The notes under the pieces are model-generated. The model saw nothing but the letters and a program-made list of their open reading frames with translations, did not search any database and had not been told where the DNA came from. From contig NZ_JUHH01000001.1 in assembly GCF_000799735.1 (NCBI RefSeq), positions 186,001-250,000 on the forward strand: a stretch of 64,000 nt of DNA. Direction: 5' to 3'. Source of the DNA: Methylotenera sp. G11 (GTDB lineage: Bacteria > Pseudomonadota > Gammaproteobacteria > Burkholderiales > Methylophilaceae). How positions within the stretch are numbered: the stretch's first letter is position 1; each line of letters opens with the position of its first letter. Shown here in pieces: positions 1 to 64,000 of this stretch. A program made the translations under genes and the position numbers.

Positions 1-54
1 GATACGGCTAAAGCTGAAAGTTCTTTTGCACGTCTTGGCATAAGCCCACCTTAG
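1..54 (+). CDS. C-terminal tail of an upstream gene (partial)
   Basis: Frame 1 is open from the first base and stops at TAG 52-54, giving a 17-residue tail that ends in ARLGISPP. It is followed by AT-rich non-coding sequence and, about 200 bp later, a strong hairpin terminator. The tail is too short to name a family, and a chance open frame cannot be excluded. Confidence 0.35.
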   Translation, partial: DTAKAESSFARLGISPP

Positions 55-565
55 TACCCACCATAAAATAATTCATTTTATAGTATCTAAAATACACTTA
101 TTGCACAATCTATTTTTTAACTTGTTGATTTTTTAAGTAATAAATTTAATTTATTGCATCTTGATGCACTACGTTTATACAGACGCCTCTTCCGCCAATA
201 TATCAATAGATAGCACATCAGTAGAAAATACATTCATAGAAAATCTTTGTTAAGCCGCTTGCAAGCGGCTTTTTTATTTTCCGCGCTGGTTTTTTTCTGC
301 TGCAATATCAATACCAGGCTACTTTGCGCCGCATCTGATTCCACAGTTTCTGTGGATAAGCTTGTTGAACCGATGGGGATAGACAGGTTAAGTGATTGGT
401 GTGGCAATGAAAAACTGCATGCATGAAGTTTTAATCAGACAGGCGCAACAATCGATGTGTCACGTTTAATTCCGGCTTTGGGATATTCAGTTATGCCCAC
501 TATAAGTGAACCATAAAAAGGCATATGATATTGGTGCAGTACATTTAATCCACCAGGAGAATGTT
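55..565. other. Intergenic region with a DnaA-box palindrome
   Basis: There is no convincing gene in this stretch. Besides the terminator at 252-280 it holds an inverted repeat at 340-356 (TCCACAG, TTT, CTGTGGA). The right arm of this repeat extends into TGTGGATAA at 351-359, a perfect DnaA box on the minus strand. The psiF-like gene has a GGAGA ribosome-binding site at 556-560. Confidence 0.4.
252..280 (+). terminator. Rho-independent terminator
   Basis: A perfect 20-bp palindrome occupies 252-271 (AAGCCGCTTG/CAAGCGGCTT) and runs straight into a T-rich tract at 271-280. It would end transcription entering from the left edge of the window. It lies about 200 bp after the partial gene, so an unrecognised short RNA between 55 and 250 is possible. 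Confidence 0.7.
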
Positions 566-985
566 ATGAAAAAACTAATACTCACAATACTTATGACCAC
601 ATTCTGTCTTTCAGCAAATGCAGGACCCCAGCAGGAAAAAATGAAAGCCTGTAACGCGGATGCCGCTAAGAAGGAGCTGGCCGGTGATGCGCGCAAAGCG
701 TTCATGAAAGACTGTCTGTCTGCCAAGAATGATTCAGGGATGCACTCGCAGCAGGATAAGATGAAGATGTGCAATGCAGACGCAGGTAAAAAAGAGCTGA
801 AAGGCGATGAGCGCAAGGCTTTCATGAAAGATTGTCTATCCAGCAAGCACGACACGGCAATGGCTGCTACGCCAATGACTGCACAGCAGGGCAAGATGAA
901 GACCTGTAATGCTGACCCGAAAGCAAAGACATTGAAAGGCGATGAACGTAAAGCCTTTATGAAATCCTGTTTATCAGGAAACTGA
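566..985 (+). CDS. PsiF-repeat secreted protein
   Basis: The 139-residue protein starts at the ATG preceded by AGGAG, which gives a clean Sec signal peptide (residues 1-19, ending SANA). An in-frame upstream ATG at 506 would bury that signal, so 566 is chosen. The mature part is three copies of the PsiF repeat (about residues 22-52, 62-92 and 107-136). Each copy carries the pattern KMKxCNADA and GDxRKAFMKxCLS, with a Cys pair 21 residues apart (29/50, 69/90, 114/135). PsiF in E. coli is phosphate-starvation induced and its function is not known. E. coli-type PsiF has two repeats, so three is an expansion. Periplasmic location is inferred from the signal peptide. Confidence 0.85.
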   Translation: MKKLILTILMTTFCLSANAGPQQEKMKACNADAAKKELAGDARKAFMKDCLSAKNDSGMHSQQDKMKMCNADAGKKELKGDERKAFMKDCLSSKHDTAMAATPMTAQQGKMKTCNADPKAKTLKGDERKAFMKSCLSGN

Positions 986-993
986 TGCAAAAT

Positions 994-1031
994 CGCCCCA
1001 ATTCAAACGCACGGGAAACTGGGTTGGGGCG
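994..1031. terminator. Hairpin after psiF-like gene
   Basis: CGCCCCAA at 994-1001 pairs with TTGGGGCG at 1024-1031 across a 22-nt loop, just after the psiF-like stop codon. There is no T tract behind it, so it may be only a weak terminator or an mRNA 3-prime stabilising stem. Confidence 0.35.
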
Positions 1032-1135
1032 TAATTAATGAGTATGGGAAACAGCATGCCCGTTATGGGATCAGACATTTTCTGACCATGCTTTCACTGA
1101 TTCAGTACCGGGAGAATCCCGAAATAATTGATAAG

Positions 1136-1447
1136 CTACGCACTGGTGAGCGCGCGTAGGACGGATTGCAATATACCCGGAAACTTCTGTTCGATTTCTT
1201 CCACCCTGAGCGAGTTCATGTGCTCGGTGCCTTCAATGAGCGTCTCAACCAGGCCTGCTGCCCTAAGGATTTTAAAATGATGGGACATGCTTGATTTCGG
1301 GCGATTCAAATCCAGCTCCCCGCAGGTCATCTTACGTCCTGCCTTTGCAAGACGTCCTATAATTTCGAGACGTGTAGGGTCGGATAGGGCATACATGATG
1401 TCCGTCAGTTCTACTTGATCCATATTGGGATGTTTTATTTGCCGCAT
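1136..1447 (-). CDS. ArsR-family winged-helix repressor
   Basis: The 103-residue protein has the ArsR/SmtB layout. Helix residues ALSDPTRLEIIGRL (about 25-38) come first, then the recognition helix around RPKSSMSHHFKILRAAGLV (about 49-67), then the beta-wing with EGTEHMNSL. No CxC metal site is seen in the recognition helix, so it is probably not a metal sensor. Only one Cys is present (in MTCGEL), so a dithiol switch within one chain is unlikely. It is transcribed away from the xenA-like gene across 89 bp that hold a perfect palindrome, which suggests it represses both itself and the ene-reductase. The effector is unknown. An internal ATG (1423) is an alternative start. Confidence 0.85.
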   Translation of the reverse strand: MRQIKHPNMDQVELTDIMYALSDPTRLEIIGRLAKAGRKMTCGELDLNRPKSSMSHHFKILRAAGLVETLIEGTEHMNSLRVEEIEQKFPGILQSVLRALTSA

Positions 1448-1475
1448 ACATGAAATCTATCATAATGCTTGATAT

Positions 1476-1511
1476 TATTCTATAGTTCGATTATATTCGA
1501 ACTATAGAATA
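1476..1511. promoter_or_regulatory. 15-bp palindromic operator between arsR-like and xenA
   Basis: TATTCTATAGTTCGA at 1476-1490 is perfectly mirrored at 1497-1511 with a 6-bp spacer (TTATAT). It lies in the middle of the divergent intergenic region, 26 bp before the xenA start and 28 bp before the arsR-like start. Such a long perfect dyad is the expected binding site of a dimeric ArsR-type repressor. That this neighbour binds it is inferred from position. Confidence 0.7.
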
Positions 1512-1536
1512 TAAACCGTCATTTGAAAGGACTATC

Positions 1537-2643
1537 ATGGCTGACTTGTTTTCAAGCTACAAATTGAAGGATATTACCCTCAGGAATCGCATAGCAATAC
1601 CGCCAATGTGCCAGTACATGGCGGAGGATGGCTTTGTCAATGATTGGCACAAAGCCCATTATGCCAGCCTGGCACGTGGCGGCAGCGGCCTTGTGATTGT
1701 GGAAGCTACGGCTGTTTCGCCAGAAGGGCGTATTACGCCGGGATGTCTTGGCATATGGAATGATGCGCAGGCAGAAAAGCTCAGGGAAATCGCTGCATTA
1801 ATCATAGCTGCCGGCGCTGTCCCCGGTATCCAGATTGCACATGCCGGTCGCAAAGCCAGTGCAAATAAACCATGGGAGGGTGATGACCATATCCCGGAAA
1901 CCGACGCAAGGGCATGGCAAACGATCGCACCTTCTGCAATTGCCTTTGGCGGAGATTTACCCCGCATCCCTCACGCAATGTCCATAGAGGATATTGCACG
2001 TGTTAAGAATGATTTTGCCGCGGCTGCCAAACGTGCGCACGATGCCGGATTTGAATGGCTGGAAATACACTTTGCCCATGGCTACCTGGGACAAAGTTTC
2101 ACTTCTGCGCACGCCAACCAGCGCACTGATACCTATGGCGGCACCTTCGAAAACCGTTCACGATTCACGGTTGAAACGCTGGATGCCATCCGCGATGTGT
2201 GGCCAGATAAGCTGCCGCTCACGGCACGTTACGGCGTGATTGAATATGACGGCAGGGATGAAGAAACATTCAGTGAGTCAATCGAACTGATCAAAACATG
2301 GCGTCAGCGCGGTCTCGATATGCTGAGCGTAAGTGTAGGCTTTACGATTCCTGAGACCAATATTCCCTGGGGCCCGGCATTCCTGGGGCCAATCGCAAAG
2401 AGCGTAAGAAATGAAACAGGCCTGCCGGTTTCTTCTGCCTGGGGTTTTGGTGCGCCGTCACTGGCGGATCAGGCTATACGTCAGGAGCAACTTGACCTTG
2501 CGATGATCGGGCGCGCTCACCTGGAGAATCCTAACTGGTCATATTTCGCCGCCAAAGAGCTTGGTGTGGATAAGCCCGCATGGGTTTTACCTGCGCCATA
2601 TGCGCACTGGCTTTCAAGGTACAGAAGTCCTACCCTGTCGTGA
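1537..2643 (+). CDS. xenA: XenA-type old yellow enzyme (NADH:flavin oxidoreductase)
   Basis: The 368-residue FMN-dependent ene-reductase reduces activated alkenes (2-cyclohexenone, N-ethylmaleimide type), nitroesters and quinone-like electrophiles using NAD(P)H. The sequence follows Pseudomonas putida XenA closely from LRNRIAIPPMCQYMAEDG at the N-terminus to WVLPAPYAHWLSRYR at the end. XenA key residues fall at the same numbers: Cys25 (flavin tuning), His178 and His181 (substrate binding) in EIHFAHGYLGQ, and Tyr183. It is a single TIM barrel of full family length. A divergent ArsR-type gene and operator suggest induction by an electrophile or redox signal. Cytoplasmic. Confidence 0.93.
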   Translation: MADLFSSYKLKDITLRNRIAIPPMCQYMAEDGFVNDWHKAHYASLARGGSGLVIVEATAVSPEGRITPGCLGIWNDAQAEKLREIAALIIAAGAVPGIQIAHAGRKASANKPWEGDDHIPETDARAWQTIAPSAIAFGGDLPRIPHAMSIEDIARVKNDFAAAAKRAHDAGFEWLEIHFAHGYLGQSFTSAHANQRTDTYGGTFENRSRFTVETLDAIRDVWPDKLPLTARYGVIEYDGRDEETFSESIELIKTWRQRGLDMLSVSVGFTIPETNIPWGPAFLGPIAKSVRNETGLPVSSAWGFGAPSLADQAIRQEQLDLAMIGRAHLENPNWSYFAAKELGVDKPAWVLPAPYAHWLSRYRSPTLS

Positions 2644-2726
2644 TTCTGGCCTGGCCATTCCTGATATGTCCCGCTGGGAGTCCGCTGTTAAAAATACACG
2701 GGGCATCATTGAATGCCGGCCAGGGC

Positions 2727-4082
2727 TCATGATTCACGATATATGGTAAAAGTATTCCTGCCGCTTGCTTTGGATTGATACAGGGCGATGTCTGCTTCTT
2801 TATTCAGCTGGTTCAGGGTGGTGGCAGTCCCGGGCCGGTAGACGGAAGCGCCCATGCTGAGATGTACGGAGATTTCTTCCCCCAGGATCACCAAAGGCAG
2901 GGTAAAGGCTTGTTTCAGCTTGTCGGCGATTGCGACTAAATTTTCTTCCGAATGCAGGTCCCTTAATACGACTATAAATTCATCCCCGCCGATACGGCTT
3001 ACCGTATCGCCAGCCCTGAGCGAGGTTTTGATCGCCAGCGCGACGATTTTCAGCACTTCATCCCCAAAGTCGTGGCCATACGTGTCATTGATCTTCTTGA
3101 AGTAATCAATATCAACCGCCATGATCGCCATCAGTTTCTGGGAGCGCATGGCACCGGCAAATGCCACTTGTATCCGGTCGTTCAGCAGTCTTCTGTTGGG
3201 CAAGCCGGTCAGGCTATCCAGCATGGCATCATCCGAGAGACGGTAACGCTCTTTTATCAGGTAATAGACTAGGAAACCCGTTATCAGGCTGATAAAAATG
3301 CTGCCTGCCTGATAAAAAACCATCTGGTTCGCAAAGCTGGATGCATGGTTCTTGATCGCCCATTCCCATTTCCCGTTGGGCACCAGGCTCGTTTGCTTGA
3401 AGGTATCTTTATCCATGAACAGGTTAGGATCGCCGTAAAAAACCTTTTTGTTATCGACAGTCCTGATCGCGAATTCATGCATATCGCCCGACAGGTTCTT
3501 GAATGCGGCTTTCAGGAAGGTATCCGTGTTGATCACCGTGGACATGATGCCCCAGTATTGATCGCCAATGAATATCGGGTAGCGATAGATGATCCCGCTG
3601 CCGCCTTGTATCAGTTGTACTGGCCCATCCAGCACGCCTTGGCGCGTGTCAATCGCTTGCTTGACCTTCGGCCATTGCTGCGGAATCTGGCGGAAATCCT
3701 TACCGATGATCTGCTGGTTGCTGGATTCCGGATATACATAAGTCAGCTTATAACCTACCGCTACGCCCAGGTTGCGTACATGCTTGGTCTGCAGCCACAG
3801 GTCTTTAAGAACCGCCTTGATTTTTTTTGGTTCCAGCTGGTCATGATAGACATTGATATAGCTTGCCATTCCATTGGAAATGAACAGCAGGGAGTTGAGC
3901 TCTCTGTCCACTTCCGTCCACAGCAGGTTGCCATAAACCGCAGAGCGCAGCTGTTCATCAGCCTGGTATCTGTGGTTCTGCAACTGGATCAGATACTGGC
4001 ATAGCACCAGAACAAGCAGGCTCGCTACCGCAGCAATTACCTGGCACCTGATGCATACTTTTGGGCTGTCATTCATTAACAT
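2727..4082 (-). CDS. Membrane diguanylate cyclase with CHASE-type sensor
   Basis: The protein has 451 residues. A transmembrane helix (about 13-33) precedes a periplasmic sensor (about 40-250) with the look of a CHASE domain (TDTFLKAAF, FAIRTVDN). A second helix follows (about 259-277), then a GGDEF domain (about 285-448). The catalytic GGDEF motif is intact at 365-369, and the inhibitory I-site RAGD sits at 356-359, exactly five residues upstream, so product-inhibited c-di-GMP synthesis is predicted. No EAL or HD-GYP domain is present. It converges on xenA and has no operon partner. Start at 4082 or at the second Met (4076). The ligand is unknown. Confidence 0.9.
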   Translation of the reverse strand: MLMNDSPKVCIRCQVIAAVASLLVLVLCQYLIQLQNHRYQADEQLRSAVYGNLLWTEVDRELNSLLFISNGMASYINVYHDQLEPKKIKAVLKDLWLQTKHVRNLGVAVGYKLTYVYPESSNQQIIGKDFRQIPQQWPKVKQAIDTRQGVLDGPVQLIQGGSGIIYRYPIFIGDQYWGIMSTVINTDTFLKAAFKNLSGDMHEFAIRTVDNKKVFYGDPNLFMDKDTFKQTSLVPNGKWEWAIKNHASSFANQMVFYQAGSIFISLITGFLVYYLIKERYRLSDDAMLDSLTGLPNRRLLNDRIQVAFAGAMRSQKLMAIMAVDIDYFKKINDTYGHDFGDEVLKIVALAIKTSLRAGDTVSRIGGDEFIVVLRDLHSEENLVAIADKLKQAFTLPLVILGEEISVHLSMGASVYRPGTATTLNQLNKEADIALYQSKASGRNTFTIYRES

Positions 4083-4290
4083 TTTTTTATGATGGGCATT
4101 GTTAAGTCTTTCATCTATTGGCAGTCTAAATGAGCTGCTGGATAAAATAAAGCACGTTCAAATGATGGCAGCCGGTACTTTTGTCTGGTGCATAAACGCC
4201 GCCAGGTTTATTGCATTGGCTGGATAGTGCGTTTTTGGCTGCGGCAAAGTATTGCAAAGTGGCTAAGGCTTTTTTCAGCACAGACAGGGC

Positions 4291-4333
4291 TTTACAAGGC
4301 AGGAACTAATAGTATACTGAATTAGTCAACTTA
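4291..4333 (+). promoter_or_regulatory. suf operon promoter with overlapping IscR-like box
   Basis: TTTACA (4291-4296) and TATACT (4313-4318) are spaced 16 bp, each one mismatch from the sigma70 consensus. Read on the opposite strand, 4311-4333 begins TAAGTTGACTAATTC and resembles the IscR/Rrf2 type-1 site (dyad of GACT/AGT with A/T centre). It overlaps the -10 element and the start region, the right place for repression. The box assignment is by eye. No IscR-like gene is in the window. Confidence 0.5.
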
Positions 4334-4340
4334 ATAGGAA

Positions 4341-4402
4341 GGCTCAACCGGTCACCGGAAAAACGAGACCGGTAGCGTAGCCACCTGATAAGGTTGAGGA
4401 GG
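4341..4402 (+). promoter_or_regulatory. Structured 5-prime leader over the sufB ribosome-binding site
   Basis: CTCAACC (4343-4349) pairs with GGTTGAG (4392-4398), whose last bases are part of the AGGAGG Shine-Dalgarno at 4397-4402. Inside this stem, CCGGTC (4348-4353) can pair with GACCGG (4367-4372), in competition with ACCGG at 4354-4358. Alternative pairings that would hide or expose the ribosome-binding site suggest translational control. It matches no riboswitch class I can name. Confidence 0.4.
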
Positions 4403-4406
4403 CAGT

Positions 4407-5855
4407 ATGAGTACTGCAACCAGACAATTGGATGAACTGATAGGCCGTGAATACAGCCATGGCTTCTATACGCCGATCAAAACGGACAAAGTGCCGCGCG
4501 GACTGAGCGCAGATACCATACGCATGATTTCAGCCAGGAAGAATGAACCTGAGTTCATGCTGGAATGGCGCCTGAATGCTTATCAGCACTGGCTGACCAT
4601 GAGCGAACCGCATTGGGCAAACGTACGCTACGCGCCGATTGATTATCAGGACATCTACTATTACTCCGCGCCAAAAACCGATAAACCGGGGCCACGCAGT
4701 CTGTCGGAAATTGATCCGGAACTGCTGCGCACTTACGAGAAACTGGGCATACCGCTCAAAGAGCAGGCAATTTTGGCCGGTGTGGCCGTTGATGCGGTAT
4801 TTGATAGCGTATCGGTTGCGACCACTTTCAAGGATAAGCTGGCGGAACTCGGCATTATTTTCTGCCCGTTTTCCGAAGCGGTGCAGCGGCACCCTGAGCT
4901 GGTTCAGCAGTATCTCGGCACAGTCGTGCCTTATACCGATAATTTCTACGCGTGCCTGAATGCCGCCGTGTTCAGTGACGGCTCGTTCTGCTATATCCCG
5001 CCGGGCGTGCGCTGCCCGATGGAGCTTTCTACCTATTTCCGCATCAATGCCAGGAACACCGGGCAGTTCGAACGTACATTGATCATTGCGGATGAAGATG
5101 CCTATGTGAGCTATCTTGAGGGATGCACGGCACCGATGCGCGACGAAAACCAGCTGCATGCGGCCGTGGTGGAGCTGGTCGCAATGAAAGGCGCGCGTAT
5201 CAAGTATGCCACAGTGCAGAACTGGTATCCGGGTGATAAGGAAGGCAAAGGCGGTATCTATAATTTTGTGACCAAGCGCGGTGATTGCCGCGGCGAGCGT
5301 TCGCATATTTCATGGACACAGGTGGAGACCGGCTCCGCCATTACCTGGAAATACCCGAGTGTGATCTTGCGCGGCGATCATTCAATTGGCGAGTTTTATT
5401 CCGTTGCGCTTACCAACCATTTTCAGCAGGCCGATACCGGCACCAAGATGATTCATATCGGACGCAATACCAAGAGCACCGTGCTATCCAAGGGTATTTC
5501 CGCCGGACATGGGCAGAACTCATACCGGGGTTTGATCAAGGTGCTGCCCAGTGCCGAAAATGCGCGTAACTACACACAGTGCGATTCATTGCTGCTGGGC
5601 GGTCAATGCGGCGCGCATACCTTTCCGTATATCGAGGTCAAGAACCCAAGTGCCAAAGTCGAGCATGAAGCGTCAACCTCGCGCATCGGCGAAGACCAGT
5701 TGTTTTACTGCACCCAGCGCGGCATTGCAGCGGAGGATGCGGTCTCCATGATTGTGAGCGGGTTCTGCAAAGCGGTGTTCCAGGAACTGCCGATGGAGTT
5801 CGCAGTCGAGGCGCAGAAATTACTGGGTGTAAGCCTTGAAGGCGGTACCGGCTAG
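4407..5855 (+). CDS. sufB: SufB, Fe-S scaffold subunit
   Basis: The 482-residue core subunit of the SufBC2D complex assembles Fe-S clusters in the cytoplasm. It shows the family N-terminus, the beta-helix core ([16 protein letters not shown]) and the functionally required Cys in [12 protein letters not shown] that aligns with E. coli SufB Cys405. The C-terminus [15 protein letters not shown] is typical. It opens a run of seven same-strand genes with small gaps or overlaps. A strong AGGAGG lies directly upstream. The start at 4407 gives the usual family length. Confidence 0.97.
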
Positions 5856-5869
5856 AGAAGGGAGTCATC

Positions 5870-6634
5870 ATGCTTGCCGTAAAAAACCTGCACGTGGAGA
5901 TTGATGGTAAGGAAATATTAAGCGGACTGGATATTGATATCAAAGCAGGCCAGGTGCACGCAATCATGGGGCCGAACGGCTCAGGCAAAAGCACGCTGGC
6001 ACAGACGCTGGCCGGCCGGGATGGCTATGCCGTCACTGCAGGCAGTGTACGCTACCTGCAGCATGACCTGCTGGCAATGACGCCGGAGCAGCGCTCACGT
6101 GAAGGCCTGTTTCTGGCATTTCAGTATCCGGTGGAGATTCCGGGGGTCAGCATTGCGCTGTTTCTCAGGACTGCGCTGAACGCGATACGTAAACAGCAGG
6201 GGCTGCCGGCGCTGGATGCCATGGATTTTCTGGGCTTGGTGCGCGCCAGGATGCAGCAGCTTGATATGGATGAGTCGTTCTTGTCCCGTGCGGTGAACGA
6301 TGGGTTCTCCGGCGGCGAGAAAAAACGCAACGAGATCCTGCAGATGCTGATTCTTGAGCCGCGCCTGATTATTCTTGATGAGCCGGATTCCGGCCTTGAT
6401 ATCGATGCGCTGCGGTTTGTGGCAGACAGTATCAATAAAATGCGCAGCCCGCAGCGTGCAATCGTGCTGGTAACGCATTACCAGCGCTTGCTGAACTACA
6501 TTGTGCCGGATGTCGTGCATGTACTGTCGCAGGGGCGTATCGTGAAATCCGGCAGCGCGGCGCTGGCGCGCGAACTGGAAAAACATGGCTACGGATTGAT
6601 AGAGACTGAAGCCGCAGCAGGGCAGGTAGCCTAG
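5870..6634 (+). CDS. sufC: SufC, ABC-type ATPase of Fe-S assembly
   Basis: The 254-residue ATPase binds SufB and SufD and drives the conformational change needed for cluster assembly. Visible motifs are Walker A GPNGSGKST, the signature FSGGEKKRNEI (SufC-type, in place of LSGGQ), Walker B LIILDEPDSGLD and the switch histidine in VLVTHYQRLL. It has no membrane domain partner and is cytoplasmic, as is normal for SufC. It sits 14 bp after sufB and 9 bp before sufD, consistent with one transcript. Confidence 0.97.
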   Translation: MLAVKNLHVEIDGKEILSGLDIDIKAGQVHAIMGPNGSGKSTLAQTLAGRDGYAVTAGSVRYLQHDLLAMTPEQRSREGLFLAFQYPVEIPGVSIALFLRTALNAIRKQQGLPALDAMDFLGLVRARMQQLDMDESFLSRAVNDGFSGGEKKRNEILQMLILEPRLIILDEPDSGLDIDALRFVADSINKMRSPQRAIVLVTHYQRLLNYIVPDVVHVLSQGRIVKSGSAALARELEKHGYGLIETEAAAGQVA

Positions 6635-6643
6635 GGGGCCGCA

Positions 6644-7972
6644 ATGAGTGCGCAGCTTGAATCATGGCGTAATATGGATCTGGAGCATGTGCCGCACAGG
6701 CTGTCCGGCTATGATGCGCCGTGGGTACTGGCTGCGCGGCAGTCTGCATTCCAGCGTTTTTCCCTGCATGGGTTTCCGGCGCGGCGTGAAGAGGAGTGGA
6801 AATATACCGATGTGACTTCAATCGGCAGGCGCACCTCGCTGGCACCCGATACCATTCCGCCGGAACCCTCGTCTGACGCTAAATTGCTGGCGTGGACGCT
6901 GGCTGTTGAAGGCATGCACCTGATGGTGTTTGTTAACGGCCATTATGACGCCATCCTGTCTGCCGCCGGCAACCTGCCGCCCGGCGTGCGGCTGGAAAGC
7001 CTGGCAAAACTGCTGGATAACGGAAGCCGCCTGCCCGAAAGGTTTTTTGAACAGCGCCATGAACATACGGTTTTCTCCAGCCTGAACAATGCCTTTACTA
7101 CCGGCGGGGCAGTGCTGATCATACCGGCCAATGTCGTATTGAAAGCACCGGTTTACCTGCTATTTATTGCCAGCGGGCACGGTGCGGCCATTTACCCGCG
7201 CAATATTATCATTGCCGGTGAAAACAGCCAGGCCACGATTATCGAGCATTACACGGGTACGCTGGATGTGCATAACTTTACCGATACCATCACCCAGCTA
7301 GACCTTGCCGCCGGCGCGAACATCGAACACTGCAAGCTGTTGGAAGAAGGCCCGGCGGCGGCGCATATTGGCGGTATCCATGCGGAGCAGGCCGCTGCAA
7401 GCCACTTTACCTCACATTCCTTTGCGCTGGGCTGCCACCTGGGGCGTAACGACATTACCGTCAAGCTGCAGGGACGCGGTGGCTGTAGCACGCTCAATGG
7501 TTTGTATGTGCTGAATGAGCGCCAGCATATGGATCACCATACGCGTATAGACCACCTGTCGGCAGCCTGCGTCAGCCGTGAATATTATCGCGGCGTGCTG
7601 GATGGTGCCGCGCATGGCGTGTTTAACGGCAAGGTCGTGGTGCACGCATCGGCATACGGCACGGATGCCCATCAGGAAAACCATAACCTGCTGCTGTCGA
7701 GAAATGCGGAAATCGATACCAAACCGCAATTGGAAATATTTGCCGACGATGTTAAATGCACACACGGCGCAACGGTAGGGCAGCTGGATGAGGACCAGCT
7801 GTTTTACCTGCGTTCACGCGGAGTCGATGCTGATCTGGCGCGCTCGCTGGTGATTTACGGTTTTGCCGATGACATCATCGGCCGCATTAAGGTGGCATCC
7901 CTGCGGCCGCATATCGAGAGCAGGCTGCTGGATCGGCTGCCGCAGGGTGAACTCGTGAAGGAGCTGTTATGA
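6644..7972 (+). CDS. sufD: SufD, Fe-S scaffold subunit
   Basis: The 442-residue paralogue of SufB forms the SufB-SufD heterodimer on which clusters are built. The N-terminal helical part carries RREEEWKYTDV, typical of SufD. The core holds FNGKVVVHASAYGTDAHQEN and DDVKCTHGATVGQLDEDQLF, where the His in CTHGAT corresponds to E. coli SufD His360, needed for iron handling. The last codons overlap the sufS start by four bases (ATGA), indicating translational coupling. Confidence 0.96.
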   Translation: MSAQLESWRNMDLEHVPHRLSGYDAPWVLAARQSAFQRFSLHGFPARREEEWKYTDVTSIGRRTSLAPDTIPPEPSSDAKLLAWTLAVEGMHLMVFVNGHYDAILSAAGNLPPGVRLESLAKLLDNGSRLPERFFEQRHEHTVFSSLNNAFTTGGAVLIIPANVVLKAPVYLLFIASGHGAAIYPRNIIIAGENSQATIIEHYTGTLDVHNFTDTITQLDLAAGANIEHCKLLEEGPAAAHIGGIHAEQAAASHFTSHSFALGCHLGRNDITVKLQGRGGCSTLNGLYVLNERQHMDHHTRIDHLSAACVSREYYRGVLDGAAHGVFNGKVVVHASAYGTDAHQENHNLLLSRNAEIDTKPQLEIFADDVKCTHGATVGQLDEDQLFYLRSRGVDADLARSLVIYGFADDIIGRIKVASLRPHIESRLLDRLPQGELVKELL

Positions 7973-9252
7973 GCAGGTCTGAACATGAGCCTGTCCGCAA
8001 CCATATGCCGCCAGCGGAACTGATAGGGGATGATTTCCTGGTTTTGCTCTGGCGCAATGATTTTCCTATCCTGCAGGTCACCGTGCACGGCGTGCCATTG
8101 GCTTATCTGGACAACGCAGCAACAACACAGAAACCCTTAAGTGTCATTGATGCTGAAAATCACTATTACCGCAATAATAACGCTAATGTGCATCGGGGCA
8201 TCCATGCGCTGAGCCAGCGCGCGACTGATGCATTTGAGGCCGCGCGCGTGAAAGTGCAGCACCTGATCAATGCCGCAAGCGCGAATGAAATCATTTTTGT
8301 GCGCGGCACTACTGAAGCGATCAATCTGGTGGCGCAGAGTTATGGCCGCAGCTTTTTTAAAGCCGGTGATGAAATTATCGTGAGCGGAATGGAGCATCAT
8401 TCCAATATCGTTCCCTGGCAGATATTGTGCGAACAGACGGGTGCAGTTTTGCGCATCATTCCGGTGAATCATAGCGGCGAGCTTGAGTTCGAGGCCTACA
8501 ACCGCTTGTTTAACCAGCACACCAGGCTGGTCGCGGTAACGCATGTTTCCAATGCCCTGGGTACAGTCAATCCGGTCAGGGCAATGATAGACCTGGCCCA
8601 TATTCGCGGAGTTCCGGTCCTGCTGGATGGCGCGCAGGCCATCGCCCACATGCCGGTTGATGTACAGGGGCTGGATTGTGATTTCTATGCATTCTCCGGC
8701 CATAAACTATACGGCCCGACCGGCATCGGCGTGCTGTACGCCAAGTCAGCTTTGCTGGACATCATGCCACCCTATCAGGGCGGGGGCGACATGATTCGTT
8801 CGGTCAGTTTCGATGGCACTGTTTATAACAGCATTCCGTATAAATTTGAGGCTGGCACACCCAATATCGCCGGTGCTATCGGCCTGGGGGCGGCAGTGGA
8901 TTATCTGTCGAATATCGGTTTTGATAAGGTGATCCGGCATGAGCAGGCGTTGCTGAGCTATGCGACGCAGTCGGTCATGCGTGTGCCCGGTGTGCGTATC
9001 ATTGGTAACGCCCTGGAAAAAACCGGAATCCTGTCATTTGTGCTGGAAGGCGTGCATCCGCATGATATTGGCTCCATACTGGATCTGCAGGGCGTAGCGA
9101 TTCGCGCAGGCCATCATTGTGCCATGCCGCTGATGAAGCATTTTGGATTGTCAGCCACAGCCCGCGCTTCGTTCGGCCTTTACAACACGAAGGATGAAGT
9201 GGACAAACTGGTGGCGGCGATCTTTCATGTCAAGGAGGTGTTCGGCGTATGA
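7969..9252 (+). CDS. sufS: SufS, cysteine desulfurase (group II)
   Basis: The 427-residue PLP enzyme converts cysteine to alanine and holds the sulfur as a persulfide. The PLP lysine lies in FSGHKLYGPTGIG and the persulfide Cys in RAGHHCAMPLM, both characteristic of SufS rather than IscS. The LDNAATTQKP N-terminal motif starts near residue 46, so there is an unusual N-terminal extension of roughly 25-30 residues (EHEPVRNHMPPAELIGDDF). The extension is covered by the ATGA overlap with sufD, which supports this start. It overlaps sufU in the same manner. Confidence 0.96.
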   Translation: MSRSEHEPVRNHMPPAELIGDDFLVLLWRNDFPILQVTVHGVPLAYLDNAATTQKPLSVIDAENHYYRNNNANVHRGIHALSQRATDAFEAARVKVQHLINAASANEIIFVRGTTEAINLVAQSYGRSFFKAGDEIIVSGMEHHSNIVPWQILCEQTGAVLRIIPVNHSGELEFEAYNRLFNQHTRLVAVTHVSNALGTVNPVRAMIDLAHIRGVPVLLDGAQAIAHMPVDVQGLDCDFYAFSGHKLYGPTGIGVLYAKSALLDIMPPYQGGGDMIRSVSFDGTVYNSIPYKFEAGTPNIAGAIGLGAAVDYLSNIGFDKVIRHEQALLSYATQSVMRVPGVRIIGNALEKTGILSFVLEGVHPHDIGSILDLQGVAIRAGHHCAMPLMKHFGLSATARASFGLYNTKDEVDKLVAAIFHVKEVFGV

Positions 9253-9689
9253 ACGACCTGCGGGAGCTGTATCAGGAAACGATTCTTGACCATTACCGCC
9301 AGCCGCGTAATTTCAGCAGGCCTGCCCATGCCAACTGCATGGCGTCCGGCCATAACCCGCTGTGCGGAGACCAGCTCAAGCTGTACCTTCAGCTCGAGGA
9401 TGGCATTATCCGCAACGCTGGGTTTGAAGGTTCCGGCTGCGCGATATCGACGGCTTCCGCCTCGCTGCTGACAGAAACCATCAAGGGGAAATCCAAAGCG
9501 CAGGCGCTGGATTTAATGAGCCGGTTCCAGGATATGGTCACCGGCCATGCGCCGTCTGCCGACATGGGCAAGCTTGCAGCGCTGGCAGGAGTATGCGAGT
9601 TTCCGCAGCGCGTCAAATGCGCCACACTGGCCTGGCACACGATGAAGGCCGCTTTGGAGGATGAGCATGAAGCGGTCACTACAGAATAG
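9249..9689 (+). CDS. sufU: SufU-type sulfur acceptor / IscU-like protein
   Basis: The 146-residue protein accepts sulfur from SufS. Cys39 and Asp41 (NPLCGDQ), Cys64 (GSGCAIS) and Cys124 (RVKCATLAW) match the zinc-ligand set of Bacillus SufU. The SufU-specific insertion (about residues 95-120) before the last Cys is present, which separates it from IscU. SufU is classically a Gram-positive partner of SufS, and here it takes the place of SufE, which is absent from the operon. Start codon overlaps the sufS stop (ATGA). Confidence 0.93.
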   Translation: MNDLRELYQETILDHYRQPRNFSRPAHANCMASGHNPLCGDQLKLYLQLEDGIIRNAGFEGSGCAISTASASLLTETIKGKSKAQALDLMSRFQDMVTGHAPSADMGKLAALAGVCEFPQRVKCATLAWHTMKAALEDEHEAVTTE

Positions 9690-9697
9690 GTGAGTAG

Positions 9698-10057
9698 ATG
9701 TTTGACTGGAAAAAATTCAGCGAGCAGCAGCAGGAACAGCTGCCCCCGGATAAAGGCGAGCTGGAAGCGCGTGTCGTTGAAATGCTGCGCACGATTTACG
9801 ATCCTGAGCTTCCGGTCAATATCTATGACCTTGGCCTGGTTTACGCGCTGGAAGTGCAGCCCGCAGGCAAGGTGAATATCCGCATGACGCTCACGGCGCC
9901 CAATTGCCCGGTCGCGCAGACTTTTCCGCAGAGCGTGCAGGAGGCGCTGGCATGTGTGCCCGGCGTCAGTGAGGTTCAGGTGGAGCTGGTCTGGGATCCC
10001 CCCTGGAGCCGCGAGCGCATGACCGAGGCGGCAAAGCTGGAGCTTGGGATGCTATAA
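9698..10057 (+). CDS. sufT: SufT, MIP18/DUF59 Fe-S maturation factor
   Basis: The 119-residue protein is of the MIP18 (DUF59) family found as the last assembly gene of many suf operons. The family core DPELPVNIYDLGLVYALEV and the conserved Cys in LTAPNCPVAQ are both present. SufT/MIP18 proteins help deliver Fe-S clusters to apo-enzymes. The exact step in bacteria is not settled. It sits 8 bp after sufU. Confidence 0.93.
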   Translation: MFDWKKFSEQQQEQLPPDKGELEARVVEMLRTIYDPELPVNIYDLGLVYALEVQPAGKVNIRMTLTAPNCPVAQTFPQSVQEALACVPGVSEVQVELVWDPPWSRERMTEAAKLELGML

Positions 10058-10086
10058 CGTGTGCAGGATATGACAGGAGGTAATAT

Positions 10087-10416
10087 ATGAGCGAATGGAT
10101 CGATGTTGCCGCAGTTGAAGATTTCCCGTCCGGCAGTTTCCGCCTGGTGACAGCCAATGAGATGTCTATTCTTGTATTTAACCTGAGCGGCCGTTATTAC
10201 GCGGTTGATAATATATGCACGCATGAATATGCGCAGCTGTGCGAAGGCAAGCTGGAAGGTGAACATATCATCTGCCCGCTGCATGGCGCCCATTTCTCGG
10301 TCATTACCGGTGAGGCGCTGACTGCGCCGGCTTATGAGAATCTACGCACTTTCCCGGTCAGGGTGACTGATGGCTGGCTGGAGGTTGATGCCGAAGCCGA
10401 ATCGGATATTGCATAG
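10087..10416 (+). CDS. Small Rieske [2Fe-2S] ferredoxin
   Basis: This 109-residue single-domain Rieske protein has ligands CTH (in NICTHEY) and CPLH (in CPLHGAHF), the BphF/NdoA-like soluble ferredoxin pattern. It follows sufT by 29 bp with its own GGAGG (10077-10081), so it is probably the last gene of the suf transcript. No oxygenase is nearby, so it is unlikely to serve a ring-hydroxylating dioxygenase here. A role as electron donor for cluster assembly, or simply as a client, is an inference. Such a Rieske gene at the end of suf operons is seen in other proteobacteria. Confidence 0.9.
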   Translation: MSEWIDVAAVEDFPSGSFRLVTANEMSILVFNLSGRYYAVDNICTHEYAQLCEGKLEGEHIICPLHGAHFSVITGEALTAPAYENLRTFPVRVTDGWLEVDAEAESDIA

Positions 10417-10511
10417 CGCTGGCATGATGCAGGCATGAAGGCACCGCGGGGTAGTGACCCCCATTGTGGATATGGCCTACACTTGCAAGCGGCGCGGCGC
10501 CTGGCTAAGCG

Positions 10512-11036
10512 CTAGGGGAATATGACATGCTCGGTAGGCCAGATGCCGCTGAATGCCGCTTCAGGATGCTGGTCTGCGACCAGTTTGCGGATTTCCTGCA
10601 CGCGGTGGAATGGCGCGAGCACAATCATCAGCACCTGCCCTCCGGCGATCCGTTTTTCGAATTGTTTCAGCTGGCTGTTCGGGATGCTGGTGGCGGCCAG
10701 TGCCGTCCACATGCCGCCGGCCACAAAGCCGACTGCCGTGCAGATCAGTATGGTGGCAACAAAAGGGATAGGCTTGGTATACCACCAGGTTGGCACCATG
10801 ATGGCTACAAAACCCAGCGCAAGCCCAACCAGTGCTCCCAAGCCCATGCCGGTCTCCCATCCTTCAATCAGGTCGGTACGTTCGGAAACGGAAGCTTCCG
10901 GCAAATTCTGCATCGGTGTGCCCGGCTTTGCCAGAAAATGAATATGGCTGGCGTCTATGCGAGCCAACAGCAAGTCATTCAGCATTGCGTGCGCGCTTTT
11001 TACGTCAGGTAACATGAAATATAGTCTGCGGTTCAT
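10512..11036 (-). CDS. DUF1269-like membrane protein
   Basis: This 174-residue protein has a cytoplasmic ferredoxin-like N-terminal half (MNRRLYFMLPDVKSAHAML...DASHIHFLAKPG) and a Gly/Ala-rich double transmembrane hairpin (about 65-110: GMGLGALVGLALGFVAIMV and FVATILICTAVGFVAGGMW). A C-terminal half follows with a second ferredoxin-like pattern. The fold resembles DUF1269 and general-stress ysiA-like proteins. No catalytic motif is visible. AAGGAG precedes the start. The function is unknown. It is probably monocistronic. Confidence 0.75.
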   Translation of the reverse strand: MNRRLYFMLPDVKSAHAMLNDLLLARIDASHIHFLAKPGTPMQNLPEASVSERTDLIEGWETGMGLGALVGLALGFVAIMVPTWWYTKPIPFVATILICTAVGFVAGGMWTALAATSIPNSQLKQFEKRIAGGQVLMIVLAPFHRVQEIRKLVADQHPEAAFSGIWPTEHVIFP

Positions 11037-11178
11037 TTGAGTCTCCTTGTAACAGGGTCAAAAAATATAAAAGGTCAGCCTACCCACTTCCGTATGGCGG
11101 GGCATCATGTCGTAAAGCAGGTCTATCCTGAACTGTCTTATCCGGCCCGGCCGGTTTCCAGCGGCCATCGGTTCAGGG

Positions 11179-11865
11179 TCAGTGTCCTTTGCTTAACTGG
11201 CTGCCGGGCAGTTTCTTCATCGAAAAATACCAGTCGGAAACCTGGTATTCCGCATTGTCCGCACGCAGTTCAGCATCTTCCAGTGTCATCGGCGCCGGGA
11301 TGATCACATCCTGGCCGCTGGTCCAGTTGGCAGGGCATGCCACTTTATTGGCGTCGGCTGTCTGCAGGGCGTCGATTACGCGCATGATCTCAGCGAAATT
11401 ACGGCCTACGTTCATCGGGTAGTAAATCATGGCGCGCAGTACGCGTTTGGGGTCGATGAAAAATACACAGCGTACAGTGGATGTGTTACTGCTTAACTCA
11501 TGGATCATGCCGTAAAGACGTGATACTTTCTGGTCAAGGTCGGCAATGATGGGGAATCTGATGTTAACCCCGAATTTATCCTGGATGTTGCGCATCCAGG
11601 CAATATGGCTGTAGATACTGTCTACCGAGCAGCCCAGCAGGGCTACGCCTTTGTGCTTGAACTCATCCTGCTGTGTGGCAAACGCCATCAGTTCTGTTGT
11701 GCAGACTGGCGTAAAATCGGCCGGGTGCGAGAACAGGATAACCCATTTGCCCTGTTCCCATTCCGATAGACGTATCATGCCATGCGTCGTCTGCGCGTCA
11801 AAATCGGGAACAGGCGCATTTAACTCTAACCTGACCGGTGCGGTATCTACTGAAGTTGCAGTCAT
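11179..11865 (-). CDS. Prx6-type peroxiredoxin
   Basis: The 228-residue thiol peroxidase reduces H2O2 and organic peroxides. The peroxidatic Cys55 is in HPADFTPVCTTEL. The length and C-terminal arm (DVIIPAPMTLEDAELR) place it in the Prx6/1-Cys subfamily. A further Cys177 in KVACPANW is near the position of resolving cysteines in archaeal Prx6-type enzymes, so a 2-Cys mechanism is possible. The start at 11865 is set by a strong AAGGAGGTG immediately upstream. An ATG 36 bp earlier has no such site. Probably cytoplasmic. Confidence 0.92.
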   Translation of the reverse strand: MTATSVDTAPVRLELNAPVPDFDAQTTHGMIRLSEWEQGKWVILFSHPADFTPVCTTELMAFATQQDEFKHKGVALLGCSVDSIYSHIAWMRNIQDKFGVNIRFPIIADLDQKVSRLYGMIHELSSNTSTVRCVFFIDPKRVLRAMIYYPMNVGRNFAEIMRVIDALQTADANKVACPANWTSGQDVIIPAPMTLEDAELRADNAEYQVSDWYFSMKKLPGSQLSKGH

Positions 11866-12140
11866 GGCACACCTCCTTGTCCGTATACCGAAGCAATGCA
11901 CTTAAGGCAATGTGCCGAGGTTTACGTACCAGTTCCGGACATTGTTCAAGCATTACTTACTCACATAAGATTAGGCCGCATCATGCAGTAAAAGTTCTGG
12001 TGGATTCCAGTTGTTTGCTGTGCTTTCATTTATGCATGGTTTACGCATGGCCTGATGGTTTCCATGATGGATACGATAGGTCAATTTCCATATCGGCATG
12101 GTGTCGATAATTAAATGACAGGATTGCCTTTCAAATCTGC

Positions 12141-12158
12141 TTATTGTTGTTACAATAA
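12141..12158. promoter_or_regulatory. Palindromic operator before the UmuD-like gene
   Basis: TTATTGT (12141-12147) and ACAATAA (12152-12158) form a perfect 7-bp dyad with a 4-bp spacer, ending four bases before the ATG at 12163. Bound protein there would block both initiation of transcription and the ribosome site. It is not the E. coli-type LexA box (CTGT-N8-ACAG). Confidence 0.5.
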
Positions 12159-12162
12159 TCAA

Positions 12163-12786
12163 ATGAGTGACGTCCATCATAAAAGTACCGGCAAGCATGG
12201 GGGTGTCCGGCAAGGTGCCGGTCGCAAACCCGGCACCGGTAAGTTCGGCGAACCGACTTCGGTGTTGCGTGTGCCTTCCAGCCAAACCGCGAATATTAAA
12301 AACTTCTTAACAGCCTACCAGCAAAAACGTATGAAAACAGATTTAGACAGTGTCGGTGAGTTTGAGTATCCCAGCATGGAGATGGTGCCGGTACCTTTGC
12401 CTTTATATTCTTCCAAAGTCTCAGCTGGCCTGCCTAGCCCGGCTGACGAGCATGTGGAAAAACGCCTGGATCCAAGCGAGTTCCTGATTGACCGTAAAGA
12501 TTCGACCTTTTTTGTCACGATCCAGGGCTACTCCATGGTCGATGCAGGGCTGCTGCCGGGAGACAAGGCGGTTGTTGACCGCTCCAAGCTTGCATCCGTG
12601 GGGGATATTGTATTGGCCGTGTTAAACGGTGAATTTACGATTAAGACCCTGAGCCGCCACAAATCAGGCGCTCCCAGGCTGCTGCCTGCCAACTCAAGCG
12701 GTGAGTATGTCCCCATAGAAATTACCGAAGACATGCAGTTTGAGATATGGGGCGTCGTTATCGGGTCGTTCCGTCGCTTTAAATAA
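12163..12786 (+). CDS. UmuD-like S24 self-cleaving protein with GAGRKPG N-terminus
   Basis: This 207-residue member of the LexA/UmuD peptidase family has a predicted self-cleavage bond Ala88-Gly89 in SSKVSAGLPSPAD, followed by the UmuD-like stretch VEKRLDPSEFLI. The nucleophile is Ser124 (GYSMVDAGLLPGD) and the general base Lys161 (LNGEFTIKTLSR). The roughly 85-residue N-terminal part is much longer than the UmuD arm and contains GGVRQGAGRKPG, a basic motif often found in DNA-binding or plasmid/phage regulators. It may therefore be a self-cleaving transcription factor rather than a polymerase V subunit. No umuC is adjacent. ATG 12163 is preferred over 12115 because the latter would run through the palindrome. 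No clear Shine-Dalgarno. Confidence 0.85.
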   Translation: MSDVHHKSTGKHGGVRQGAGRKPGTGKFGEPTSVLRVPSSQTANIKNFLTAYQQKRMKTDLDSVGEFEYPSMEMVPVPLPLYSSKVSAGLPSPADEHVEKRLDPSEFLIDRKDSTFFVTIQGYSMVDAGLLPGDKAVVDRSKLASVGDIVLAVLNGEFTIKTLSRHKSGAPRLLPANSSGEYVPIEITEDMQFEIWGVVIGSFRRFK

Positions 12787-12809
12787 TCCTTTTATGCCTG
12801 TTGGCGGTT

Positions 12810-12941
12810 GCTGCCAGGCGTTTGCGGGGTCGCGCCATCCTTGATTAAATAATCACCATTGCTGATTATCCATCACCAAACAGTCACTTATGCGGCTTAC
12901 CCTAAGATGATTAACAGCGTTATCCACAGATAATGTGGGTT
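12810..12941. repeat. Long direct repeat, copy 1, with DnaA box
   Basis: Bases 12835-12941 (107 bp) are identical to 16339-16445 except for one C/T difference, and weaker similarity extends left to 12810. Within it are TTGATTAAATAATCACC and TGATTATC, forming nested A/T-rich dyads. A perfect DnaA box TTATCCACA lies at 12920-12928 inside a CCACA-GATAA-TGTGG dyad. It lies in the non-coding gap after the UmuD-like gene and marks the left border of the sulfide cassette. Confidence 0.9.
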
Positions 12942-13082
12942 GCAGGAGGCGTTAATTATTCTGCCCCGCCTGATCTTGCCGTTTAAACCGCTTTGTTTGA
13001 AGTTCTCTGACCCATAACCGCTGCCAAGTCATTTCAAATGAACCTGGCATGCTTATTGGAATGCGTAATGATGACCCATGGT

Positions 13083-13496
13083 CTAGCGTTTAAGCAGTCG
13101 GTAGATTGCCATGCCGATCAGCATGGCAATGACAAACAGCAGCACTTCAAAACCTCCGGTAGCAATGGATGCTATGGCAGGGCCCGGACACAAGCCGACC
13201 AGCCCCCAGCCAATACCAAACAGCACGGCCCCTATTATCAGCGGCAAGTCGATTTGCCTGGCGGTTGGCAACTGCATCTGCTCTTTAATCAGGCTCAGGG
13301 ATAAACCGCTGGCTTTTCTGAACGCAAAAAAGCTGACGCCAATCGCGCCAATCATCACGAACATCAATGAAGGATCCCAATCACCGAAGATATCGAGAAA
13401 GCCAATCACCTTGGCCGGATTGGTCATGCCTGAAAGAATCAGGCCGATGCCGAATAGCAAGCCCGCGAATAATGCGGATAGATTTTTCTTGAACAT
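13083..13496 (-). CDS. YeeE/YedE-family half transporter (DUF6691)
   Basis: The 137-residue protein has four predicted transmembrane helices. It has the second-half signature GIGWGLVGLCPGPAIA and a first-helix motif GLILSGMTNPAKV, as in the DUF6691 partner of YeeE. Pairs of such short proteins form one sulfur-compound permease equivalent to full-length YeeE, which takes up thiosulfate. It is the last gene of the leftward operon, 6 bp after the other half. Its role in moving thiosulfate or another sulfur species is inferred from the family and the persulfide dioxygenase beside it. Confidence 0.88.
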   Translation of the reverse strand: MFKKNLSALFAGLLFGIGLILSGMTNPAKVIGFLDIFGDWDPSLMFVMIGAIGVSFFAFRKASGLSLSLIKEQMQLPTARQIDLPLIIGAVLFGIGWGLVGLCPGPAIASIATGGFEVLLFVIAMLIGMAIYRLLKR

Positions 13497-13502
13497 ATTG
13501 CG

Positions 13503-13919
13503 TTAGCCCATGTGATGCGTGATGTAAACGGTGGCAATACCGGCTGCCATGAATACTGCGGTGGCAATGATGGAGCGTCTGGACATTCTGGCAATGCCGC
13601 AAACGCCGTGACCGCTGGTGCAGCCGGAGCCATAGCGGCTGCCTATGCCAACCAGCAAGCCTGCAATGATAATCTGCAGATCGGGTACAGCAAGCTTCGC
13701 TGCAAACGGCTGACTGAACAGCATGTATGCAAACGGTGACAGCACCAGCCCGGCAAGAAAGGCCATGCGCCAAGGCACATCAGATTTGTGTGCATCGGCT
13801 ATGCCACCAAGAATGCCGCTGACGCCGGCAATTCTGCCGTTAAGCAGAATCATCATCGAAGCGGAGAGTCCGATGAGAATACCGCCGATGAGTGATGCAA
13901 TAGGGGTGAAGTCTTCCAT
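13503..13919 (-). CDS. YeeE/YedE-family half transporter
   Basis: The 138-residue membrane protein, with about four helices, carries the hallmark GSRYGSGCTSGHGVCGIARMS. In thiosulfate transporter YeeE this loop places the cysteines that relay the substrate. It lies between the persulfide dioxygenase and the DUF6691 half. A good AGGAG precedes the start. Together with 13083-13496 it likely makes a two-subunit sulfur importer or exporter. Confidence 0.9.
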   Translation of the reverse strand: MEDFTPIASLIGGILIGLSASMMILLNGRIAGVSGILGGIADAHKSDVPWRMAFLAGLVLSPFAYMLFSQPFAAKLAVPDLQIIIAGLLVGIGSRYGSGCTSGHGVCGIARMSRRSIIATAVFMAAGIATVYITHHMG

Positions 13920-13949
13920 ATATGCTCCTGGTTCAAATCAACGCCATAT

Positions 13950-14645
13950 TTAGCCGTGCTGCACATCGGGCACGCCGCATTTGCGGTTGGCAGGCACAGC
14001 AATGTCGATCATTTTAGGTTTGGGCAGATTAAGGTTTGCCATCAGTTCAATGAATTCATCTCTGGTTTTATTGGCCAGCCGCGGGTTAATGCCTTTTTCC
14101 TGCGCGATTGAGCTGACGCGCCTGCCGTTATAATCGTGCCCCGGGTAAACCAGCGTTTCACCAGGCAGTGTGAACAGGCGTTTAGTAATGGCATCGTAGA
14201 GTTTACCTGCGTCCCCACTCTGGAAATCAGTACGCCCGCAGCCGTTAATCAGCAGGCTGTCGCCGGTAAACAGGCGGTCGCGCCACAGGAAGCTGACACT
14301 GCCTGCTGTATGCCCCGGGGTGGCAATCACCCGGATGCTCTCTTCGCCAAATGTAATCACATCCCCGTCGTTGAGCTGAATATCCGCCGTGTCAGCACCG
14401 CAGGCTGTGCTGACGGCTGTTTTTGCCTGCGTGATGTTCTTCAGCTTGCCTCCACCGGTAATGTGGTCGGCATGCACATGGGTTTCCAGTGAATACAGCA
14501 GTGCTAACCCATGCTGGTTAATGATCCCCAGATAGTCATCAATATTTTCGGTAACCGGGTCTATCAATACTGCCTGCCTGCTGTTTGCATCTGCAAGCAA
14601 ATAAGTGAGCGTGGATGATGCTTCATCATAAAATTGTCTGAACAT
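13950..14645 (-). CDS. Persulfide dioxygenase (ETHE1/Blh-like metallo-beta-lactamase fold)
   Basis: The 231-residue non-heme iron enzyme is predicted to oxidise glutathione persulfide to sulfite. The metal motif THVHADH (56-61), the HTAGS histidine (TPGHTAGSVSFL) and the aspartate in FTGDSLLINGCGR match ETHE1/Blh proteins. GCGRTDFQSGD is diagnostic for the persulfide dioxygenase branch as opposed to glyoxalase II. It is first in the leftward operon and diverges from the BigR-like repressor across an A/T-rich dyad. A good AAGGAA ribosome site precedes the start. Confidence 0.92.
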   Translation of the reverse strand: MFRQFYDEASSTLTYLLADANSRQAVLIDPVTENIDDYLGIINQHGLALLYSLETHVHADHITGGGKLKNITQAKTAVSTACGADTADIQLNDGDVITFGEESIRVIATPGHTAGSVSFLWRDRLFTGDSLLINGCGRTDFQSGDAGKLYDAITKRLFTLPGETLVYPGHDYNGRRVSSIAQEKGINPRLANKTRDEFIELMANLNLPKPKMIDIAVPANRKCGVPDVQHG

Positions 14646-14689
14646 GATTATTTCCTTTGCAAAAATATGCTTGCGCTATTATACACATC

Positions 14690-14709
14690 AATATACAATT
14701 TTATATATT
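14690..14709. promoter_or_regulatory. BigR-type operator in the divergent sulfide promoter
   Basis: The 89-bp gap between the divergent persulfide dioxygenase and bigR-like genes is very A/T-rich. It has a dyad AATATA (14690-14695) N8 TATATT (14704-14709). BigR-family repressors bind A/T-rich imperfect palindromes that control both directions. The exact limits are a guess. Confidence 0.45.
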
Positions 14710-14734
14710 ATATTTACTTTAATCAATACTGACG

Positions 14735-15052
14735 ATGCAAAACAAAAATATTGATTTTGATGCGCTGAGAACTTCTGCCGATAAAGCCTGCACCTTAATG
14801 AAAATTATGGCAAACAGTGACCGCCTGATGCTGCTGTGCCAGCTGTCACAACAGGAAATGTCAGTGGGCGAACTGGAACAGGCGCTGGATATTCGCCAGC
14901 CTACGCTTTCGCAGCAGCTTACTGTGCTGAGAACAGCCGGTCTGGTGAATACCAGGCGTGAAGGCAAGAATATTTATTACTCCATTTGCAGCCAGTCTGC
15001 ATTGGCTATCATGAATGTACTTTATCAGGAAATTTGCCTGAAGAAAGAATAA
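14735..15052 (+). CDS. bigR: BigR/SqrR-like persulfide-sensing ArsR repressor
   Basis: This 105-residue ArsR-family protein has the recognition helix near QPTLSQQLTVLRTAGLV. Cysteines lie at 19, 35, 85 and 101. Cys35 (LLCQLS) and Cys101 (EICLKK) are 66 residues apart, the same spacing as the redox pair Cys42/Cys108 of Xylella BigR, which forms a disulfide or polysulfide bridge when exposed to sulfide-derived persulfides. Heads the rightward operon with DUF442 and TauE genes and diverges from the persulfide dioxygenase. The function is inferred from this cysteine pair and the context. Confidence 0.87.
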   Translation: MQNKNIDFDALRTSADKACTLMKIMANSDRLMLLCQLSQQEMSVGELEQALDIRQPTLSQQLTVLRTAGLVNTRREGKNIYYSICSQSALAIMNVLYQEICLKKE

Positions 15053-15059
15053 GGAGCAG

Positions 15060-15404
15060 ATGATGCAGATTCATAAACTTAATGAGAACTTCAGCTTTAC
15101 TGCACAGATTACAGCAGCTGATATTGCTGAACTGGCCAAACTTGGCTTTAAAACCATTATCAATAACCGCCCTGATGGCGAGAGTGAAGACCAGCCATCC
15201 AGCGCTGATCTGGCAGCCGCGGCGCAGGCACATGAGCTAAACTACGTGCATATCCCGGTGATTCCCAACCATATTCAGCCTGCGCAGATACAGGCTTTTC
15301 TACACACGTATCAGACATCGGCCAGGCCCATCATAGGCTTCTGCAAAACCGGCAATCGCGCTTCCACTTTGTGTAGGCTGGCATTGGAAGACCATGATGG
15401 CTGA
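15060..15404 (+). CDS. DUF442 / TIGR01244 phosphatase-like sulfurtransferase
   Basis: The 114-residue protein has a dual-specificity-phosphatase-like fold with the P-loop FCKTGNRAS (Cys95). The family is regularly linked, or fused, to persulfide dioxygenases in bigR operons (the N-terminal half of Blh) and is thought to be a sulfur transferase. Start at 15060 or the next ATG (15063) behind AAGGAG. It overlaps the following TauE gene by 11 bp. Confidence 0.88.
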   Translation: MMQIHKLNENFSFTAQITAADIAELAKLGFKTIINNRPDGESEDQPSSADLAAAAQAHELNYVHIPVIPNHIQPAQIQAFLHTYQTSARPIIGFCKTGNRASTLCRLALEDHDG

Positions 15405-16209
15405 TCCTGCCATCATAGCGGCGCTGATCGGCCTGTTTATCGGCTTGCTGGTAGCCGTCACCGGAGCTGGCGGCGGCATATTATCCGTACCGCTGCTGAT
15501 GTTTTTTCTGTCGCTGAGCATGCAGCAGGCCGCCCCCATCGCGCTGATGGCAGTTTTTGCTGCAGCTGCTTATGCCAGCGTCATCGGCCTCAGGCAGGGG
15601 ATTGTGCGCTACAAGGCAGCTACGCTGATGGCGATTAGCGGGGTGATACTGGCACCGCTGGGAGTGATGGCTGCACATCAATTGCCATCACTGTTGCTGC
15701 AATTATTGTTTGTTGCGGTACTGGTATATGTAGCAGGCATGGTATTGATTAGAGAAAAAGATCACGTGCATATGAAAGAAGATATCTGCAGCACGGTCGC
15801 CCCCTGTGAAATCAACCCGGTAACTTCAAAATTTTTTTGGACAACCAACTGTATCAAGCGACTGACTATCACCGGTGGCGTTGCTGGGTTTCTATCAGGT
15901 TTGCTGGGCGTAGGCGGTGGCTTTATCGTAGTGCCCAGTATGCGCAAAATCAGCAACCTTGAACATCGCATGATTGTAGCGACTTCACTTGCGGTGATTA
16001 CACTGGTGTCCCTTGCCGGCATCGTGTCTTATGCCGGGCATGCAGATATCAACTGGAATATCGCCCTGCCGTTTGTAGGGGCAAGTCTGGCGGGCAGTCT
16101 TGCCGGGCGACATTTTTCCGGAAAGCTGTCGCCGCGTGCCAGTCACGTAATCTTCGGCATGATGGCCATTACCATTGCAGCGAGCATGCTGCTTAGAATC
16201 ATTCTTTAA
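15394..16209 (+). CDS. TauE/SafE-family sulfite/anion exporter
   Basis: The 271-residue membrane protein has about eight helices in two repeats. The repeats start AALIGLFIGLLVAVTGAGGG and GGVAGFLSGLLGVGGGF, the duplicated glycine-rich TauE motif. A soluble linker (about 123-160) contains three cysteines (DICSTVAPCE and TTNCIKR). Following persulfide oxidation, sulfite must be removed, so sulfite export is the natural job. This is inference from family and operon. It is the last gene in the cassette. Confidence 0.9.
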   Translation: MMADPAIIAALIGLFIGLLVAVTGAGGGILSVPLLMFFLSLSMQQAAPIALMAVFAAAAYASVIGLRQGIVRYKAATLMAISGVILAPLGVMAAHQLPSLLLQLLFVAVLVYVAGMVLIREKDHVHMKEDICSTVAPCEINPVTSKFFWTTNCIKRLTITGGVAGFLSGLLGVGGGFIVVPSMRKISNLEHRMIVATSLAVITLVSLAGIVSYAGHADINWNIALPFVGASLAGSLAGRHFSGKLSPRASHVIFGMMAITIAASMLLRIIL

Positions 16210-16312
16210 GATAAGTCGTGGACAATAAGGAGCTATAACGGGCAGACCACGGTTAATGATGGGGTTTCGGCATGTGAGTTAAAAAAACACGGACTGTTCC
16301 AGATTGCTGTCC

Positions 16313-16445
16313 GCTGCCAGGCATTCGCGAAGACGCCTCCATCCTTGATTAAATAATCACCATTGCTGATTATCTATCACCAAACAGTCACTTATGCGGC
16401 TTACCCTAAGATGATTAACAGCGTTATCCACAGATAATGTGGGTT
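16313..16445. repeat. Long direct repeat, copy 2, with DnaA box
   Basis: Bases 16339-16445 repeat 12835-12941 in the same orientation, with 106 of 107 bases identical. The DnaA box TTATCCACA is at 16424-16432. Similarity weakens left of 16339 but the run GCTGCCAGGC is shared. The copy lies about 100 bp after the TauE gene, so the two copies neatly enclose the six sulfide-related genes (3.4 kb). Confidence 0.9.
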
Positions 16446-16448
16446 TGA

Positions 16449-16475
16449 AATTTACAATGTTAATGATTGTAAATT
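16449..16475. promoter_or_regulatory. 10-bp inverted repeat upstream of the glycosyltransferase
   Basis: AATTTACAAT (16449-16458) is mirrored by ATTGTAAATT (16466-16475) with a 7-bp spacer, and the arms extend further if one base is bulged. It begins four bases after the end of direct repeat copy 2 and about 145 bp before the glycosyltransferase. It could be an operator or the end of the repeat element. The rest of 16210-16620 holds no gene. Confidence 0.4.
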
Positions 16476-16620
16476 CAAATGTAATAATTTCCCATTTAAA
16501 CTTTGGCGGTATATGATGTCACATTGGTTGATTGCCGCTGACAGCCTTAGCGTAATTGTTTGCATTATCCCCATGATTAAAAGTGCTGCATTCATTTCAA
16601 AATAATTTTAATGATCCATA

Positions 16621-17757
16621 ATGAAGAAGTTGATTAAGATTTTACAATTACAGCCATTCTATAACGTTAAGTCCGATGACACTTCAGATCTGGCCGAGCA
16701 AATCGTCAATGCCTTTCCCAAAGATAAGTATGAAGTAACATCGGCTTACTTGAGCGGTAACCCAGGGGCTACCGGGTATAAGAGCAGCGCTGCGAAATCT
16801 CATTATTTTAATTTCAAGCAAAAGGATCTTAAAGGATTAAGAATCAAGCCGCTGTATGAGATTTATAAACATTGCAAAGAAAACAATTACGATGCGGTGA
16901 TTTGCAATAGGTTTAAAACTGTAAGCCCCATGCTTCAGCTTAATAAGTTATTAAAAATACCATTATGTATAGGAATATCACACATCATGGATGAGTACGC
17001 GAGGAACTACCGCAGGTTGCAGGTAAGGTTGCTTGCAGACAGCAGGTGGCATATGGTGGCGGTGTCAGGGGCAGTTAAAGAAGTGTTGATCAGTTACAGG
17101 TGTGGTTTTAATTCGCACAATACATCTGCGATCACCAATGCGATCGATACGCAGAAACTGATCGGGCTCATGTTAACTAAACAGGAGGCTAGAAGTAGGC
17201 TGGGCTTGCCGTTAGACCTGAAAATTATCGGGGCCATCGGCAGGTTGGTCGGGGTTAAAGGGCATGAGTATTTGATACAGGCCTTTGCCGCTATTGAAAA
17301 TGATTACCCTGATGCAATTCTAGTTATCATTGGCGAAGGTGGAGAACGAAACAGATTAACCCGATTGATCAATGATCTGAATATCAGTCACAAGGTCTAT
17401 TTATTGGGTTCTAAAGAAAATGCAGCGCATTATATTAAAGCTTTTGATATTTTTACGATGCCTTCTATTCAGGAAGGATTGGGCCTGGCTTTACTTGAGG
17501 GGATGTGTGGCAGCCTGCCTGTCATTGCATCTGATATTCCCGCAATGCGGCCGCTTATCAACGGTGCAGGCGGGGCGGCAGTAACGCCTAAGGATGCGCA
17601 TGCATTGGCGGAAGCAATCCGCGATTATTTAGATCTTAACGAGTCAGAATTAGCGCTTAAGGGAAGTAACTGCCTTGATTATGTATTGCACAATCATACG
17701 ATTACCCAATATCGCCAAGATTTTTTAAGTTTGATCGAGAGACATATTCGTGAGTGA
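16621..17757 (+). CDS. GT4-type glycosyltransferase
   Basis: This 378-residue protein of the GT-B fold has a C-terminal nucleotide-sugar domain starting near GAIGRLVGVKGHEYLIQAF. The GT4 donor-site motif is IQEGLGLALLEGMCGSLPVIAS. The N-terminal acceptor domain is divergent. It overlaps the O-antigen ligase gene by 8 bp, so the pair probably acts on lipopolysaccharide or another surface glycan at the cytoplasmic face. A/T-rich composition compared with flanking housekeeping genes suggests a variable surface-polysaccharide locus. Confidence 0.88.
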   Translation: MKKLIKILQLQPFYNVKSDDTSDLAEQIVNAFPKDKYEVTSAYLSGNPGATGYKSSAAKSHYFNFKQKDLKGLRIKPLYEIYKHCKENNYDAVICNRFKTVSPMLQLNKLLKIPLCIGISHIMDEYARNYRRLQVRLLADSRWHMVAVSGAVKEVLISYRCGFNSHNTSAITNAIDTQKLIGLMLTKQEARSRLGLPLDLKIIGAIGRLVGVKGHEYLIQAFAAIENDYPDAILVIIGEGGERNRLTRLINDLNISHKVYLLGSKENAAHYIKAFDIFTMPSIQEGLGLALLEGMCGSLPVIASDIPAMRPLINGAGGAAVTPKDAHALAEAIRDYLDLNESELALKGSNCLDYVLHNHTITQYRQDFLSLIERHIRE

Positions 17758-18907
17758 ATCTGCAAATGGAATTGTGAGGTTACTCAACGATAAAAGATAC
17801 TGGAACGGTATTTTTATTATCTGGATTTGCAGTTTCTTCATATTGCCTGATGCTACATCGGTAAGACTTCTGTTTTATTGCTTTATTACGATCCCATCAC
17901 TTTTCTTAATCAGCCAGATCAAAATATCCCAGCATGCAAAATTTGGTTTGCAGAAGTCATTATTGGTTTTAATGATCGCAATCCTGCTTGCCAGTTCACT
18001 GCATCATGACCTGCTAAAGCAAATCAAGTATGTCGGGATACTGATCCTGTTTTACTTTGCGGTAAGCAGGCTGGATGTCTCGAACCTTAAGGATGTCTGG
18101 AGAGTTGCCTGGTTTTTCCTGGCAATCACATTTGCTTATATACTCATTAATATGTTGCTGAAAAGCCAAACAAATGAATATGGCTTAGGCCAGCGGCTGA
18201 GTCATTTAAGCGGAAAGATCAGTAATCCGATATTTGTAACAGACTTTATGGCAATCATGCTGGCCGCAATTACGGCATTAAGCCTGAAACTTCAGAAATT
18301 CAGATCATTAATATTGGCTCATTTTCTTGTGCTTTTATTCAGCCTGCTGGTATTGCAGTCGCGTAGCATTATCCCGGTATGGATTGCGATTCTGGGGCTC
18401 ACCATATTGGATATTCGATTGGTGAATGGTCAGTATAAATACATCATGGTCAGCCTGCTTTTATTATTGGCGTTTATAACGGCTTTCATCCTGATGAACA
18501 CAGATATCGGAGCTGCAATATTACAAAGAGGCGATAGTTACAGGCTGGAAATATGGAGCGCTTATATCGCAGCTGCACGTGAGTGCGGGGTCGTTGTTGG
18601 CTGTGGCAACCTTGACAAATTCCAGTTCATTGCTAAAGATGGATTACGTATCTCGCACGCACACAATATTTTCATAGCCTATTTCTTTAAATATGGATTG
18701 ATAGGGCTGATTCCATTATTGTCAGTGGTTGTTTGGGCCGTTTATTATGGTTTAAAAAAAATACCCTGGGCTGCCTGGATGTTGATTGCAGGCGTCGTGA
18801 GCTTATCTTTTGACGGAAACAATATATTGAAAAGAGCGAATGAAACCTGGTTAATATTTCATTTGCCGCTAGCCATAATATTGGCCGCTTATTTCGAAGG
18901 GCTTTGA
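17750..18907 (+). CDS. O-antigen ligase family membrane protein
   Basis: This 385-residue polytopic protein (about ten helices) has the WaaL/Wzy-C region. A periplasmic loop (DSYRLEIWSAYIAAARECGVV) leads to the SHAHNIFIAYFFKYGLIGL motif, whose His is typical of O-antigen ligases and polymerases. Start is GTG 17750 inside the end of the glycosyltransferase gene. It attaches or polymerises a lipid-linked glycan at the periplasmic face. The substrate cannot be told. A/T-rich like its partner. Confidence 0.87.
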   Translation: MSESANGIVRLLNDKRYWNGIFIIWICSFFILPDATSVRLLFYCFITIPSLFLISQIKISQHAKFGLQKSLLVLMIAILLASSLHHDLLKQIKYVGILILFYFAVSRLDVSNLKDVWRVAWFFLAITFAYILINMLLKSQTNEYGLGQRLSHLSGKISNPIFVTDFMAIMLAAITALSLKLQKFRSLILAHFLVLLFSLLVLQSRSIIPVWIAILGLTILDIRLVNGQYKYIMVSLLLLLAFITAFILMNTDIGAAILQRGDSYRLEIWSAYIAAARECGVVVGCGNLDKFQFIAKDGLRISHAHNIFIAYFFKYGLIGLIPLLSVVVWAVYYGLKKIPWAAWMLIAGVVSLSFDGNNILKRANETWLIFHLPLAIILAAYFEGL

Positions 18908-19395
18908 CCTGCGGGTTGGTTGCCGAGCTAGATACTGTCGGACAATACGCACCGCCTACGCAGTATTTATGGGCTCTACACATCTATTGCAACCTTAATT
19001 CTTTATCGCATTGGAAAGATTAAGTAACCTAATAAGTCTAAGTCGTTAAATCCTAGCATGGTTATTCGAGCCTATATTAAATCAATGACCGTCCACTTTG
19101 TCCGGCAAATTTGCCAAAGGCGTGTTAATCCGAAAGCTGACTGTTAACTATAGAAGCTAACTGACTGTGATCGGCCCGTTGCTGCCATTCACTCAAATGC
19201 CCCTAAACGACCGCTAAGCTGTGAGTTCGATCTCTGCAACGAACTAACGGTAGGCCCTATTTCCGCACGAAACCGAGCGGTCAAGCAATGCCTCGACTTA
19301 GCATTCGCGAAGCCCTATAATAAAAACTTTGTCGAAAGAACCGTCATGGCCGCAGCCATGAAGGGCTTTCATTCTTTCAGCTAAGTGTGGTGAAG
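18908..19395. other. Gene-free segment with a hairpin before the GNAT-Rnk gene
   Basis: About 490 bp without a credible gene. The stretch 19334-19378 can fold into a two-tier hairpin: outer GAAAGAA (19334-19340) with TTCTTTC (19372-19378), and inner TCATGGC (19344-19350) with GCCATGA (19355-19361). It ends 17 bp before the next start codon, so it could be a leader. The base composition rises to match the following foreign-looking gene. Confidence 0.4.
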
Positions 19396-20307
19396 ATGAG
19401 TAAGCCTTTCATTTCCCTGTGTCCCGAGATCACTAGGGCAGACGCGCTCAAGCTCATGGACTGGTTAGAAGACGAGTGCGTCACCCGCTACCTGAGCGAT
19501 TCGCGCCATGTCTCCCGGTTCATCGAACAGGTTATCGGACGGGTCCAATTGCCTATCCTGACCCATCTGTTCAACCAGGGCGGTCGGTTCTTCATGGCCT
19601 ACGACCAGCATGACGTGCCTGTGGGGTTCGTACGCCTCGTCAAGACAGGCACGGACTGCGAAATGGTCCTGGTCATCGGCAACCGCGACTCTTGGGGGCG
19701 AAAGCTCGGGGCCAGCACCATCCGCGAAGGCATGAAGCTCGCGTTCTTCGAAATGCGGGCCGATAAGCTCATTGCCAAGATCCACGTGGAAAACATACGC
19801 TCGCTGAGGGCTTTCGAGCGCTGCGGCTTCCTGCTTGAAAGTCAGATGCCTAGCATGAAGTCCTTCACCATGACCTCTGAGCGTTATCTTCGGCTCTTGC
19901 GCGAAAGTTCTGCGGATCATGACAGCGGCATCCAGATCACCGAAATCGACAAAGCACGGCTCACGAACCTGCTCGCGCTCGAACATCCCTCGGCTGTTTT
20001 CGAACTTGAGCATGAGATCGAGCGAGCCATCATTGTCGATTCGTACCAAGTGGCGCAGGATGTCGTCACGATGAACTCCAGGGCCCTAGTGCAGTTGGAC
20101 GACGAGGAAGTGGAAGTCGCCGTGGTCTACCCAGAGGAAGCGGATTGCAGTGACGGGAAACTGTCGGTTTGCTCAGATATTGGTACCGCGATACTGGGCT
20201 ACAAGGAGGGCGATGCCTTCGACTGGCGCATAACGAACCGTACCCGCCATATTCGGATTGGGAAAGTGCTTTATCAGCCGGAGGCCGCAGGCGATTTTCA
20301 CCTATAG
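19396..20307 (+). CDS. GNAT acetyltransferase fused to Rnk-type NDK regulator
   Basis: This 303-residue bifunctional protein has an N-terminal GNAT domain (about 5-165) with the acetyl-CoA region LVIGNRDSWGRKLGASTIREG and IHVENIRSLRAFERCGF. The C-terminal domain (about 178-303) is like E. coli Rnk, the regulator of nucleoside diphosphate kinase. It shows HDVVTMNSR-like QDVVTMNSRALV, the GreA/GreB-type FKBP-like core (VVYPEEAD, LSVCSDIGTAILGYKEGD) and the ending YQPEAAGDFHL, close to Rnk. The domain is expected to bind RNA polymerase like Gre factors. G+C and codon choice (many CTC, GCC and CGC codons) differ from neighbours, pointing to recent transfer. ATG 19396 is preferred; GTG 19387 is possible. 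Confidence 0.85.
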   Translation: MSKPFISLCPEITRADALKLMDWLEDECVTRYLSDSRHVSRFIEQVIGRVQLPILTHLFNQGGRFFMAYDQHDVPVGFVRLVKTGTDCEMVLVIGNRDSWGRKLGASTIREGMKLAFFEMRADKLIAKIHVENIRSLRAFERCGFLLESQMPSMKSFTMTSERYLRLLRESSADHDSGIQITEIDKARLTNLLALEHPSAVFELEHEIERAIIVDSYQVAQDVVTMNSRALVQLDDEEVEVAVVYPEEADCSDGKLSVCSDIGTAILGYKEGDAFDWRITNRTRHIRIGKVLYQPEAAGDFHL

Positions 20308-20643
20308 GTTCGCACGCTTCGCCATAGTCGCCGATCGCTGAAGTCAAAAAAACCTAAGCTGAACGACAGCTTTGTCCCGCTTAGTTGCCGTTCATGCATA
20401 ATTATCAACTGCCCCTGTTGACAAAATGGGAGCATTCATAAATTTTCAACGTGACAGTTTTGTCACGTTATGACGAGTCTAAACAAGTAAATGCGGGCCT
20501 AAAACACTATATAAATGATGATTTTTAAAGTTGAAAAAACACTATAATCTACGTAGCGCATCATTAATTAAATGCGTTCCAATCACTATTGAGTGTGGGT
20601 ATCGCCTGTTAAGTGATAAGTTAATCTGTAAAGGAAAAATGTA
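20308..20643. other. Regulatory gap before the glycine-zipper gene
   Basis: No gene is seen. AACGTGACA (20448-20456) and TGTCACGTT (20461-20469) form a perfect 9-bp dyad with a 4-base loop, a likely operator or hairpin. A TATAAT at 20543-20548 about 100 bp before the glycine-zipper start is the best -10 candidate, with only a weak -35. AGGA precedes ATG 20644. Confidence 0.45.
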
Positions 20644-21156
20644 ATGAAATTGAATGCGTATGCAGCATTATTCGCAGGTTTTATATTCGCAAACCATGCA
20701 ATGGCTGAAAATAGCACGCTCAAAACCGCGGTTGGCGGCGGCGTAGGCGCTGCAGCTGGTACGGCGGTTGGCCAGGCTGTCGGCGGCAGCACCGGTGCGA
20801 TCGTAGGCGCTGCAGTTGGTGGAGGTGTCGGCGGTGCTGTGACCACTAAAGGCGACGCACGCACGGGCGCAATCATCGGCGGTGCTGCAGGCGGGGCGAC
20901 CGGAGCGGTAGTCGGGCAGAAAGTCGGCGGCAGTACGGGCGCAATCGCGGGGGCAGGTGTTGGCGGAGCGGGTGGGGCGGCTGTCGGCAAGGCGATTGCT
21001 GAACCGGATAATAAACGTGCTTCAGTGCGAAGAGGCAGTGGTGTTTATAGTGGTGTATATTATGACGATTCATATCCTGTGAAAAAAGGACATCCGGGTA
21101 ATGGTCATGCTTATGGGCATTACAAAAATAAAAATAAACATAAGCATAAACATTAA
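20644..21156 (+). CDS. Secreted glycine-zipper protein with Lys/His tail
   Basis: The 170-residue protein has a Sec signal (about 1-21, ending HAMA). The body consists of tandem glycine-zipper repeats (about 27-115) with GAAAGTAVGQAVGGSTGAI repeated as GATGAVVGQKVGGSTGAIA. The last 20 residues are rich in Lys, His and Asn (KNKNKHKHKH). Glycine zippers pack in or on membranes, and related proteins include outer-membrane lipoproteins such as SlyB, but no lipobox Cys is present. The His-rich tail could bind metals. The function is unknown. Confidence 0.8.
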   Translation: MKLNAYAALFAGFIFANHAMAENSTLKTAVGGGVGAAAGTAVGQAVGGSTGAIVGAAVGGGVGGAVTTKGDARTGAIIGGAAGGATGAVVGQKVGGSTGAIAGAGVGGAGGAAVGKAIAEPDNKRASVRRGSGVYSGVYYDDSYPVKKGHPGNGHAYGHYKNKNKHKHKH

Positions 21157-21175
21157 TTCCTCACGTTAACTGGAT

Positions 21176-21216
21176 AAAACAAATGAGGCGCCTTAAGGCG
21201 CCTCATTTGTTTTATT
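21176..21216. terminator. Perfect 38-bp palindrome, bidirectional terminator
   Basis: AAAACAAATGAGGCGCCTT (21176-21194) is exactly mirrored at 21195-21213. Flanking A and T runs give an intrinsic terminator on both strands. It ends the glycine-zipper transcript (stop at 21156) and could also end the leftward dodecin transcript. Confidence 0.9.
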
Positions 21217-21317
21217 GCTGCATTTTTTATGGTTTCTTATCGGTTGGCTGTTGTTTGCTTTTTCAGGCGTTGGCTGGCCTAGGCAATTACAAGCGCCTGG
21301 TTTGTTCGAAAATAGCT

Positions 21318-21527
21318 TTATTCTTCTATTCTAAAGCCTACTTTAATCGTGACTTGAAAGTGGGCGACTTTACCGTCCACAATGTGGCCGCGCGTTTCTA
21401 TGACTTCAAACCAGTTCAGGTGCTTCAGTGTAAGCGATGCCTTGGTGATGGCTGTCTGGATTGCGTCATCTGAGCTGATGGGGGAAGAACCTACCAGTTC
21501 GATCACTTTATAAGTATGTGCTGACAT
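21318..21527 (-). CDS. Dodecin flavin-binding protein
   Basis: The 69-residue dodecin has the family start TYKVIELVGSS and the flavin-stacking Trp in LNWFEVIETRG. The ending is GKVAHFQVTIKVGFRIE. Dodecins form hollow dodecamers that store riboflavin, FMN or FAD and protect against flavin photochemistry. A strong GGAGGG ribosome site sits before ATG 21527. It lies downstream of rne on the same strand but is separated by a terminator, so it probably has its own promoter. Confidence 0.93.
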   Translation of the reverse strand: MSAHTYKVIELVGSSPISSDDAIQTAITKASLTLKHLNWFEVIETRGHIVDGKVAHFQVTIKVGFRIEE

Positions 21528-21648
21528 ATACCCTCCAATGTGTTGATGAAAGATTCACACTGCCATAATAGCGCTAATTCAAATATAAAAACACCGCTTA
21601 TTCATTCACCAAGCCAGTCTTTATGCATGAAGATGCAGAGATAAAAAA

Positions 21649-21666
21649 AGCCCGATTTCTCGGACT
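21649..21666 (-). terminator. Rho-independent terminator of rne
   Basis: On the minus strand, AGTCCGA and TCGGGCT (21649-21655 paired with 21660-21666) form a stem with a GAAA tetraloop, followed by a run of seven Ts. It sits about 20 bp after the rne stop codon. Confidence 0.8.
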
Positions 21667-21685
21667 TTTTCAATTTTAAATCAGC

Positions 21686-24358
21686 TTACTTATTTTGTGT
21701 TTCAACCATCACCAAAGGTTCAGTTGCTGCTGTTTCGGTGGCCTGTTTCTGCCATGAGGCAGCCCTGCGGGGGGCGCGAGGTTTTTCTTCAGTAACCGGA
21801 GCAACCACTTTTGCAGCATCAGCTTTGGTTTCCACCAGCTGCAGGCCTGCTGCTGCCAAGTCTACCGGGGCTGATTCCGTTTTAGCTTTGCGTGGACGGG
21901 CAGGGCGTTTTTTATCTCCTTTTGCCGCTTTTTCAACAGCATCGGTAGCTATTTCAGCCGTTTCACCAGCAGGCTCTGCTTTAGCTTCCGTTTTTTCATC
22001 TGAGGCTGCATTGTTTGCCGGTGCTTTTTTAGCAGCGTTTTTTGCCGGCCTGGCTTTTTTGGATTCAGCTGCTGGTGCAGTTTCCTGGCTAGGCGTCTCA
22101 CTGCCTGTAACAACGGCCTTTACCTCTGCAGGTGATTCTGATGCAAGGGCTTTTTCAACCGGAGCTGGCGCAGCGCTTTCAGCTTTGGCTTCTGCCTGGC
22201 TTGGTACCTCGACAGTGACGTTAGCCTGATTTGCAGTAATCTCTTCATTAGGGACAAAAGGACGATTGCTGTCGCGTGCTGCATTCTCATCACGGTCACG
22301 GCGGCCACGGCGATTGTTGCGGTTACGGCGGCCGCTGCGCTCAGAGCGCTGCTCAGCAGTTTCGTTAGCTGCGCCTTCATTGGTCACATTTGCAGCTGCT
22401 ACGTTTGCCTGCTGGTTGCGTTGGGGTTCCTGGCGTTGCTGCTCATTACGCTGCTGCTGTGGTCTAGGCTGACGTTGTTCCTGTGCCTTGTTCTCAGCAG
22501 GGCGTTGTTCTTGCGCTTTTGCTTCCGGGTTGCGGTTCGGGCGGTCTTGTGCTGCATTTTTCTCGCTGCGTTCACCACGGCTACGTTCGTTGCGGTTACG
22601 GTTGCGATTGCGGCCACGGTTGTTATCTCGGCGTGATTCACCGGTTTTCTCTTCAGATTTTTCTTCTTTAGCCTTGCTTGCTGAGGTAAAGAAGTTCTTA
22701 ATGCGGGCAAACAGTGAAAGCTTAGGTTCAACCTTTTCGGCAACAATCGGTGCCGGTGCTGCCGGGGTAATGCCTTTTACCGCAGCTACGGGTTTTGCCG
22801 CCTTGGCTTCTTCGGCTGCATGTGCCACATAAGTGGTTTCCGTCGGCAGTTCTACCATGTTGTAGCTGGCGCGGTTGTTATCCTGGTTAACATCATCATG
22901 TTTAATGCGCATGATGTTGTAGTTAGGTGTCTCAAGATGGATGTTAGGAATCAATACGACTTCTACACCCATGCGCTGTTCGATTTTATGAATGTCTGCA
23001 CGTTTTTCATTAAGCAGGAAGGTTGCCACTTCAACCGGCAATTGCACCTGGATAATTGCGCTGTTTTCTTTCATTGCATCTTCCTGCGTGATACGCAGAA
23101 TGTGCAGTGCCGTTGATTCAATACCACGGATATGGCCAGTGCCATGGCAGCGTGGGCATGGGATATGGTTGGTTTCACCAAGGCTCGGACGCAGACGCTG
23201 GCGTGATAGTTCCAGCAGGCCGAAGCGCGAGATCTTGCCGGTTTGCACACGGGCGCGATCCAAATGCAGGGCGTCACGCAGGGCGTTTTCAACTTCACGC
23301 TGGTTGCGTTGGCTTTCCATGTCGATAAAATCGATGACAACCAGGCCGCCCAGGTCGCGCAGGCGCAGTTGGCGAGCGACTTCTTCAGCGGCTTCCAGGT
23401 TGGTATTCAATGCGGTTTGTTCAATGTCGCTGCCACGGGTTGCGCGGCCTGAGTTGACGTCAACAGAAACCAGGGCTTCCGTGTGGTCGATTACGATTGC
23501 GCCGCCTGACGGCAGACGTACTTCACGTGCGAAAGCGGATTCAATCTGGTGTTCGATCTGGAAACGTGTGAACAGCGGGATTTCATCCTGATACAGTTTT
23601 ACGCGCGCCACATTGCCTGGCATCACGTGGTTCATGAACTGTACAGCCTGCTCGTGGATGTCCGGCGTATCGATCAGGATTTCGCCGATGTCTGAGCTGA
23701 AGTAGTCGCGGATCGCACGGATTACCAGGCTGCCTTCCTGATAGATCAAGTATGCGCCCGGCTGCATGGCTGAAGCGCCATCGATGGCTGTCCATAATTG
23801 CGTCAGGTAGTTGAGGTCCCATTGCAGTTCTTCAACGCTGCGACCAATGCCGGCGGTGCGTGCAATGATGCTCATGCCTTTAGGCACTTCAAGTTTGGCT
23901 AATACGTCACGCAGTTCGTCGCGGTCTTCACCTTCGATACGGCGTGATACACCGCCTCCGCGCGGATTGTTTGGCATCAGCACCAGGTAGCGACCAGCCA
24001 GTGAGATAAAGGTGGTGAGCGCGGCGCCTTTGTTGCCGCGTTCGTCCTTATCGACCTGAACGATGATTTCCTGACCTTCTTTTAAGGCATCCTGAATGCG
24101 GGCGCGGCTGTCGGCACCCTCTTTATAGTAGCTGCGGGCGACTTCCTTGAATGGCAAAAAGCCGTGGCGATCTTGTCCGTAATCGACAAAAGCCGCTTCT
24201 AATGATGGTTCTATGCGGGTGATGACGCCTTTGTAGATATTGCTTTTGCGCTGTTCTTTACCGGCGTGTTCAATATCCAGGTCGATGAGTTTCTGACCAT
24301 CTACGATCGCAACGCGTAATTCTTCCGACTGCGTTGCATTAAATAACATGCGTTTCAT
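21686..24358 (-). CDS. rne: Ribonuclease E
   Basis: The 890-residue endoribonuclease initiates mRNA decay and processes rRNA and tRNA precursors at the inner membrane. An S1 domain (about 37-125, [18 protein letters not shown]) precedes the 5-prime sensor and catalytic domain, with metal-binding aspartates in [13 protein letters not shown] and LVVIDFIDM. The Zn-link CPRCHGTG follows (about residue 404). The C-terminal third (from about 560) is a low-complexity scaffold: an Arg/Gln/Asn-rich stretch ([19 protein letters not shown]) followed by Ala/Glu/Lys-rich sequence ending [13 protein letters not shown]. It should carry RNA-binding and degradosome contacts. AGGAG precedes the start. It diverges from rluC, as in E. 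coli. Confidence 0.97.
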
Positions 24359-25089
24359 TGTTTGCTCCTGCGCTTCATTGCGCGAGCAGACTTATTGCTT
24401 AAATGTAAGCTCCGAATAAAAGGTGAAAGTGCCAAACTGCGGCGGAATCACTGTAGAAGCGCCATGTTTTTGTGGTGACATGGGCCGGTTGAATTTCAAC
24501 GATTGCGAATGCAGCCATTGTGCAATTTAACGAGATATTGCGCATGAGCGCTATACATTTAGATCTGGTTGAGTCGGTCAACTGGACCGAGTCTGTGTAA
24601 ATGATCTAAATTTTATTGTTTAAACAGAGTGGCTCATGTTGAAACAGGTATATTCGTTCGTTAAAGCAAACTAATTGCTATATTTATGCTTAAATGCGGC
24701 CAGGTAATCTGCCTGCTGTAGCTTAAATTCGTTAAAATTCTATCTTTAGTAAATTCCAATTTGTAAAATCGGTGAGCTGCTTATAAGCCGGCCTAACCGA
24801 TATATGCCAAATTTGACGATCACTTTAAGTCGCGCTTTATCTTTGTTTGTCTGCGGCGGCTTGAGCGCTATTTTTTACTTACCGCTACTTTATAATATGG
24901 CGAGCGGCGTTAACCAAGTAATTTTTTTGCCACTAATTTTTTATAAACACACCATCTACAATAAAATGTCCTGATGCGATGTGTTTACTGATATTAAGTG
25001 TATTCTTATCGGGAATTTAACATTAACTCCATTTGTTAAACCATTAAGAATCATCGCAGTATAAGCTACATCAATCATTTAAGCAAAGC
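24359..25089. other. rne/rluC divergent regulatory region
   Basis: This is a 731-bp gap. By analogy with E. coli, the rne side should include a long 5-prime untranslated leader that lets RNase E cleave its own mRNA. Visible structure is an almost perfect hairpin: GAGTCGGTC (24571-24579) with GACCGAGTC (24585-24593), one mismatch. A TATAAT at 24891-24896 and TTGACG at 24814-24819 are candidate promoter elements for rluC. No gene is recognised. Assignment of a leader is inference. Confidence 0.5.
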
Positions 25090-26112
25090 ATGAACAATTT
25101 AATTACAGAAAATCAAGGCGGTAAAATTTCTAAAGTCAGTGAATCGGCTGCGGCATTCCTGACTGTTGATGAGGCTAGCGAAGGTCAGCGCGTTGATAAT
25201 TTTTTGACCAAGACCTTAAAAGGCGTGCCGAAAAGCCACGTTTACCGCATTTTGCGCAGCGGCGAAGTGCGCGTGAATAAAAAACGCATAGATGCAGACT
25301 TTCGCCTGAGCCTGGGCGATGTTGTGCGGGTACCACCAGTCCGGGCAACCATCGCAGAGAAACCTGAAGGCGCAGTACCTGCTGCTTCAAAGTTTGAAAA
25401 CGCAATCATTTACGAAGATGATGCGATGCTGGTCATTGATAAAGCGGCCGGTTTTGCTGTTCATGGCGGCAGCGGTGTCAGCCGTGGCGTGATCGAGCAG
25501 TTGCGTATGGAACGGCCAAAAGCCAAGTTCCTGGAACTGGTGCATAGGCTGGATCGCGAAACTTCAGGCGTGCTGATGCTAGCCAAAAAACGAAGTGCGC
25601 TCGTTGCCTTGCATGAGGCGATCCGCAATAACCAGACTGACAAACGTTATTTGATGTTGGTGCAAGGTGAATGGCTGGAGCAGAAAAAACGTGTAGTGCT
25701 GGATTTGCAGAAATATGTTCTGCCAAATGGTGAGCGCAGGGTGAACGTGGTGACTGATGCCAGCAAAGATAAATTCGGTGAACGCCAGACTTCAGAAACC
25801 ATGTTCCGCTTGATAAAGAACTATAGCCACCCCATTATAGGTAAGTACTCCCTGCTGGAGGCACAATTAGTGACAGGCCGCACCCATCAGCTGCGGGTAC
25901 AATTGTCGCATTTGGGTTTTCCGATTGTTGGAGATGATAAATACGGTGATTTTGCATTGAATAAGGCGCTTGTAAAACATGGCCTTAAACGCATGTTCCT
26001 GCATTCGTCAGTAACAAAAATCAGGCATCCGCTCACACAGGAGAAGCTGGAGCTGGTCGCGCCTATGCCGACAGAGTTGGGTAAGTTTCTGAAGAATTTA
26101 GAGAAAGAATAA
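25090..26112 (+). CDS. rluC: 23S rRNA pseudouridine synthase RluC
   Basis: The 340-residue RluA-family enzyme converts 23S rRNA uridines 955, 2504 and 2580 (E. coli numbering) to pseudouridine. It has an N-terminal S4 RNA-binding domain (about 30-90, VPKSHVYRILRSGEVRVNKKR) and the RluA motif HRLDRETSGVLMLAKK, with the catalytic Asp. The C-terminal pattern VTGRTHQLRVQLSHLGFPIVGDDKYGD is also present. Divergence from rne is the same arrangement as in enterobacteria, which supports RluC over RluD. Confidence 0.94.
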   Translation: MNNLITENQGGKISKVSESAAAFLTVDEASEGQRVDNFLTKTLKGVPKSHVYRILRSGEVRVNKKRIDADFRLSLGDVVRVPPVRATIAEKPEGAVPAASKFENAIIYEDDAMLVIDKAAGFAVHGGSGVSRGVIEQLRMERPKAKFLELVHRLDRETSGVLMLAKKRSALVALHEAIRNNQTDKRYLMLVQGEWLEQKKRVVLDLQKYVLPNGERRVNVVTDASKDKFGERQTSETMFRLIKNYSHPIIGKYSLLEAQLVTGRTHQLRVQLSHLGFPIVGDDKYGDFALNKALVKHGLKRMFLHSSVTKIRHPLTQEKLELVAPMPTELGKFLKNLEKE

Positions 26113-26119
26113 TAGCAGT

Positions 26120-26776
26120 ATGGTAAAGCAGTATGATTTGATCGTGTGGGATTGGGATGGCACGCTCGCCGATTCAACCGGCATGATCACAAGGGCAATT
26201 ATCAAGGCGGCAGAGCAGGCGGGCCTGCCACCGTTAACAGCGCAGGCAGCCAGCAGCATTATTGGCTTAGGCCTGCGCGAGTCGATTGATACCTTGTATC
26301 CCGGCATTTCTGACACGCAGGCCAAGGTGCTGGCCACGCAGTACAATGTGAATTATTTTGCAGGCGAGAGCGACATTCCATTGTTTGCCGGTGCTGCGGA
26401 TACGATCAGGGCACTGAACCGGCGTGGTTTCAAATTGGCCGTGGCTACCGGAAAAAGCCGCCGCGGGCTTAATCTTGCCCTGGAGCACACACAATTGCGC
26501 AATTTCTTTCATGCGACCAGAACCGTGGATGAGTGTTTTTCAAAACCGCATCCGCAGATGCTGGATGAACTCATGGATGACCTGGTTGTACTGCCGGAAC
26601 GCACCTTGATGATTGGCGACACCAGTTATGATCTGCAAATGGCAAAAAATGCCGGTGTACAGTCTATCGGCGTGAGCTATGGCGCCCAATCGGCTGATGC
26701 CTGGCAGGATTTGAGCCCGGTTCAGCAATTTGATGATTTTAATGCATTAAGTCAGTGGCTGCTTGAATATGCATAA
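26120..26776 (+). CDS. HAD-IA family phosphatase (Gph-like)
   Basis: The 218-residue HAD hydrolase has the nucleophile/acid motif WDWDGTLADS, motif II AVATGKSRRGL, and motif III/IV KPHPQMLDEL with MIGDTSYDLQMAKNAG. The helical cap lies between about residues 18 and 80. The family (phosphoglycolate phosphatase-like) dephosphorylates small phosphorylated metabolites; the substrate cannot be told. It follows rluC by 7 bp and overlaps the Rieske gene, the common rluC-HAD-Rieske-sppA order in betaproteobacteria. Confidence 0.9.
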   Translation: MVKQYDLIVWDWDGTLADSTGMITRAIIKAAEQAGLPPLTAQAASSIIGLGLRESIDTLYPGISDTQAKVLATQYNVNYFAGESDIPLFAGAADTIRALNRRGFKLAVATGKSRRGLNLALEHTQLRNFFHATRTVDECFSKPHPQMLDELMDDLVVLPERTLMIGDTSYDLQMAKNAGVQSIGVSYGAQSADAWQDLSPVQQFDDFNALSQWLLEYA

Positions 26777-27146
26777 TTTACCAGGCATGGATATTGATGT
26801 GGATTCAGTGGTTTTAAACAGCGCAGACCTCGAGGATGGCGGTAAAGGCCTGCGTTTTGCGCTACCGGCCTTGGGGCAGAATGTGACGGGGTTTGTTGTC
26901 CGGTATAAAGGTAAGCCTTATGCTTACGTAAACCAGTGTGCGCATGTTTCGGTGGAGCTGGATTGGAATCAGGGTGAGTTTTTCACTGCGCAGCAAGACT
27001 TTCTGATCTGTGCAACACATGGCGCGCATTATCGTCCGGACAACGGGTTTTGTGTCATGGGGCCGTGCAAAGGAAAAAGCTTGAAGCCATTGAAAGCCAT
27101 TGAACAAAATGGCCAAATTATCATCAACATCACATCCGCTATTTAA
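26769..27146 (+). CDS. Rieske [2Fe-2S] domain protein
   Basis: This 125-residue single-domain protein has Rieske ligands CAH (NQCAHVSVELDW) and CATH (ICATHGAHYRPDNG). ATG 26769 overlaps the end of the phosphatase gene by 8 bp; a TTG at 26763 is less likely. It stands apart from any oxygenase. It is in the rluC-HAD-sppA operon, so perhaps it has an RNA- or envelope-linked role, but that is a guess. Unlike the ferredoxin after sufT it has a longer C-terminal strand. Confidence 0.88.
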   Translation: MHNLPGMDIDVDSVVLNSADLEDGGKGLRFALPALGQNVTGFVVRYKGKPYAYVNQCAHVSVELDWNQGEFFTAQQDFLICATHGAHYRPDNGFCVMGPCKGKSLKPLKAIEQNGQIIINITSAI

Positions 27147-27198
27147 ACGGTATTTTATTAATCGCGATATTTAAGCGTTAACTCAGGAATTTTGAATC

Positions 27199-28212
27199 AT
27201 GTCAGAACAGAATCAGCAAACAGAAGCTGCAAATGAAGCAGGGCAGAAACCTAATACCATTGAAGATGCAAAATGGCAGCGAGACGTGATCGAAAAGCTG
27301 GCTTTTTCCGCATTGACCGAACAGAAAACGGCTCGTCGCTGGAGCACGCTGTTTAAAAGCCTGACCTTTGCATACCTGCTGGTGTTGTTGTTGATGGCGC
27401 TGGGTGTGTTTAATGACGGTAAAAAGACTTTTGATACGCATACCGCACTCATCGATATTTCCGGCGTGATCGAGGCCGGTGGAGAGGTGAATGCCGATGC
27501 CGTGATGAACAGCCTGCATGATGCATATGACAGCAAAGGCACCAAAGGTATTATCCTGCGCATCAACAGCCCGGGCGGCAGCCCGGTGCAGGCTGGCATT
27601 ATCAATGATGAGATCAAGCGCCAGAGAAAACTGCATCCGAATATTCCGGTTTATGCGGTAGTGGAAGATATCTGCGCTTCAGGCGGTTATTACATCGCAG
27701 CGGCAGCTGATAAGATTTATGTGGACAAGGCCAGTATCGTTGGCTCTATCGGGGTGCTGATGGATGGCTATGGCTTTACTGAAGCCATGAAAAAAGTCGG
27801 TGTCGAACGCCGCCTGATGACTGCCGGTGAAAACAAAGCGATGCTTGATCCATTCTCGCCGGTTAATCCCAAACACCAGGAATTGGCGCAAGCGATGCTG
27901 AATGAAGTGCATGAGCAATTTAAAACCGTGGTGCGTGAAGGCAGGGGCACACGCCTGAAAGAAACGCCGGAAGTTTTCAGCGGCCTGTTCTGGAGCGGCG
28001 AGCAAAGCATCAAGCTTGGCCTGGCTGATGCTTTGGGCAGTGCCGATTATGTCGCACGTGAAGTCATCAAGCAGGAAGAAATTGTAGACTTTACCTATCA
28101 GGAAGACTTTGCCAGCCGCATTGCCAAACGCATTGGCGCCAGCGTGAGCGCTACGCTGGGCGAGGTGATTGCCAGGCAGTTGATCAGCTCGGGCGAGGTC
28201 AAGCTGCGTTAA
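27199..28212 (+). CDS. sppA: S49-family signal peptide peptidase (SppA-like)
   Basis: The 337-residue membrane protease is of the short SppA type. A single transmembrane helix is at about 54-71 (FAYLLVLLLMALGVF) and the catalytic domain faces the periplasm. It includes RINSPGGSPVQAG, the nucleophile Ser in CASGGYYIA and the Lys candidate in AGENKAMLDPFSP. It degrades signal peptides and misfolded membrane segments. AGGA precedes the start, 52 bp after the Rieske gene. Confidence 0.93.
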   Translation: MSEQNQQTEAANEAGQKPNTIEDAKWQRDVIEKLAFSALTEQKTARRWSTLFKSLTFAYLLVLLLMALGVFNDGKKTFDTHTALIDISGVIEAGGEVNADAVMNSLHDAYDSKGTKGIILRINSPGGSPVQAGIINDEIKRQRKLHPNIPVYAVVEDICASGGYYIAAAADKIYVDKASIVGSIGVLMDGYGFTEAMKKVGVERRLMTAGENKAMLDPFSPVNPKHQELAQAMLNEVHEQFKTVVREGRGTRLKETPEVFSGLFWSGEQSIKLGLADALGSADYVAREVIKQEEIVDFTYQEDFASRIAKRIGASVSATLGEVIARQLISSGEVKLR

Positions 28213-28228
28213 GCGGCATTTGCAGGGG

Positions 28229-29041
28229 CTAATCCTCGATCCTGATGGATTTATATTCTGCCGGTGCGGCAGGATATTTCAGGTTAAGGTTTTTTAAGGT
28301 TTTGAGCAGCAGCCTTGATACCAGCAGGTTCCTGTTGGTTTTGGAATCTGCCGGCACGATGTACCAGGGAGCATGTTTGCTGGAGGTGGCTTTGATTGCC
28401 TGTTCGTAAGCCACGGCATAGTCTGGCCATAATTCACGCTCCTTGAGGTCGGCTGGGTTGAATTTCCAGGTTTTTTCAGGGTCGTCCAGACGTTCCTGCA
28501 GGCGTTTCTTCTGCTCGTCTTTGGAAATATGTAAAAAGCATTTAATGATAGTCGTGCCGGTCTCTGCCAGCATGCGTTCAAAATCATTGATCTGTGCGTA
28601 GCGCCGGGTGCATTCCTCGTGATCAATCCAGTCGTGCACTTTCACGATAACAACATCTTCATAATGGCTGCGGTTGAAAATGACCAGTTCGCCTGATTTA
28701 GGCACTTGCTGATGCACGCGCCACAGGTAGTCATGCGCCAGTTCCTCGCTGCTTGGTGCCTTGAAATTAGCCAGGCGTATGCCCAAGGGGTCGCACTCGC
28801 TGAATACATGGCGAATCGTGCCATCCTTGCCGCTGGTATCCATGCCCTGTAGTACCAGCAGTATCTTGTGCTTGCCTTGGGCATGCAATATATCCTGGTA
28901 TCGGTTGATTTCCGACACCAGCTCTGCAAACGCAACCGTATCTTCTTCCTTGGTAACGCTACGCTCGGATTTATCCCGTGGGTTGAAGTCCTTGAGTGAA
29001 AAGCTCTTCGGATTAACGCGGTATTGATCAAGGTTTGCCAT
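28229..29041 (-). CDS. PPK2-family polyphosphate kinase
   Basis: The 270-residue PPK2 enzyme transfers phosphate between polyphosphate and nucleotides. Walker A is GMDTSGKDGTIRH, Walker B-like FNRSHYEDVVIVKVHDW is present, and the lid arginines fall in ISKDEQKKRLQERL. Length and motifs fit the class I/III enzymes that phosphorylate ADP or AMP; the class cannot be fixed by eye. Start 29041 has AGGGA at the right distance. The upstream ATG (29089) would run into the terminator. Convergent with sppA. Confidence 0.92.
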   Translation of the reverse strand: MANLDQYRVNPKSFSLKDFNPRDKSERSVTKEEDTVAFAELVSEINRYQDILHAQGKHKILLVLQGMDTSGKDGTIRHVFSECDPLGIRLANFKAPSSEELAHDYLWRVHQQVPKSGELVIFNRSHYEDVVIVKVHDWIDHEECTRRYAQINDFERMLAETGTTIIKCFLHISKDEQKKRLQERLDDPEKTWKFNPADLKERELWPDYAVAYEQAIKATSSKHAPWYIVPADSKTNRNLLVSRLLLKTLKNLNLKYPAAPAEYKSIRIED

Positions 29042-29090
29042 TTTTCGTCCCTGAAATAATTTTTGGATATTGTGAATATTAAACAACAAA

Positions 29091-29120
29091 AAAGCCCAAT
29101 AGTGTTATCTATTGGGCTTT
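29091..29120. terminator. Bidirectional terminator between pgi and ppk2
   Basis: AAAGCCCAATAG (29091-29102) pairs with CTATTGGGCTTT (29109-29120) over a 6-base loop. On the minus strand it is followed by a T-rich run, so it ends the glgB-pgi transcript. Confidence 0.88.
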
Positions 29121-29150
29121 TGCGTCTGAGGCGACAATACTTAATGTATT

Positions 29151-30812
29151 TTACACATCAATTTTGAGTAATTTGGTGTAATTGATCAAACCGTTGGTCG
29201 AGCTGTCGTAGTTGGTCACGACTTCGTCGCTGATCAGCTGCGGCAGGATCTGTTGTGCAATCTGCTTGCCGTACTCAACACCCCATTGGTCGTAGCTGTT
29301 GATGTCCCAGATAATGCCTTGTACGAATATCTTGTGTTCATACAGTGCAATCAGTTTACCCAGGGTGTTCGGTGTCAGTTTGTCGAACATGATGGAGGAT
29401 GTAGGGCGGTTGCCTTCAAACTCTTTATGCGGCAGCAGGTCTTCAAGCGCTTTGCCGCTGAACCCTTGCTGTTCAAGTTCGGCGCGCGCCTGGTCTCTGG
29501 TTTTACCCAGCATCAGTGATTGCGTCTGCGCCAGGAAGTTGGCAAGCAGGATCTTGTGGTGTGTGTTACCGTTTTCGCCAACTTTGTATTGGCTGTGCAC
29601 CGGCATCAGGAAATCGGCAGGCACGATCTGCGTACCCTGGTGAATCAGCTGGTAGAACGCATGCTGGCCGTTCGTTCCAGCTTCGCCCCAGACGACCGGT
29701 CCGGTCTTGTATGGCACACGCGAGCCGTCACGGCAGATGAATTTACCGTTGCTTTCCATATCTGCCTGCTGGAGGTATGCCGGGAAGCGCGCCAGACCCT
29801 GGTCGTAGGGCAGGATAGCCTGCGTGTCGATATGGAAGAAGTTGTTATACCACACGCCGATCAGCGCCATAATCACCGGCATGTTCTGTTCCAGCGGAGC
29901 TGTCCTGAAGTGTTGGTCCATTTCAAATGCGCCGGTGAGCAAGGCTTCAAAATTATCCATGCCTACATATAAGGCGATAGATAAGCCAATCGCGGACCAT
30001 AGTGAGTAACGGCCGCCTACCCAATCCCAGAATGTGAACATGTTGGCGGTGTCGATACCGAAATCCTGGACGGCTTTGGCATTGGTTGAAAGCGCAACGA
30101 AGTGCTTGGCAACGTGGGAATCGTCATTGGCTGACTTCAGGAACCATGTGCGCGCGGAACGTGCGTTGGTCATGGTTTCCTGTGTCGTGAATGTTTTTGA
30201 AGCCACAATGAATAGCGTGGTTTCCGGATCGCATACATTGAGCGCGCGCATCAAATGAGCGCCATCGATATTGGATACGAAATGTACATTCAGGTCTGGG
30301 CTGGCATATGGTTTCAGTGCATCGCACACCATGACCGGACCCAAGTCAGAGCCGCCGATACCGATGTTGACGATGTCGGTAATGCGCTTTCCGGTATAGC
30401 CAGTCCAGCTGCCGTTACGCACTTTATCTGAAAACTCGCGCATCTGAGCTAATACTGCATTGACGTCAGGCATCACATTGTGGCCATCGACCATTACTGG
30501 CGTATTGGCACGGTTACGCAGCGCGGTATGCAGAACGGCGCGGTTTTCTGTGATGTTGATTTTTTCACCGGCAAACATTTTGTCGCGCCAGTCTTCAATT
30601 CTGGCTTCACGTGCCAGCTGGAACAGCATGGGCAATGTTTCATCGGTGATGCGATGTTTGGAGTAATCAAACAGAATGTCGGCAAATTTAAGGCTGAATT
30701 TGTCAAAGCGCTGCGCATCCTGAGCGAATAAATCGCGCATGTGCAGTGATGCGATATTTTGCTGATGCTGGTTAAGTTTATGCCATACCGGAAGTTTGTG
30801 AAGTGTAGCCAT
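29151..30812 (-). CDS. pgi: Glucose-6-phosphate isomerase
   Basis: This 553-residue enzyme interconverts glucose 6-phosphate and fructose 6-phosphate. The family motifs [37 protein letters not shown] and the C-terminal [13 protein letters not shown] and [14 protein letters not shown] are all present, as is full length. It is 30 bp downstream of glgB on the same strand and likely co-transcribed. In a ribulose monophosphate methylotroph it links fructose 6-phosphate from formaldehyde fixation to glucose-6-phosphate oxidation and to glycogen synthesis. Confidence 0.97.
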
Positions 30813-30842
30813 TTATGTCTTTAAAGTTTTTTATTCAATGAG

Positions 30843-33053
30843 TTATTTAATTTGCAGTACGATCCCAGCCAGTGGCGGCAAGGTGATTACAAGCGATTGA
30901 TGATGGTGCATCCATGCTACATTCTCAGTGCTTAATCCGCCGCCGTTGCCTTGGTTGCTACCGCCATAACAGCTGGCGTCGCTGTTGAAAATTTCCTGGT
31001 AATTTCCAGCTTGCGGCACACCGATGCGGTAGTTACTTCTTAAAACAGGCGTAAAGTTAAGTATTATTATAGCAAAACTATTGTCTAATCCGCGCCTTAG
31101 ATAACTGATAATTGATTGTTCCGTATCGTGACAATCTATCCATTCGAAACCCTGCACTTCAAAGTCCAGTGTATGTAATGATTTAAGGCTTTTGTACAGG
31201 TTGTTCAAGTCAGTATTCAGTTTCTGGATACCCTGGTGCCACTGGTGTCCGGGGTAACTGTCGCCAAGCAGGTGCCAGTCCAGGCTGCTGTTGACATTCC
31301 ATTCGCGGCCTTGCCCGAATTCATTGCCCATGAAGTTGAGTTTTTTACCGGGCGAAGTCATCTGGTAGGTGGTCAGCAGGCGCAGGTTGGCAAACTTCTG
31401 CCAGGTGTCGCCGGGCATTTTGTCCAGCAGTGATTTCTTGCCATGCACGACCTCATCATGGGAGAACGGCAGTACAAAGTTTTCCGAGTATGCGTAAAGC
31501 TGGCCGAAAGTCAGTTTCTCATGGTAGTAGCGTCTGTGTACCGGATCGTTTTCTATATAGCTCAGCGTGTCGTTCATCCAGCCCATATTCCATTTCATGC
31601 TGAAGCCTAAGCCACCCAGGTAGACCGGGCGTGACACCATCGGCCATGCGGTTGATTCTTCTGCAATCGTCAGCGCGCCGGGAAAATCTTCGCCGACCAT
31701 GACGTTGAGCTGCTTCAGGAAGTCGATCACATCCAGGTTTTCACGCCCGCCAAATTTGTTCGGCAGCCATTCGCCGGCCTTGCGTGAGTAATCCAGATAA
31801 AGCATCGATGCAACGGCATCCACGCGCAAACCATCAATGTGGAATTCGTTGAGCCAGAAGTAGGCGTTGGCAATCAGGAAATTGCGGACCTCGTTACGGC
31901 CATAGTTGAAAATGTAGGTGCCCCAGTCCTGGTGTTCACCGAGCCGCGGGTCTTCATGCTCGTATAGCGCCGTACCGTCAAACCTTGCCAGCGCCCAGTC
32001 ATCTTTCGGGAAATGTCCCGGTACCCAGTCGAGGATAACGCCGATATTCGCCTGGTGAAACGCATCAATCAAAAAGCGCAGGTCATCCGGCGAGCCGAAA
32101 CGGTTGGTGACACCGAAGTAGCCTGTGGTCTGGTAGCCCCATGATTCATTCAGCGGGTGCTCGGTAATCGGCAGCAATTCAACATGCGTATAGCCCATGC
32201 TGGCTACGTGCGGCACCAGTGATTTGGCAAGTTCGCGATAAGTTAAAAAGTGGCCTTTTGCATTACGCTGCCAAGAGCCCAGGTGTACCTCATAGCAGTT
32301 GAACGGGCTGTGCAGCCAGTCACGTTTCTTGCGTGCAACCAGCCATTCCTTGTCCTGCCACTGGTGGTGGCTGGCGCTGATTTTAGCTGCAGTGCCCGGG
32401 CGCTGTTCGTATTCGAAACCGTAAGGGTCTGTTTTGACCAGGACAGCGCCGCTGTGGCGATTGCGGATCTCGAATTTATACGTGTCGCTCGTGCTGAGGC
32501 CGGGAATGAAAATATCCCAGATTCCGCTGGAGCCATGAGCGCGCATTGGATGTATGCGGCCATCCCAGTTGTTGAAGTTGCCGATGACGCTGACGCGCTC
32601 GGCGTTAGGCGCCCAGACGGCAAAGCGCACACCGGGTATGCCGTCCTGCGACATGCACTGTGCGCCTAATGTTTTATAAGCCTGTTTCAGGCGGCCTTCA
32701 GCAAACAGGTAAAGTTCATCCTGGCTGATGCTGCTGTTGAAGGTGTAGGGGTCATGAATTTCATAGCTATGGTCAGCGGACTGAATTTTTAGCTGACATG
32801 GGGTTGGCAATGCGGTTTTGTAGCAGAGTTCGAACAAGCCGTCCTTATGTGTTTTTTCGAGCTTGTCCCAGGCTGCTCCATTCTTGATGAACACCTCTCC
32901 GGCACTTGGAATGAATGCCCGGTAAACAAATCCGCTGCCGCTGTCGTCATGGTTCACATGCTGTCCCAGATAGCTGAAAGGATCGTGGTGACTGGCATGT
33001 AAAATGAGCTGGCGCGCGTGAGAATTTGCTTTGGATGTTTTGGAATTTACCAA
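30843..33053 (-). CDS. glgB: 1,4-alpha-glucan branching enzyme
   Basis: The 736-residue GH13 enzyme introduces alpha-1,6 branches in glycogen. An N-terminal extension and CBM48-type domain (about 1-230, [24 protein letters not shown]) precede the catalytic barrel. The nucleophile Asp lies in [16 protein letters not shown], the acid Glu in [10 protein letters not shown], and the transition-state Asp in [13 protein letters not shown] beta-sandwich ends the protein. Heads the leftward glgB-pgi unit and diverges from glgC across 183 bp with shared regulatory repeats. Confidence 0.97.
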
Positions 33054-33113
33054 GATGGATAGCCCCTGATGTATTTAAGGATATTTCGGCTTTTATTTGT
33101 GAAAAATTAACTG

Positions 33114-33151
33114 TTTAAGCTAGATTATAGTGCTTTAAGCTGATTATAATG
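33114..33151. promoter_or_regulatory. Direct repeats and promoter between glgB and glgC
   Basis: TTTAAGCTAGATTATAGTG (33114-33132) is followed one base later by TTTAAGCTGATTATAATG (33134-33151), an imperfect 18-19 bp direct repeat. The second copy contains TATAAT (33145-33150), a good -10 for glgC. Tandem sites over a promoter suggest regulator binding that could co-control both divergent glycogen units. Confidence 0.45.
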
Positions 33152-33236
33152 TAATCAATCGCAGTCGGAAGTAAAAATTAGCCGGTTGGCCCAGCCGGCA
33201 CAGATAAAGTAACTATACAAACTTCAGGAGGGCATC

Positions 33237-34529
33237 ATGTCGACTAATCGGCAAACAGACCAGCATTCAGATCGTTTTATTAGTACCTTAACCAAAAACA
33301 CTGTCGCGATTATTCTTGCGGGTGGACGCGGTAGCCGATTAAAGAGCCTTACCGACTGGCGAGCGAAGCCCGCAGTGCAGTTTGGCGGCAAGTTCCGCAT
33401 CATCGATTTCCCTTTATCCAATTGCGTCAACTCCGGCATTCGCCGCATCAATGTGGCAACGCAATACAAAGCACAGAGCCTGATCCAGCATATTCAGCGT
33501 GGCTGGGGGTTTTTACGCGGCGAGTTTAATGAGTATGTGAACATTATCCCGGCCCAGCAGCGCATCTCTGAAGAATGGTACAAGGGAACGGCCGATGCGG
33601 TCTACCAGAACATAGACCTGCTGCGCGAGGGCGGCGCAGAATATATCCTGATCCTGGCCGGTGACCATATCTATAAAATGGACTACGGCAAAATGCTGGC
33701 AACGCATGTGAGAAACAATGCGGATATGACGGTAGCTTGCATTAATGTGCCGCTTGAAGATGCCAAAGGTTTCGGTGTGCTGGCAGTGAACGAAACGGAC
33801 AGGGTGGTGGAGTTTGCAGAGAAGCCGGCAAACCCTAAACACATGCCTGGTGATCCGACCAAAGCGTTTGCCAGCATGGGGATTTACGTATTCAACGCCA
33901 AATTCCTCTATGAGCAGCTGATCCGTGATGCGGGTGATCCGAAATCAAGCCACGATTTTGGCGGCGACATCATCCCTTACATCATCAAGAAATATAAAGT
34001 GCAGGCACACCGCTTTACCGATAGCTGCGTAGGTGCCAAGAATGAGAATTTCTACTGGCGTGATGTCGGAACGATCGATGCCTATTGGGAAGCGAATATG
34101 GAGCTTACCAAGGTCATCCCCGAACTGAACCTGTATGACCGTGAATGGCCGATCTGGACTTACCAGGAGCAGTTGCCACCGGCCAAGTTCGTGTTCAATG
34201 ATGAAGGGCGCACCGGCAAGGCGACTGATTCGCTGGTATCCGGCGGCTGCCTGATCAGCGGCTCCTGTGTCACCAATTCCGTGCTGTTCTCGGATGTGCG
34301 CGTGCATAGTTATTGCGATATTCAGGGAGCGGTCATTCTGCCGAAAGTCACCATCAACCGTAACACGATCCTGAAAAACGTTGTGATTGACCGCGGGTGC
34401 ATCATCCCCGAAGGCATGCAGATCGGCGTGGATCTGGCGCTGGATGCCAAGCGGTTTTATGTATCGGAGAAAGGTATCGTGCTGGTGACGCCTGATATGC
34501 TGGGCCAGGACCTGTACCGTGTCGTTTGA
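33237..34529 (+). CDS. glgC: Glucose-1-phosphate adenylyltransferase
   Basis: The 430-residue ADP-glucose pyrophosphorylase is the first committed step of glycogen synthesis. The N-terminal nucleotide motif [21 protein letters not shown] and the conserved [10 protein letters not shown] follow, with the substrate loop VVEFAEKP. The [11 protein letters not shown] motif comes next and a left-handed beta-helix closes the protein. AGGAGG precedes ATG 33237. The family is allosterically activated (fructose 1,6-bisphosphate or fructose 6-phosphate in many proteobacteria). Opens the glgC-GH57-malQ-glk row. Confidence 0.97.
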
Positions 34530-34653
34530 TCGCGCCTGAAAGTTTCAAACCAGAATACTTAAGTCAAGAGCGCGGGCTGCTGGATGATTAAGTATTCGCC
34601 CCGGTGTTAAAAGTGTTTTAAAGTATTGATTAATAGTTAAGGTTTATTCTGAA

Positions 34654-36405
34654 GTGAAAGCTGACCGTCCAAAGTTATATCTCAACCTGTACTGGCATAT
34701 GCACCAGCCTGATTATAGGGATCTGGTGACCAATGAGTATGTGCTGCCGTGGACCTATCTGCACGCCATCAAAGACTACAGCGATATGGTGTACCACCTT
34801 GAGGCGAATCCGCAGGCGCGCGTGAGTTTTAATTTCGTGCCGATCCTGTTGGAGCAGCTTGAAGATTACGCGCTGCAATTCAAAAATAACACGATACGCG
34901 ATCCGCTGCTGGCGTTATTGCAGAATGATGATTTGAATGCAATCAGTCACGAGCAGTGCTGCCTGATCGTGGATAGCTGCTTTAAGAGCCATCATGAACA
35001 GATGCTGAGCCCGTTCCCGCATTATCAGCGCCTGCTGCAGCTGTATCAGCTTGTAGAACCCATCATGAACGAGCAATTGGGCGGCTCACAGGATGAGTTC
35101 CATTATCTGTCTGCCCAATACAAAGCTGATCTGCTGGTGTGGTATCACTTGGCATGGTGCGGCGAGAGCCTGCGCCGCAACAACCCGGTAGTACTGAGGC
35201 TGATGGCGAAAGGCGTGCTGTTCACGTATGAAGAGCGTATCGAGCTGTTTGCAGTAATCACCGAAACCATTTCGGGCCTTATCCCGCGTTATAAGGCATT
35301 GATGGCACGCAAGCAGATCGAGATTTCGACCACGCCTTACTACCACCCGATACTGCCTTTGCTGCTTGATTTCAGGTCGGCACTGGATGCAATGCCGGAA
35401 GCCCCGTTGCCAAACAGCTTGGCCTATCAGGGCGGCCAGGCGCGTGCGGTTGCGCACCTGCTGTCCGCAAAGCAATCCCATGCACATCATTTCGGTGAGG
35501 TGCCGCGCGGTATGTGGCCGGCGGAAGGCGGCGTTTCGCATGCAGCGCTGTCATTGATGGCCGAGCATGGCGTGGAGTGGGCGGCAACCGGCCAGTCGGT
35601 TCTTTCAAACAGTCTGCTCAAGTCACATCTGAGCAATGCCCATAAGGATAACTACCTTTATCAGCCTTACCGGGTGACCAATGGCGTGAATGATATCCTG
35701 TGTTTTTTCAGGGATGACCAGCTTTCCGACAAGATTGGCTTTGAATACGCAAAGATACACTCGCGTGATGCCGTGAATGATTTCATCAGCACACTTGAAA
35801 ATATCCAGCAGAACAATACGACTGAGCAGCCCAGGATCGTGAGTGTGATTCTGGATGGTGAAAATGCATGGGAGTATTTCCCTTACAACGGCTATTACTT
35901 CCTGACCGAGCTGTATGCAGCGCTCACCAGCCATGCAGATATCAAAATGACGACATTCAGCGATATTGTTGACATGTATCAACATGCAAACGCCCCTGAT
36001 CAGGGATCATCGGCGCCTGTGCTGCCGCAGGTTGCTGCCGGCAGTTGGGTGTATGGCACTTTCAGCACCTGGATCGGCAGTAAAGACAAAAACCTGGCCT
36101 GGGACTTGCTGTGTGCCGCCAAAAAAACCTATGACAGCGTGGTGTCACAGCACACCTTGACGGCAGACCAGCTCAAGGCCTGTGAACGGCAGCTGGCGAT
36201 CTGTGAAGGCTCCGACTGGTTCTGGTGGTTTGGTGACTATAACTCGTCGGATAGTGTTGCAAGTTTTGACCAGCTTTACCGCCGTAATTTAATCAACCTG
36301 TACAAGCTGCTTGGCCAGCCGGTGCCGGAGATCCTGCACCAGAAGATCAGTGCAGGCGGCGGTAATTCCGAGAATGCCGGAACCATGAGGCGAGGGCAGT
36401 CATGA
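34654..36405 (+). CDS. Glycoside hydrolase family 57
   Basis: The 583-residue GH57 protein has the N-terminal metal/active-site strand LYWHMHQPDYRD and conserved TPYYHPILPLL. MWPAEGGVSHAAL carries the catalytic Glu region and SVILDGENAWEYF the predicted acid/base Asp. GH57 enzymes act on alpha-glucans as amylases, 4-alpha-glucanotransferases or branching enzymes. Since glgB and malQ are both present, an alpha-amylase or amylopullulanase-like role is more likely here; this is inference. Start is GTG 34654. No signal peptide, so cytoplasmic. Confidence 0.9.
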   Translation: MKADRPKLYLNLYWHMHQPDYRDLVTNEYVLPWTYLHAIKDYSDMVYHLEANPQARVSFNFVPILLEQLEDYALQFKNNTIRDPLLALLQNDDLNAISHEQCCLIVDSCFKSHHEQMLSPFPHYQRLLQLYQLVEPIMNEQLGGSQDEFHYLSAQYKADLLVWYHLAWCGESLRRNNPVVLRLMAKGVLFTYEERIELFAVITETISGLIPRYKALMARKQIEISTTPYYHPILPLLLDFRSALDAMPEAPLPNSLAYQGGQARAVAHLLSAKQSHAHHFGEVPRGMWPAEGGVSHAALSLMAEHGVEWAATGQSVLSNSLLKSHLSNAHKDNYLYQPYRVTNGVNDILCFFRDDQLSDKIGFEYAKIHSRDAVNDFISTLENIQQNNTTEQPRIVSVILDGENAWEYFPYNGYYFLTELYAALTSHADIKMTTFSDIVDMYQHANAPDQGSSAPVLPQVAAGSWVYGTFSTWIGSKDKNLAWDLLCAAKKTYDSVVSQHTLTADQLKACERQLAICEGSDWFWWFGDYNSSDSVASFDQLYRRNLINLYKLLGQPVPEILHQKISAGGGNSENAGTMRRGQS

Positions 36406-36522
36406 TGTAATACTGCTATTACAGCTGCTATGTCTGATTCTGACGTGCAATACACAGTGGAAGCTCATCACCTGACCGAGTTTTTGAATTGAAGTACGGA
36501 CCTTTAAGAATAAAAAATATCT

Positions 36523-38031
36523 ATGACATTGCAAGCGAATCCATTATCGAACAATCCACGCCACGCTGGTGTCCTGCTGCACATCAGTTCATTGCCCAGT
36601 GCTTATTACACCGGCGACCTGGGGGCAGAGGCTTACCGGTTTGTCGATTTCCTGCATGAGATCGGCGCCACTGTCTGGCAGACGCTGCCGATCAACATGA
36701 CGCATGCCGATAACTCGCCGTACCAATGCCTTTCAGCCCATGCGGGGAACCCCGACTTTATCAGCCTTGAAGCTTTGCAGGCACAGGGCCTGCTCACCAG
36801 GCAGGATTTAAGCGGCCTGATCACAGAAAAATCCGAATTGCTTGCCAAGGCATACTCAGCTTTTGCCGAGCGGTCCGATACCCAGGAGTTCACCGATTTC
36901 ATGAACTTCTGCGACAAGCAGGTTGATTGGCTGCATGATTTTGCCTTGTTCCTGGCCTTGCGTACAAAATTCAACCAGGCCGGCTGGCAGGCATGGCCGG
37001 AGGCGTATAAAAAACGCTATATCCCCACATTGAGAGAAGCAAGGGAGGAGCTGGCTCAGGAAATTGCGGTCATTAAATTCACGCAATTTGTATTTTTCAG
37101 GCAGTGGATGGCGCTTAAGCAATATGCAAACCAGAGGAACATTAAATTGTTCGGGGATATACCGATTTTTGTTGCCTACGACAGTGCCGATGTATGGTCG
37201 CACCCGTATCTGTTCAAGCTGGATGCAGAGCAGAATATGACGGTAGTGGCCGGCGTGCCGCCCGATTACTTCTCGGCTACAGGCCAGCGCTGGGGTAATC
37301 CGCACTATAACTGGCAAGCCATGGCCAAGAAGAAGTTTTCCTGGTGGGTAGGGCGCATGACCACGCAGGCCGAACTGTTTGATATCGTGCGTATTGATCA
37401 TTTCAGGGGATTGGAAGCCGCATGGGAAATCCCGGCCAATGAAGAAACGGCCATTAACGGGCAGTGGGTGGCTGCTCCGGGCGATGCTTTGCTTGGCGCA
37501 ATTAAAACCGCGCTGCCGAATCTTGACCTGGTGGCTGAAGATCTGGGTATTATCACCGCGGAAGTCGATGCCTTGAGGAAAAAATATCATCTGCCCGGCA
37601 TGAAAATCCTGCATTTCGCATTCAGCGGCGAGTCTGATAATCCTTACCTGCCGCATAACATCGAACCTGACAGCGTGGTTTATACCGGCACGCACGATAA
37701 CGATACGACCATAGGCTGGTATGACAGCCTGGATGAACGGCAGCTTGAGCATGTCCATGCGTATCTGCGCGAGAATGGAAAACAGGGTCAGAATCAAGGC
37801 CAGTGCCAGGACTTTAATATACTGGATACCCTGATTGAAATGGCGATGATGTCCGCGGCCAACCTCGCGATCATTCCCATGCAGGATATTCTGGCGCTGG
37901 ATGCAACGCACAGGATGAATACGCCCGGAACTGCGTCAGGTAACTGGCACTGGCGTTTTAACTGGCAGCAGCTCACGCAGCAGCAGAAAACATCATTTAA
38001 AAACCTGGTTGCACGCAGCGACCGGCACTGA
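36523..38031 (+). CDS. malQ: 4-alpha-glucanotransferase (amylomaltase)
   Basis: The 502-residue GH77 enzyme transfers glucan segments between maltodextrins. The nucleophile Asp is in VRIDHFRGLEAAWEIP, the Glu in DLVAEDLGIITAEV, and the third Asp in YTGTHDNDTTIGWY. N-terminal RHAGVLLHISSLPS and NSPYQCLSAHAGNP are typical. It is followed four bases later by the glucokinase gene, and the two together return short glucans to glucose 6-phosphate. Confidence 0.96.
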   Translation: MTLQANPLSNNPRHAGVLLHISSLPSAYYTGDLGAEAYRFVDFLHEIGATVWQTLPINMTHADNSPYQCLSAHAGNPDFISLEALQAQGLLTRQDLSGLITEKSELLAKAYSAFAERSDTQEFTDFMNFCDKQVDWLHDFALFLALRTKFNQAGWQAWPEAYKKRYIPTLREAREELAQEIAVIKFTQFVFFRQWMALKQYANQRNIKLFGDIPIFVAYDSADVWSHPYLFKLDAEQNMTVVAGVPPDYFSATGQRWGNPHYNWQAMAKKKFSWWVGRMTTQAELFDIVRIDHFRGLEAAWEIPANEETAINGQWVAAPGDALLGAIKTALPNLDLVAEDLGIITAEVDALRKKYHLPGMKILHFAFSGESDNPYLPHNIEPDSVVYTGTHDNDTTIGWYDSLDERQLEHVHAYLRENGKQGQNQGQCQDFNILDTLIEMAMMSAANLAIIPMQDILALDATHRMNTPGTASGNWHWRFNWQQLTQQQKTSFKNLVARSDRH

Positions 38032-38034
38032 ATC

Positions 38035-38988
38035 ATGGCTTTGTTGATAGGGATCGATGTCGGCGGCACAAACCTGCGTTTAGGCGTAGTAGAGTGTGGC
38101 GATGCAACTGGCGCCCCTCCGCAGCTGCTCGAGGAGATGCGGTTTCAGGCAGATTTTTCCGGATTCTGCAAATCTCATCAGCAAGCGCCTGAACAAGCCT
38201 GGCGAAAAATCCTGGGTACGATAGCGGACGCAATCGACACCGTGCGTGCGTCATATCCGGCCGTTGCCGCTGTCGGTATCGGTTTTCCCGGGTTTATCGA
38301 TCCGCACACACAGAAAATCTCCCTATCCCCGAACCTGCCGGGCTTGTCTGATGTGGATTTAAGCCAAGACCTCAGCGCATTGATCGCAATGCCTGTGATT
38401 ACCGAGAACGATGCGCTGGCTGCGGCATACGGTGAGCTTGCGGCTGCCGGGACTGTTGGCAGCCTGGTTTACCTGGGGCTTGGCACCGGAGTGGGCGGCG
38501 GCTTGATACTGAACCGGCAGCCTTTTGCCGGGCAGCACGGTGTAGCGATGGAAATCGGGCATTTGATCGTTGCGCCAGGTGGCCGTTTATGCGGCTGTGG
38601 GAATTATGGCTGCATGGAGCAGTATGCCTCAGCCAGTGGCGTTGCGATCACATATGAGGCATCTACCGGCAGCAGTTGCAGTGCGGCAGAAATCGCTGCC
38701 CGCGCCGAGTCCGGCGACCCGCGTGCGCAGGCTGCTTATACGCTGGCTGGCGAATCGCTGGCACAGGCGTTGGCGCATATCCTGAAAGTCATCGATGTCA
38801 CGGATGTGGTGATTGGCGGCGGCATGAGCGCCGGCTGGCAGTTGATGCGGCAGGCGTTTGAGCAAAGGCTGGATCAGGACTTGATTCCTGTACTGCGCGG
38901 CAAGGTCAATGTGCGTATTTCCGCTATGGGCGACCAGGCTGGCATCATCGGGGCGGCGCTGCTGGCACGGCAGAAAACCTGCGGCTGA
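38035..38988 (+). CDS. ROK-family glucokinase
   Basis: The 317-residue sugar kinase has the phosphate-binding loop IGIDVGGTNLRLGVVE, a second phosphate loop LGLGTGVGGGLILN, and the ROK zinc signature EIGHLIVAPGG and CGCGNYGCMEQYAS. ROK kinases of this clade phosphorylate glucose. Its place directly after malQ, which releases free glucose, supports glucokinase. No N-terminal helix-turn-helix is present, so it is an enzyme and not a NagC-type repressor. Confidence 0.92.
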   Translation: MALLIGIDVGGTNLRLGVVECGDATGAPPQLLEEMRFQADFSGFCKSHQQAPEQAWRKILGTIADAIDTVRASYPAVAAVGIGFPGFIDPHTQKISLSPNLPGLSDVDLSQDLSALIAMPVITENDALAAAYGELAAAGTVGSLVYLGLGTGVGGGLILNRQPFAGQHGVAMEIGHLIVAPGGRLCGCGNYGCMEQYASASGVAITYEASTGSSCSAAEIAARAESGDPRAQAAYTLAGESLAQALAHILKVIDVTDVVIGGGMSAGWQLMRQAFEQRLDQDLIPVLRGKVNVRISAMGDQAGIIGAALLARQKTCG

Positions 38989-39026
38989 AATACAGCGCCG
39001 CGTTCCAGCACTATCAATATCGGTGC

Positions 39027-39082
39027 TATAGGTTCAGCACTACAGGTTCAGCACTACAGGTTCAGCGCTACAGGTTCAGCTT
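39027..39082. repeat. Four 14-bp tandem repeats
   Basis: The unit TACAGGTTCAGCAC is repeated four times head to tail (39027, 39041, 39055, 39069), with small changes in the first, third and last copies. It lies in the convergent gap between glk and the GGDEF/EAL gene, outside any coding sequence. No function is evident; it may vary in copy number between strains. Confidence 0.85.
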
Positions 39083-39110
39083 CAATAGAGCCGCAGCCTG
39101 TATCAGCCTG

Positions 39111-42100
39111 TCATGCCGGGCCGATAGAAACGGCTGTCCTGACATAGGTTTCAAATTGTTCCGCAGGCATCGCTTTGCTGAAATAATAACCCTGCACTTC
39201 ATTACAACCTTGCAGACGCAGGAAAGCCAGCTGGCCTGCTGTTTCCACGCCTTCGGCAATGGTGCGTACCCCCAGGCTGGTCGCCATGTTGATGATGGCG
39301 GCTACAATGGCTTTGTCTTCAGCATCTTCCGTGATGTCGTGTACAAAAGAACGGTCGATTTTCAGCTTGTATACCTTAAAGCGTTTCAGGTAGCTTAATG
39401 ATGAGTAACCGGTGCCAAAGTCATCTATCGACATGCGTATGCCCAGGCTGTCCAGCTTGTCCATCATCGTGACCGCGGCTTCCGGGTTATCCATCGCGGC
39501 CGCTTCCGTCAGTTCCAGTTCCAGGTAATGGTGCGGCAGGTTTTCCTCATCAAGGATGGAGGTGACCAGTACCGGGAATTTGCTGTCACGGAACTGTATC
39601 GCCGAGATATTCACAGCAATCACTGGTATGGTCAGACCGGCATCGAGCCATGCTTTCATCTGCCTGGCTGCGTTACGCAGTACCCATTCACCGATTTTCG
39701 CAATCTGTCCAGTATTTTCGGCAACAGCAATGAATTCAGTGGGGGCTATCATGCCCAGGTCAGGATGCTGCCAGCGGATTAAAGCTTCTGCGCCGATGAT
39801 ATGGCCATCATCTACAGAAACCTGCGGCTGGTAATGCAGCGCCAGCTGGTTGCGTTCAATCGCAAAGCGCAAAGCGTTTGCCAGCTGCAGGTTGCGTTCA
39901 GTGTTGGACTGCATTTCCTGTGTAAAGAAGCGGAAGCCGTTGCGGCCAGCCTGCTTGGCCTTATACATCGCGTTGTCGGCATTTTTATAAAGCATTTCTA
40001 TGTCGTTGCCATCATCCGGGTAGATGGCGATGCCTATCGAGGCGGTGGTAATCAGTTCATGCTGGTCGACGACGAAAGGGCCGGAAATGATTTCCAGCAA
40101 TCTATCAGCAAGATTGGCGGCATTATTTGCCGATGCCGTAGGTAGGACGATCACGAATTCATCACCGCCTGAGCGTGACACGGTGTCTTCGTCGCGCAGT
40201 ACGGATTTGATGCGTTTTGCCAGTTCTATCAGCATCTGGTCGCCTATGCTATGACCCAGGGTATCATTGATGTATTTGAAATGATCCAGATCTACGAGCA
40301 TGATCGCAAGGTTATTGCTGCTGTGCTGCGCCAGGCTGAGTGCATACCGGAAATGATCCTGCAGCAGGGTGCGGTTAGGCAAGCCGGTAAGCTGGTCGAA
40401 ATGCGCAAGAAACTGGATGCGTTCACCAGCCTGTAATTTCTCGGTAATATCGTCTTTGATGGCAAGGTAGTTCGAGATATTGCCTTCATCGTCACGAATC
40501 GGGGAAATCATGACATATTCAACATATTCAGTGCCGTCTTTGCGGCGGTTGATGAGCTCGCCTTTCCAGATTTCGCCGCGGGTGATGGTTGCCCACATAT
40601 CGGCGTAGGTTTGTTTCGAGGTCTTGCCGGATTGAAGGATGCGCGGGTTCTGGCCGATGACTTCGCTTTCGCTATAGCCTGATGACTTGAGCAAAGCCGA
40701 GTTCGCGAACACAATTCTGGCATCCAGGTCGGTAATGACGATGGAGTTCGGGCTTTGTTCTACGGCTAGTGATAATTTACGCAAATCGTCCTGCATCTTG
40801 TTTTTTTGCAGCGCATCTTCAAAACGGTTGATGGCAGAACTGATGTCCGATGCCATCTCCGACAGCAGTTTCTGCACATCTTTTTCGAATGCATTGAGTT
40901 CGGTAGAGTAAAAAGTAATGGCGCCAATGACTTTTTCTTTTTGATGAAGCGGCAAAGAGGCTGATGCATTCCAGCCGAATTTCCTGCCACGCTCATGCCA
41001 CGGCGCTGTCATCGGGCTGTGTGTAAAGTCCTGGCACCAGACCGGCCGGTTTTCACGTATGGAGATGCCGGTAGGGCCCTGGCCTGAAGGGTGGTCGGCA
41101 AGCGTCGATATCTCAATGCCGTTCAGGTATTCGGTATATTGCCCATAGGCTGCAACCGGGTTCACGAGATGTGTGGTTTCATCGTGAATGCCTATCCAGC
41201 ACATGCTCATGCCGCCATGCGCCACCGCATCACGGCAGATGGTGTCAAACAGTTCCGTCGTGTCTTTGCTGCGCACAATGGCTTCGTTGCAATAGCTGAG
41301 CGCAGCATAGAAACGTGTGAGCCTGTCGTTATCGGCGCGTGCTTTGGAAAGTCGCCGCTGTGTTTCCGAAAGCCAGCCCATGACACTGTTTTCCATGCCT
41401 TTGCTGACCGGGATCGCATCTTCGAAGTCGCCGCTGCCTATCCTGGCGATCTGTGACTGCACATCGTAAAGCGGGGCGCCCAGCGTTGCGCGCATGGATT
41501 GGTATGTCCTCCATAAAAAAAAGATCAGCATGAGCCCAGCCAGGATAAGCGTATAACGGCTATAGAGGGCGAGCTTTAACTCGGAGCCCACCAGGTCGGA
41601 TGTACGTTTCTCCATCATGCGGTAGCCATCGGCGATGAGTTTCATGATCTCGGCTTTTGCCTGATTGTAAGCATCGTCATGCAGCAGTTGCAGCGCCGCG
41701 GTATGATGTTCATCGTCGGCATGTTTCGAGGCCTCAAACAGCTTCATCGCCGCGAACTCGGTACTGGTGAGCTGGTCAGATTTCTTTTTGGCTTCGGATA
41801 GCTTGGCAAGCTCTTTTTCACTGAATCCCGCTTTGCTTATCAGTTCCATCAGCGGATGTGTCTCGCCGGGAACAGAGCCTGATGGCCGGTTATCCTGATG
41901 GCTGAAATCCCAATAGGCAATGTCATATTCATGGCGGCGCGGGAGCTTGCCGTCACGGATGGCAATGATTTCAGCATGGTACTGTTTGTAAAAGGGATTG
42001 CCGCTGGCGACATAAGCGCGTGCGGTGCGGGTAAGGTCATCCGAAGACTGACGCAGTTCGTTTGCCAGCAGGAAGGATTGATGACGTAACTCATTCGCGG

Positions 42101-42221
42101 AATCGATCCGTTTTTCCGCCAGTACATAAACCGTGAATAAAATACTGTAAATCACCAGGCAAATCGATGCCAGGAGCAGGTTGAGCATAAATGAGCTGGA
42201 GTTGTTGTTGCGCGCGGTCAT
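39111..42221 (-). CDS. Membrane GAF-PAS-GGDEF-EAL c-di-GMP protein
   Basis: The protein has about 1036 residues. TM helix 1 (about 12-35) and TM helix 2 (about 217-237) flank a helical periplasmic sensor. A HAMP-like linker follows, then GAF (about 300-460), PAS (about 475-595), GGDEF (about 610-770) and EAL (about 785-1030). Both enzymatic halves look intact: SRSGGDEF with I-site RDED five residues before it, and EAL with EALIRW, DDFGTGYSS, LKIDRSFV and EGVE. It could thus make or degrade c-di-GMP. Start 42221 or 42275; neither has a good ribosome site. Confidence 0.92.
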   Translation of the reverse strand: MTARNNNSSSFMLNLLLASICLVIYSILFTVYVLAEKRIDSANELRHQSFLLANELRQSSDDLTRTARAYVASGNPFYKQYHAEIIAIRDGKLPRRHEYDIAYWDFSHQDNRPSGSVPGETHPLMELISKAGFSEKELAKLSEAKKKSDQLTSTEFAAMKLFEASKHADDEHHTAALQLLHDDAYNQAKAEIMKLIADGYRMMEKRTSDLVGSELKLALYSRYTLILAGLMLIFFLWRTYQSMRATLGAPLYDVQSQIARIGSGDFEDAIPVSKGMENSVMGWLSETQRRLSKARADNDRLTRFYAALSYCNEAIVRSKDTTELFDTICRDAVAHGGMSMCWIGIHDETTHLVNPVAAYGQYTEYLNGIEISTLADHPSGQGPTGISIRENRPVWCQDFTHSPMTAPWHERGRKFGWNASASLPLHQKEKVIGAITFYSTELNAFEKDVQKLLSEMASDISSAINRFEDALQKNKMQDDLRKLSLAVEQSPNSIVITDLDARIVFANSALLKSSGYSESEVIGQNPRILQSGKTSKQTYADMWATITRGEIWKGELINRRKDGTEYVEYVMISPIRDDEGNISNYLAIKDDITEKLQAGERIQFLAHFDQLTGLPNRTLLQDHFRYALSLAQHSSNNLAIMLVDLDHFKYINDTLGHSIGDQMLIELAKRIKSVLRDEDTVSRSGGDEFVIVLPTASANNAANLADRLLEIISGPFVVDQHELITTASIGIAIYPDDGNDIEMLYKNADNAMYKAKQAGRNGFRFFTQEMQSNTERNLQLANALRFAIERNQLALHYQPQVSVDDGHIIGAEALIRWQHPDLGMIAPTEFIAVAENTGQIAKIGEWVLRNAARQMKAWLDAGLTIPVIAVNISAIQFRDSKFPVLVTSILDEENLPHHYLELELTEAAAMDNPEAAVTMMDKLDSLGIRMSIDDFGTGYSSLSYLKRFKVYKLKIDRSFVHDITEDAEDKAIVAAIINMATSLGVRTIAEGVETAGQLAFLRLQGCNEVQGYYFSKAMPAEQFETYVRTAVSIGPA

Positions 42222-42625
42222 GAGTGAGGATTGTAGATGAATTTGATTGCTTGTACATTCATATCTGCACGGCATGTTTTATGTTTTGGACAGGCATCGG
42301 ATGCAGCATCTGTTTTGACTAGGTTTAGCGTTATCGGTATGGGCGGCATGATACCTCTTTTGCGGCAGTTGAATTTGCTGCAAATCAAGTCTTGAAGAAA
42401 TCATCATGCCATAATGAATTAAATGGCTTGCATCCAGTCTATCGACAAGCGCACGGTGATAACAAAAATAAATAATAGTGGATGACGAAAAATAATAGTG
42501 AAACTTTAATCGGCTACAATCGTTGCAGTGATAGCTGCGATGCAAATTTCAATGAGAAGGTCATGCATGCTGGATCGAACTTTTAAGAATATTTTTAATG
42601 ATGCGCATAAATAATGTACGGGAGT
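42222..42625. other. Non-coding gap before the efflux operon
   Basis: No gene is recognised between the c-di-GMP gene and the tandem repeat. ATAATAGTG occurs at about 42472 and again at about 42491, and TACAAT near 42524 could be a -10 element for the efflux operon. The only Shine-Dalgarno-like sequence is GGAG at 42621-42624, which stands before the tandem repeats and is thus far from the tolC start codon. Confidence 0.35.
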
Positions 42626-42690
42626 GATACCCAGAAATGATACCCAGAAATGATACCCAGAAATGATACCCAGAAATGATACCTAGATAT
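42626..42690 (+). repeat. Five 13-bp tandem repeats running into the tolC start codon
   Basis: GATACCCAGAAAT is repeated four times exactly (42626, 42639, 42652, 42665), followed by a fifth altered copy GATACCTAGATAT (42678-42690) whose last two bases are the first two of ATG 42689. Each unit creates an ATG with the next one, giving four short out-of-phase or terminated frames (for example 42637-42666). The only GGAG lies ahead of the array. A change of unit number would shift both spacing and phase. Confidence 0.92.
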
Positions 42691-44155
42691 GTTGCGTAGA
42701 CCTATTATTACTGCACTGGTGCTGACATCCGCCCTGGTGGCAGTTCCACAGGCCATGGCCGCAGGCTCGATCTGGTATGGGGATGCGGATCCTTTATCTA
42801 CCGCACTGGAATTGCCGCCTGCTGTGTATGGCGCAGGATTCAAACCTGAAATGGCAGGACAGACCTGCACCGGCCTGGATGTCAGCCGGGCGCTGACTCT
42901 GGCCGATGTTACGGAAGCGGCTTTATGCAACAACCCGCAGACGCGGGAATCCTATGCAAATGCCAAGGTGCAGGCGGCGCAGCTGGGCATTGCCAAGTCA
43001 GCCTTTCTGCCGACCGTGACTGACAGTATCAGCGCGAATCAGAACTTCGTGAGACCTGAATCAGCCAGCAGGGGGCGTGAGTTCAATAATCTGAGCAACA
43101 GCCTTGCCGTTTCTTACCTGCTTTATGACTTTGGCAACCGTGATGCTGCGCTGGAAAACGCGCGCCAGTTGCTGAATGCAGTCAGCGCGACCCAGAGCGC
43201 CATTGTCCAGAATATATTGCTGTCGACCGTAAAAGCCTACTATCAGGTGCAGACGGACATTGCCTTGCTGGACGCCACCCGGGAATCGGAGCGCTTTAAC
43301 CTGGAAAGCTTCAAGGCGGCAGAGGCTAAATATAAAGCCGGTGTATCCACGCCGGCTGATAAGCTGCAGGCAGAAACCGCTTATGCCCAGGCTGTGCTGA
43401 ACAGGATCAGTGCCGAAGGCACCCTTAAAACCGATTACGGTATCCTGGCCAATGTCATGGGCTTGCATGCCAATACGCCGCTCAAGCTGGCGCCTGGCGT
43501 GAATTCGCCGGTCAATACAGCGGAAATAGAGCGTGATATCAACCAGCTTATCGAATATGCACGTGTGCGCCGTCCGGACCTGATGGCGAGCGAGGCGCAG
43601 GTCAGTGCGGCAAAAGCCAGTATCGAAGCAAGCCGTGCGGCGGCCAAGCCAACTGTTTCTGTCGGGGTATCCAACAGTTTTCAGGATGGCAGCAGCCTGT
43701 CTTCCAGCAGCACATCCACACTGGGGCTGACGGTGACAGTGCCGATCTTTGCCGGTTACGGGCCAACGTATAGAATACGTGCGGCAGAAGCAACGGCAGA
43801 GGCCAGGGAAGCGCAGCGCGAGCAGCTGAAACTGCAGATATCGCTGGATGTATGGACTGCGTTCCAGAACCTGCGGACTGCACATGAAACGATCAGATCG
43901 GCCGAGGCACTGGTCAGCAGCGCAAAAGAATCAGCCCGTGTGGCGCTCGGGCGTTACAAGGCTGGTGTCGGCAATATCATCGATACACTGAATGCGCAGA
44001 GTGCGCTGGCAAGTGCGGATCAGCAGAAAATCAAGGCCGATCTCGGCCGGAATATCGCCCGTGCCGCATTGGCACAGGCGATCGGCTCGCTTGACAGTGT
44101 GATGATCCAGTCCTTGCCGGGTGGCGGTAAGGCACTTACAGAAGAGGCTCCTTAA
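42689..44155 (+). CDS. TolC-family outer membrane channel
   Basis: This 488-residue outer membrane efflux protein has a Sec signal at residues 1-25 (MLRRPIITALVLTSALVAV to AMA), which fixes the start at 42689. Two OEP repeats follow (about 70-265 and 285-470) with the TolC-like ALTLADVTEAALCNNPQTR, long helices rich in Ala/Gln/Glu, and the second-half NIIDTLNAQSALASADQ. It is 10 bp before the adaptor gene. The channel would complete the MacAB-like tripartite pump. Translation start region is an unusual tandem repeat. Confidence 0.92.
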   Translation: MLRRPIITALVLTSALVAVPQAMAAGSIWYGDADPLSTALELPPAVYGAGFKPEMAGQTCTGLDVSRALTLADVTEAALCNNPQTRESYANAKVQAAQLGIAKSAFLPTVTDSISANQNFVRPESASRGREFNNLSNSLAVSYLLYDFGNRDAALENARQLLNAVSATQSAIVQNILLSTVKAYYQVQTDIALLDATRESERFNLESFKAAEAKYKAGVSTPADKLQAETAYAQAVLNRISAEGTLKTDYGILANVMGLHANTPLKLAPGVNSPVNTAEIERDINQLIEYARVRRPDLMASEAQVSAAKASIEASRAAAKPTVSVGVSNSFQDGSSLSSSSTSTLGLTVTVPIFAGYGPTYRIRAAEATAEAREAQREQLKLQISLDVWTAFQNLRTAHETIRSAEALVSSAKESARVALGRYKAGVGNIIDTLNAQSALASADQQKIKADLGRNIARAALAQAIGSLDSVMIQSLPGGGKALTEEAP

Positions 44156-44165
44156 AAGTACATCC

Positions 44166-45392
44166 ATGAGAAAAATCATTAAACAATCCACCCTGCCGCT
44201 GGTCGCGATCCTGTTGCTGGCAGGCGGCTATTATTTCTATCAAAACAGCAGGCAGGCACAGCCGGAAGACCTGTATAAGTTCGGGGCGGTGACGCAGGGC
44301 AATGTGGAACAGGCCGTCTCCGCCAACGGCACGATCAACCCGGTCACACTGGTAAGTGTAGGCACGCAGGTTTCAGGCCGGGTCAGCAAGCTGTATGTGG
44401 ATTTCAACGATAAGGTGGAAAAAGGCCAGGTGCTGCTGGAGCTGGACGATGCTTTATTTACAGCACAGATAGCACAATCGCAAGGCAGTGTGCGCAATGC
44501 AGAAGCCTCGGTAGAGCTTGCCAAAGCGAATGAGGCCAGAATCAGATCGCTATATGAGCAGGAGTATGTGTCCAGGCAGGAGCTGGACCAGTCGGTACAG
44601 GCATTGAAGTCTGCCAGGGCGGTGCTGGAAAGTGCGCGAGCCCAATTGCAGCGTGATAAAACCAATCTGTCGTATTCGATCATCCGCTCACCGGTATCGG
44701 GGATTGTGATCGACAGGCAGATCGACGTCGGCCAGACAGTCGCCGCGAGCTTCCAGACGCCGACATTGATCAAGATCGCACAGGATCTGTCCAAGATGCA
44801 GATTGATACCAGTTTTGCCGAGGCGGATATCGGCAACATCAAAGTCGGGCAGGTTGCCAGATTCAGTGTTGACGCCTTCCCGAACCTGAATTTTGAGGGA
44901 ACGGTCAAGCAGATACGCCTGAATCCGGTCACGACCTCTAATGTGGTTTCATATAATGTGGTGATTTCCGTGGATAACCCGCAGCAGATACTGCTGCCCG
45001 GCATGACGGCTTATGTGAGCATTGTGTTCGCAAAGCATGAAAACGTCATGTTGGTGCCCAATGCCGCGCTGCGCTATAAGCCCAAGCTTGATAGCGATGC
45101 CGAAGGCGTCAAGGCGACTGGGAATGGCAGCGATGCCGGCCAGGGGCAGGGCAAGAGCCGCAGGAAAAAACCTGCCGAGATGGCGGAGGCCGGTGGTTTC
45201 GGGCGTGGCAAAGTATTTGTGCTGCAGGATGGCAAGCCGCAAGTGCGGCAGGTCAAGGTCGGCATTACGGACGGCAAGCTGACTGAAATCATCAGCGATA
45301 CGCTGAAGCCGGGCGACCAGGTGATTACCGGCAATGCCCAGGCTGATGGCCAGGCGCCGGCTAACGCGATGCGTGCGCCGCGAATGTTTTAA
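44166..45392 (+). CDS. MacA-like periplasmic adaptor
   Basis: The 408-residue membrane fusion protein has an N-terminal anchor (about 8-27, LPLVAILLLAGGYYFYQNS). The lipoyl halves follow (VSVGTQVSGRVSKLYVDFNDKVEKGQVL and IIRSPVSGIVIDRQIDVGQ) around a coiled-coil hairpin (about 95-165). Beta-barrel and membrane-proximal domains follow. A Gly/Lys-rich insertion (about 316-343, QGQGKSRRKKP) near the C-terminus is unusual. ATG 44166 is preferred since it gives the usual positively charged start (MRKIIKQS). It links the ABC permease to the outer channel. Confidence 0.93.
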   Translation: MRKIIKQSTLPLVAILLLAGGYYFYQNSRQAQPEDLYKFGAVTQGNVEQAVSANGTINPVTLVSVGTQVSGRVSKLYVDFNDKVEKGQVLLELDDALFTAQIAQSQGSVRNAEASVELAKANEARIRSLYEQEYVSRQELDQSVQALKSARAVLESARAQLQRDKTNLSYSIIRSPVSGIVIDRQIDVGQTVAASFQTPTLIKIAQDLSKMQIDTSFAEADIGNIKVGQVARFSVDAFPNLNFEGTVKQIRLNPVTTSNVVSYNVVISVDNPQQILLPGMTAYVSIVFAKHENVMLVPNAALRYKPKLDSDAEGVKATGNGSDAGQGQGKSRRKKPAEMAEAGGFGRGKVFVLQDGKPQVRQVKVGITDGKLTEIISDTLKPGDQVITGNAQADGQAPANAMRAPRMF

Positions 45393-45415
45393 CTCTTGAC
45401 GGCAAATACCTCCAG

Positions 45416-46123
45416 ATGAGCAATGTGATTGAAGTGCACCATATCTACAAGGATTACCAGACCGCGGCTGGCGCTTTTCCTGTGCTTAAAGATGTGAACC
45501 TGAGCATAGCACGCGGTGACTATGTGGCTATCATGGGGCCTTCCGGCTCCGGAAAATCCACGTTCATGAATATATTGGGTTGCCTGGATCGGCCAACAGA
45601 CGGCGATTACCTGCTGGATGGACATCAGGTCGCGCAGCTGGAGGGTAATGCCCTGGCACGGCTGAGAAACAAGACGATAGGCTTTGTGTTTCAGGGTTTT
45701 AACCTGCTTGCCCGTTCCAGCCTGCTGGATAATGTCGCTTTACCGCTGGTGTATTCCGGTGTGGATAAAAAGACGCGGCATGAGAAAGCGGCGCAGGTGC
45801 TGGCTAAAGTCGGCCTCGGCAATTATCTTAACTCGCGTCCCAGCCAGATATCAGGCGGGCAGCAGCAGCGCGTGGCGATTGCCCGGGCGCTCATCAATAC
45901 CCCGCGCCTGATACTGGCCGACGAGCCCACCGGCAACCTTGACAGCAAGACCAGTGAAGAGATTATGCAGCTGTTTGATAGCCTGAACAGCGAAGGAATT
46001 TCCATCGTACTGGTCACGCATGAAACCGACATTGCCGAGCATGCAAAACGTCAGGTGCGTTTCCTGGACGGGAAAATCGTGCATGACAGCTACGCATTGC
46101 CCGCGGCAACGGAGGCAAACTGA
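45416..46123 (+). CDS. MacB-type ABC ATPase
   Basis: The 235-residue ATPase has Walker [10 protein letters not shown], the Q-loop [18 protein letters not shown], signature [15 protein letters not shown], Walker [13 protein letters not shown] and the H-loop VTHETD. It belongs to the LolD/MacB/FtsE clade. E. coli MacB carries the ATPase and permease on one chain; here they are split, with a one-base overlap of stop and start (TGATG at 46121-46125). Confidence 0.95.
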
Positions 46124-47346
46124 TGTTTACGGCAATGCTGGGTGAAGCATGGCATGCCATGGGTGCAAACCGCATGCGCACATTCTTGACCATGCTGGGC
46201 ATGATGATAGGGGTGGGCGCGGTGGTGATGATGATGGCCATAGGCGAAGGCGCGCAGCAGTCCATCAAAAAGTCCATCAGCTCCATGGGCAGCAATCTGT
46301 TTATTGTGCTATCCGGGCCACCGAATGCCGGCGGAGCTAGGTCGGCCACGGGCAATGCGCTTTCGTTGAACGTAAAGGATGCCGACGCCATTGGCGAACT
46401 GGATGGCATCGCAGGCGTTGCGCCGACCACGATGGGCAGTGCGCAGGTGATCTATGCCGGCAACAACTGGAACACGACGATTATTGGCACTACGCCAAGC
46501 TATATGGAAATTCGTGACTGGGTGATTGATGACGGTTATGTCTTCTCCAATTCTGACATGCGTTCTGCCACGCGGGTTGCCCTGGTCGGCAGAACCGTTG
46601 CAGATAACCTGTTTGGCGACACTGTTGATCCGGTAGGCAAAACGATCCGGATCAGGCAAAGCCCGTTTATGGTGGTCGGGGTCCTGAATCCCAAAGGCCA
46701 GAGCCTTGATGGACGGGATCAGGACGATACCATCATCGTGCCGCTGACTACGGCGCAGCGTAAGTTGTTCGGCAACCAGGTGCCCGGCAGCGTCAGGATG
46801 ATGATGGTGCAGGCTGAGTCAGATAAAGCCATGCCGCAGGCTGAAGAAGACATCAACAACCTGCTGCGGCAGCGGCATAATATACGCGAAGGTTCCGACA
46901 GCGATTTCTCCGTGCGCAACCTGACCGCCATTGCGAATACCGCCGCTGAAACTACGCGCACGATGGCGCTGCTGCTGGGGGCGATCGCTTCAATCTCGCT
47001 GCTGGTGGGCGGCATCGGCATCATGAATATCATGCTGGTGTCGGTGACGGAGCGTACGCGTGAAATCGGCATCCGCATGGCGATAGGCGCCCGCGAGCGC
47101 GACATCCTGCTGCAGTTCCTGCTGGAAGCGTTTGTGATTTCTATCGTGGGTTGTGTGATCGGCATACTGATAGGCGTAGGCGGGGCGATGCTGGTAAAGA
47201 ACTTCACCGGTACTGATGCAATCGTGACTACGCAGTCAATTACACTGGCGTTTGCGGTAGCGGCCAGTGTCGGCATTTTTTTCGGGTTTTACCCGGCACG
47301 CAAGGCGGCGCGGCTGAATCCGATTGAAGCGCTTCGTTATCAGTAG
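46123..47346 (+). CDS. MacB-type ABC permease (FtsX family)
   Basis: The 407-residue mechanotransmission permease has TM1 (about 19-40, MLGMMIGVGAVVMMMAIGEG), a large periplasmic MacB_PCD domain (about 45-275), then three C-terminal helices of the FtsX domain. That domain includes LLLGAIASISLLVGGIGIMN, VTERTREIGIRMAIGARERDIL and PARKAARLNPIEALRYQ. Last gene of the tolC-macA-ATPase-permease operon. Substrates of such pumps include macrolides, heme precursors, toxins and lipopeptides; none can be told here. Confidence 0.95.
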   Translation: MFTAMLGEAWHAMGANRMRTFLTMLGMMIGVGAVVMMMAIGEGAQQSIKKSISSMGSNLFIVLSGPPNAGGARSATGNALSLNVKDADAIGELDGIAGVAPTTMGSAQVIYAGNNWNTTIIGTTPSYMEIRDWVIDDGYVFSNSDMRSATRVALVGRTVADNLFGDTVDPVGKTIRIRQSPFMVVGVLNPKGQSLDGRDQDDTIIVPLTTAQRKLFGNQVPGSVRMMMVQAESDKAMPQAEEDINNLLRQRHNIREGSDSDFSVRNLTAIANTAAETTRTMALLLGAIASISLLVGGIGIMNIMLVSVTERTREIGIRMAIGARERDILLQFLLEAFVISIVGCVIGILIGVGGAMLVKNFTGTDAIVTTQSITLAFAVAASVGIFFGFYPARKAARLNPIEALRYQ

Positions 47347-47477
47347 TTAAAAGTGTAACTATTAGTTAATTAACAGCCAGAAACGCTGCAATTTGAAAAA
47401 CATCCCGTGAGAATTAATACATGAAGTATCGCTAATAATAAAAGGTAAATTTTCTTCATTAAATTTTTCTTTTTGAA

Positions 47478-48629
47478 TCAAATATTTCCTGCCAAATGTT
47501 TATCAAGCGCCCAGCTGATATGTTCCCGCAACATCTCAGAGGCTTCATTCAGGCGTGATTGCAGTGCGGCGACAATTTCAGGCGAGGTCTTTGCGTTGCC
47601 CAAGCCGATTGCAATATTGCGCAGCCATTGCTCATAACCGATACGGTAGATGGCGCTGCCTGCCATGTTGGCCTTGAACGCATCTTCACTCCAGTTGAAG
47701 CAGTCGATCAGGCTGATGTCATCCAATCCGTTCCTTACTGCGAAATCGGTTTCTCTGGTGATTTCGGCGAATTTGTTCCACGGGCAGAACAGCTGGCAGT
47801 CGTCGCAGCCGTAAACGCGGTTGCCGATCAGCGGGCGCAGTGCAAGCGGAATGCTGCCTTTTAATTCAATGGTCAGGTAGGAGATGCAGCGCCGCGCATC
47901 GACTTCGTACGGCGCGGTGATGGCTTGGGTCGGGCATACCTCCATGCAGCTGGAGCAGGTGCCGCAGTGGTTGCTTGCCGGCGCGTCGGTTGCCAGCGGC
48001 AGGTTGGTGTAGATTTCGCCCAGAAAAAACCATGAGCCGCGATCTTTGTTGATGAGCAGGGTATGCTTGCCACGCCAGCCCAGCCCGGCTTTTTCTGCGA
48101 GAGCGACTTCGAGCACCGGCGCGCTGTCGGTGAACACGCGGTATTCAAATACGGGGGTGGTTTTATCGCCACCCCCACCCTGACCCTCCCCCTCGCAGGG
48201 AGAGGGAATGTTGAGTGTGCTGAGTTCGGCCTGGATCTTTTCACAAAGTTTCTGCAGCCTGCTGCGCATGACTTTGTGGTAATCGCGACCCAGTGCGTAG
48301 CGTGAAATAAAGGCTTTTTCACCGTTGTGCAGGATACTTTCACTGTCGGCTGCATTCGGCGGCAGGTAATCCATGCGCACGGAAATCACGCGCAGTGTTT
48401 TTGGCACTAATTCGGCAGGGCGGGTGCGCTTAATGCCATGTTTTGCCATATAATCCATTTCACCATGGAAACCTTTTTTTATCCAATCCTGATGCCTGGC
48501 TTCGGCCTCATGCAGGTCAGTGTCGGTAATGCCGACATGATTGAAACCCAGTGCCAGTCCCCAGTCTTTGATGCTGGCACTCAGTTTTTGCATTTGCAGA
48601 TTGACGGGTTGGGTGGTGGAGTCGGTCAT
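47478..48629 (-). CDS. queG: Epoxyqueuosine reductase
   Basis: The 383-residue cobalamin-dependent enzyme reduces epoxyqueuosine to queuosine in the tRNA anticodon. Two [4Fe-4S] motifs are present (CGTCSSCMEVCP and YGCDDCQLFCPWNKF), and the catalytic Asp168 is in FTDSAPVLE. Residues about 141-158 (PSPCEGEGQGGGG and neighbours) are an extra segment just before that motif, encoded by a GC-rich palindrome. Start 48629 overlaps the tsaE start codon on the other strand. An upstream ATG (48722) would lie inside tsaE. No good ribosome site is visible. Confidence 0.93.
   Translation of the reverse strand: MTDSTTQPVNLQMQKLSASIKDWGLALGFNHVGITDTDLHEAEARHQDWIKKGFHGEMDYMAKHGIKRTRPAELVPKTLRVISVRMDYLPPNAADSESILHNGEKAFISRYALGRDYHKVMRSRLQKLCEKIQAELSTLNIPSPCEGEGQGGGGDKTTPVFEYRVFTDSAPVLEVALAEKAGLGWRGKHTLLINKDRGSWFFLGEIYTNLPLATDAPASNHCGTCSSCMEVCPTQAITAPYEVDARRCISYLTIELKGSIPLALRPLIGNRVYGCDDCQLFCPWNKFAEITRETDFAVRNGLDDISLIDCFNWSEDAFKANMAGSAIYRIGYEQWLRNIAIGLGNAKTSPEIVAALQSRLNEASEMLREHISWALDKHLAGNI
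48156..48209. repeat. GC-rich palindromic element inserted in-frame in queG
   Basis: The core CCCTCCCCCT (48184-48193) pairs with AGGGAGAGGG (48197-48206) across a CGC loop with one mismatch, flanked by CCACCCCCACCCTGA. This matches the widespread intergenic palindrome of the CCCTCTCCCTCGCAGGG type seen in many proteobacteria. Here it sits inside the coding sequence, adding about 18 residues without breaking frame. The exact borders are estimated from where QueG-like sequence stops and resumes. Confidence 0.75.
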
Positions 48630-49110
48630 GGGGGATGATTTTACACTTGATTTGGCAGACGAAGCGGCAACGATTGAGTTTGGTGCTGCGATAGCCGGGG
48701 TGATCATACCTAACCTGACCATTTACCTGCATGGGGATCTGGGCGCCGGCAAAACGACCCTGGTACGCGGGTTGCTGCGTGGCCTGGGGTATGTGGGGCG
48801 CGTGAAAAGCCCGACTTATACGCTGGTCGAGCCTTATGAAATGCTGGATAGCCATTCAGCGCAGCTGGATCTGTATCATTTTGACCTGTACCGGTTTAAC
48901 GACGATGAGGAATGGGAAGCCGCCGGGTTCCGGGATCACTTCAATCCGCATAGCGTATGCCTGATTGAATGGCCGGAAAAAGCGGCACAGGTATTGCCGG
49001 AACCTGATATTGAAATCAGTTTTATTATCAGGGAAACTGGCCGCAGTGTCCGTGTTTCAGCGCACACTGCACGCGGGCAGCAGTGCATTCAACACATCAA
49101 ATTCAAATAA
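48628..49110 (+). CDS. tsaE: tRNA t6A-modification ATPase TsaE
   Basis: The 160-residue P-loop ATPase acts with TsaB and TsaD to make N6-threonylcarbamoyladenosine in tRNA. Walker A LHGDLGAGKTTLVRG, the SPTYTLVEPYE motif and FDLYRF with LIEWPEKA are diagnostic. ATG 48628 has GGAG at 48617-48620. The in-frame ATG at 48541 lies inside queG and is unlikely. The start codon shares two bases with the queG start (CATG). Precedes amiC, a common order in proteobacteria. Confidence 0.95.
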   Translation: MGDDFTLDLADEAATIEFGAAIAGVIIPNLTIYLHGDLGAGKTTLVRGLLRGLGYVGRVKSPTYTLVEPYEMLDSHSAQLDLYHFDLYRFNDDEEWEAAGFRDHFNPHSVCLIEWPEKAAQVLPEPDIEISFIIRETGRSVRVSAHTARGQQCIQHIKFK

Positions 49111-49169
49111 GTATGTTTGGTATTCACAATATGATTCGATACTTGATGACTCACGGCATGGAAAATTTT

Positions 49170-50633
49170 ATGGCAAAGCGCATATTCGCTGCAGTATCAG
49201 GCCTGGCCTTTGTTTTTGGCATTTTCGCCACCCAGGCAGCATATGCGGCCGACAACATCGTCACCGCCGCACGTGTCTGGCCGGCTCAGGACTATACGCG
49301 CATCACGCTGGAAGCCGGTAAGCCGATTGCTTATAAAATGACGCTGCTCAAAGACCCTGAGCGCATCGCGATCGATATTGATAATGTCGATATCAATCCT
49401 GCCCTGAAGTCGTTAAGTGAAAAGATACTGAGCAATGACCCGTATATCGCTCAGCTGCGCATGGCCAGATATAAACCAGGCACAGTGCGCCTGGTCGTGG
49501 ATCTAAAAACGGAAGTCAAACCTGCGATCTTTACGCTGCCACCGGCGGGTGATTATAAACACCGGCTGGTATTGGATATTTACCCGGTTAAAGACCCGCT
49601 CATGACCATGCTTGCGGAGCTTGACCAGGGCACCAGACCGGCAGAAACCACTGCGGCAGCGCAGCCGCAGCTGACAGCGGAACCTAAACCGTTACCGCAT
49701 GGCAATGTTGAGCAGCAGATCATTACGCAGAAGAATGAAGTCAAGCCTGAGGTTGAACCGGCAATGCAGGACGTGCAGGCTGCAACCGCCAGCCCAAGCC
49801 CTGCATCTGGCGCGAGCGCTGCAAAAAGCGGTGATAAAGCCGTTGAAAAAACCGTATTCGTTCCGGATGGCGCAAGCATCAAGAACATTCCCAATCCGGG
49901 CATGGATAGTAACGGGGTACGTAAAATCACGATTGCGATCGATCCGGGGCATGGCGGGGAAGATCCGGGAGCAATGGGCGCCAGCGGCAGCCGGGAGAAA
50001 GACATCACTTTGATGGTGGCGAAAAAACTCAAAGCTAAAATTGATAGCGACCCTAATATGCAGGCAGTACTGACGCGTGACGGCGATTATTTTATTCCGC
50101 TGCATGGCCGCGTGGTGAAGGCGCGTAAATTGCAGGCTGATCTTTTTATCTCTATCCACGCCGATGCGTTCACCAACCCGGCGGCACGCGGTTCATCGGT
50201 ATTTGCGCTTTCTGAAAAAGGGGCAACCAGCGCCAGTGCACGCTATCTGGCTAAAAAGGAAAACGAGTCTGACCTGATCGGTGGCGTAAGCCTGAATGTT
50301 AAAGACCCGGTGCTGGCGAGGACACTGCTGGATTTATCGCAGACGGCCACGATTAACGATAGCCTGAAACTTGGCAAGGCTGTGCTGGGTCAGATCGGCA
50401 ACATCAACAAGCTGCATAAGAACCATGTGGAGCAGGCCGGTTTTGCGGTACTGAAATCACCGGATATTCCATCCATACTGGTTGAAACTGCGTTCATCAG
50501 CAACCCGGAAGAAGAACGCAAGCTGAATGATGAAACTTATCAGGATACTTTGGTCACTTCTATTTTTGAGGGTGTCAAAAAGTATTTTGCGACCAACCCC
50601 GCGCTGGCCAAGACCAAGATTGCGCTGGATTGA
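49170..50633 (+). CDS. amiC: N-acetylmuramoyl-L-alanine amidase (AmiC-like)
   Basis: The 487-residue periplasmic amidase cleaves septal peptidoglycan. The Sec signal (about 1-26, IFAAVSGLAFVFGIFATQAAYA) fits ATG 49170; in-frame ATGs at 49113 and 49131 would lengthen the n-region. The AMIN domain (about 30-135) is followed by a low-complexity linker. The Amidase_3 domain (about 250-475) has zinc ligands in IAIDPGHGGEDPGAMG, the second His in FISIHADAF, and the catalytic Glu in ILVETAFISNPEEE. No twin-arginine signal is seen, unlike E. coli AmiC. Confidence 0.93.
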   Translation: MAKRIFAAVSGLAFVFGIFATQAAYAADNIVTAARVWPAQDYTRITLEAGKPIAYKMTLLKDPERIAIDIDNVDINPALKSLSEKILSNDPYIAQLRMARYKPGTVRLVVDLKTEVKPAIFTLPPAGDYKHRLVLDIYPVKDPLMTMLAELDQGTRPAETTAAAQPQLTAEPKPLPHGNVEQQIITQKNEVKPEVEPAMQDVQAATASPSPASGASAAKSGDKAVEKTVFVPDGASIKNIPNPGMDSNGVRKITIAIDPGHGGEDPGAMGASGSREKDITLMVAKKLKAKIDSDPNMQAVLTRDGDYFIPLHGRVVKARKLQADLFISIHADAFTNPAARGSSVFALSEKGATSASARYLAKKENESDLIGGVSLNVKDPVLARTLLDLSQTATINDSLKLGKAVLGQIGNINKLHKNHVEQAGFAVLKSPDIPSILVETAFISNPEEERKLNDETYQDTLVTSIFEGVKKYFATNPALAKTKIALD

Positions 50634-50702
50634 CCAATGCCAGGCTAGGCCGGGTGATGTCGCAGGTTTGAAGGCGGGCAGTTTTTACCAAGGAGGGATG
50701 GC

Positions 50703-52064
50703 ATGCAACTCAAGTTTTTAGGCGCAACGGGTACTGTAACCGGATCCAAGTATTTACTGACCAGTGATAAATATCGTGTCCTGATCGACTGTGGCCTGTT
50801 TCAGGGGTTGAAGCAACTGCGCCTGAAAAACTGGGCGCAGCTGCCGATCAAGCCTGCAGAGGTCAATGCGGTGGTGCTGACCCATGCACATATTGACCAC
50901 ACCGGCTACCTGCCGCTGTTCGTGAAGAACGGTTTTTCCGGCAAGGTCTATTGCACGGAGGCAACGCGCGACCTGTGCAAGATCCTGCTGCCCGACTCGG
51001 CGCACCTGCAGGAAGAAGAAGCGGAATATGCCAATCGCCGCGGATTTTCCAAACACCATCCGGCATTGCCCCTTTACACAACGGAAGATGCCTTCAAAGC
51101 ACTGGAGTTGCTTACCCCGGTGCCGTTCGACCAGGACATCAATATCGGCGATGACCTTACGCTCAGGTATTATCCTAACGGGCATATCCTGGGGTCGGCA
51201 TTTGCGCGCATCCATAACAAAAAGACATCCGTCCTGTTCTCCGGCGATATAGGTCGCTCCAATAACATCCTGATGAAACCCCCGGTGACGGTGAAACAGG
51301 CGGACTACCTGCTGCTGGAGTCGACTTACGGCAACCGCCTGCATGAGCGTGACGACCCGATGCTGAAGCTGGCGACCATCATCAACAGAACCGTGAAGCG
51401 CAAGGGCGTGGTCGTGATACCGGTGTTTGCCGTCGGGCGCGCGCAGGAGCTGCTGTATTACATTCATCTGCTTAAGGCTTCAGGCGCTATCGCAGACAAT
51501 ATCCCGGTGTACCTGAATAGCCCGATGGCCGTGGATGCAACGGCGATATTCAGCAAACACCGCGGCGAACACCGGCTGTCAAAAGAAGAATGTGCCGCAT
51601 TGAGCCGCACCGCGCGTATGGTAAACAGCGTCGAGGAGTCGCGCGCCCTGAACCAGATGAAAGGCCCGATGATTATTCTGTCAGCCAGCGGCATGGCCTC
51701 GGGCGGGCGGGTGGTGCATCACCTGAAAGCATTTGCGCCAAAATCCAACAATACCATTCTGTTTGCCGGATTTCAGGCAGCAGGCACACGCGGCGCAGCC
51801 ATGCTTGATGGCGCAAAAGAAATCAAGATACATGGTGAATACGTGCCGGTAAGGGCAACTGTTACCTCCATCACCAATCTTTCGGCACATGCCGATTATT
51901 CCGAGATCATCACCTGGCTCCGGGGTTTTGAATCTGCACCTAAAAAGACCTTTATCGTACACGGTGAACCGGTAGCCGCCGATAGCATGCGGCGCCATGT
52001 TGAAGAAGAATTGCATTGGCACGCGGAGGTGCCGGATTACCTGGAAACAGTGAATCTCGATTGA
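50703..52064 (+). CDS. Beta-CASP metallo-beta-lactamase RNA nuclease
   Basis: This 453-residue protein of the CPSF73/Ysh1-like bacterial family has metallo-beta-lactamase motifs. These are THAHIDHTGYLP (motif 2), NGHILGSAF (motif 3) and FSGDIGR (motif 4). Then come the beta-CASP motifs: motif A Asp/Glu in LESTYGN, motif B His in IIL-SASGMASGGRVVHHL, and motif C in FIVHGEP. NLSAHADY is the RNA-metallo-hydrolase signature. Predicted endo/exoribonuclease in the cytoplasm. A good AGGAGGG ribosome site precedes the start. It converges on a Suv3-like helicase. Confidence 0.93.
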   Translation: MQLKFLGATGTVTGSKYLLTSDKYRVLIDCGLFQGLKQLRLKNWAQLPIKPAEVNAVVLTHAHIDHTGYLPLFVKNGFSGKVYCTEATRDLCKILLPDSAHLQEEEAEYANRRGFSKHHPALPLYTTEDAFKALELLTPVPFDQDINIGDDLTLRYYPNGHILGSAFARIHNKKTSVLFSGDIGRSNNILMKPPVTVKQADYLLLESTYGNRLHERDDPMLKLATIINRTVKRKGVVVIPVFAVGRAQELLYYIHLLKASGAIADNIPVYLNSPMAVDATAIFSKHRGEHRLSKEECAALSRTARMVNSVEESRALNQMKGPMIILSASGMASGGRVVHHLKAFAPKSNNTILFAGFQAAGTRGAAMLDGAKEIKIHGEYVPVRATVTSITNLSAHADYSEIITWLRGFESAPKKTFIVHGEPVAADSMRRHVEEELHWHAEVPDYLETVNLD

Positions 52065-52086
52065 TGTATCGTCTTGATGGCACCCA

Positions 52087-53622
52087 TCACCGTTTCCCGG
52101 TCATCAGGTAATCGATTTCACGGCTGGTATCACCGTAGCCAGACTGCGTGAGCAAGGCACGCTCAATGTAGCGGCTGACTTGCTGCCGTAACGCAGTGAC
52201 CAGCCTGCCGTCCGTGAAAAACTGCGGAAACTTGAAACTGAGCCATGCATACAGGCTCAGGTTGTGGCTGAGCAGTTCCGCTTGTTCCAGATGCTTCGGG
52301 CTTTCTGAATCGAGCCAGGCAGGGCGGAGAGGGAGGTGTCTTGCCCTGGATTGTGCGACACTTTGCAGGCATAGCAGGTAATAGTCTTTTTCAAACGCTA
52401 CATTGAGCGAGATAGGTGCACAGGTAAATATGTACTTGTCTTTCAAGGACATGTCGGGAGCGTATTCATCTACCAGCAATGCCTGGTTGATCTGGCTATT
52501 AACTGAAGCCATTGCAAAAAGCGCATGCGAAAAACGCGTACGCTCCTGGTGGTAGATCAGGATCTCGGATATTTTGCGCGTGTGCAGTTTAGCGGCAATG
52601 CCATCAATCTGCATCATGTCGATATTGACAGGCAGCTTTGCCAGGTCTGCGGTATCATCTGCTGTCAGCATGTGCTCAATATGGATCAGTTCATCCTCCT
52701 CCAGCACATTCACGTAGCCGGTGTCATAAATGCCAAACCTGCCGGCGCGGCCTGCGATCTGCCGCACTTCTGTCATGTTGAGCATGCGCGGGGCAATGCC
52801 GTCAAACTTGTGGATATGCGAAAAGATCACGCGCCGTATCGGCAGGTTCAGGCCCATGCCAATCGCATCGGTGGCCACCAGTATGTCTGCCTGGCCGCTG
52901 CTGAAGCGCTCGGACTCGGTGCGGCGCACTTCCGGTGCCAGTGCCCCGTAAATGGTGGCTACCGTAAATCCCCATTGCCTGAACCTTGCGCTGAACGTCA
53001 GCACGTCCTTGCGGCTGAAGGCAATCACTGCATCGCCTTTCTGCAATTTCGGCTTTAACTTCTGTTTGCTGTAGCGTTTGCCGCACAGGCTTTCATGTTC
53101 CAGCACCAGCGGGGTTTTACGTTCCAGATAAGTGACATCATAGCTTTCGTCCAGCGTTTCAATCACGTCGATACAAGGCTTGGTGACCGCAGTCGAGCCG
53201 CAGATGAAAACTTTGGCGGCAGGGGCGCCCACTAAAGCAGCCGTCCATGCCGAGCCGCGATCCGGATCCAGCAGCATCTGGATTTCATCAATAACGGCAA
53301 CTTCAACCTGCGTGCGGGGGTTCATCATTTCAATGGTGGAAGCGGTATGCCTCGCGCCTTCCATCAGCACGCGCTCTTCGCCGGTAATCAGGTTGCAGGG
53401 TACGCCTGCAGCAACCAGCCTGTCGCGGACTTCCATTGCCAGCAGCCGCAGCGGCGCCAGGTATACGCCGGACTGCGCTTTCTCCAGTGCAAGCAGTGCC
53501 TGATAGGTTTTGCCGGAGTTGGTCGGCCCCAGGTAAAAATGATGGTGGCGTTTCAGGCTGCGGGCAACGCTGAAACTATCCGTGAAACCGGTGACTGATA
53601 AATCTTTGGAGTTTGAATGCAT
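52087..53622 (-). CDS. Suv3-like DExH RNA helicase
   Basis: The 511-residue superfamily-2 helicase has motif I LGPTNSGKTYQAL, the unusual motif II DEIQML (DEIQ, shared with mitochondrial Suv3), and motif III ICGSTA. The second RecA domain has VAFSRKDV, FSSGQADILVATDAIGMGLNLPI and QIAGRAGRFG. The C-terminal half (about 315-511) resembles the Suv3 helical part. Eukaryotic Suv3 works with PNPase or RNase R-like exonucleases to degrade mitochondrial RNA; bacterial copies are scarcely studied. The 3-prime ends of this gene and the beta-CASP nuclease gene are 22 bp apart. Confidence 0.9.
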   Translation of the reverse strand: MHSNSKDLSVTGFTDSFSVARSLKRHHHFYLGPTNSGKTYQALLALEKAQSGVYLAPLRLLAMEVRDRLVAAGVPCNLITGEERVLMEGARHTASTIEMMNPRTQVEVAVIDEIQMLLDPDRGSAWTAALVGAPAAKVFICGSTAVTKPCIDVIETLDESYDVTYLERKTPLVLEHESLCGKRYSKQKLKPKLQKGDAVIAFSRKDVLTFSARFRQWGFTVATIYGALAPEVRRTESERFSSGQADILVATDAIGMGLNLPIRRVIFSHIHKFDGIAPRMLNMTEVRQIAGRAGRFGIYDTGYVNVLEEDELIHIEHMLTADDTADLAKLPVNIDMMQIDGIAAKLHTRKISEILIYHQERTRFSHALFAMASVNSQINQALLVDEYAPDMSLKDKYIFTCAPISLNVAFEKDYYLLCLQSVAQSRARHLPLRPAWLDSESPKHLEQAELLSHNLSLYAWLSFKFPQFFTDGRLVTALRQQVSRYIERALLTQSGYGDTSREIDYLMTGKR

Positions 53623-53695
53623 ACTTTCAGGAATTTAGCTTAAAACAGGTAAAATAACCATCGTTAAAGTTAACTTGAACCTATTGATCAATCCC

Positions 53696-55543
53696 ATGCA
53701 TATTCAGTTATTACCCGACCAGCTTATCAGCCAGATCGCCGCAGGCGAGGTGGTGGAGCGGCCGGCATCCGCATTGAAAGAGTTGCTTGAAAACAGCCTG
53801 GATGCAGGCAGTACGGATATTCAGGTGGCCCTGCTGCAAGGCGGCATCAAGCAGATACGGGTGGCGGATAACGGCAGCGGTGTGGCGAAAGAAGACCTTG
53901 AACTTGCGTTGACGCGCCATGCCACCAGCAAGATCGCCAGCCTTGAAGACCTGGAATCGGTCGCCAGCCTGGGTTTTCGCGGTGAGGCGCTGGCAAGCAT
54001 CGCTTCCATTTCGCGCACGCAGCTGCTAAGCCGGCAGGTTCAGGCAAAACACGCATGGCGCATCACTTCGGAAGGCAGCGATATTTCCGCGATTGAACCT
54101 GCCGCGCTGGACGCCGGCACGGTGATCGAGGTTTCAGACCTGTATTTCAATACGCCGGCACGCCGCAAATTCCTGAAAACGGAAGGCACCGAATTTGGTC
54201 ACTGCGAAGAGGTGTTTAACCGGATCGCGCTTTCGCGCCCGGATGTCGCGCTGATGCTGCAGCACAATGGCCGTGCCCTGAGCCGCTATGCGGCGAGCCA
54301 GCCGGAACGCAGGTTTGCCGAGGTACTGGGCAGCGAGTTTGCCGCAGAGTCGATCAGCCTGGATGAGTCCGCGGCCGGCTTGCGTTTATGGGGCATGGCA
54401 GCCAAGCCTACGTTTAACCGTAACAGCCGCGATACCCAGTATGTCTATGTGAATGGCCGTTTTGTGCGCGATAAACTGATTGCGCATGCGATTCGCCAGG
54501 CATACCAGGATGTGCTGCATCATGACCGCCATCCGGCATTCGTGCTGTTTCTGGAGCTTGACCCCGTACTGGTCGATGTGAATGTGCATCCTGCCAAGAC
54601 CGAGGTCAGGTTCAGGGATGCGCAGTCAATGCATCGTTTTATATTCCACTCACTGAACAAGGCTTTGGGCACGCCTACCGGCGTATCCAGTGCGGTGACG
54701 GCCAGCCAGGCCGGGTATAACCCATTCAGCCAGCAGCAGCCTTCGAATACTCCTTACCCTGCTTATCAGTCGCAGATCAACCTGCGTGCAAGCGAGCCGG
54801 CCGGTTTTTACGACACCATGTTCGGCACAAGGGGAATGGGTGCAGGAGGCAATGGCAGCGCGCAGGTGCAATATGCAAGCCCGGTGTGTTACGCACCTGA
54901 ATTTGAAACTGAAAGTGCGCTTAACCAGCCACAGCCGCATACGGAAGAATACCCGCTCGGTTTTGCCGTAGCGCAGATCCATGGCGTTTATGTACTGGCA
55001 CAGAATGCGCAGGGACTGGTCGTGGTGGACATGCACGCCGCACATGAACGCATCATGTATGAAAAACTCAAATCCGCGCTGGATAGCCAAAGCGTGCCGA
55101 TGCAGCCCTTGCTGCTGCCGGTGAGTTTTAATGCAGACAAGCTTGAAGTGACAGCGGTGCAGGAAGTGCTTGGCATGAATGATGACAGCTTGCGGCAGCT
55201 GGGTTTCGATATTGCCGTGCTGTCACCGACCACACTTGCGGTACGCGCGGTGCCAACCATGCTGCAGAATTCGGATGTGGTGGAACTGGCGCGGGATGTG
55301 CTCAGGGATTTACGCGAATACGGCGCGAGCAGGGCGCTGACCGAGCGGCGCAATGAATTGCTGGGAACTATGGCCTGCCATGCGGCCGTGCGCGCAAACC
55401 GCAGTCTGACGATCACTGAAATGAATGCATTGCTGCGTGATATGGAAGCGACTGAACGCTCCGGCCAGTGCAACCACGGCCGCCCAACCTGGTTCCAGGT
55501 GTCCATGGGTGATCTGGATAAGATGTTCATGCGGGGGAAATAA
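53696..55543 (+). CDS. mutL: DNA mismatch repair protein MutL
   Basis: The 615-residue GHKL ATPase has ELLENSLDAGSTDI, VADNGSGV, and SLGFRGEALASIAS. The C-terminal dimerisation domain carries DMHAAHERIMYE (residues 445-456). This is the D-x-H-A-(X2)-E-(X4)-E endonuclease motif in its beta-proteobacterial form, and CNHGRPTWFQV near the end is the companion motif. It therefore probably nicks DNA itself, unlike E. coli MutL. ATG 53696 is preferred; a TTG at 53675 is possible. Between mutL and miaA, which are often adjacent, four genes are inserted. Confidence 0.96.
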   Translation: MHIQLLPDQLISQIAAGEVVERPASALKELLENSLDAGSTDIQVALLQGGIKQIRVADNGSGVAKEDLELALTRHATSKIASLEDLESVASLGFRGEALASIASISRTQLLSRQVQAKHAWRITSEGSDISAIEPAALDAGTVIEVSDLYFNTPARRKFLKTEGTEFGHCEEVFNRIALSRPDVALMLQHNGRALSRYAASQPERRFAEVLGSEFAAESISLDESAAGLRLWGMAAKPTFNRNSRDTQYVYVNGRFVRDKLIAHAIRQAYQDVLHHDRHPAFVLFLELDPVLVDVNVHPAKTEVRFRDAQSMHRFIFHSLNKALGTPTGVSSAVTASQAGYNPFSQQQPSNTPYPAYQSQINLRASEPAGFYDTMFGTRGMGAGGNGSAQVQYASPVCYAPEFETESALNQPQPHTEEYPLGFAVAQIHGVYVLAQNAQGLVVVDMHAAHERIMYEKLKSALDSQSVPMQPLLLPVSFNADKLEVTAVQEVLGMNDDSLRQLGFDIAVLSPTTLAVRAVPTMLQNSDVVELARDVLRDLREYGASRALTERRNELLGTMACHAAVRANRSLTITEMNALLRDMEATERSGQCNHGRPTWFQVSMGDLDKMFMRGK

Positions 55544-55637
55544 TGCTCATATCATTCCAGGGCTCCGTCAGAATGATGTGATTGGTAGGCATTTAGCCTA
55601 AAAGATGATTTGCACAAAGATTATCCATTGATATTTC

Positions 55638-55653
55638 GTACGTAAAAGCGTAC
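55638..55653. promoter_or_regulatory. Putative YefM-YoeB operator
   Basis: GTACG (55638-55642) and CGTAC (55649-55653) form a short dyad with spacer TAAAAG, about 30 bp before the antitoxin start. Toxin-antitoxin operons autoregulate through such dyads over their promoters. GGAG at 55672-55675 is the antitoxin ribosome site. Confidence 0.4.
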
Positions 55654-55683
55654 CATTGTTTCTGGTTTATCGGAGATTTAATT

Positions 55684-55926
55684 ATGCAGACATTATCAGC
55701 CAGTACAGCACGTACTAATCTATATCGCTTGATTGATGAAACGGCTGAATCACATCAGCCTTTGGTGATTACAGGTAAGCGCAATAACGCTGTGCTGGTT
55801 TCAGCAGAAGACTGGGCGGCCATGCAGGAAACCTTGTTTTTACTATCCGTTCCCAATATGCGTGAGTCTATTCGTGAGGGCATGAGCACGCCTGTGACCG
55901 AGCTTGCCGATACGCTGGATTGGTAA
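55684..55926 (+). CDS. yefM: YefM/Phd-family antitoxin
   Basis: The 80-residue antitoxin starts LSASTARTNLYRLIDETAES, a close match to YefM, and has the fold core PLVITGKRNNAVLVSAEDWAAMQETLFLL. The C-terminal part (about 58-80) would wrap the toxin. Three bases before the toxin gene. It neutralises YoeB and represses its own operon. Confidence 0.94.
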   Translation: MQTLSASTARTNLYRLIDETAESHQPLVITGKRNNAVLVSAEDWAAMQETLFLLSVPNMRESIREGMSTPVTELADTLDW

Positions 55927-55929
55927 TAA

Positions 55930-56196
55930 ATGGCAACTTGGCAGCTGTTGTACACGAAAGCGGCGCAGAAAGATGCCAGGAATCTTGCGGCAGCAGGGTT
56001 GAAAGACAAGGCTTTGCAGCTGTTGGATATATTGGCTGAAAATCCGTTTCAGAACCCTCCGCCTTATGAAAAGCTTGTGGGGGATTTAACAGGCGCCTAT
56101 TCGCGTCGTATCAATATCCAGCATCGTTTGGTTTATCAGGTGCTGGATGCAGAAAAAATCATAAAAGTATTAAGGATGTGGTCACACTATGAGTAG
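55930..56196 (+). CDS. yoeB: YoeB-family toxin
   Basis: The 88-residue ribosome-dependent mRNA interferase of the RelE/YoeB fold has the catalytic Glu/Arg/His/Tyr region in YEKLVGDLTGAYSRRINIQHRLVYQV and ends in the hallmark VLRMWSHYE (E. coli YoeB ends RYHY variants of the same). The active-site C-terminus is intact, so the toxin is likely functional. A 17-bp tandem duplication overlaps its stop codon. Confidence 0.93.
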   Translation: MATWQLLYTKAAQKDARNLAAAGLKDKALQLLDILAENPFQNPPPYEKLVGDLTGAYSRRINIQHRLVYQVLDAEKIIKVLRMWSHYE

Positions 56197-56222
56197 TTTA
56201 CTGCAATGAGTAGTTTATTGCA
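56189..56222. repeat. 17-bp tandem duplication at the yoeB 3-prime end
   Basis: ATGAGTAGTTTACTGCA (56189-56205) is repeated at 56206-56222 with one change (C/T). The duplication contains the yoeB stop TAG (56194-56196), and the second copy includes the stop of the convergent potassium-channel gene (56215-56217). It looks like a small slippage or junction event. Confidence 0.85.
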
Positions 56223-57906
56223 GTTTCTGCTTTAGCCAGCGCCAGACCAGGCTATCCGGTATTTCAATGCCATCTATGACGTAGGTCAGTATTTTGCTGT
56301 TGTTGAGTAGCGTGGGCAGCGCAGACCTGGCATCAGGGGTGCCGCAGAACAGGACACGGTCACCCATTTGCAATGCAGTCGAAACCGGCGGTACCAGCAT
56401 GGGCACACCATCGCGCAGCAGTAGCAGCGGTACGAGATTGAGCCGGATGCTGCGGTTGGCAGGATCCTGCGTCAGGTTGTGCAGGGAGACCGGGGTGCTC
56501 TTGCCCAGCAGTTCTGCAATGGCCGGCGTGCTGTCTTTACTGACTGTGATCGCCCATCTTTCCGGCACGGTTTCGCCGACGACCGAAACCAGTTCACTGA
56601 TGAGCTGATTCGCCCAGCTGTTGCTCTGGTTGCGCACCAGGGTCAGGAATTGGGCTAGCAGGGGTGCAATCATGTGCGCCAGGCACTCGTGCGCAATGAT
56701 TTCGGTAGGCTGCATGGTGATGTCGGCATTAAACTGCCTGAACAGGGTATCGTTATGGCGCCGGTTTTTCCGTATCACCACAAACAGTTTTGGATTCAGC
56801 TCATAAGCCGTCATGACGATAGACAGATTATTGATGTCATTGTCGGTGCCGGCTACGATGCCGACAGCGTTTTCAATATCCGCTTCCAGCAGTGTTTTCG
56901 ACTCGGTGCCGCTGCCGACAATACATTCATCGCAGCCAGTCAGTTCCGGCATCGCTTCTACGATAGTGGTCGTAATGTTTTCGCGCTCCAGGTTTTCCAC
57001 CACGGATTTTCCGAAACGACCGTAGCCGCATACGACCCAGCGGCCCCTAGGGGGCGTTTCAGGCGGCAGCAGCGTGTCACCCGGAACATCCGTCAGCCAT
57101 TCATGCAGGATATAAGTGCCGATGGCATGTACCCGCATTGCCAGCTGGTCACCAAACAATGTGTAGGGGTTGATGATGTGGTCGGTGCCGAACGATGCCA
57201 TATTGGCTGCAATATCATCACGCTCGGCGCGTGCCAGTACCGGCAGGGTCGGGTTCATCAGCTTGACGGCAACCGCCACGGCAAGGTTGACTTCGTCGTT
57301 GTCGGTCAGCGTGACTACGCCACTGCAAAGCGGATGATGCACGCCTGCGCGGATCAGGTTTTCTGGTAGTTTTGCATCTGCGCACAGGTGTGGAATCACG
57401 CTGTAGGTTTCGGCCAGGTCCAGTTCGTTTAAACGCTCCTGCTGCGATTCAATGACCACGACACGCATGCCTTTTTCATCCAGTGTCCTGGCCAGTACGC
57501 TGGCAGATTCGCCATAACTGCATAATATGTAGAACGGTTCCTGCAGCGCTTTTACGGCGCGGGCGAAACGCTCTGTCGTAATTGCCGCCCTCAGCGCGGT
57601 GTCCTGCAGCAGCGTGATGATTTTGCCGATGGCGTAAAACCATGGGATCACCGTCAGGTAGATCGAGATCGTCAGCCACAGCCGCTGGGATTGGCTGTAG
57701 GCATACGGGATTTCGCCAAACCCGATGGTGGTTGCGGTGTAGCTGATGACATAGAGCGCTTCGAATATGCTCATGTGCCATGGGCGACCTTCGTTGTCGA
57801 GCCCGGGCATGAGCGTAAGCCCGAAAATGGCAATCGAAAAGCAAACGATGATCAGGATCAGCGGCCGCCGCAGGCGACGCAAGATCAGGAACAGGATGCT
57901 ATTCAT
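56215..57906 (-). CDS. Potassium channel with two RCK/TrkA-N domains
   Basis: The 563-residue inner-membrane channel has TM1 (about 12-33), a pore loop with the filter TTIGFGE (in place of the usual TVGYGD), and TM2 (about 73-95). Two tandem NAD-binding RCK domains follow (first about 120-270, starting EPFYILCSYGESASVL; second about 288-550, starting GRWVVCGYGRFGKSVVENL). The pore/RCK layout resembles GsuK/MthK-type channels with duplicated RCK. Regulation by nucleotide or ions is probable from the family. The adjacent DUF6394 gene on the same strand is likely its partner. Confidence 0.9.
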   Translation of the reverse strand: MNSILFLILRRLRRPLILIIVCFSIAIFGLTLMPGLDNEGRPWHMSIFEALYVISYTATTIGFGEIPYAYSQSQRLWLTISIYLTVIPWFYAIGKIITLLQDTALRAAITTERFARAVKALQEPFYILCSYGESASVLARTLDEKGMRVVVIESQQERLNELDLAETYSVIPHLCADAKLPENLIRAGVHHPLCSGVVTLTDNDEVNLAVAVAVKLMNPTLPVLARAERDDIAANMASFGTDHIINPYTLFGDQLAMRVHAIGTYILHEWLTDVPGDTLLPPETPPRGRWVVCGYGRFGKSVVENLERENITTTIVEAMPELTGCDECIVGSGTESKTLLEADIENAVGIVAGTDNDINNLSIVMTAYELNPKLFVVIRKNRRHNDTLFRQFNADITMQPTEIIAHECLAHMIAPLLAQFLTLVRNQSNSWANQLISELVSVVGETVPERWAITVSKDSTPAIAELLGKSTPVSLHNLTQDPANRSIRLNLVPLLLLRDGVPMLVPPVSTALQMGDRVLFCGTPDARSALPTLLNNSKILTYVIDGIEIPDSLVWRWLKQKLQ

Positions 57907-57946
57907 TTAGGGCTGTACGCACTGGTTGATGATGTGCCAGCCTCGA

Positions 57947-58321
57947 TTAACGGCGCTGGCCTATGGTTTCCGCAATCAGCAGTATTACTGAGACAAAATT
58001 GGCCATCAGCGCGCCGCCTGAGAGTGAAACAATATAGGTGATCAGGCTTGGCTCATCCATTTTTCCACTCAGGGCCGCCCATAGTATGGCGGCAGTAATC
58101 AGCTGCAGGTCGGCAGCCAGGCTTGTGGACAACAGGATGGCACCTACATGTGTGCGGTCGCCGAATTTAAGCACGGTGGCAATCAGGCTGACAACGATTG
58201 CCGCATATAACTCATAGACATGGTGGTGGCTGGGGTTGTCGATATCACCCAGGAAAAAACCGAAATTCAGTGTCATTGCCAATACGATAAAAAAACCGAA
58301 AATAACTTTTTCTAAATTCAT
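57947..58321 (-). CDS. DUF6394-like small membrane protein
   Basis: The 124-residue protein has four predicted helices (about 4-25, 37-53, 62-84 and 95-118), with the polar stretch GDIDNPSHHHVYELYAA after the first. It is 40 bp upstream of the channel gene on the same strand, and this pairing with two-RCK channels recurs in other proteobacteria. The biochemical function is unknown. An accessory subunit is inference. Confidence 0.8.
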   Translation of the reverse strand: MNLEKVIFGFFIVLAMTLNFGFFLGDIDNPSHHHVYELYAAIVVSLIATVLKFGDRTHVGAILLSTSLAADLQLITAAILWAALSGKMDEPSLITYIVSLSGGALMANFVSVILLIAETIGQRR

Positions 58322-58522
58322 GGATGGGCCCGTCAGTAAAATGAGTACTAAAAATTGGATGCGATGATGAGTAACATCATATGGGTGAAATCATAAAGCT
58401 ACAGTAAGATGTATTATATACGCACTTATATTCACTTTCTTAATTAAGCACATAAACCCGCCGGCATGCGGCAAGTATAGATTGCATCATGCCGGCAATA
58501 TACCACTGCAGAACCATAGCTG

Positions 58523-59470
58523 ATGAACCATACCGCATTACCCCCTGCAATTTTCCTGATGGGCCCGACCGCCAGCGGCAAAACCGGCGCTGCTGTCGCA
58601 CTGTATTCCCAATTGCCGATAGAACTTATCAGCGTCGACTCGGCGCTGGTGTTCCGCGACATGGATATTGGCACGGCAAAACCCGATGCTGAAACGCTGG
58701 CAATAGCCCCGCATCACCTGATCGATATCATTCCGCCGACAGCCGCTTATTCTGCAGCTAATTTCAGGACGGACGCCCTGCGCCTGATGGCCGAGATTAC
58801 GGCGCGCGGCAATGTGCCTGTACTGGTAGGCGGCACCATGCTTTATTTCAGGGCGCTGCAGAGCGGTTTAAGTCATTTGCCTGAAGCAGATCCGCAAGTA
58901 CGGCAGCAGATCGAGCATGAAGCTGCGCAGATCGGCTGGCCTGTCATGCATGCAAAACTGGCGCAGGTTGACCCTGAAACGGCGGCGCGCCTGCAGCCTA
59001 ACGATGTACAGCGTATAGAGCGTGCTCTGGAAGTGTATCGCCTGACCGGCCAGACCATGACCGCTTTGCACCAGGCATCTGCCGGTGAGGCGTTGCCATA
59101 TCGCCTGCTCAAGATTGCACTGGTACCCAGCGACCGCAAAGTGCTGCATGAACGCATTGCGCTCAGGTTTGACCAGATGCTCGCCGATGGATTTATCGAT
59201 GAAGTGAAAGCGCTCGTGAAAAAATACCCCGAGCTGACCGCAGACAGCACATCCATGCGCTGCGTGGGTTATCGCCAGGCGCTGGAATACCTGGCCGGCC
59301 TGTATGACAGCAAGGAACTGCGTGACCGGGGCATTTTCGCAACGCGCCAGCTGGCTAAACGCCAGTTGACCTGGCTGCGCGCCATGGATGATATTGTAGA
59401 GATCGATTGCCTGAGCCCGAAACTGCATGAAACAGTACTGCATGAAATAACCGCATTCATTAAGGAGTAA
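58523..59470 (+). CDS. miaA: tRNA dimethylallyltransferase
   Basis: The 315-residue enzyme adds the dimethylallyl group to A37 of tRNAs reading UNN codons. The P-loop [10 protein letters not shown], the [16 protein letters not shown] motif, and [15 protein letters not shown] are diagnostic, as is the C-terminal [12 protein letters not shown]. The start lacks a clear ribosome site. The next gene is 4 bp behind it with AAGGAG inside the miaA end. Confidence 0.96.
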
Positions 59471-59474
59471 AGTC

Positions 59475-60062
59475 ATGAAGGATTTCATTAAAGCCAATCT
59501 GGTGCTCGTGGTTGGCCTGACATTGCCGCTGTTGTTGGTCGTACTTTTCTTTGCTGCGACGGTAGTCCCCAAGGCATTCGGTACGCCGCCGCAATATGAA
59601 ATGCTGTTTACCACGATGCGTTATGATTACCGGGCTGCTCCCGATTATGAGATTGATTTTGCAGTGAAAAATCAAAAGCTCATGGTTAAATCCCGCAAGA
59701 ATGAACATAAAGACCGTGGCTATCACTCGAAATTATTGATGGTCTACGATGCACAAAGTGAAACCGTCCGTGAAATCAATGTAGATGCCGTTAAAGCCGG
59801 CGCTGCGGTAAATAATAATGAAACTGTGCTGGATGAAACGGCTGGCTGGACTATCGATACATCCAAAGTGTCTCCGGATGGTTATATTCTGGACGGGCCC
59901 AGCTACAGCGGTGGCGGCATGCTCGTTGGCATGTTCGGTGCTGGTTATCGCAATGACGGTTTCAGGATCAAAAAGGGCAGTGTCGCTTACCGGATACCTG
60001 ACACACAGGGTGATTATTACTACAACCAGGTGCAGTTCGTCGGCTGGGTCATCAAAAAATAA
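59475..60062 (+). CDS. Membrane-anchored protein of unknown function
   Basis: This 195-residue protein has one N-terminal helix (about 8-31, LVLVVGLTLPLLLVVLFFAA). A soluble, presumably periplasmic part rich in beta-strand follows (YEMLFTTMRYDYRAAPDYEIDFAVKNQKL) and ends GYRNDGFRIKKGSVAYRIPDTQGDYYYNQVQFVGWVIKK. No family is recognised. AAGGAG precedes the start. Its neighbour, a DUF2157 membrane protein, is 9 bp behind it, so a joint envelope role is likely. Confidence 0.75.
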   Translation: MKDFIKANLVLVVGLTLPLLLVVLFFAATVVPKAFGTPPQYEMLFTTMRYDYRAAPDYEIDFAVKNQKLMVKSRKNEHKDRGYHSKLLMVYDAQSETVREINVDAVKAGAAVNNNETVLDETAGWTIDTSKVSPDGYILDGPSYSGGGMLVGMFGAGYRNDGFRIKKGSVAYRIPDTQGDYYYNQVQFVGWVIKK

Positions 60063-60071
60063 GGGGGCAAT

Positions 60072-61010
60072 ATGTCGCTTAAAGAAGATGCATTGCAGGA
60101 CATCGTTTCACTCGCCAGGCACCACCAGCTTACGCTTGAAGAAATAGCCCAGGCGCTGAATGACCCTGAATCCGGCCGTGAAAAACAGTCAGCCGGTATT
60201 TTATCCAGGCTTTTTGGCTATGTAGGCGGCATTTTTGTATTTGCAGGTATCGGCGTCTTTATCTCAATGTATTGGGATGACTTTGGGTCGGCAGCACGGG
60301 TGATCGTTACGCTCGGGGTTGGGCTGGTGGCTTTTTTGATGGGGCTGGTGTGCCTGGCTGAGCAGAAATATGAGCGTGCCGCTACGCCGCTGTTCCTGAT
60401 GGCATCGTTGCTGCAGCCAACCGGGATTCTGGTGATGCTGCAGGAATATGCCTCAGGCGGTGATGCGCGGCACGGTTTGCTTTTTATGGCGACTTACATG
60501 CTGATTCAGCAGGGGAGCGCTTTCTGGGCCAGGCAGCGCAGCGTCCTTGCCTTCAGTGCCATCCTGTTCGGCTGTGTTTTCTTTGCCAACCTGTTCGATA
60601 TTCTGGACATCAGCGAAAAGCTTACCGGGCTGGTGATCGGCACCTCACTGCTTTTTGTTGCGTATGCGCTTAACCAATCCAGGCACATTGCGATAGCGGC
60701 TTTCTGGTATTTTGCCGGCGCTGTGATACAGCTGTGGTCGATATTCGAGCTGGTGAAGAACTCGTCACTTGAACCTGTATACCTCGGCGCATCTGCATTG
60801 ATGATATTCATGAGCACCTATGTGCGCAGCAGGACGCTGCTGCTGGTTGGTACGCTGTCCATGCTGTGCTACATCGGCTATTACACGGCAAAACATTTTG
60901 CGAATGCCGTAGGCTGGCCGATTGCGCTGGTGCTGATCGGTATCGCCCTGATAGGGCTGAGCTCACTGGCCGTGAGGCTGAACAACAAATATATCAGAGC
61001 AGCAGCTTAA
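60072..61010 (+). CDS. DUF2157-family membrane protein
   Basis: The 312-residue protein has a cytoplasmic N-terminal part (about 1-45) and eight or nine helices. LFGYVGGIFVFAGIGVFISMYWDDF is the DUF2157 hallmark at the first helix pair. No catalytic motif is visible. Last gene of the miaA transcript, before a hairpin terminator. Function unknown. Confidence 0.82.
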   Translation: MSLKEDALQDIVSLARHHQLTLEEIAQALNDPESGREKQSAGILSRLFGYVGGIFVFAGIGVFISMYWDDFGSAARVIVTLGVGLVAFLMGLVCLAEQKYERAATPLFLMASLLQPTGILVMLQEYASGGDARHGLLFMATYMLIQQGSAFWARQRSVLAFSAILFGCVFFANLFDILDISEKLTGLVIGTSLLFVAYALNQSRHIAIAAFWYFAGAVIQLWSIFELVKNSSLEPVYLGASALMIFMSTYVRSRTLLLVGTLSMLCYIGYYTAKHFANAVGWPIALVLIGIALIGLSSLAVRLNNKYIRAAA

Positions 61011-61011
61011 A

Positions 61012-61056
61012 AAAAAGCACCGGTAAATCTGCAAGCAGAACTCAGCGGTGCTTTTT
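61012..61056. terminator. Bidirectional terminator with an inner stem
   Basis: AAAAAGCACCG (61012-61022) pairs with CGGTGCTTTTT (61046-61056). Inside the loop TCTGC and GCAGA (61028-61039) make a second small stem. A and T tracts on both sides make it work for the miaA unit. It could also serve the leftward dapC gene, whose stop codon lies 62 bp away. Confidence 0.85.
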
Positions 61057-61117
61057 ATCCTGGGTTTGAGTCATCATGGCTTTGCGTGACGGGCTGTTCC
61101 AGTTTCGGGGGTGCAAA

Positions 61118-62326
61118 TTACAGATGCAGGTGCTCGCGTATGCGCTGCGCTGCTTCCATGCACTCATCATAAGAGGCAACCAGCGCGATACGCACGAAGT
61201 TCTTCCCTGGGTTGACGCCATGTGCCTCGCGCGCGAGAAAGCTGCCCGGCAATACCGTGATATTCAGGTCGCGGTAGAGTTTTACAGCCAGTTCAGTGTC
61301 GGAAATGTTCTGATCTTTGATTCTTGCCCATAGATAAAACGCAGCATCCGGAATAACCGCTTCCAGCACATCGGTCAGCAGCGGTGTAACGTCTTTGAAT
61401 TTCCGGGCATACTGAGCGCGGTTTTCAATGACATGCGTCTCATCGTTCCATGCGGCAACTGACGCAGCCTGCACGGCAGGGTTCATCGCGCAGCCATGAT
61501 AAGTGCGATACAGCGTGAATTTTTCGATAATGGCTTCGTCACCGGCCACGAAGCCTGAACGCATGCCGGGCACATTGGAGCGCTTGGAAAGCGAGCTGAA
61601 AACAACCAGGTTCCTGTAGTTTCTGCCAAGCTGGTGCGCTGCCTGTAACGCGCCTAATGGCGGGTGCGCTTCATCAAAATAGATTTCCGAATAGCACTCA
61701 TCTGCCGCAATGACAAAGCCATGACGGTCTGACAACTCAAAAAGATCTTTCCATTGTGCCAGGCTCATTACTTTGCCGGACGGATTGCCGGGGCTGCATA
61801 CATAAACCAGCTGGGTGCGGGCCAGTATATCAGCCGGTACGCTGGAAAAATCCATGACATGGTTATGTTCCGCATCCTCGTGCGGCAATGTGTTCAGGAA
61901 ATAAGGCTCGGCGCCGGCCAGGAATGCCGCGCCTTCGTAAATCTGGTAGAACGGGTTTGGCGAGATCACGACGGGGGTGATCTCTGATGCATCGATGATG
62001 GCCTGTGCGAAAGCAAATAGCGCTTCACGGCTGCCGTTGACAGGCAGTATTGCTTTTTCGGCGCTTAATGCCGGGATGTTGTAACGCCTGGCAATCCAGC
62101 TGGAAATTGCTTCGCGTAGCTCGTTTGAGCCGATAGTCGTGGGATAATTGGCTAAGCCGGACAGGTTTCCAACCAGCGCATCTTTTATCAGTTGCGGCGT
62201 AGCGTGTTTAGGCTCTCCGATTGATAAATTGATCGGCGTAAAAGCAGGGTTGGGAACAATCCCTTTAAACAGGTCGCGCAAGCGCTGGAAAGGGTAGGGC
62301 TGCAGTAAATTCAGATTAGGATTCAT
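61118..62326 (-). CDS. dapC: Succinyldiaminopimelate transaminase (DapC-like)
   Basis: The 402-residue class I/II aminotransferase is of the lysine/diaminopimelate pathway, making N-succinyl-LL-2,6-diaminopimelate. The start MNPNLNLLQPYPFQRLRDLF is distinctive for the DapC type. Conserved residues are in YVCSPGNPSGKVMS, IAADECYSEIYFDE and the PLP lysine in SSLSKRSNVPGMRSGF. ATG 62326 is chosen because upstream in-frame sequence belongs to the divergent transporter. The gap between their start codons is only 13 bp. Confidence 0.92.
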   Translation of the reverse strand: MNPNLNLLQPYPFQRLRDLFKGIVPNPAFTPINLSIGEPKHATPQLIKDALVGNLSGLANYPTTIGSNELREAISSWIARRYNIPALSAEKAILPVNGSREALFAFAQAIIDASEITPVVISPNPFYQIYEGAAFLAGAEPYFLNTLPHEDAEHNHVMDFSSVPADILARTQLVYVCSPGNPSGKVMSLAQWKDLFELSDRHGFVIAADECYSEIYFDEAHPPLGALQAAHQLGRNYRNLVVFSSLSKRSNVPGMRSGFVAGDEAIIEKFTLYRTYHGCAMNPAVQAASVAAWNDETHVIENRAQYARKFKDVTPLLTDVLEAVIPDAAFYLWARIKDQNISDTELAVKLYRDLNITVLPGSFLAREAHGVNPGKNFVRIALVASYDECMEAAQRIREHLHL

Positions 62327-62339
62327 AGGCATCATTATA

Positions 62340-63224
62340 ATGAGCAATAGCGATAATAAAAACTCTTTTGCAGTCTTCGGTTTACTTTTTGGCGCCCTGT
62401 GCTGGGGCATTATCTGGTATCCGTACCGCATCATGGCTGATGCCGGTGTGTCGGGCATCGTTTCCAGTTTCTATACCTACAGCATTGCCGTAGCGCTGGC
62501 AGGGGTCTATTTTGCTGCCCACTGGCGGGGCATATTCAAGTTACCGTTGAGCATAGTGTGGCTAAGCCTCGTAGCAGGGTGGACCAACCTGAGTTATGTA
62601 CTGGCGATTATCGACGGCGAAGTCATGCGCGTGATGCTGCTGTTTTATCTTTCGCCGCTGTGGACGCTGATACTCGCGCATTTCTGGCTTAAGGAAAAGA
62701 CGCACCTGCCTGGGGTGGCCGCCATCATTACATCGCTGCTTGGCGCTTATATCATGCTGTATGACCCGGCTGCCAGCCGGTTTCCTGTGCCTGCAAACAA
62801 CGCGGAGTGGCTGGGGCTTTCTTCCGGATTCGGCTTTGCGCTGACCAATGTCATGGCAAGAAAATCCGTACATCTGACGCTGCGTGCAAAATCTTTCGCG
62901 ATATGGACAGGCGTGATGCTTGTCTGCCTGATCGCCATGCCGCTGATGCAGGTTCCTCTCATGTCACCTGTAGTGTTCACATCAGGCAACTGGCTGATTA
63001 TGGGCTTGATTGCGATTCTGCTGATTGCGGCTACGTTTCTTGTGCAATATGGCGTAACCTTGATCAAGGCCACCAGGGCTTCAGTGCTGTTTTTGTTTGA
63101 ACTGGTGGTGGCGGCAATTGCTGCATATTTCCTGACGGATGAAACAATGCAGATGAATGAATGGATAGGTGGTGCCCTGATTGTGGCAGCTTCCATATTT
63201 GCTGCATTCAATCATCGGGACTGA
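62340..63224 (+). CDS. EamA/DMT-family transporter
   Basis: The 294-residue polytopic protein has ten predicted helices in two EamA repeats (about 10-140 and 150-290). LFGALCWGIIWYPYRI opens the first repeat and LGLSSGFGFALTNVMARKSV the second. Substrate of DMT transporters (amino acids, metabolites) cannot be inferred. It diverges from dapC with overlapping control space. It is closed by a hairpin terminator. Confidence 0.9.
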   Translation: MSNSDNKNSFAVFGLLFGALCWGIIWYPYRIMADAGVSGIVSSFYTYSIAVALAGVYFAAHWRGIFKLPLSIVWLSLVAGWTNLSYVLAIIDGEVMRVMLLFYLSPLWTLILAHFWLKEKTHLPGVAAIITSLLGAYIMLYDPAASRFPVPANNAEWLGLSSGFGFALTNVMARKSVHLTLRAKSFAIWTGVMLVCLIAMPLMQVPLMSPVVFTSGNWLIMGLIAILLIAATFLVQYGVTLIKATRASVLFLFELVVAAIAAYFLTDETMQMNEWIGGALIVAASIFAAFNHRD

Positions 63225-63268
63225 TGACTGCCGTAATTGAATCAAGCGATCATGACTGTTGCTACAAG

Positions 63269-63288
63269 GGAGCCCCAGGCTCCTTTTT
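63269..63288 (+). terminator. Rho-independent terminator of the EamA gene
   Basis: GGAGCC (63269-63274) pairs with GGCTCC (63278-63283) over a CCA loop, followed by TTTTT at 63284-63288. Confidence 0.85.
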
Positions 63289-63358
63289 ACTGGCTGTCAT
63301 ATTTCCGGGGTATGCAAGGGCATGATACAAGGGAAAGCCAAGTGCAGACTTGCATAAA

Positions 63359-63386
63359 AAAACACCCCGACGAATCGGGGTGTTTT
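63359..63386. terminator. Strong terminator downstream of xoxF
   Basis: AAAACACCCCGA (63359-63370) pairs perfectly with TCGGGGTGTTTT (63375-63386) over a CGAA loop, with A and T tracts outside. On the minus strand this ends the methanol dehydrogenase transcript about 50 bp after its stop codon. Confidence 0.92.
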
Positions 63387-63437
63387 CTTTGAATCAACTA
63401 GGTATTAGCTAGTAATCTTTTGTTTTGCAACAAGCGA

Positions 63438-64000
63438 TTACAGGCTGAATACTGTCAATGCACCGCCGCCAGGAGCCGCGTTGTATTTAGTCAATTCTTT
63501 GTAACCACCAGCAGCACCCAGTGCGTCTGTGTCGTTAGTCATACCAAGGTTCATCGCTACGCCAGCCCAGCCGCCGATACCAGACAGCACGCCAACGTAT
63601 TGTTTACCTTTAACACCGTAGGTGAATGCATTACCAATCACGCCTGAACCCACTTGGAATTTCCAGAGTTCTTTACCTGATTTGGCATCAACAGCTTTGA
63701 ACCAGCGGTCCAGTGTGCCGTAGAATACCAAGTCAGTAGCTGTTGTCAAAGCACCGCCCCATGCAGAGAATTTCTCTTTGTTGTACCAAACTTTTTTGTT
63801 GGTCATTGGATCATAAGCAGCAAAGCCACCCATTACGCCGTCAGGACCAGCAAACATCGTCAAGGTAGCACCAACCCATGGTTGACCTGCAACGTATTTA
63901 GACTCAACTGGCTCGTATGTCATACATACGTGGTTCAGTGGAGAGTACACTAAACCAGTTTTTGGTGAGTATGCAGCTGGTTGTTGGTCTTTTGTACCCA
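63438..64000 (-). CDS. xoxF: PQQ-dependent methanol dehydrogenase, XoxF type (C-terminal part)
   Basis: The last 187 residues of a periplasmic PQQ alcohol dehydrogenase; the reading frame continues off the right edge. PLNHVCMTYEPVESKYVAGQ, WVGATLTMFAGPDGVMGGF, the propeller blades FSAWGGALTTATDLVFYGTLDRWFKAVDAKSGKEL and YVGVLSGIGGWAGVAMNLG fit XoxF better than calcium-dependent MxaF. This matches the XoxF4-like form of Methylophilaceae as I recall it. The lanthanide-binding Asp lies outside the window, so metal use is inferred. The stop codon is at 63438-63440. Confidence 0.92.
   Translation of the reverse strand, partial: GTKDQQPAAYSPKTGLVYSPLNHVCMTYEPVESKYVAGQPWVGATLTMFAGPDGVMGGFAAYDPMTNKKVWYNKEKFSAWGGALTTATDLVFYGTLDRWFKAVDAKSGKELWKFQVGSGVIGNAFTYGVKGKQYVGVLSGIGGWAGVAMNLGMTNDTDALGAAGGYKELTKYNAAPGGGALTVFSL

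Follow-up and report, generated by a model that had tools for sequence, protein, structure and literature searches.

The window analysed here is a 64,000-nucleotide stretch of the genome of Methylotenera sp. G11, which is a single contig of 2,545,099 bases. Its forward strand carries a tolC gene (42689-44155) for a 488-residue protein of the OEP/TolC family. The open reading frame is matched by the Pfam OEP profile and, as its best NCBIfam match, by TIGR01844, the latter below its cut-off; by inspection, the product begins with a signal peptide (MLRRPIITALVLTSALVAVPQAMA), and its nearest named relatives are from Methylotenera. On the same strand, ORFs and family matches identify a MacA-like adaptor (from 44166), a MacB-like ATPase (from 45416) and a MacB-like permease (from 46123), together spanning 44166-47346, so that tolC, the macA-like gene and the split macB-like genes probably constitute one operon. 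An OEP/TolC gene next to such partners is the layout of a MacAB-type exporter, an assignment made at family level only: the RND_mfp cut-off was passed, while the NCBIfam cut-offs for the TolC, MacA and MacB families were missed.

Comparison of tolC with the orthologue of the nearest relative, L032 (85% identity between the TolC proteins), gave dN = 0.088 and dS of about 1.2, the latter being near saturation. Judged by these substitution rates, tolC is intact and under strong constraint; therefore, this lineage evidently still expresses the gene or ceased to do so only very recently.

Upstream, a PAS/GGDEF/EAL gene (39111-42275) on the minus strand points away from tolC. In the divergent intergenic region, AATAATAGTG is found twice, 20 bp apart (42471-42500). 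Positions 42496-42542 are probably a remnant of the 3' end of the phospholipase A (PLA1) gene that is sited just upstream of tolC in L032 (local match score 45, shuffled maximum 37); no relative of the L032 PLA1 gene was found elsewhere in the window's genome. A Fur-box-like sequence (such as GTTAATGATAACCGTTCTC), absent from the window, lies 110-170 nt upstream of tolC in eight of 64 orthologues (L011, L012, L013, L108, L109, L111, L115 and L116), with scores that exceed those of shuffles only slightly; these sequences hint that the exporter may be under iron control in some relatives.

Directly 5' of the tolC start codon, on the same strand, there is a tandem array of five near-identical 13-bp units (42624-42688), apparent from the letters themselves, from TRF and from a register alignment. 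TRF run on the window placed it at 42625-42691, with period 13, 5.2 copies, 96% matches and a score of 120. Units of at least some 10 bp that follow one another head to tail and are nearly identical define a minisatellite-type (VNTR-type) array, and the present one qualifies. The first unit, at 42624, is led by GTG (GTGATACCCAGAA); those at 42637, 42650 and 42663 are perfect copies of ATGATACCCAGAA; the last, at 42676, is the CCTAGAT variant ATGATACCTAGAT, with ATG 42689 directly 3' of it. A previous sequence-only reading had described five units reaching ATG 42689. The array itself was confirmed, but its limits required correction, as the register includes two more, degenerate units upstream (42598-42623), recognized in the register alignment and in a period-26 TRF row. 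These match the consensus at 10 of 13 positions (unit 42598) and 7 of 13 (unit 42611), and the latter match could be due to chance. The edge units of the array are thus degenerate, and the middle ones identical. The same reading had every unit creating an ATG and a short frame; four of the five do so, the ATGs at 42637, 42650, 42663 and 42676 opening frames of 9, 9, 7 and 7 codons, respectively, but the first unit carries GTG instead.

The array is not a chance product, because the 36 near-matches to the unit seen in the window (15 expected) were reached by none of 100 window shuffles, and because no other non-coding array scored as high in the 464-kb sample of the genome that our repeat survey covered. 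Next in that sample come one with 3.9 copies of a 14-bp unit (39026-39080) and one with 3.4 copies of a 15-bp unit. The former (CTACAGGTTCAGCA) is similar in kind; it sits between convergent genes and has no start codon nearby. Some array was present near the start of 13 of the 174 genes sampled, and the genome simply has an abundance of small tandem duplications in its non-coding DNA. We also compared 64 tolC orthologues with 340 genes sampled from three Methylotenera genomes. Arrays scoring at least 50 occurred near the start in 5/64 and 17/340 cases, respectively; with no clear overall excess, tolC is ruled out as a family-wide repeat hot spot. Arrays touching the start codon were found in 4/64 orthologues vs 5/340 sampled genes, an excess that is weak and post hoc. 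In another genus of the same family (L068), a 22-bp x 2 duplication extends across what is probably the start region of the tolC orthologue.

Alignment with L032 defined what is new at this locus. The leader at 42548-42597 aligns to its L032 counterpart with a local score of 43 (shuffled maximum 23). In L032 the aligned block ends in TTTTA and the tolC ATG comes next; in the window it ends in TTTTTA, with 42598 as the first position of the 13-bp register. Since the L032 start codon directly follows the aligned block, the lineage-specific block is 42598-42688, exactly seven units (7 x 13 bp = 91 bp), between the conserved leader and tolC. Among the 52 genomes of the genus examined, the array occurs in this species only: a pair of adjacent units was found in none of the other 51, even when three mismatches were allowed. 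L032 has an unrelated duplication of its own (13-bp x 2.3), ending one nucleotide before its tolC ATG. The array sequence was not matched in plasmid or viral-contig collections, by which an origin from a mobile element or plasmid is ruled out. The tolC start codon occupies the eighth position of the 13-bp register, and the 13-mer located there (ATGTTGCGTAGAC) agrees at 9/13 positions with the first unit and likewise with the last (P of about 0.02 each, given the ATG); these matches suggest that the unit may have been copied from the start-codon region.

We found no Shine-Dalgarno (SD) pairing at ATG 42689 (+0.2 kcal/mol), a value shared or exceeded in weakness by about 18% of sampled ORFs. GGAG does lie at 42621-42624, where the sequence-only reading had placed it. 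However, that reading also took the repeats to be inserted between this SD and the tolC start, with copy number altering the spacing, and neither proposal survived: GGAG is itself part of the lineage-specific insertion (12 nt 5' of ATG 42637 and 64 nt 5' of ATG 42689), and the SD-like site common to L032, AAGG at 42557-42560 (L032 counterpart GAGAAAGG), lies 6 nt 5' of ATG 42567 and serves that other ORF. Control through SD spacing is ruled out on these grounds. Nor can gain or loss of units bring upstream ATGs into the TolC phase, as had been supposed, because the last unit, however many copies there are, contributes a TGA (42677-42679) that closes the TolC frame. This stop codon rules out an N-terminal TolC extension through the repeats, and also means that changes in copy number do not alter whether the gene is in phase with a start codon, as phase variation of that type would entail. 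An RNA structure or a known RNA family is ruled out as well, given that folding of the leader was not unusual (z of 1.04) and that an Rfam search of it returned no family (best E 0.69).

Frame analysis of the forward strand revealed a chain of short ORFs leading to tolC. The first (uORF1, 42567-42614, MLDRTFKNIFNDAHK) ends with a TAA that overlaps ATG 42614 (TAATG); its L032 counterpart (MLNRIFKNTFQEYF) likewise ends in TAATG, exactly on the L032 tolC start. A second leader ORF, MYGSDTQK (42614-42640), overlaps ATG 42637 through ATGA, and the repeat-borne MIPRNDTQK (42637-42666) overlaps ATG 42663 in the same manner. The last, MIPRNDT (42663-42686), terminates at TAG 42684-42686, a codon created 2 nt before ATG 42689 by the C-to-T change of the final unit. 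The stop/start distances from uORF1 into tolC are therefore -1, -4, -4 and +2, all four falling within the range of about -8 to +10 nt between stop and next start that is used to predict coupling. If ribosomes are taken always to choose the start nearest each stop, adding or removing one unit moves the final stop to 11 nt beyond the tolC ATG; by a permissive rule, tolC is reached, at +9, in the other copy-number phase as well.

We regard this geometry as only weakly indicative of a function, because such overlaps arise from any 13-mer that contains ATGA and no other stops, because 9.7% of shuffled leaders also link 42567 to 42689 (43% when shuffling is confined to the flanks and spares the array), and because the permissive rule does not restrict access to tolC to one phase. 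Moreover, uORF1 is not conserved in L033, where its stop falls 28 nt inside tolC, or in L034, where it has no ATG. SD-led short ORFs do occur near the tolC start in relatives: at L032:2957-3000, with a TAATG overlap; in L069 (MTLLRINR), ending 7 nt before the start; and in L012 and L116, ending 4 nt before it. A conserved leader peptide is ruled out, as the SD-led ORFs of L032, L069, L012 and L116 differ in both peptide and position.

Overall, the array is probably a young minisatellite, near-neutral or mildly attenuating. The sequences establish the array, its register, its lack of counterparts in relatives, the closure of the TolC frame and the constraint on tolC; how the unit arose from the start-codon 13-mer, how TolC is translated and how large any effect would be, we infer as follows. 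In this Methylotenera lineage, 13 bp at the start of tolC would have been duplicated in tandem, giving seven units in register and placing the start codon 91 bp farther from the leader, and the middle units would have become identical through recent expansion. Translation of TolC would still begin at ATG 42689, with ribosomes that either initiate there without an SD or are passed on from the leader ORFs through termination-reinitiation, and the array would be tolerated as near-neutral or as a mild attenuator acting via decoy ATGs.

Several observations support the minisatellite reading: the restriction of the array to one species of the genus and its absence from L032; the contrast between degenerate edge units and identical middle ones; the similar 14-15-bp arrays elsewhere in the genome, including the one between convergent genes, and the proportion of sampled genes with an array near their start; the intact and constrained tolC; the unremarkable lack of an SD at 42689; and the ordinary folding of the leader, together with the chance-level occurrence of the 13-mer elsewhere. 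Against it, the array ends exactly at the start codon and the last unit bears the C-to-T change responsible for the TAG 2 nt 5' of ATG, features that could reflect selection for coupling; start-touching arrays are commoner in tolC orthologues, within the limits stated above; and the start-unit origin depends on the 9/13 matches. Should the leader ORFs not hand ribosomes on, the array would be a clean example of a young start-codon tandem duplication being tolerated, and a caution that selection is not needed for overlapping stop/start patterns to appear in repeats.

Possibly, although we deem it doubtful, the chain of ORFs is functional: ribosomes would load at the uORF1 SD (ATG 42567) or at ATG 42637 and pass via the stop/start overlaps into tolC, each unit pair representing one step. 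The yield would fall with copy number, and the last stop would lie 2 nt short of the tolC start or 11 nt beyond it, depending on whether the number of units is odd or even. Reinitiation from short peptides, already raised from the sequence, does fit known coupling distances (the 4-nt overlaps and a last stop 2 nt before tolC), all four junctions lying in the range used to predict coupling, which declines sharply as distance grows (PMC10666635). Also in its favor are the lack of an SD proper to tolC and the sharing of uORF1 and its SD with L032, where uORF1 ends on the tolC start. The case is geometric, however; the overlaps come automatically with the repeat, shuffled leaders reach the start too, parity need not matter under the permissive rule, and the uORF1 arrangement is missing in L033 and L034. 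Reinitiation from the leader ORFs into tolC, possibly dependent on odd or even copy number, is plausible on this basis. Its most elaborate form, in which ATGA-joined two-unit ORFs make every two units one reinitiation step and the parity of the copies yields graded or alternating TolC levels, seems to us quite improbable. If such a ladder did work, the frequency of serial reinitiation by bacterial ribosomes could be examined in a small natural system, and slippage could tune translation while leaving the protein unaltered.

We have similarly little confidence in a phase-variable contingency locus, in which slippage would alter copy number within the population and so switch or tune the pump. 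A tandem array with identical central units, of a length not divisible by three, would suit this role, but the species is represented by one genome, and only three units are perfect; three perfect 13-mers alone make frequent slippage doubtful. In addition, copy number cannot change the TolC frame, given TGA 42677-42679, and the organism is an environmental methylotroph with no obvious need for such a switch. A precedent for tuning through leader copy number is Moraxella uspA2, as summarized in PMC4679880.

It is still less likely that the units are iterated binding sites for a DNA- or RNA-binding regulator. An identical motif repeated beside a start codon would be compatible with this idea, which has also been proposed for the TAACTGA arrays of Beggiatoaceae (PMC4679880). 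Yet outside the array we found only two one-mismatch sites for the 13-mer in 2.5 Mb, about 3 being expected by arithmetic, so that a regulon-type motif is ruled out; there is no tandem pair in relatives, a 13-bp period does not hold sites on one face of the DNA, and no Rfam family was recovered. Least credible of all is a promoter within the array or immediately upstream of it, giving a leaderless or very short-leader mRNA with untranslated repeats: the lack of an SD at 42689 and a scan with nothing convincing upstream would agree with it, but no -10/-35 pair was recognized in the array either, and the scan yielded no more than chance.

The closest known parallel is in marine Beggiatoaceae, where arrays of the TAACTGA heptamer end just before start codons, mostly lack a downstream SD and carry stop codons in every frame (PMC4679880). 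The tolC array shares the short units within a few nucleotides of a start codon, the length not a multiple of three, the coding-strand stops in three frames and the usual lack of an SD downstream. Whereas a Beggiatoaceae genome has 169 sets of a single motif (PMC4679880), ours is one locus with a 13-bp unit, each copy of which also supplies an ATG (GTG in the first of the five), and the two one-mismatch sites elsewhere do not make it a motif preceding many start codons. For uspA2 of Moraxella catarrhalis, the number of AGAT copies in the 5' leader varies between strains and changes expression (Attia and Hansen 2006, as cited in PMC4679880). The tolC repeats, too, precede an outer membrane protein gene and lie in its 5' leader; their unit is 13 bp long, and copy-number variation and an effect on expression, documented for uspA2, are hypothetical for tolC.

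In E. coli and Haloferax, termination-reinitiation coupling falls steeply with distance, -8 to +10 nt being predictive (PMC10666635). The distances in the tolC leader resemble those of ATGA/TAATG translational coupling (PMC6728339, PMC10666635), but the known cases join full genes, unlike this predicted chain of 7-15-codon ORFs. In the library of papers searched, none names both Methylotenera and tandem repeats. Among the non-coding arrays of the same genome and neighbouring Methylotenera species, the tolC array falls within the range, with similar unit lengths (10-34 bp); unlike those, mostly of 2-4 copies, it exceeds all other sampled arrays with 13-15-bp units in copy number.
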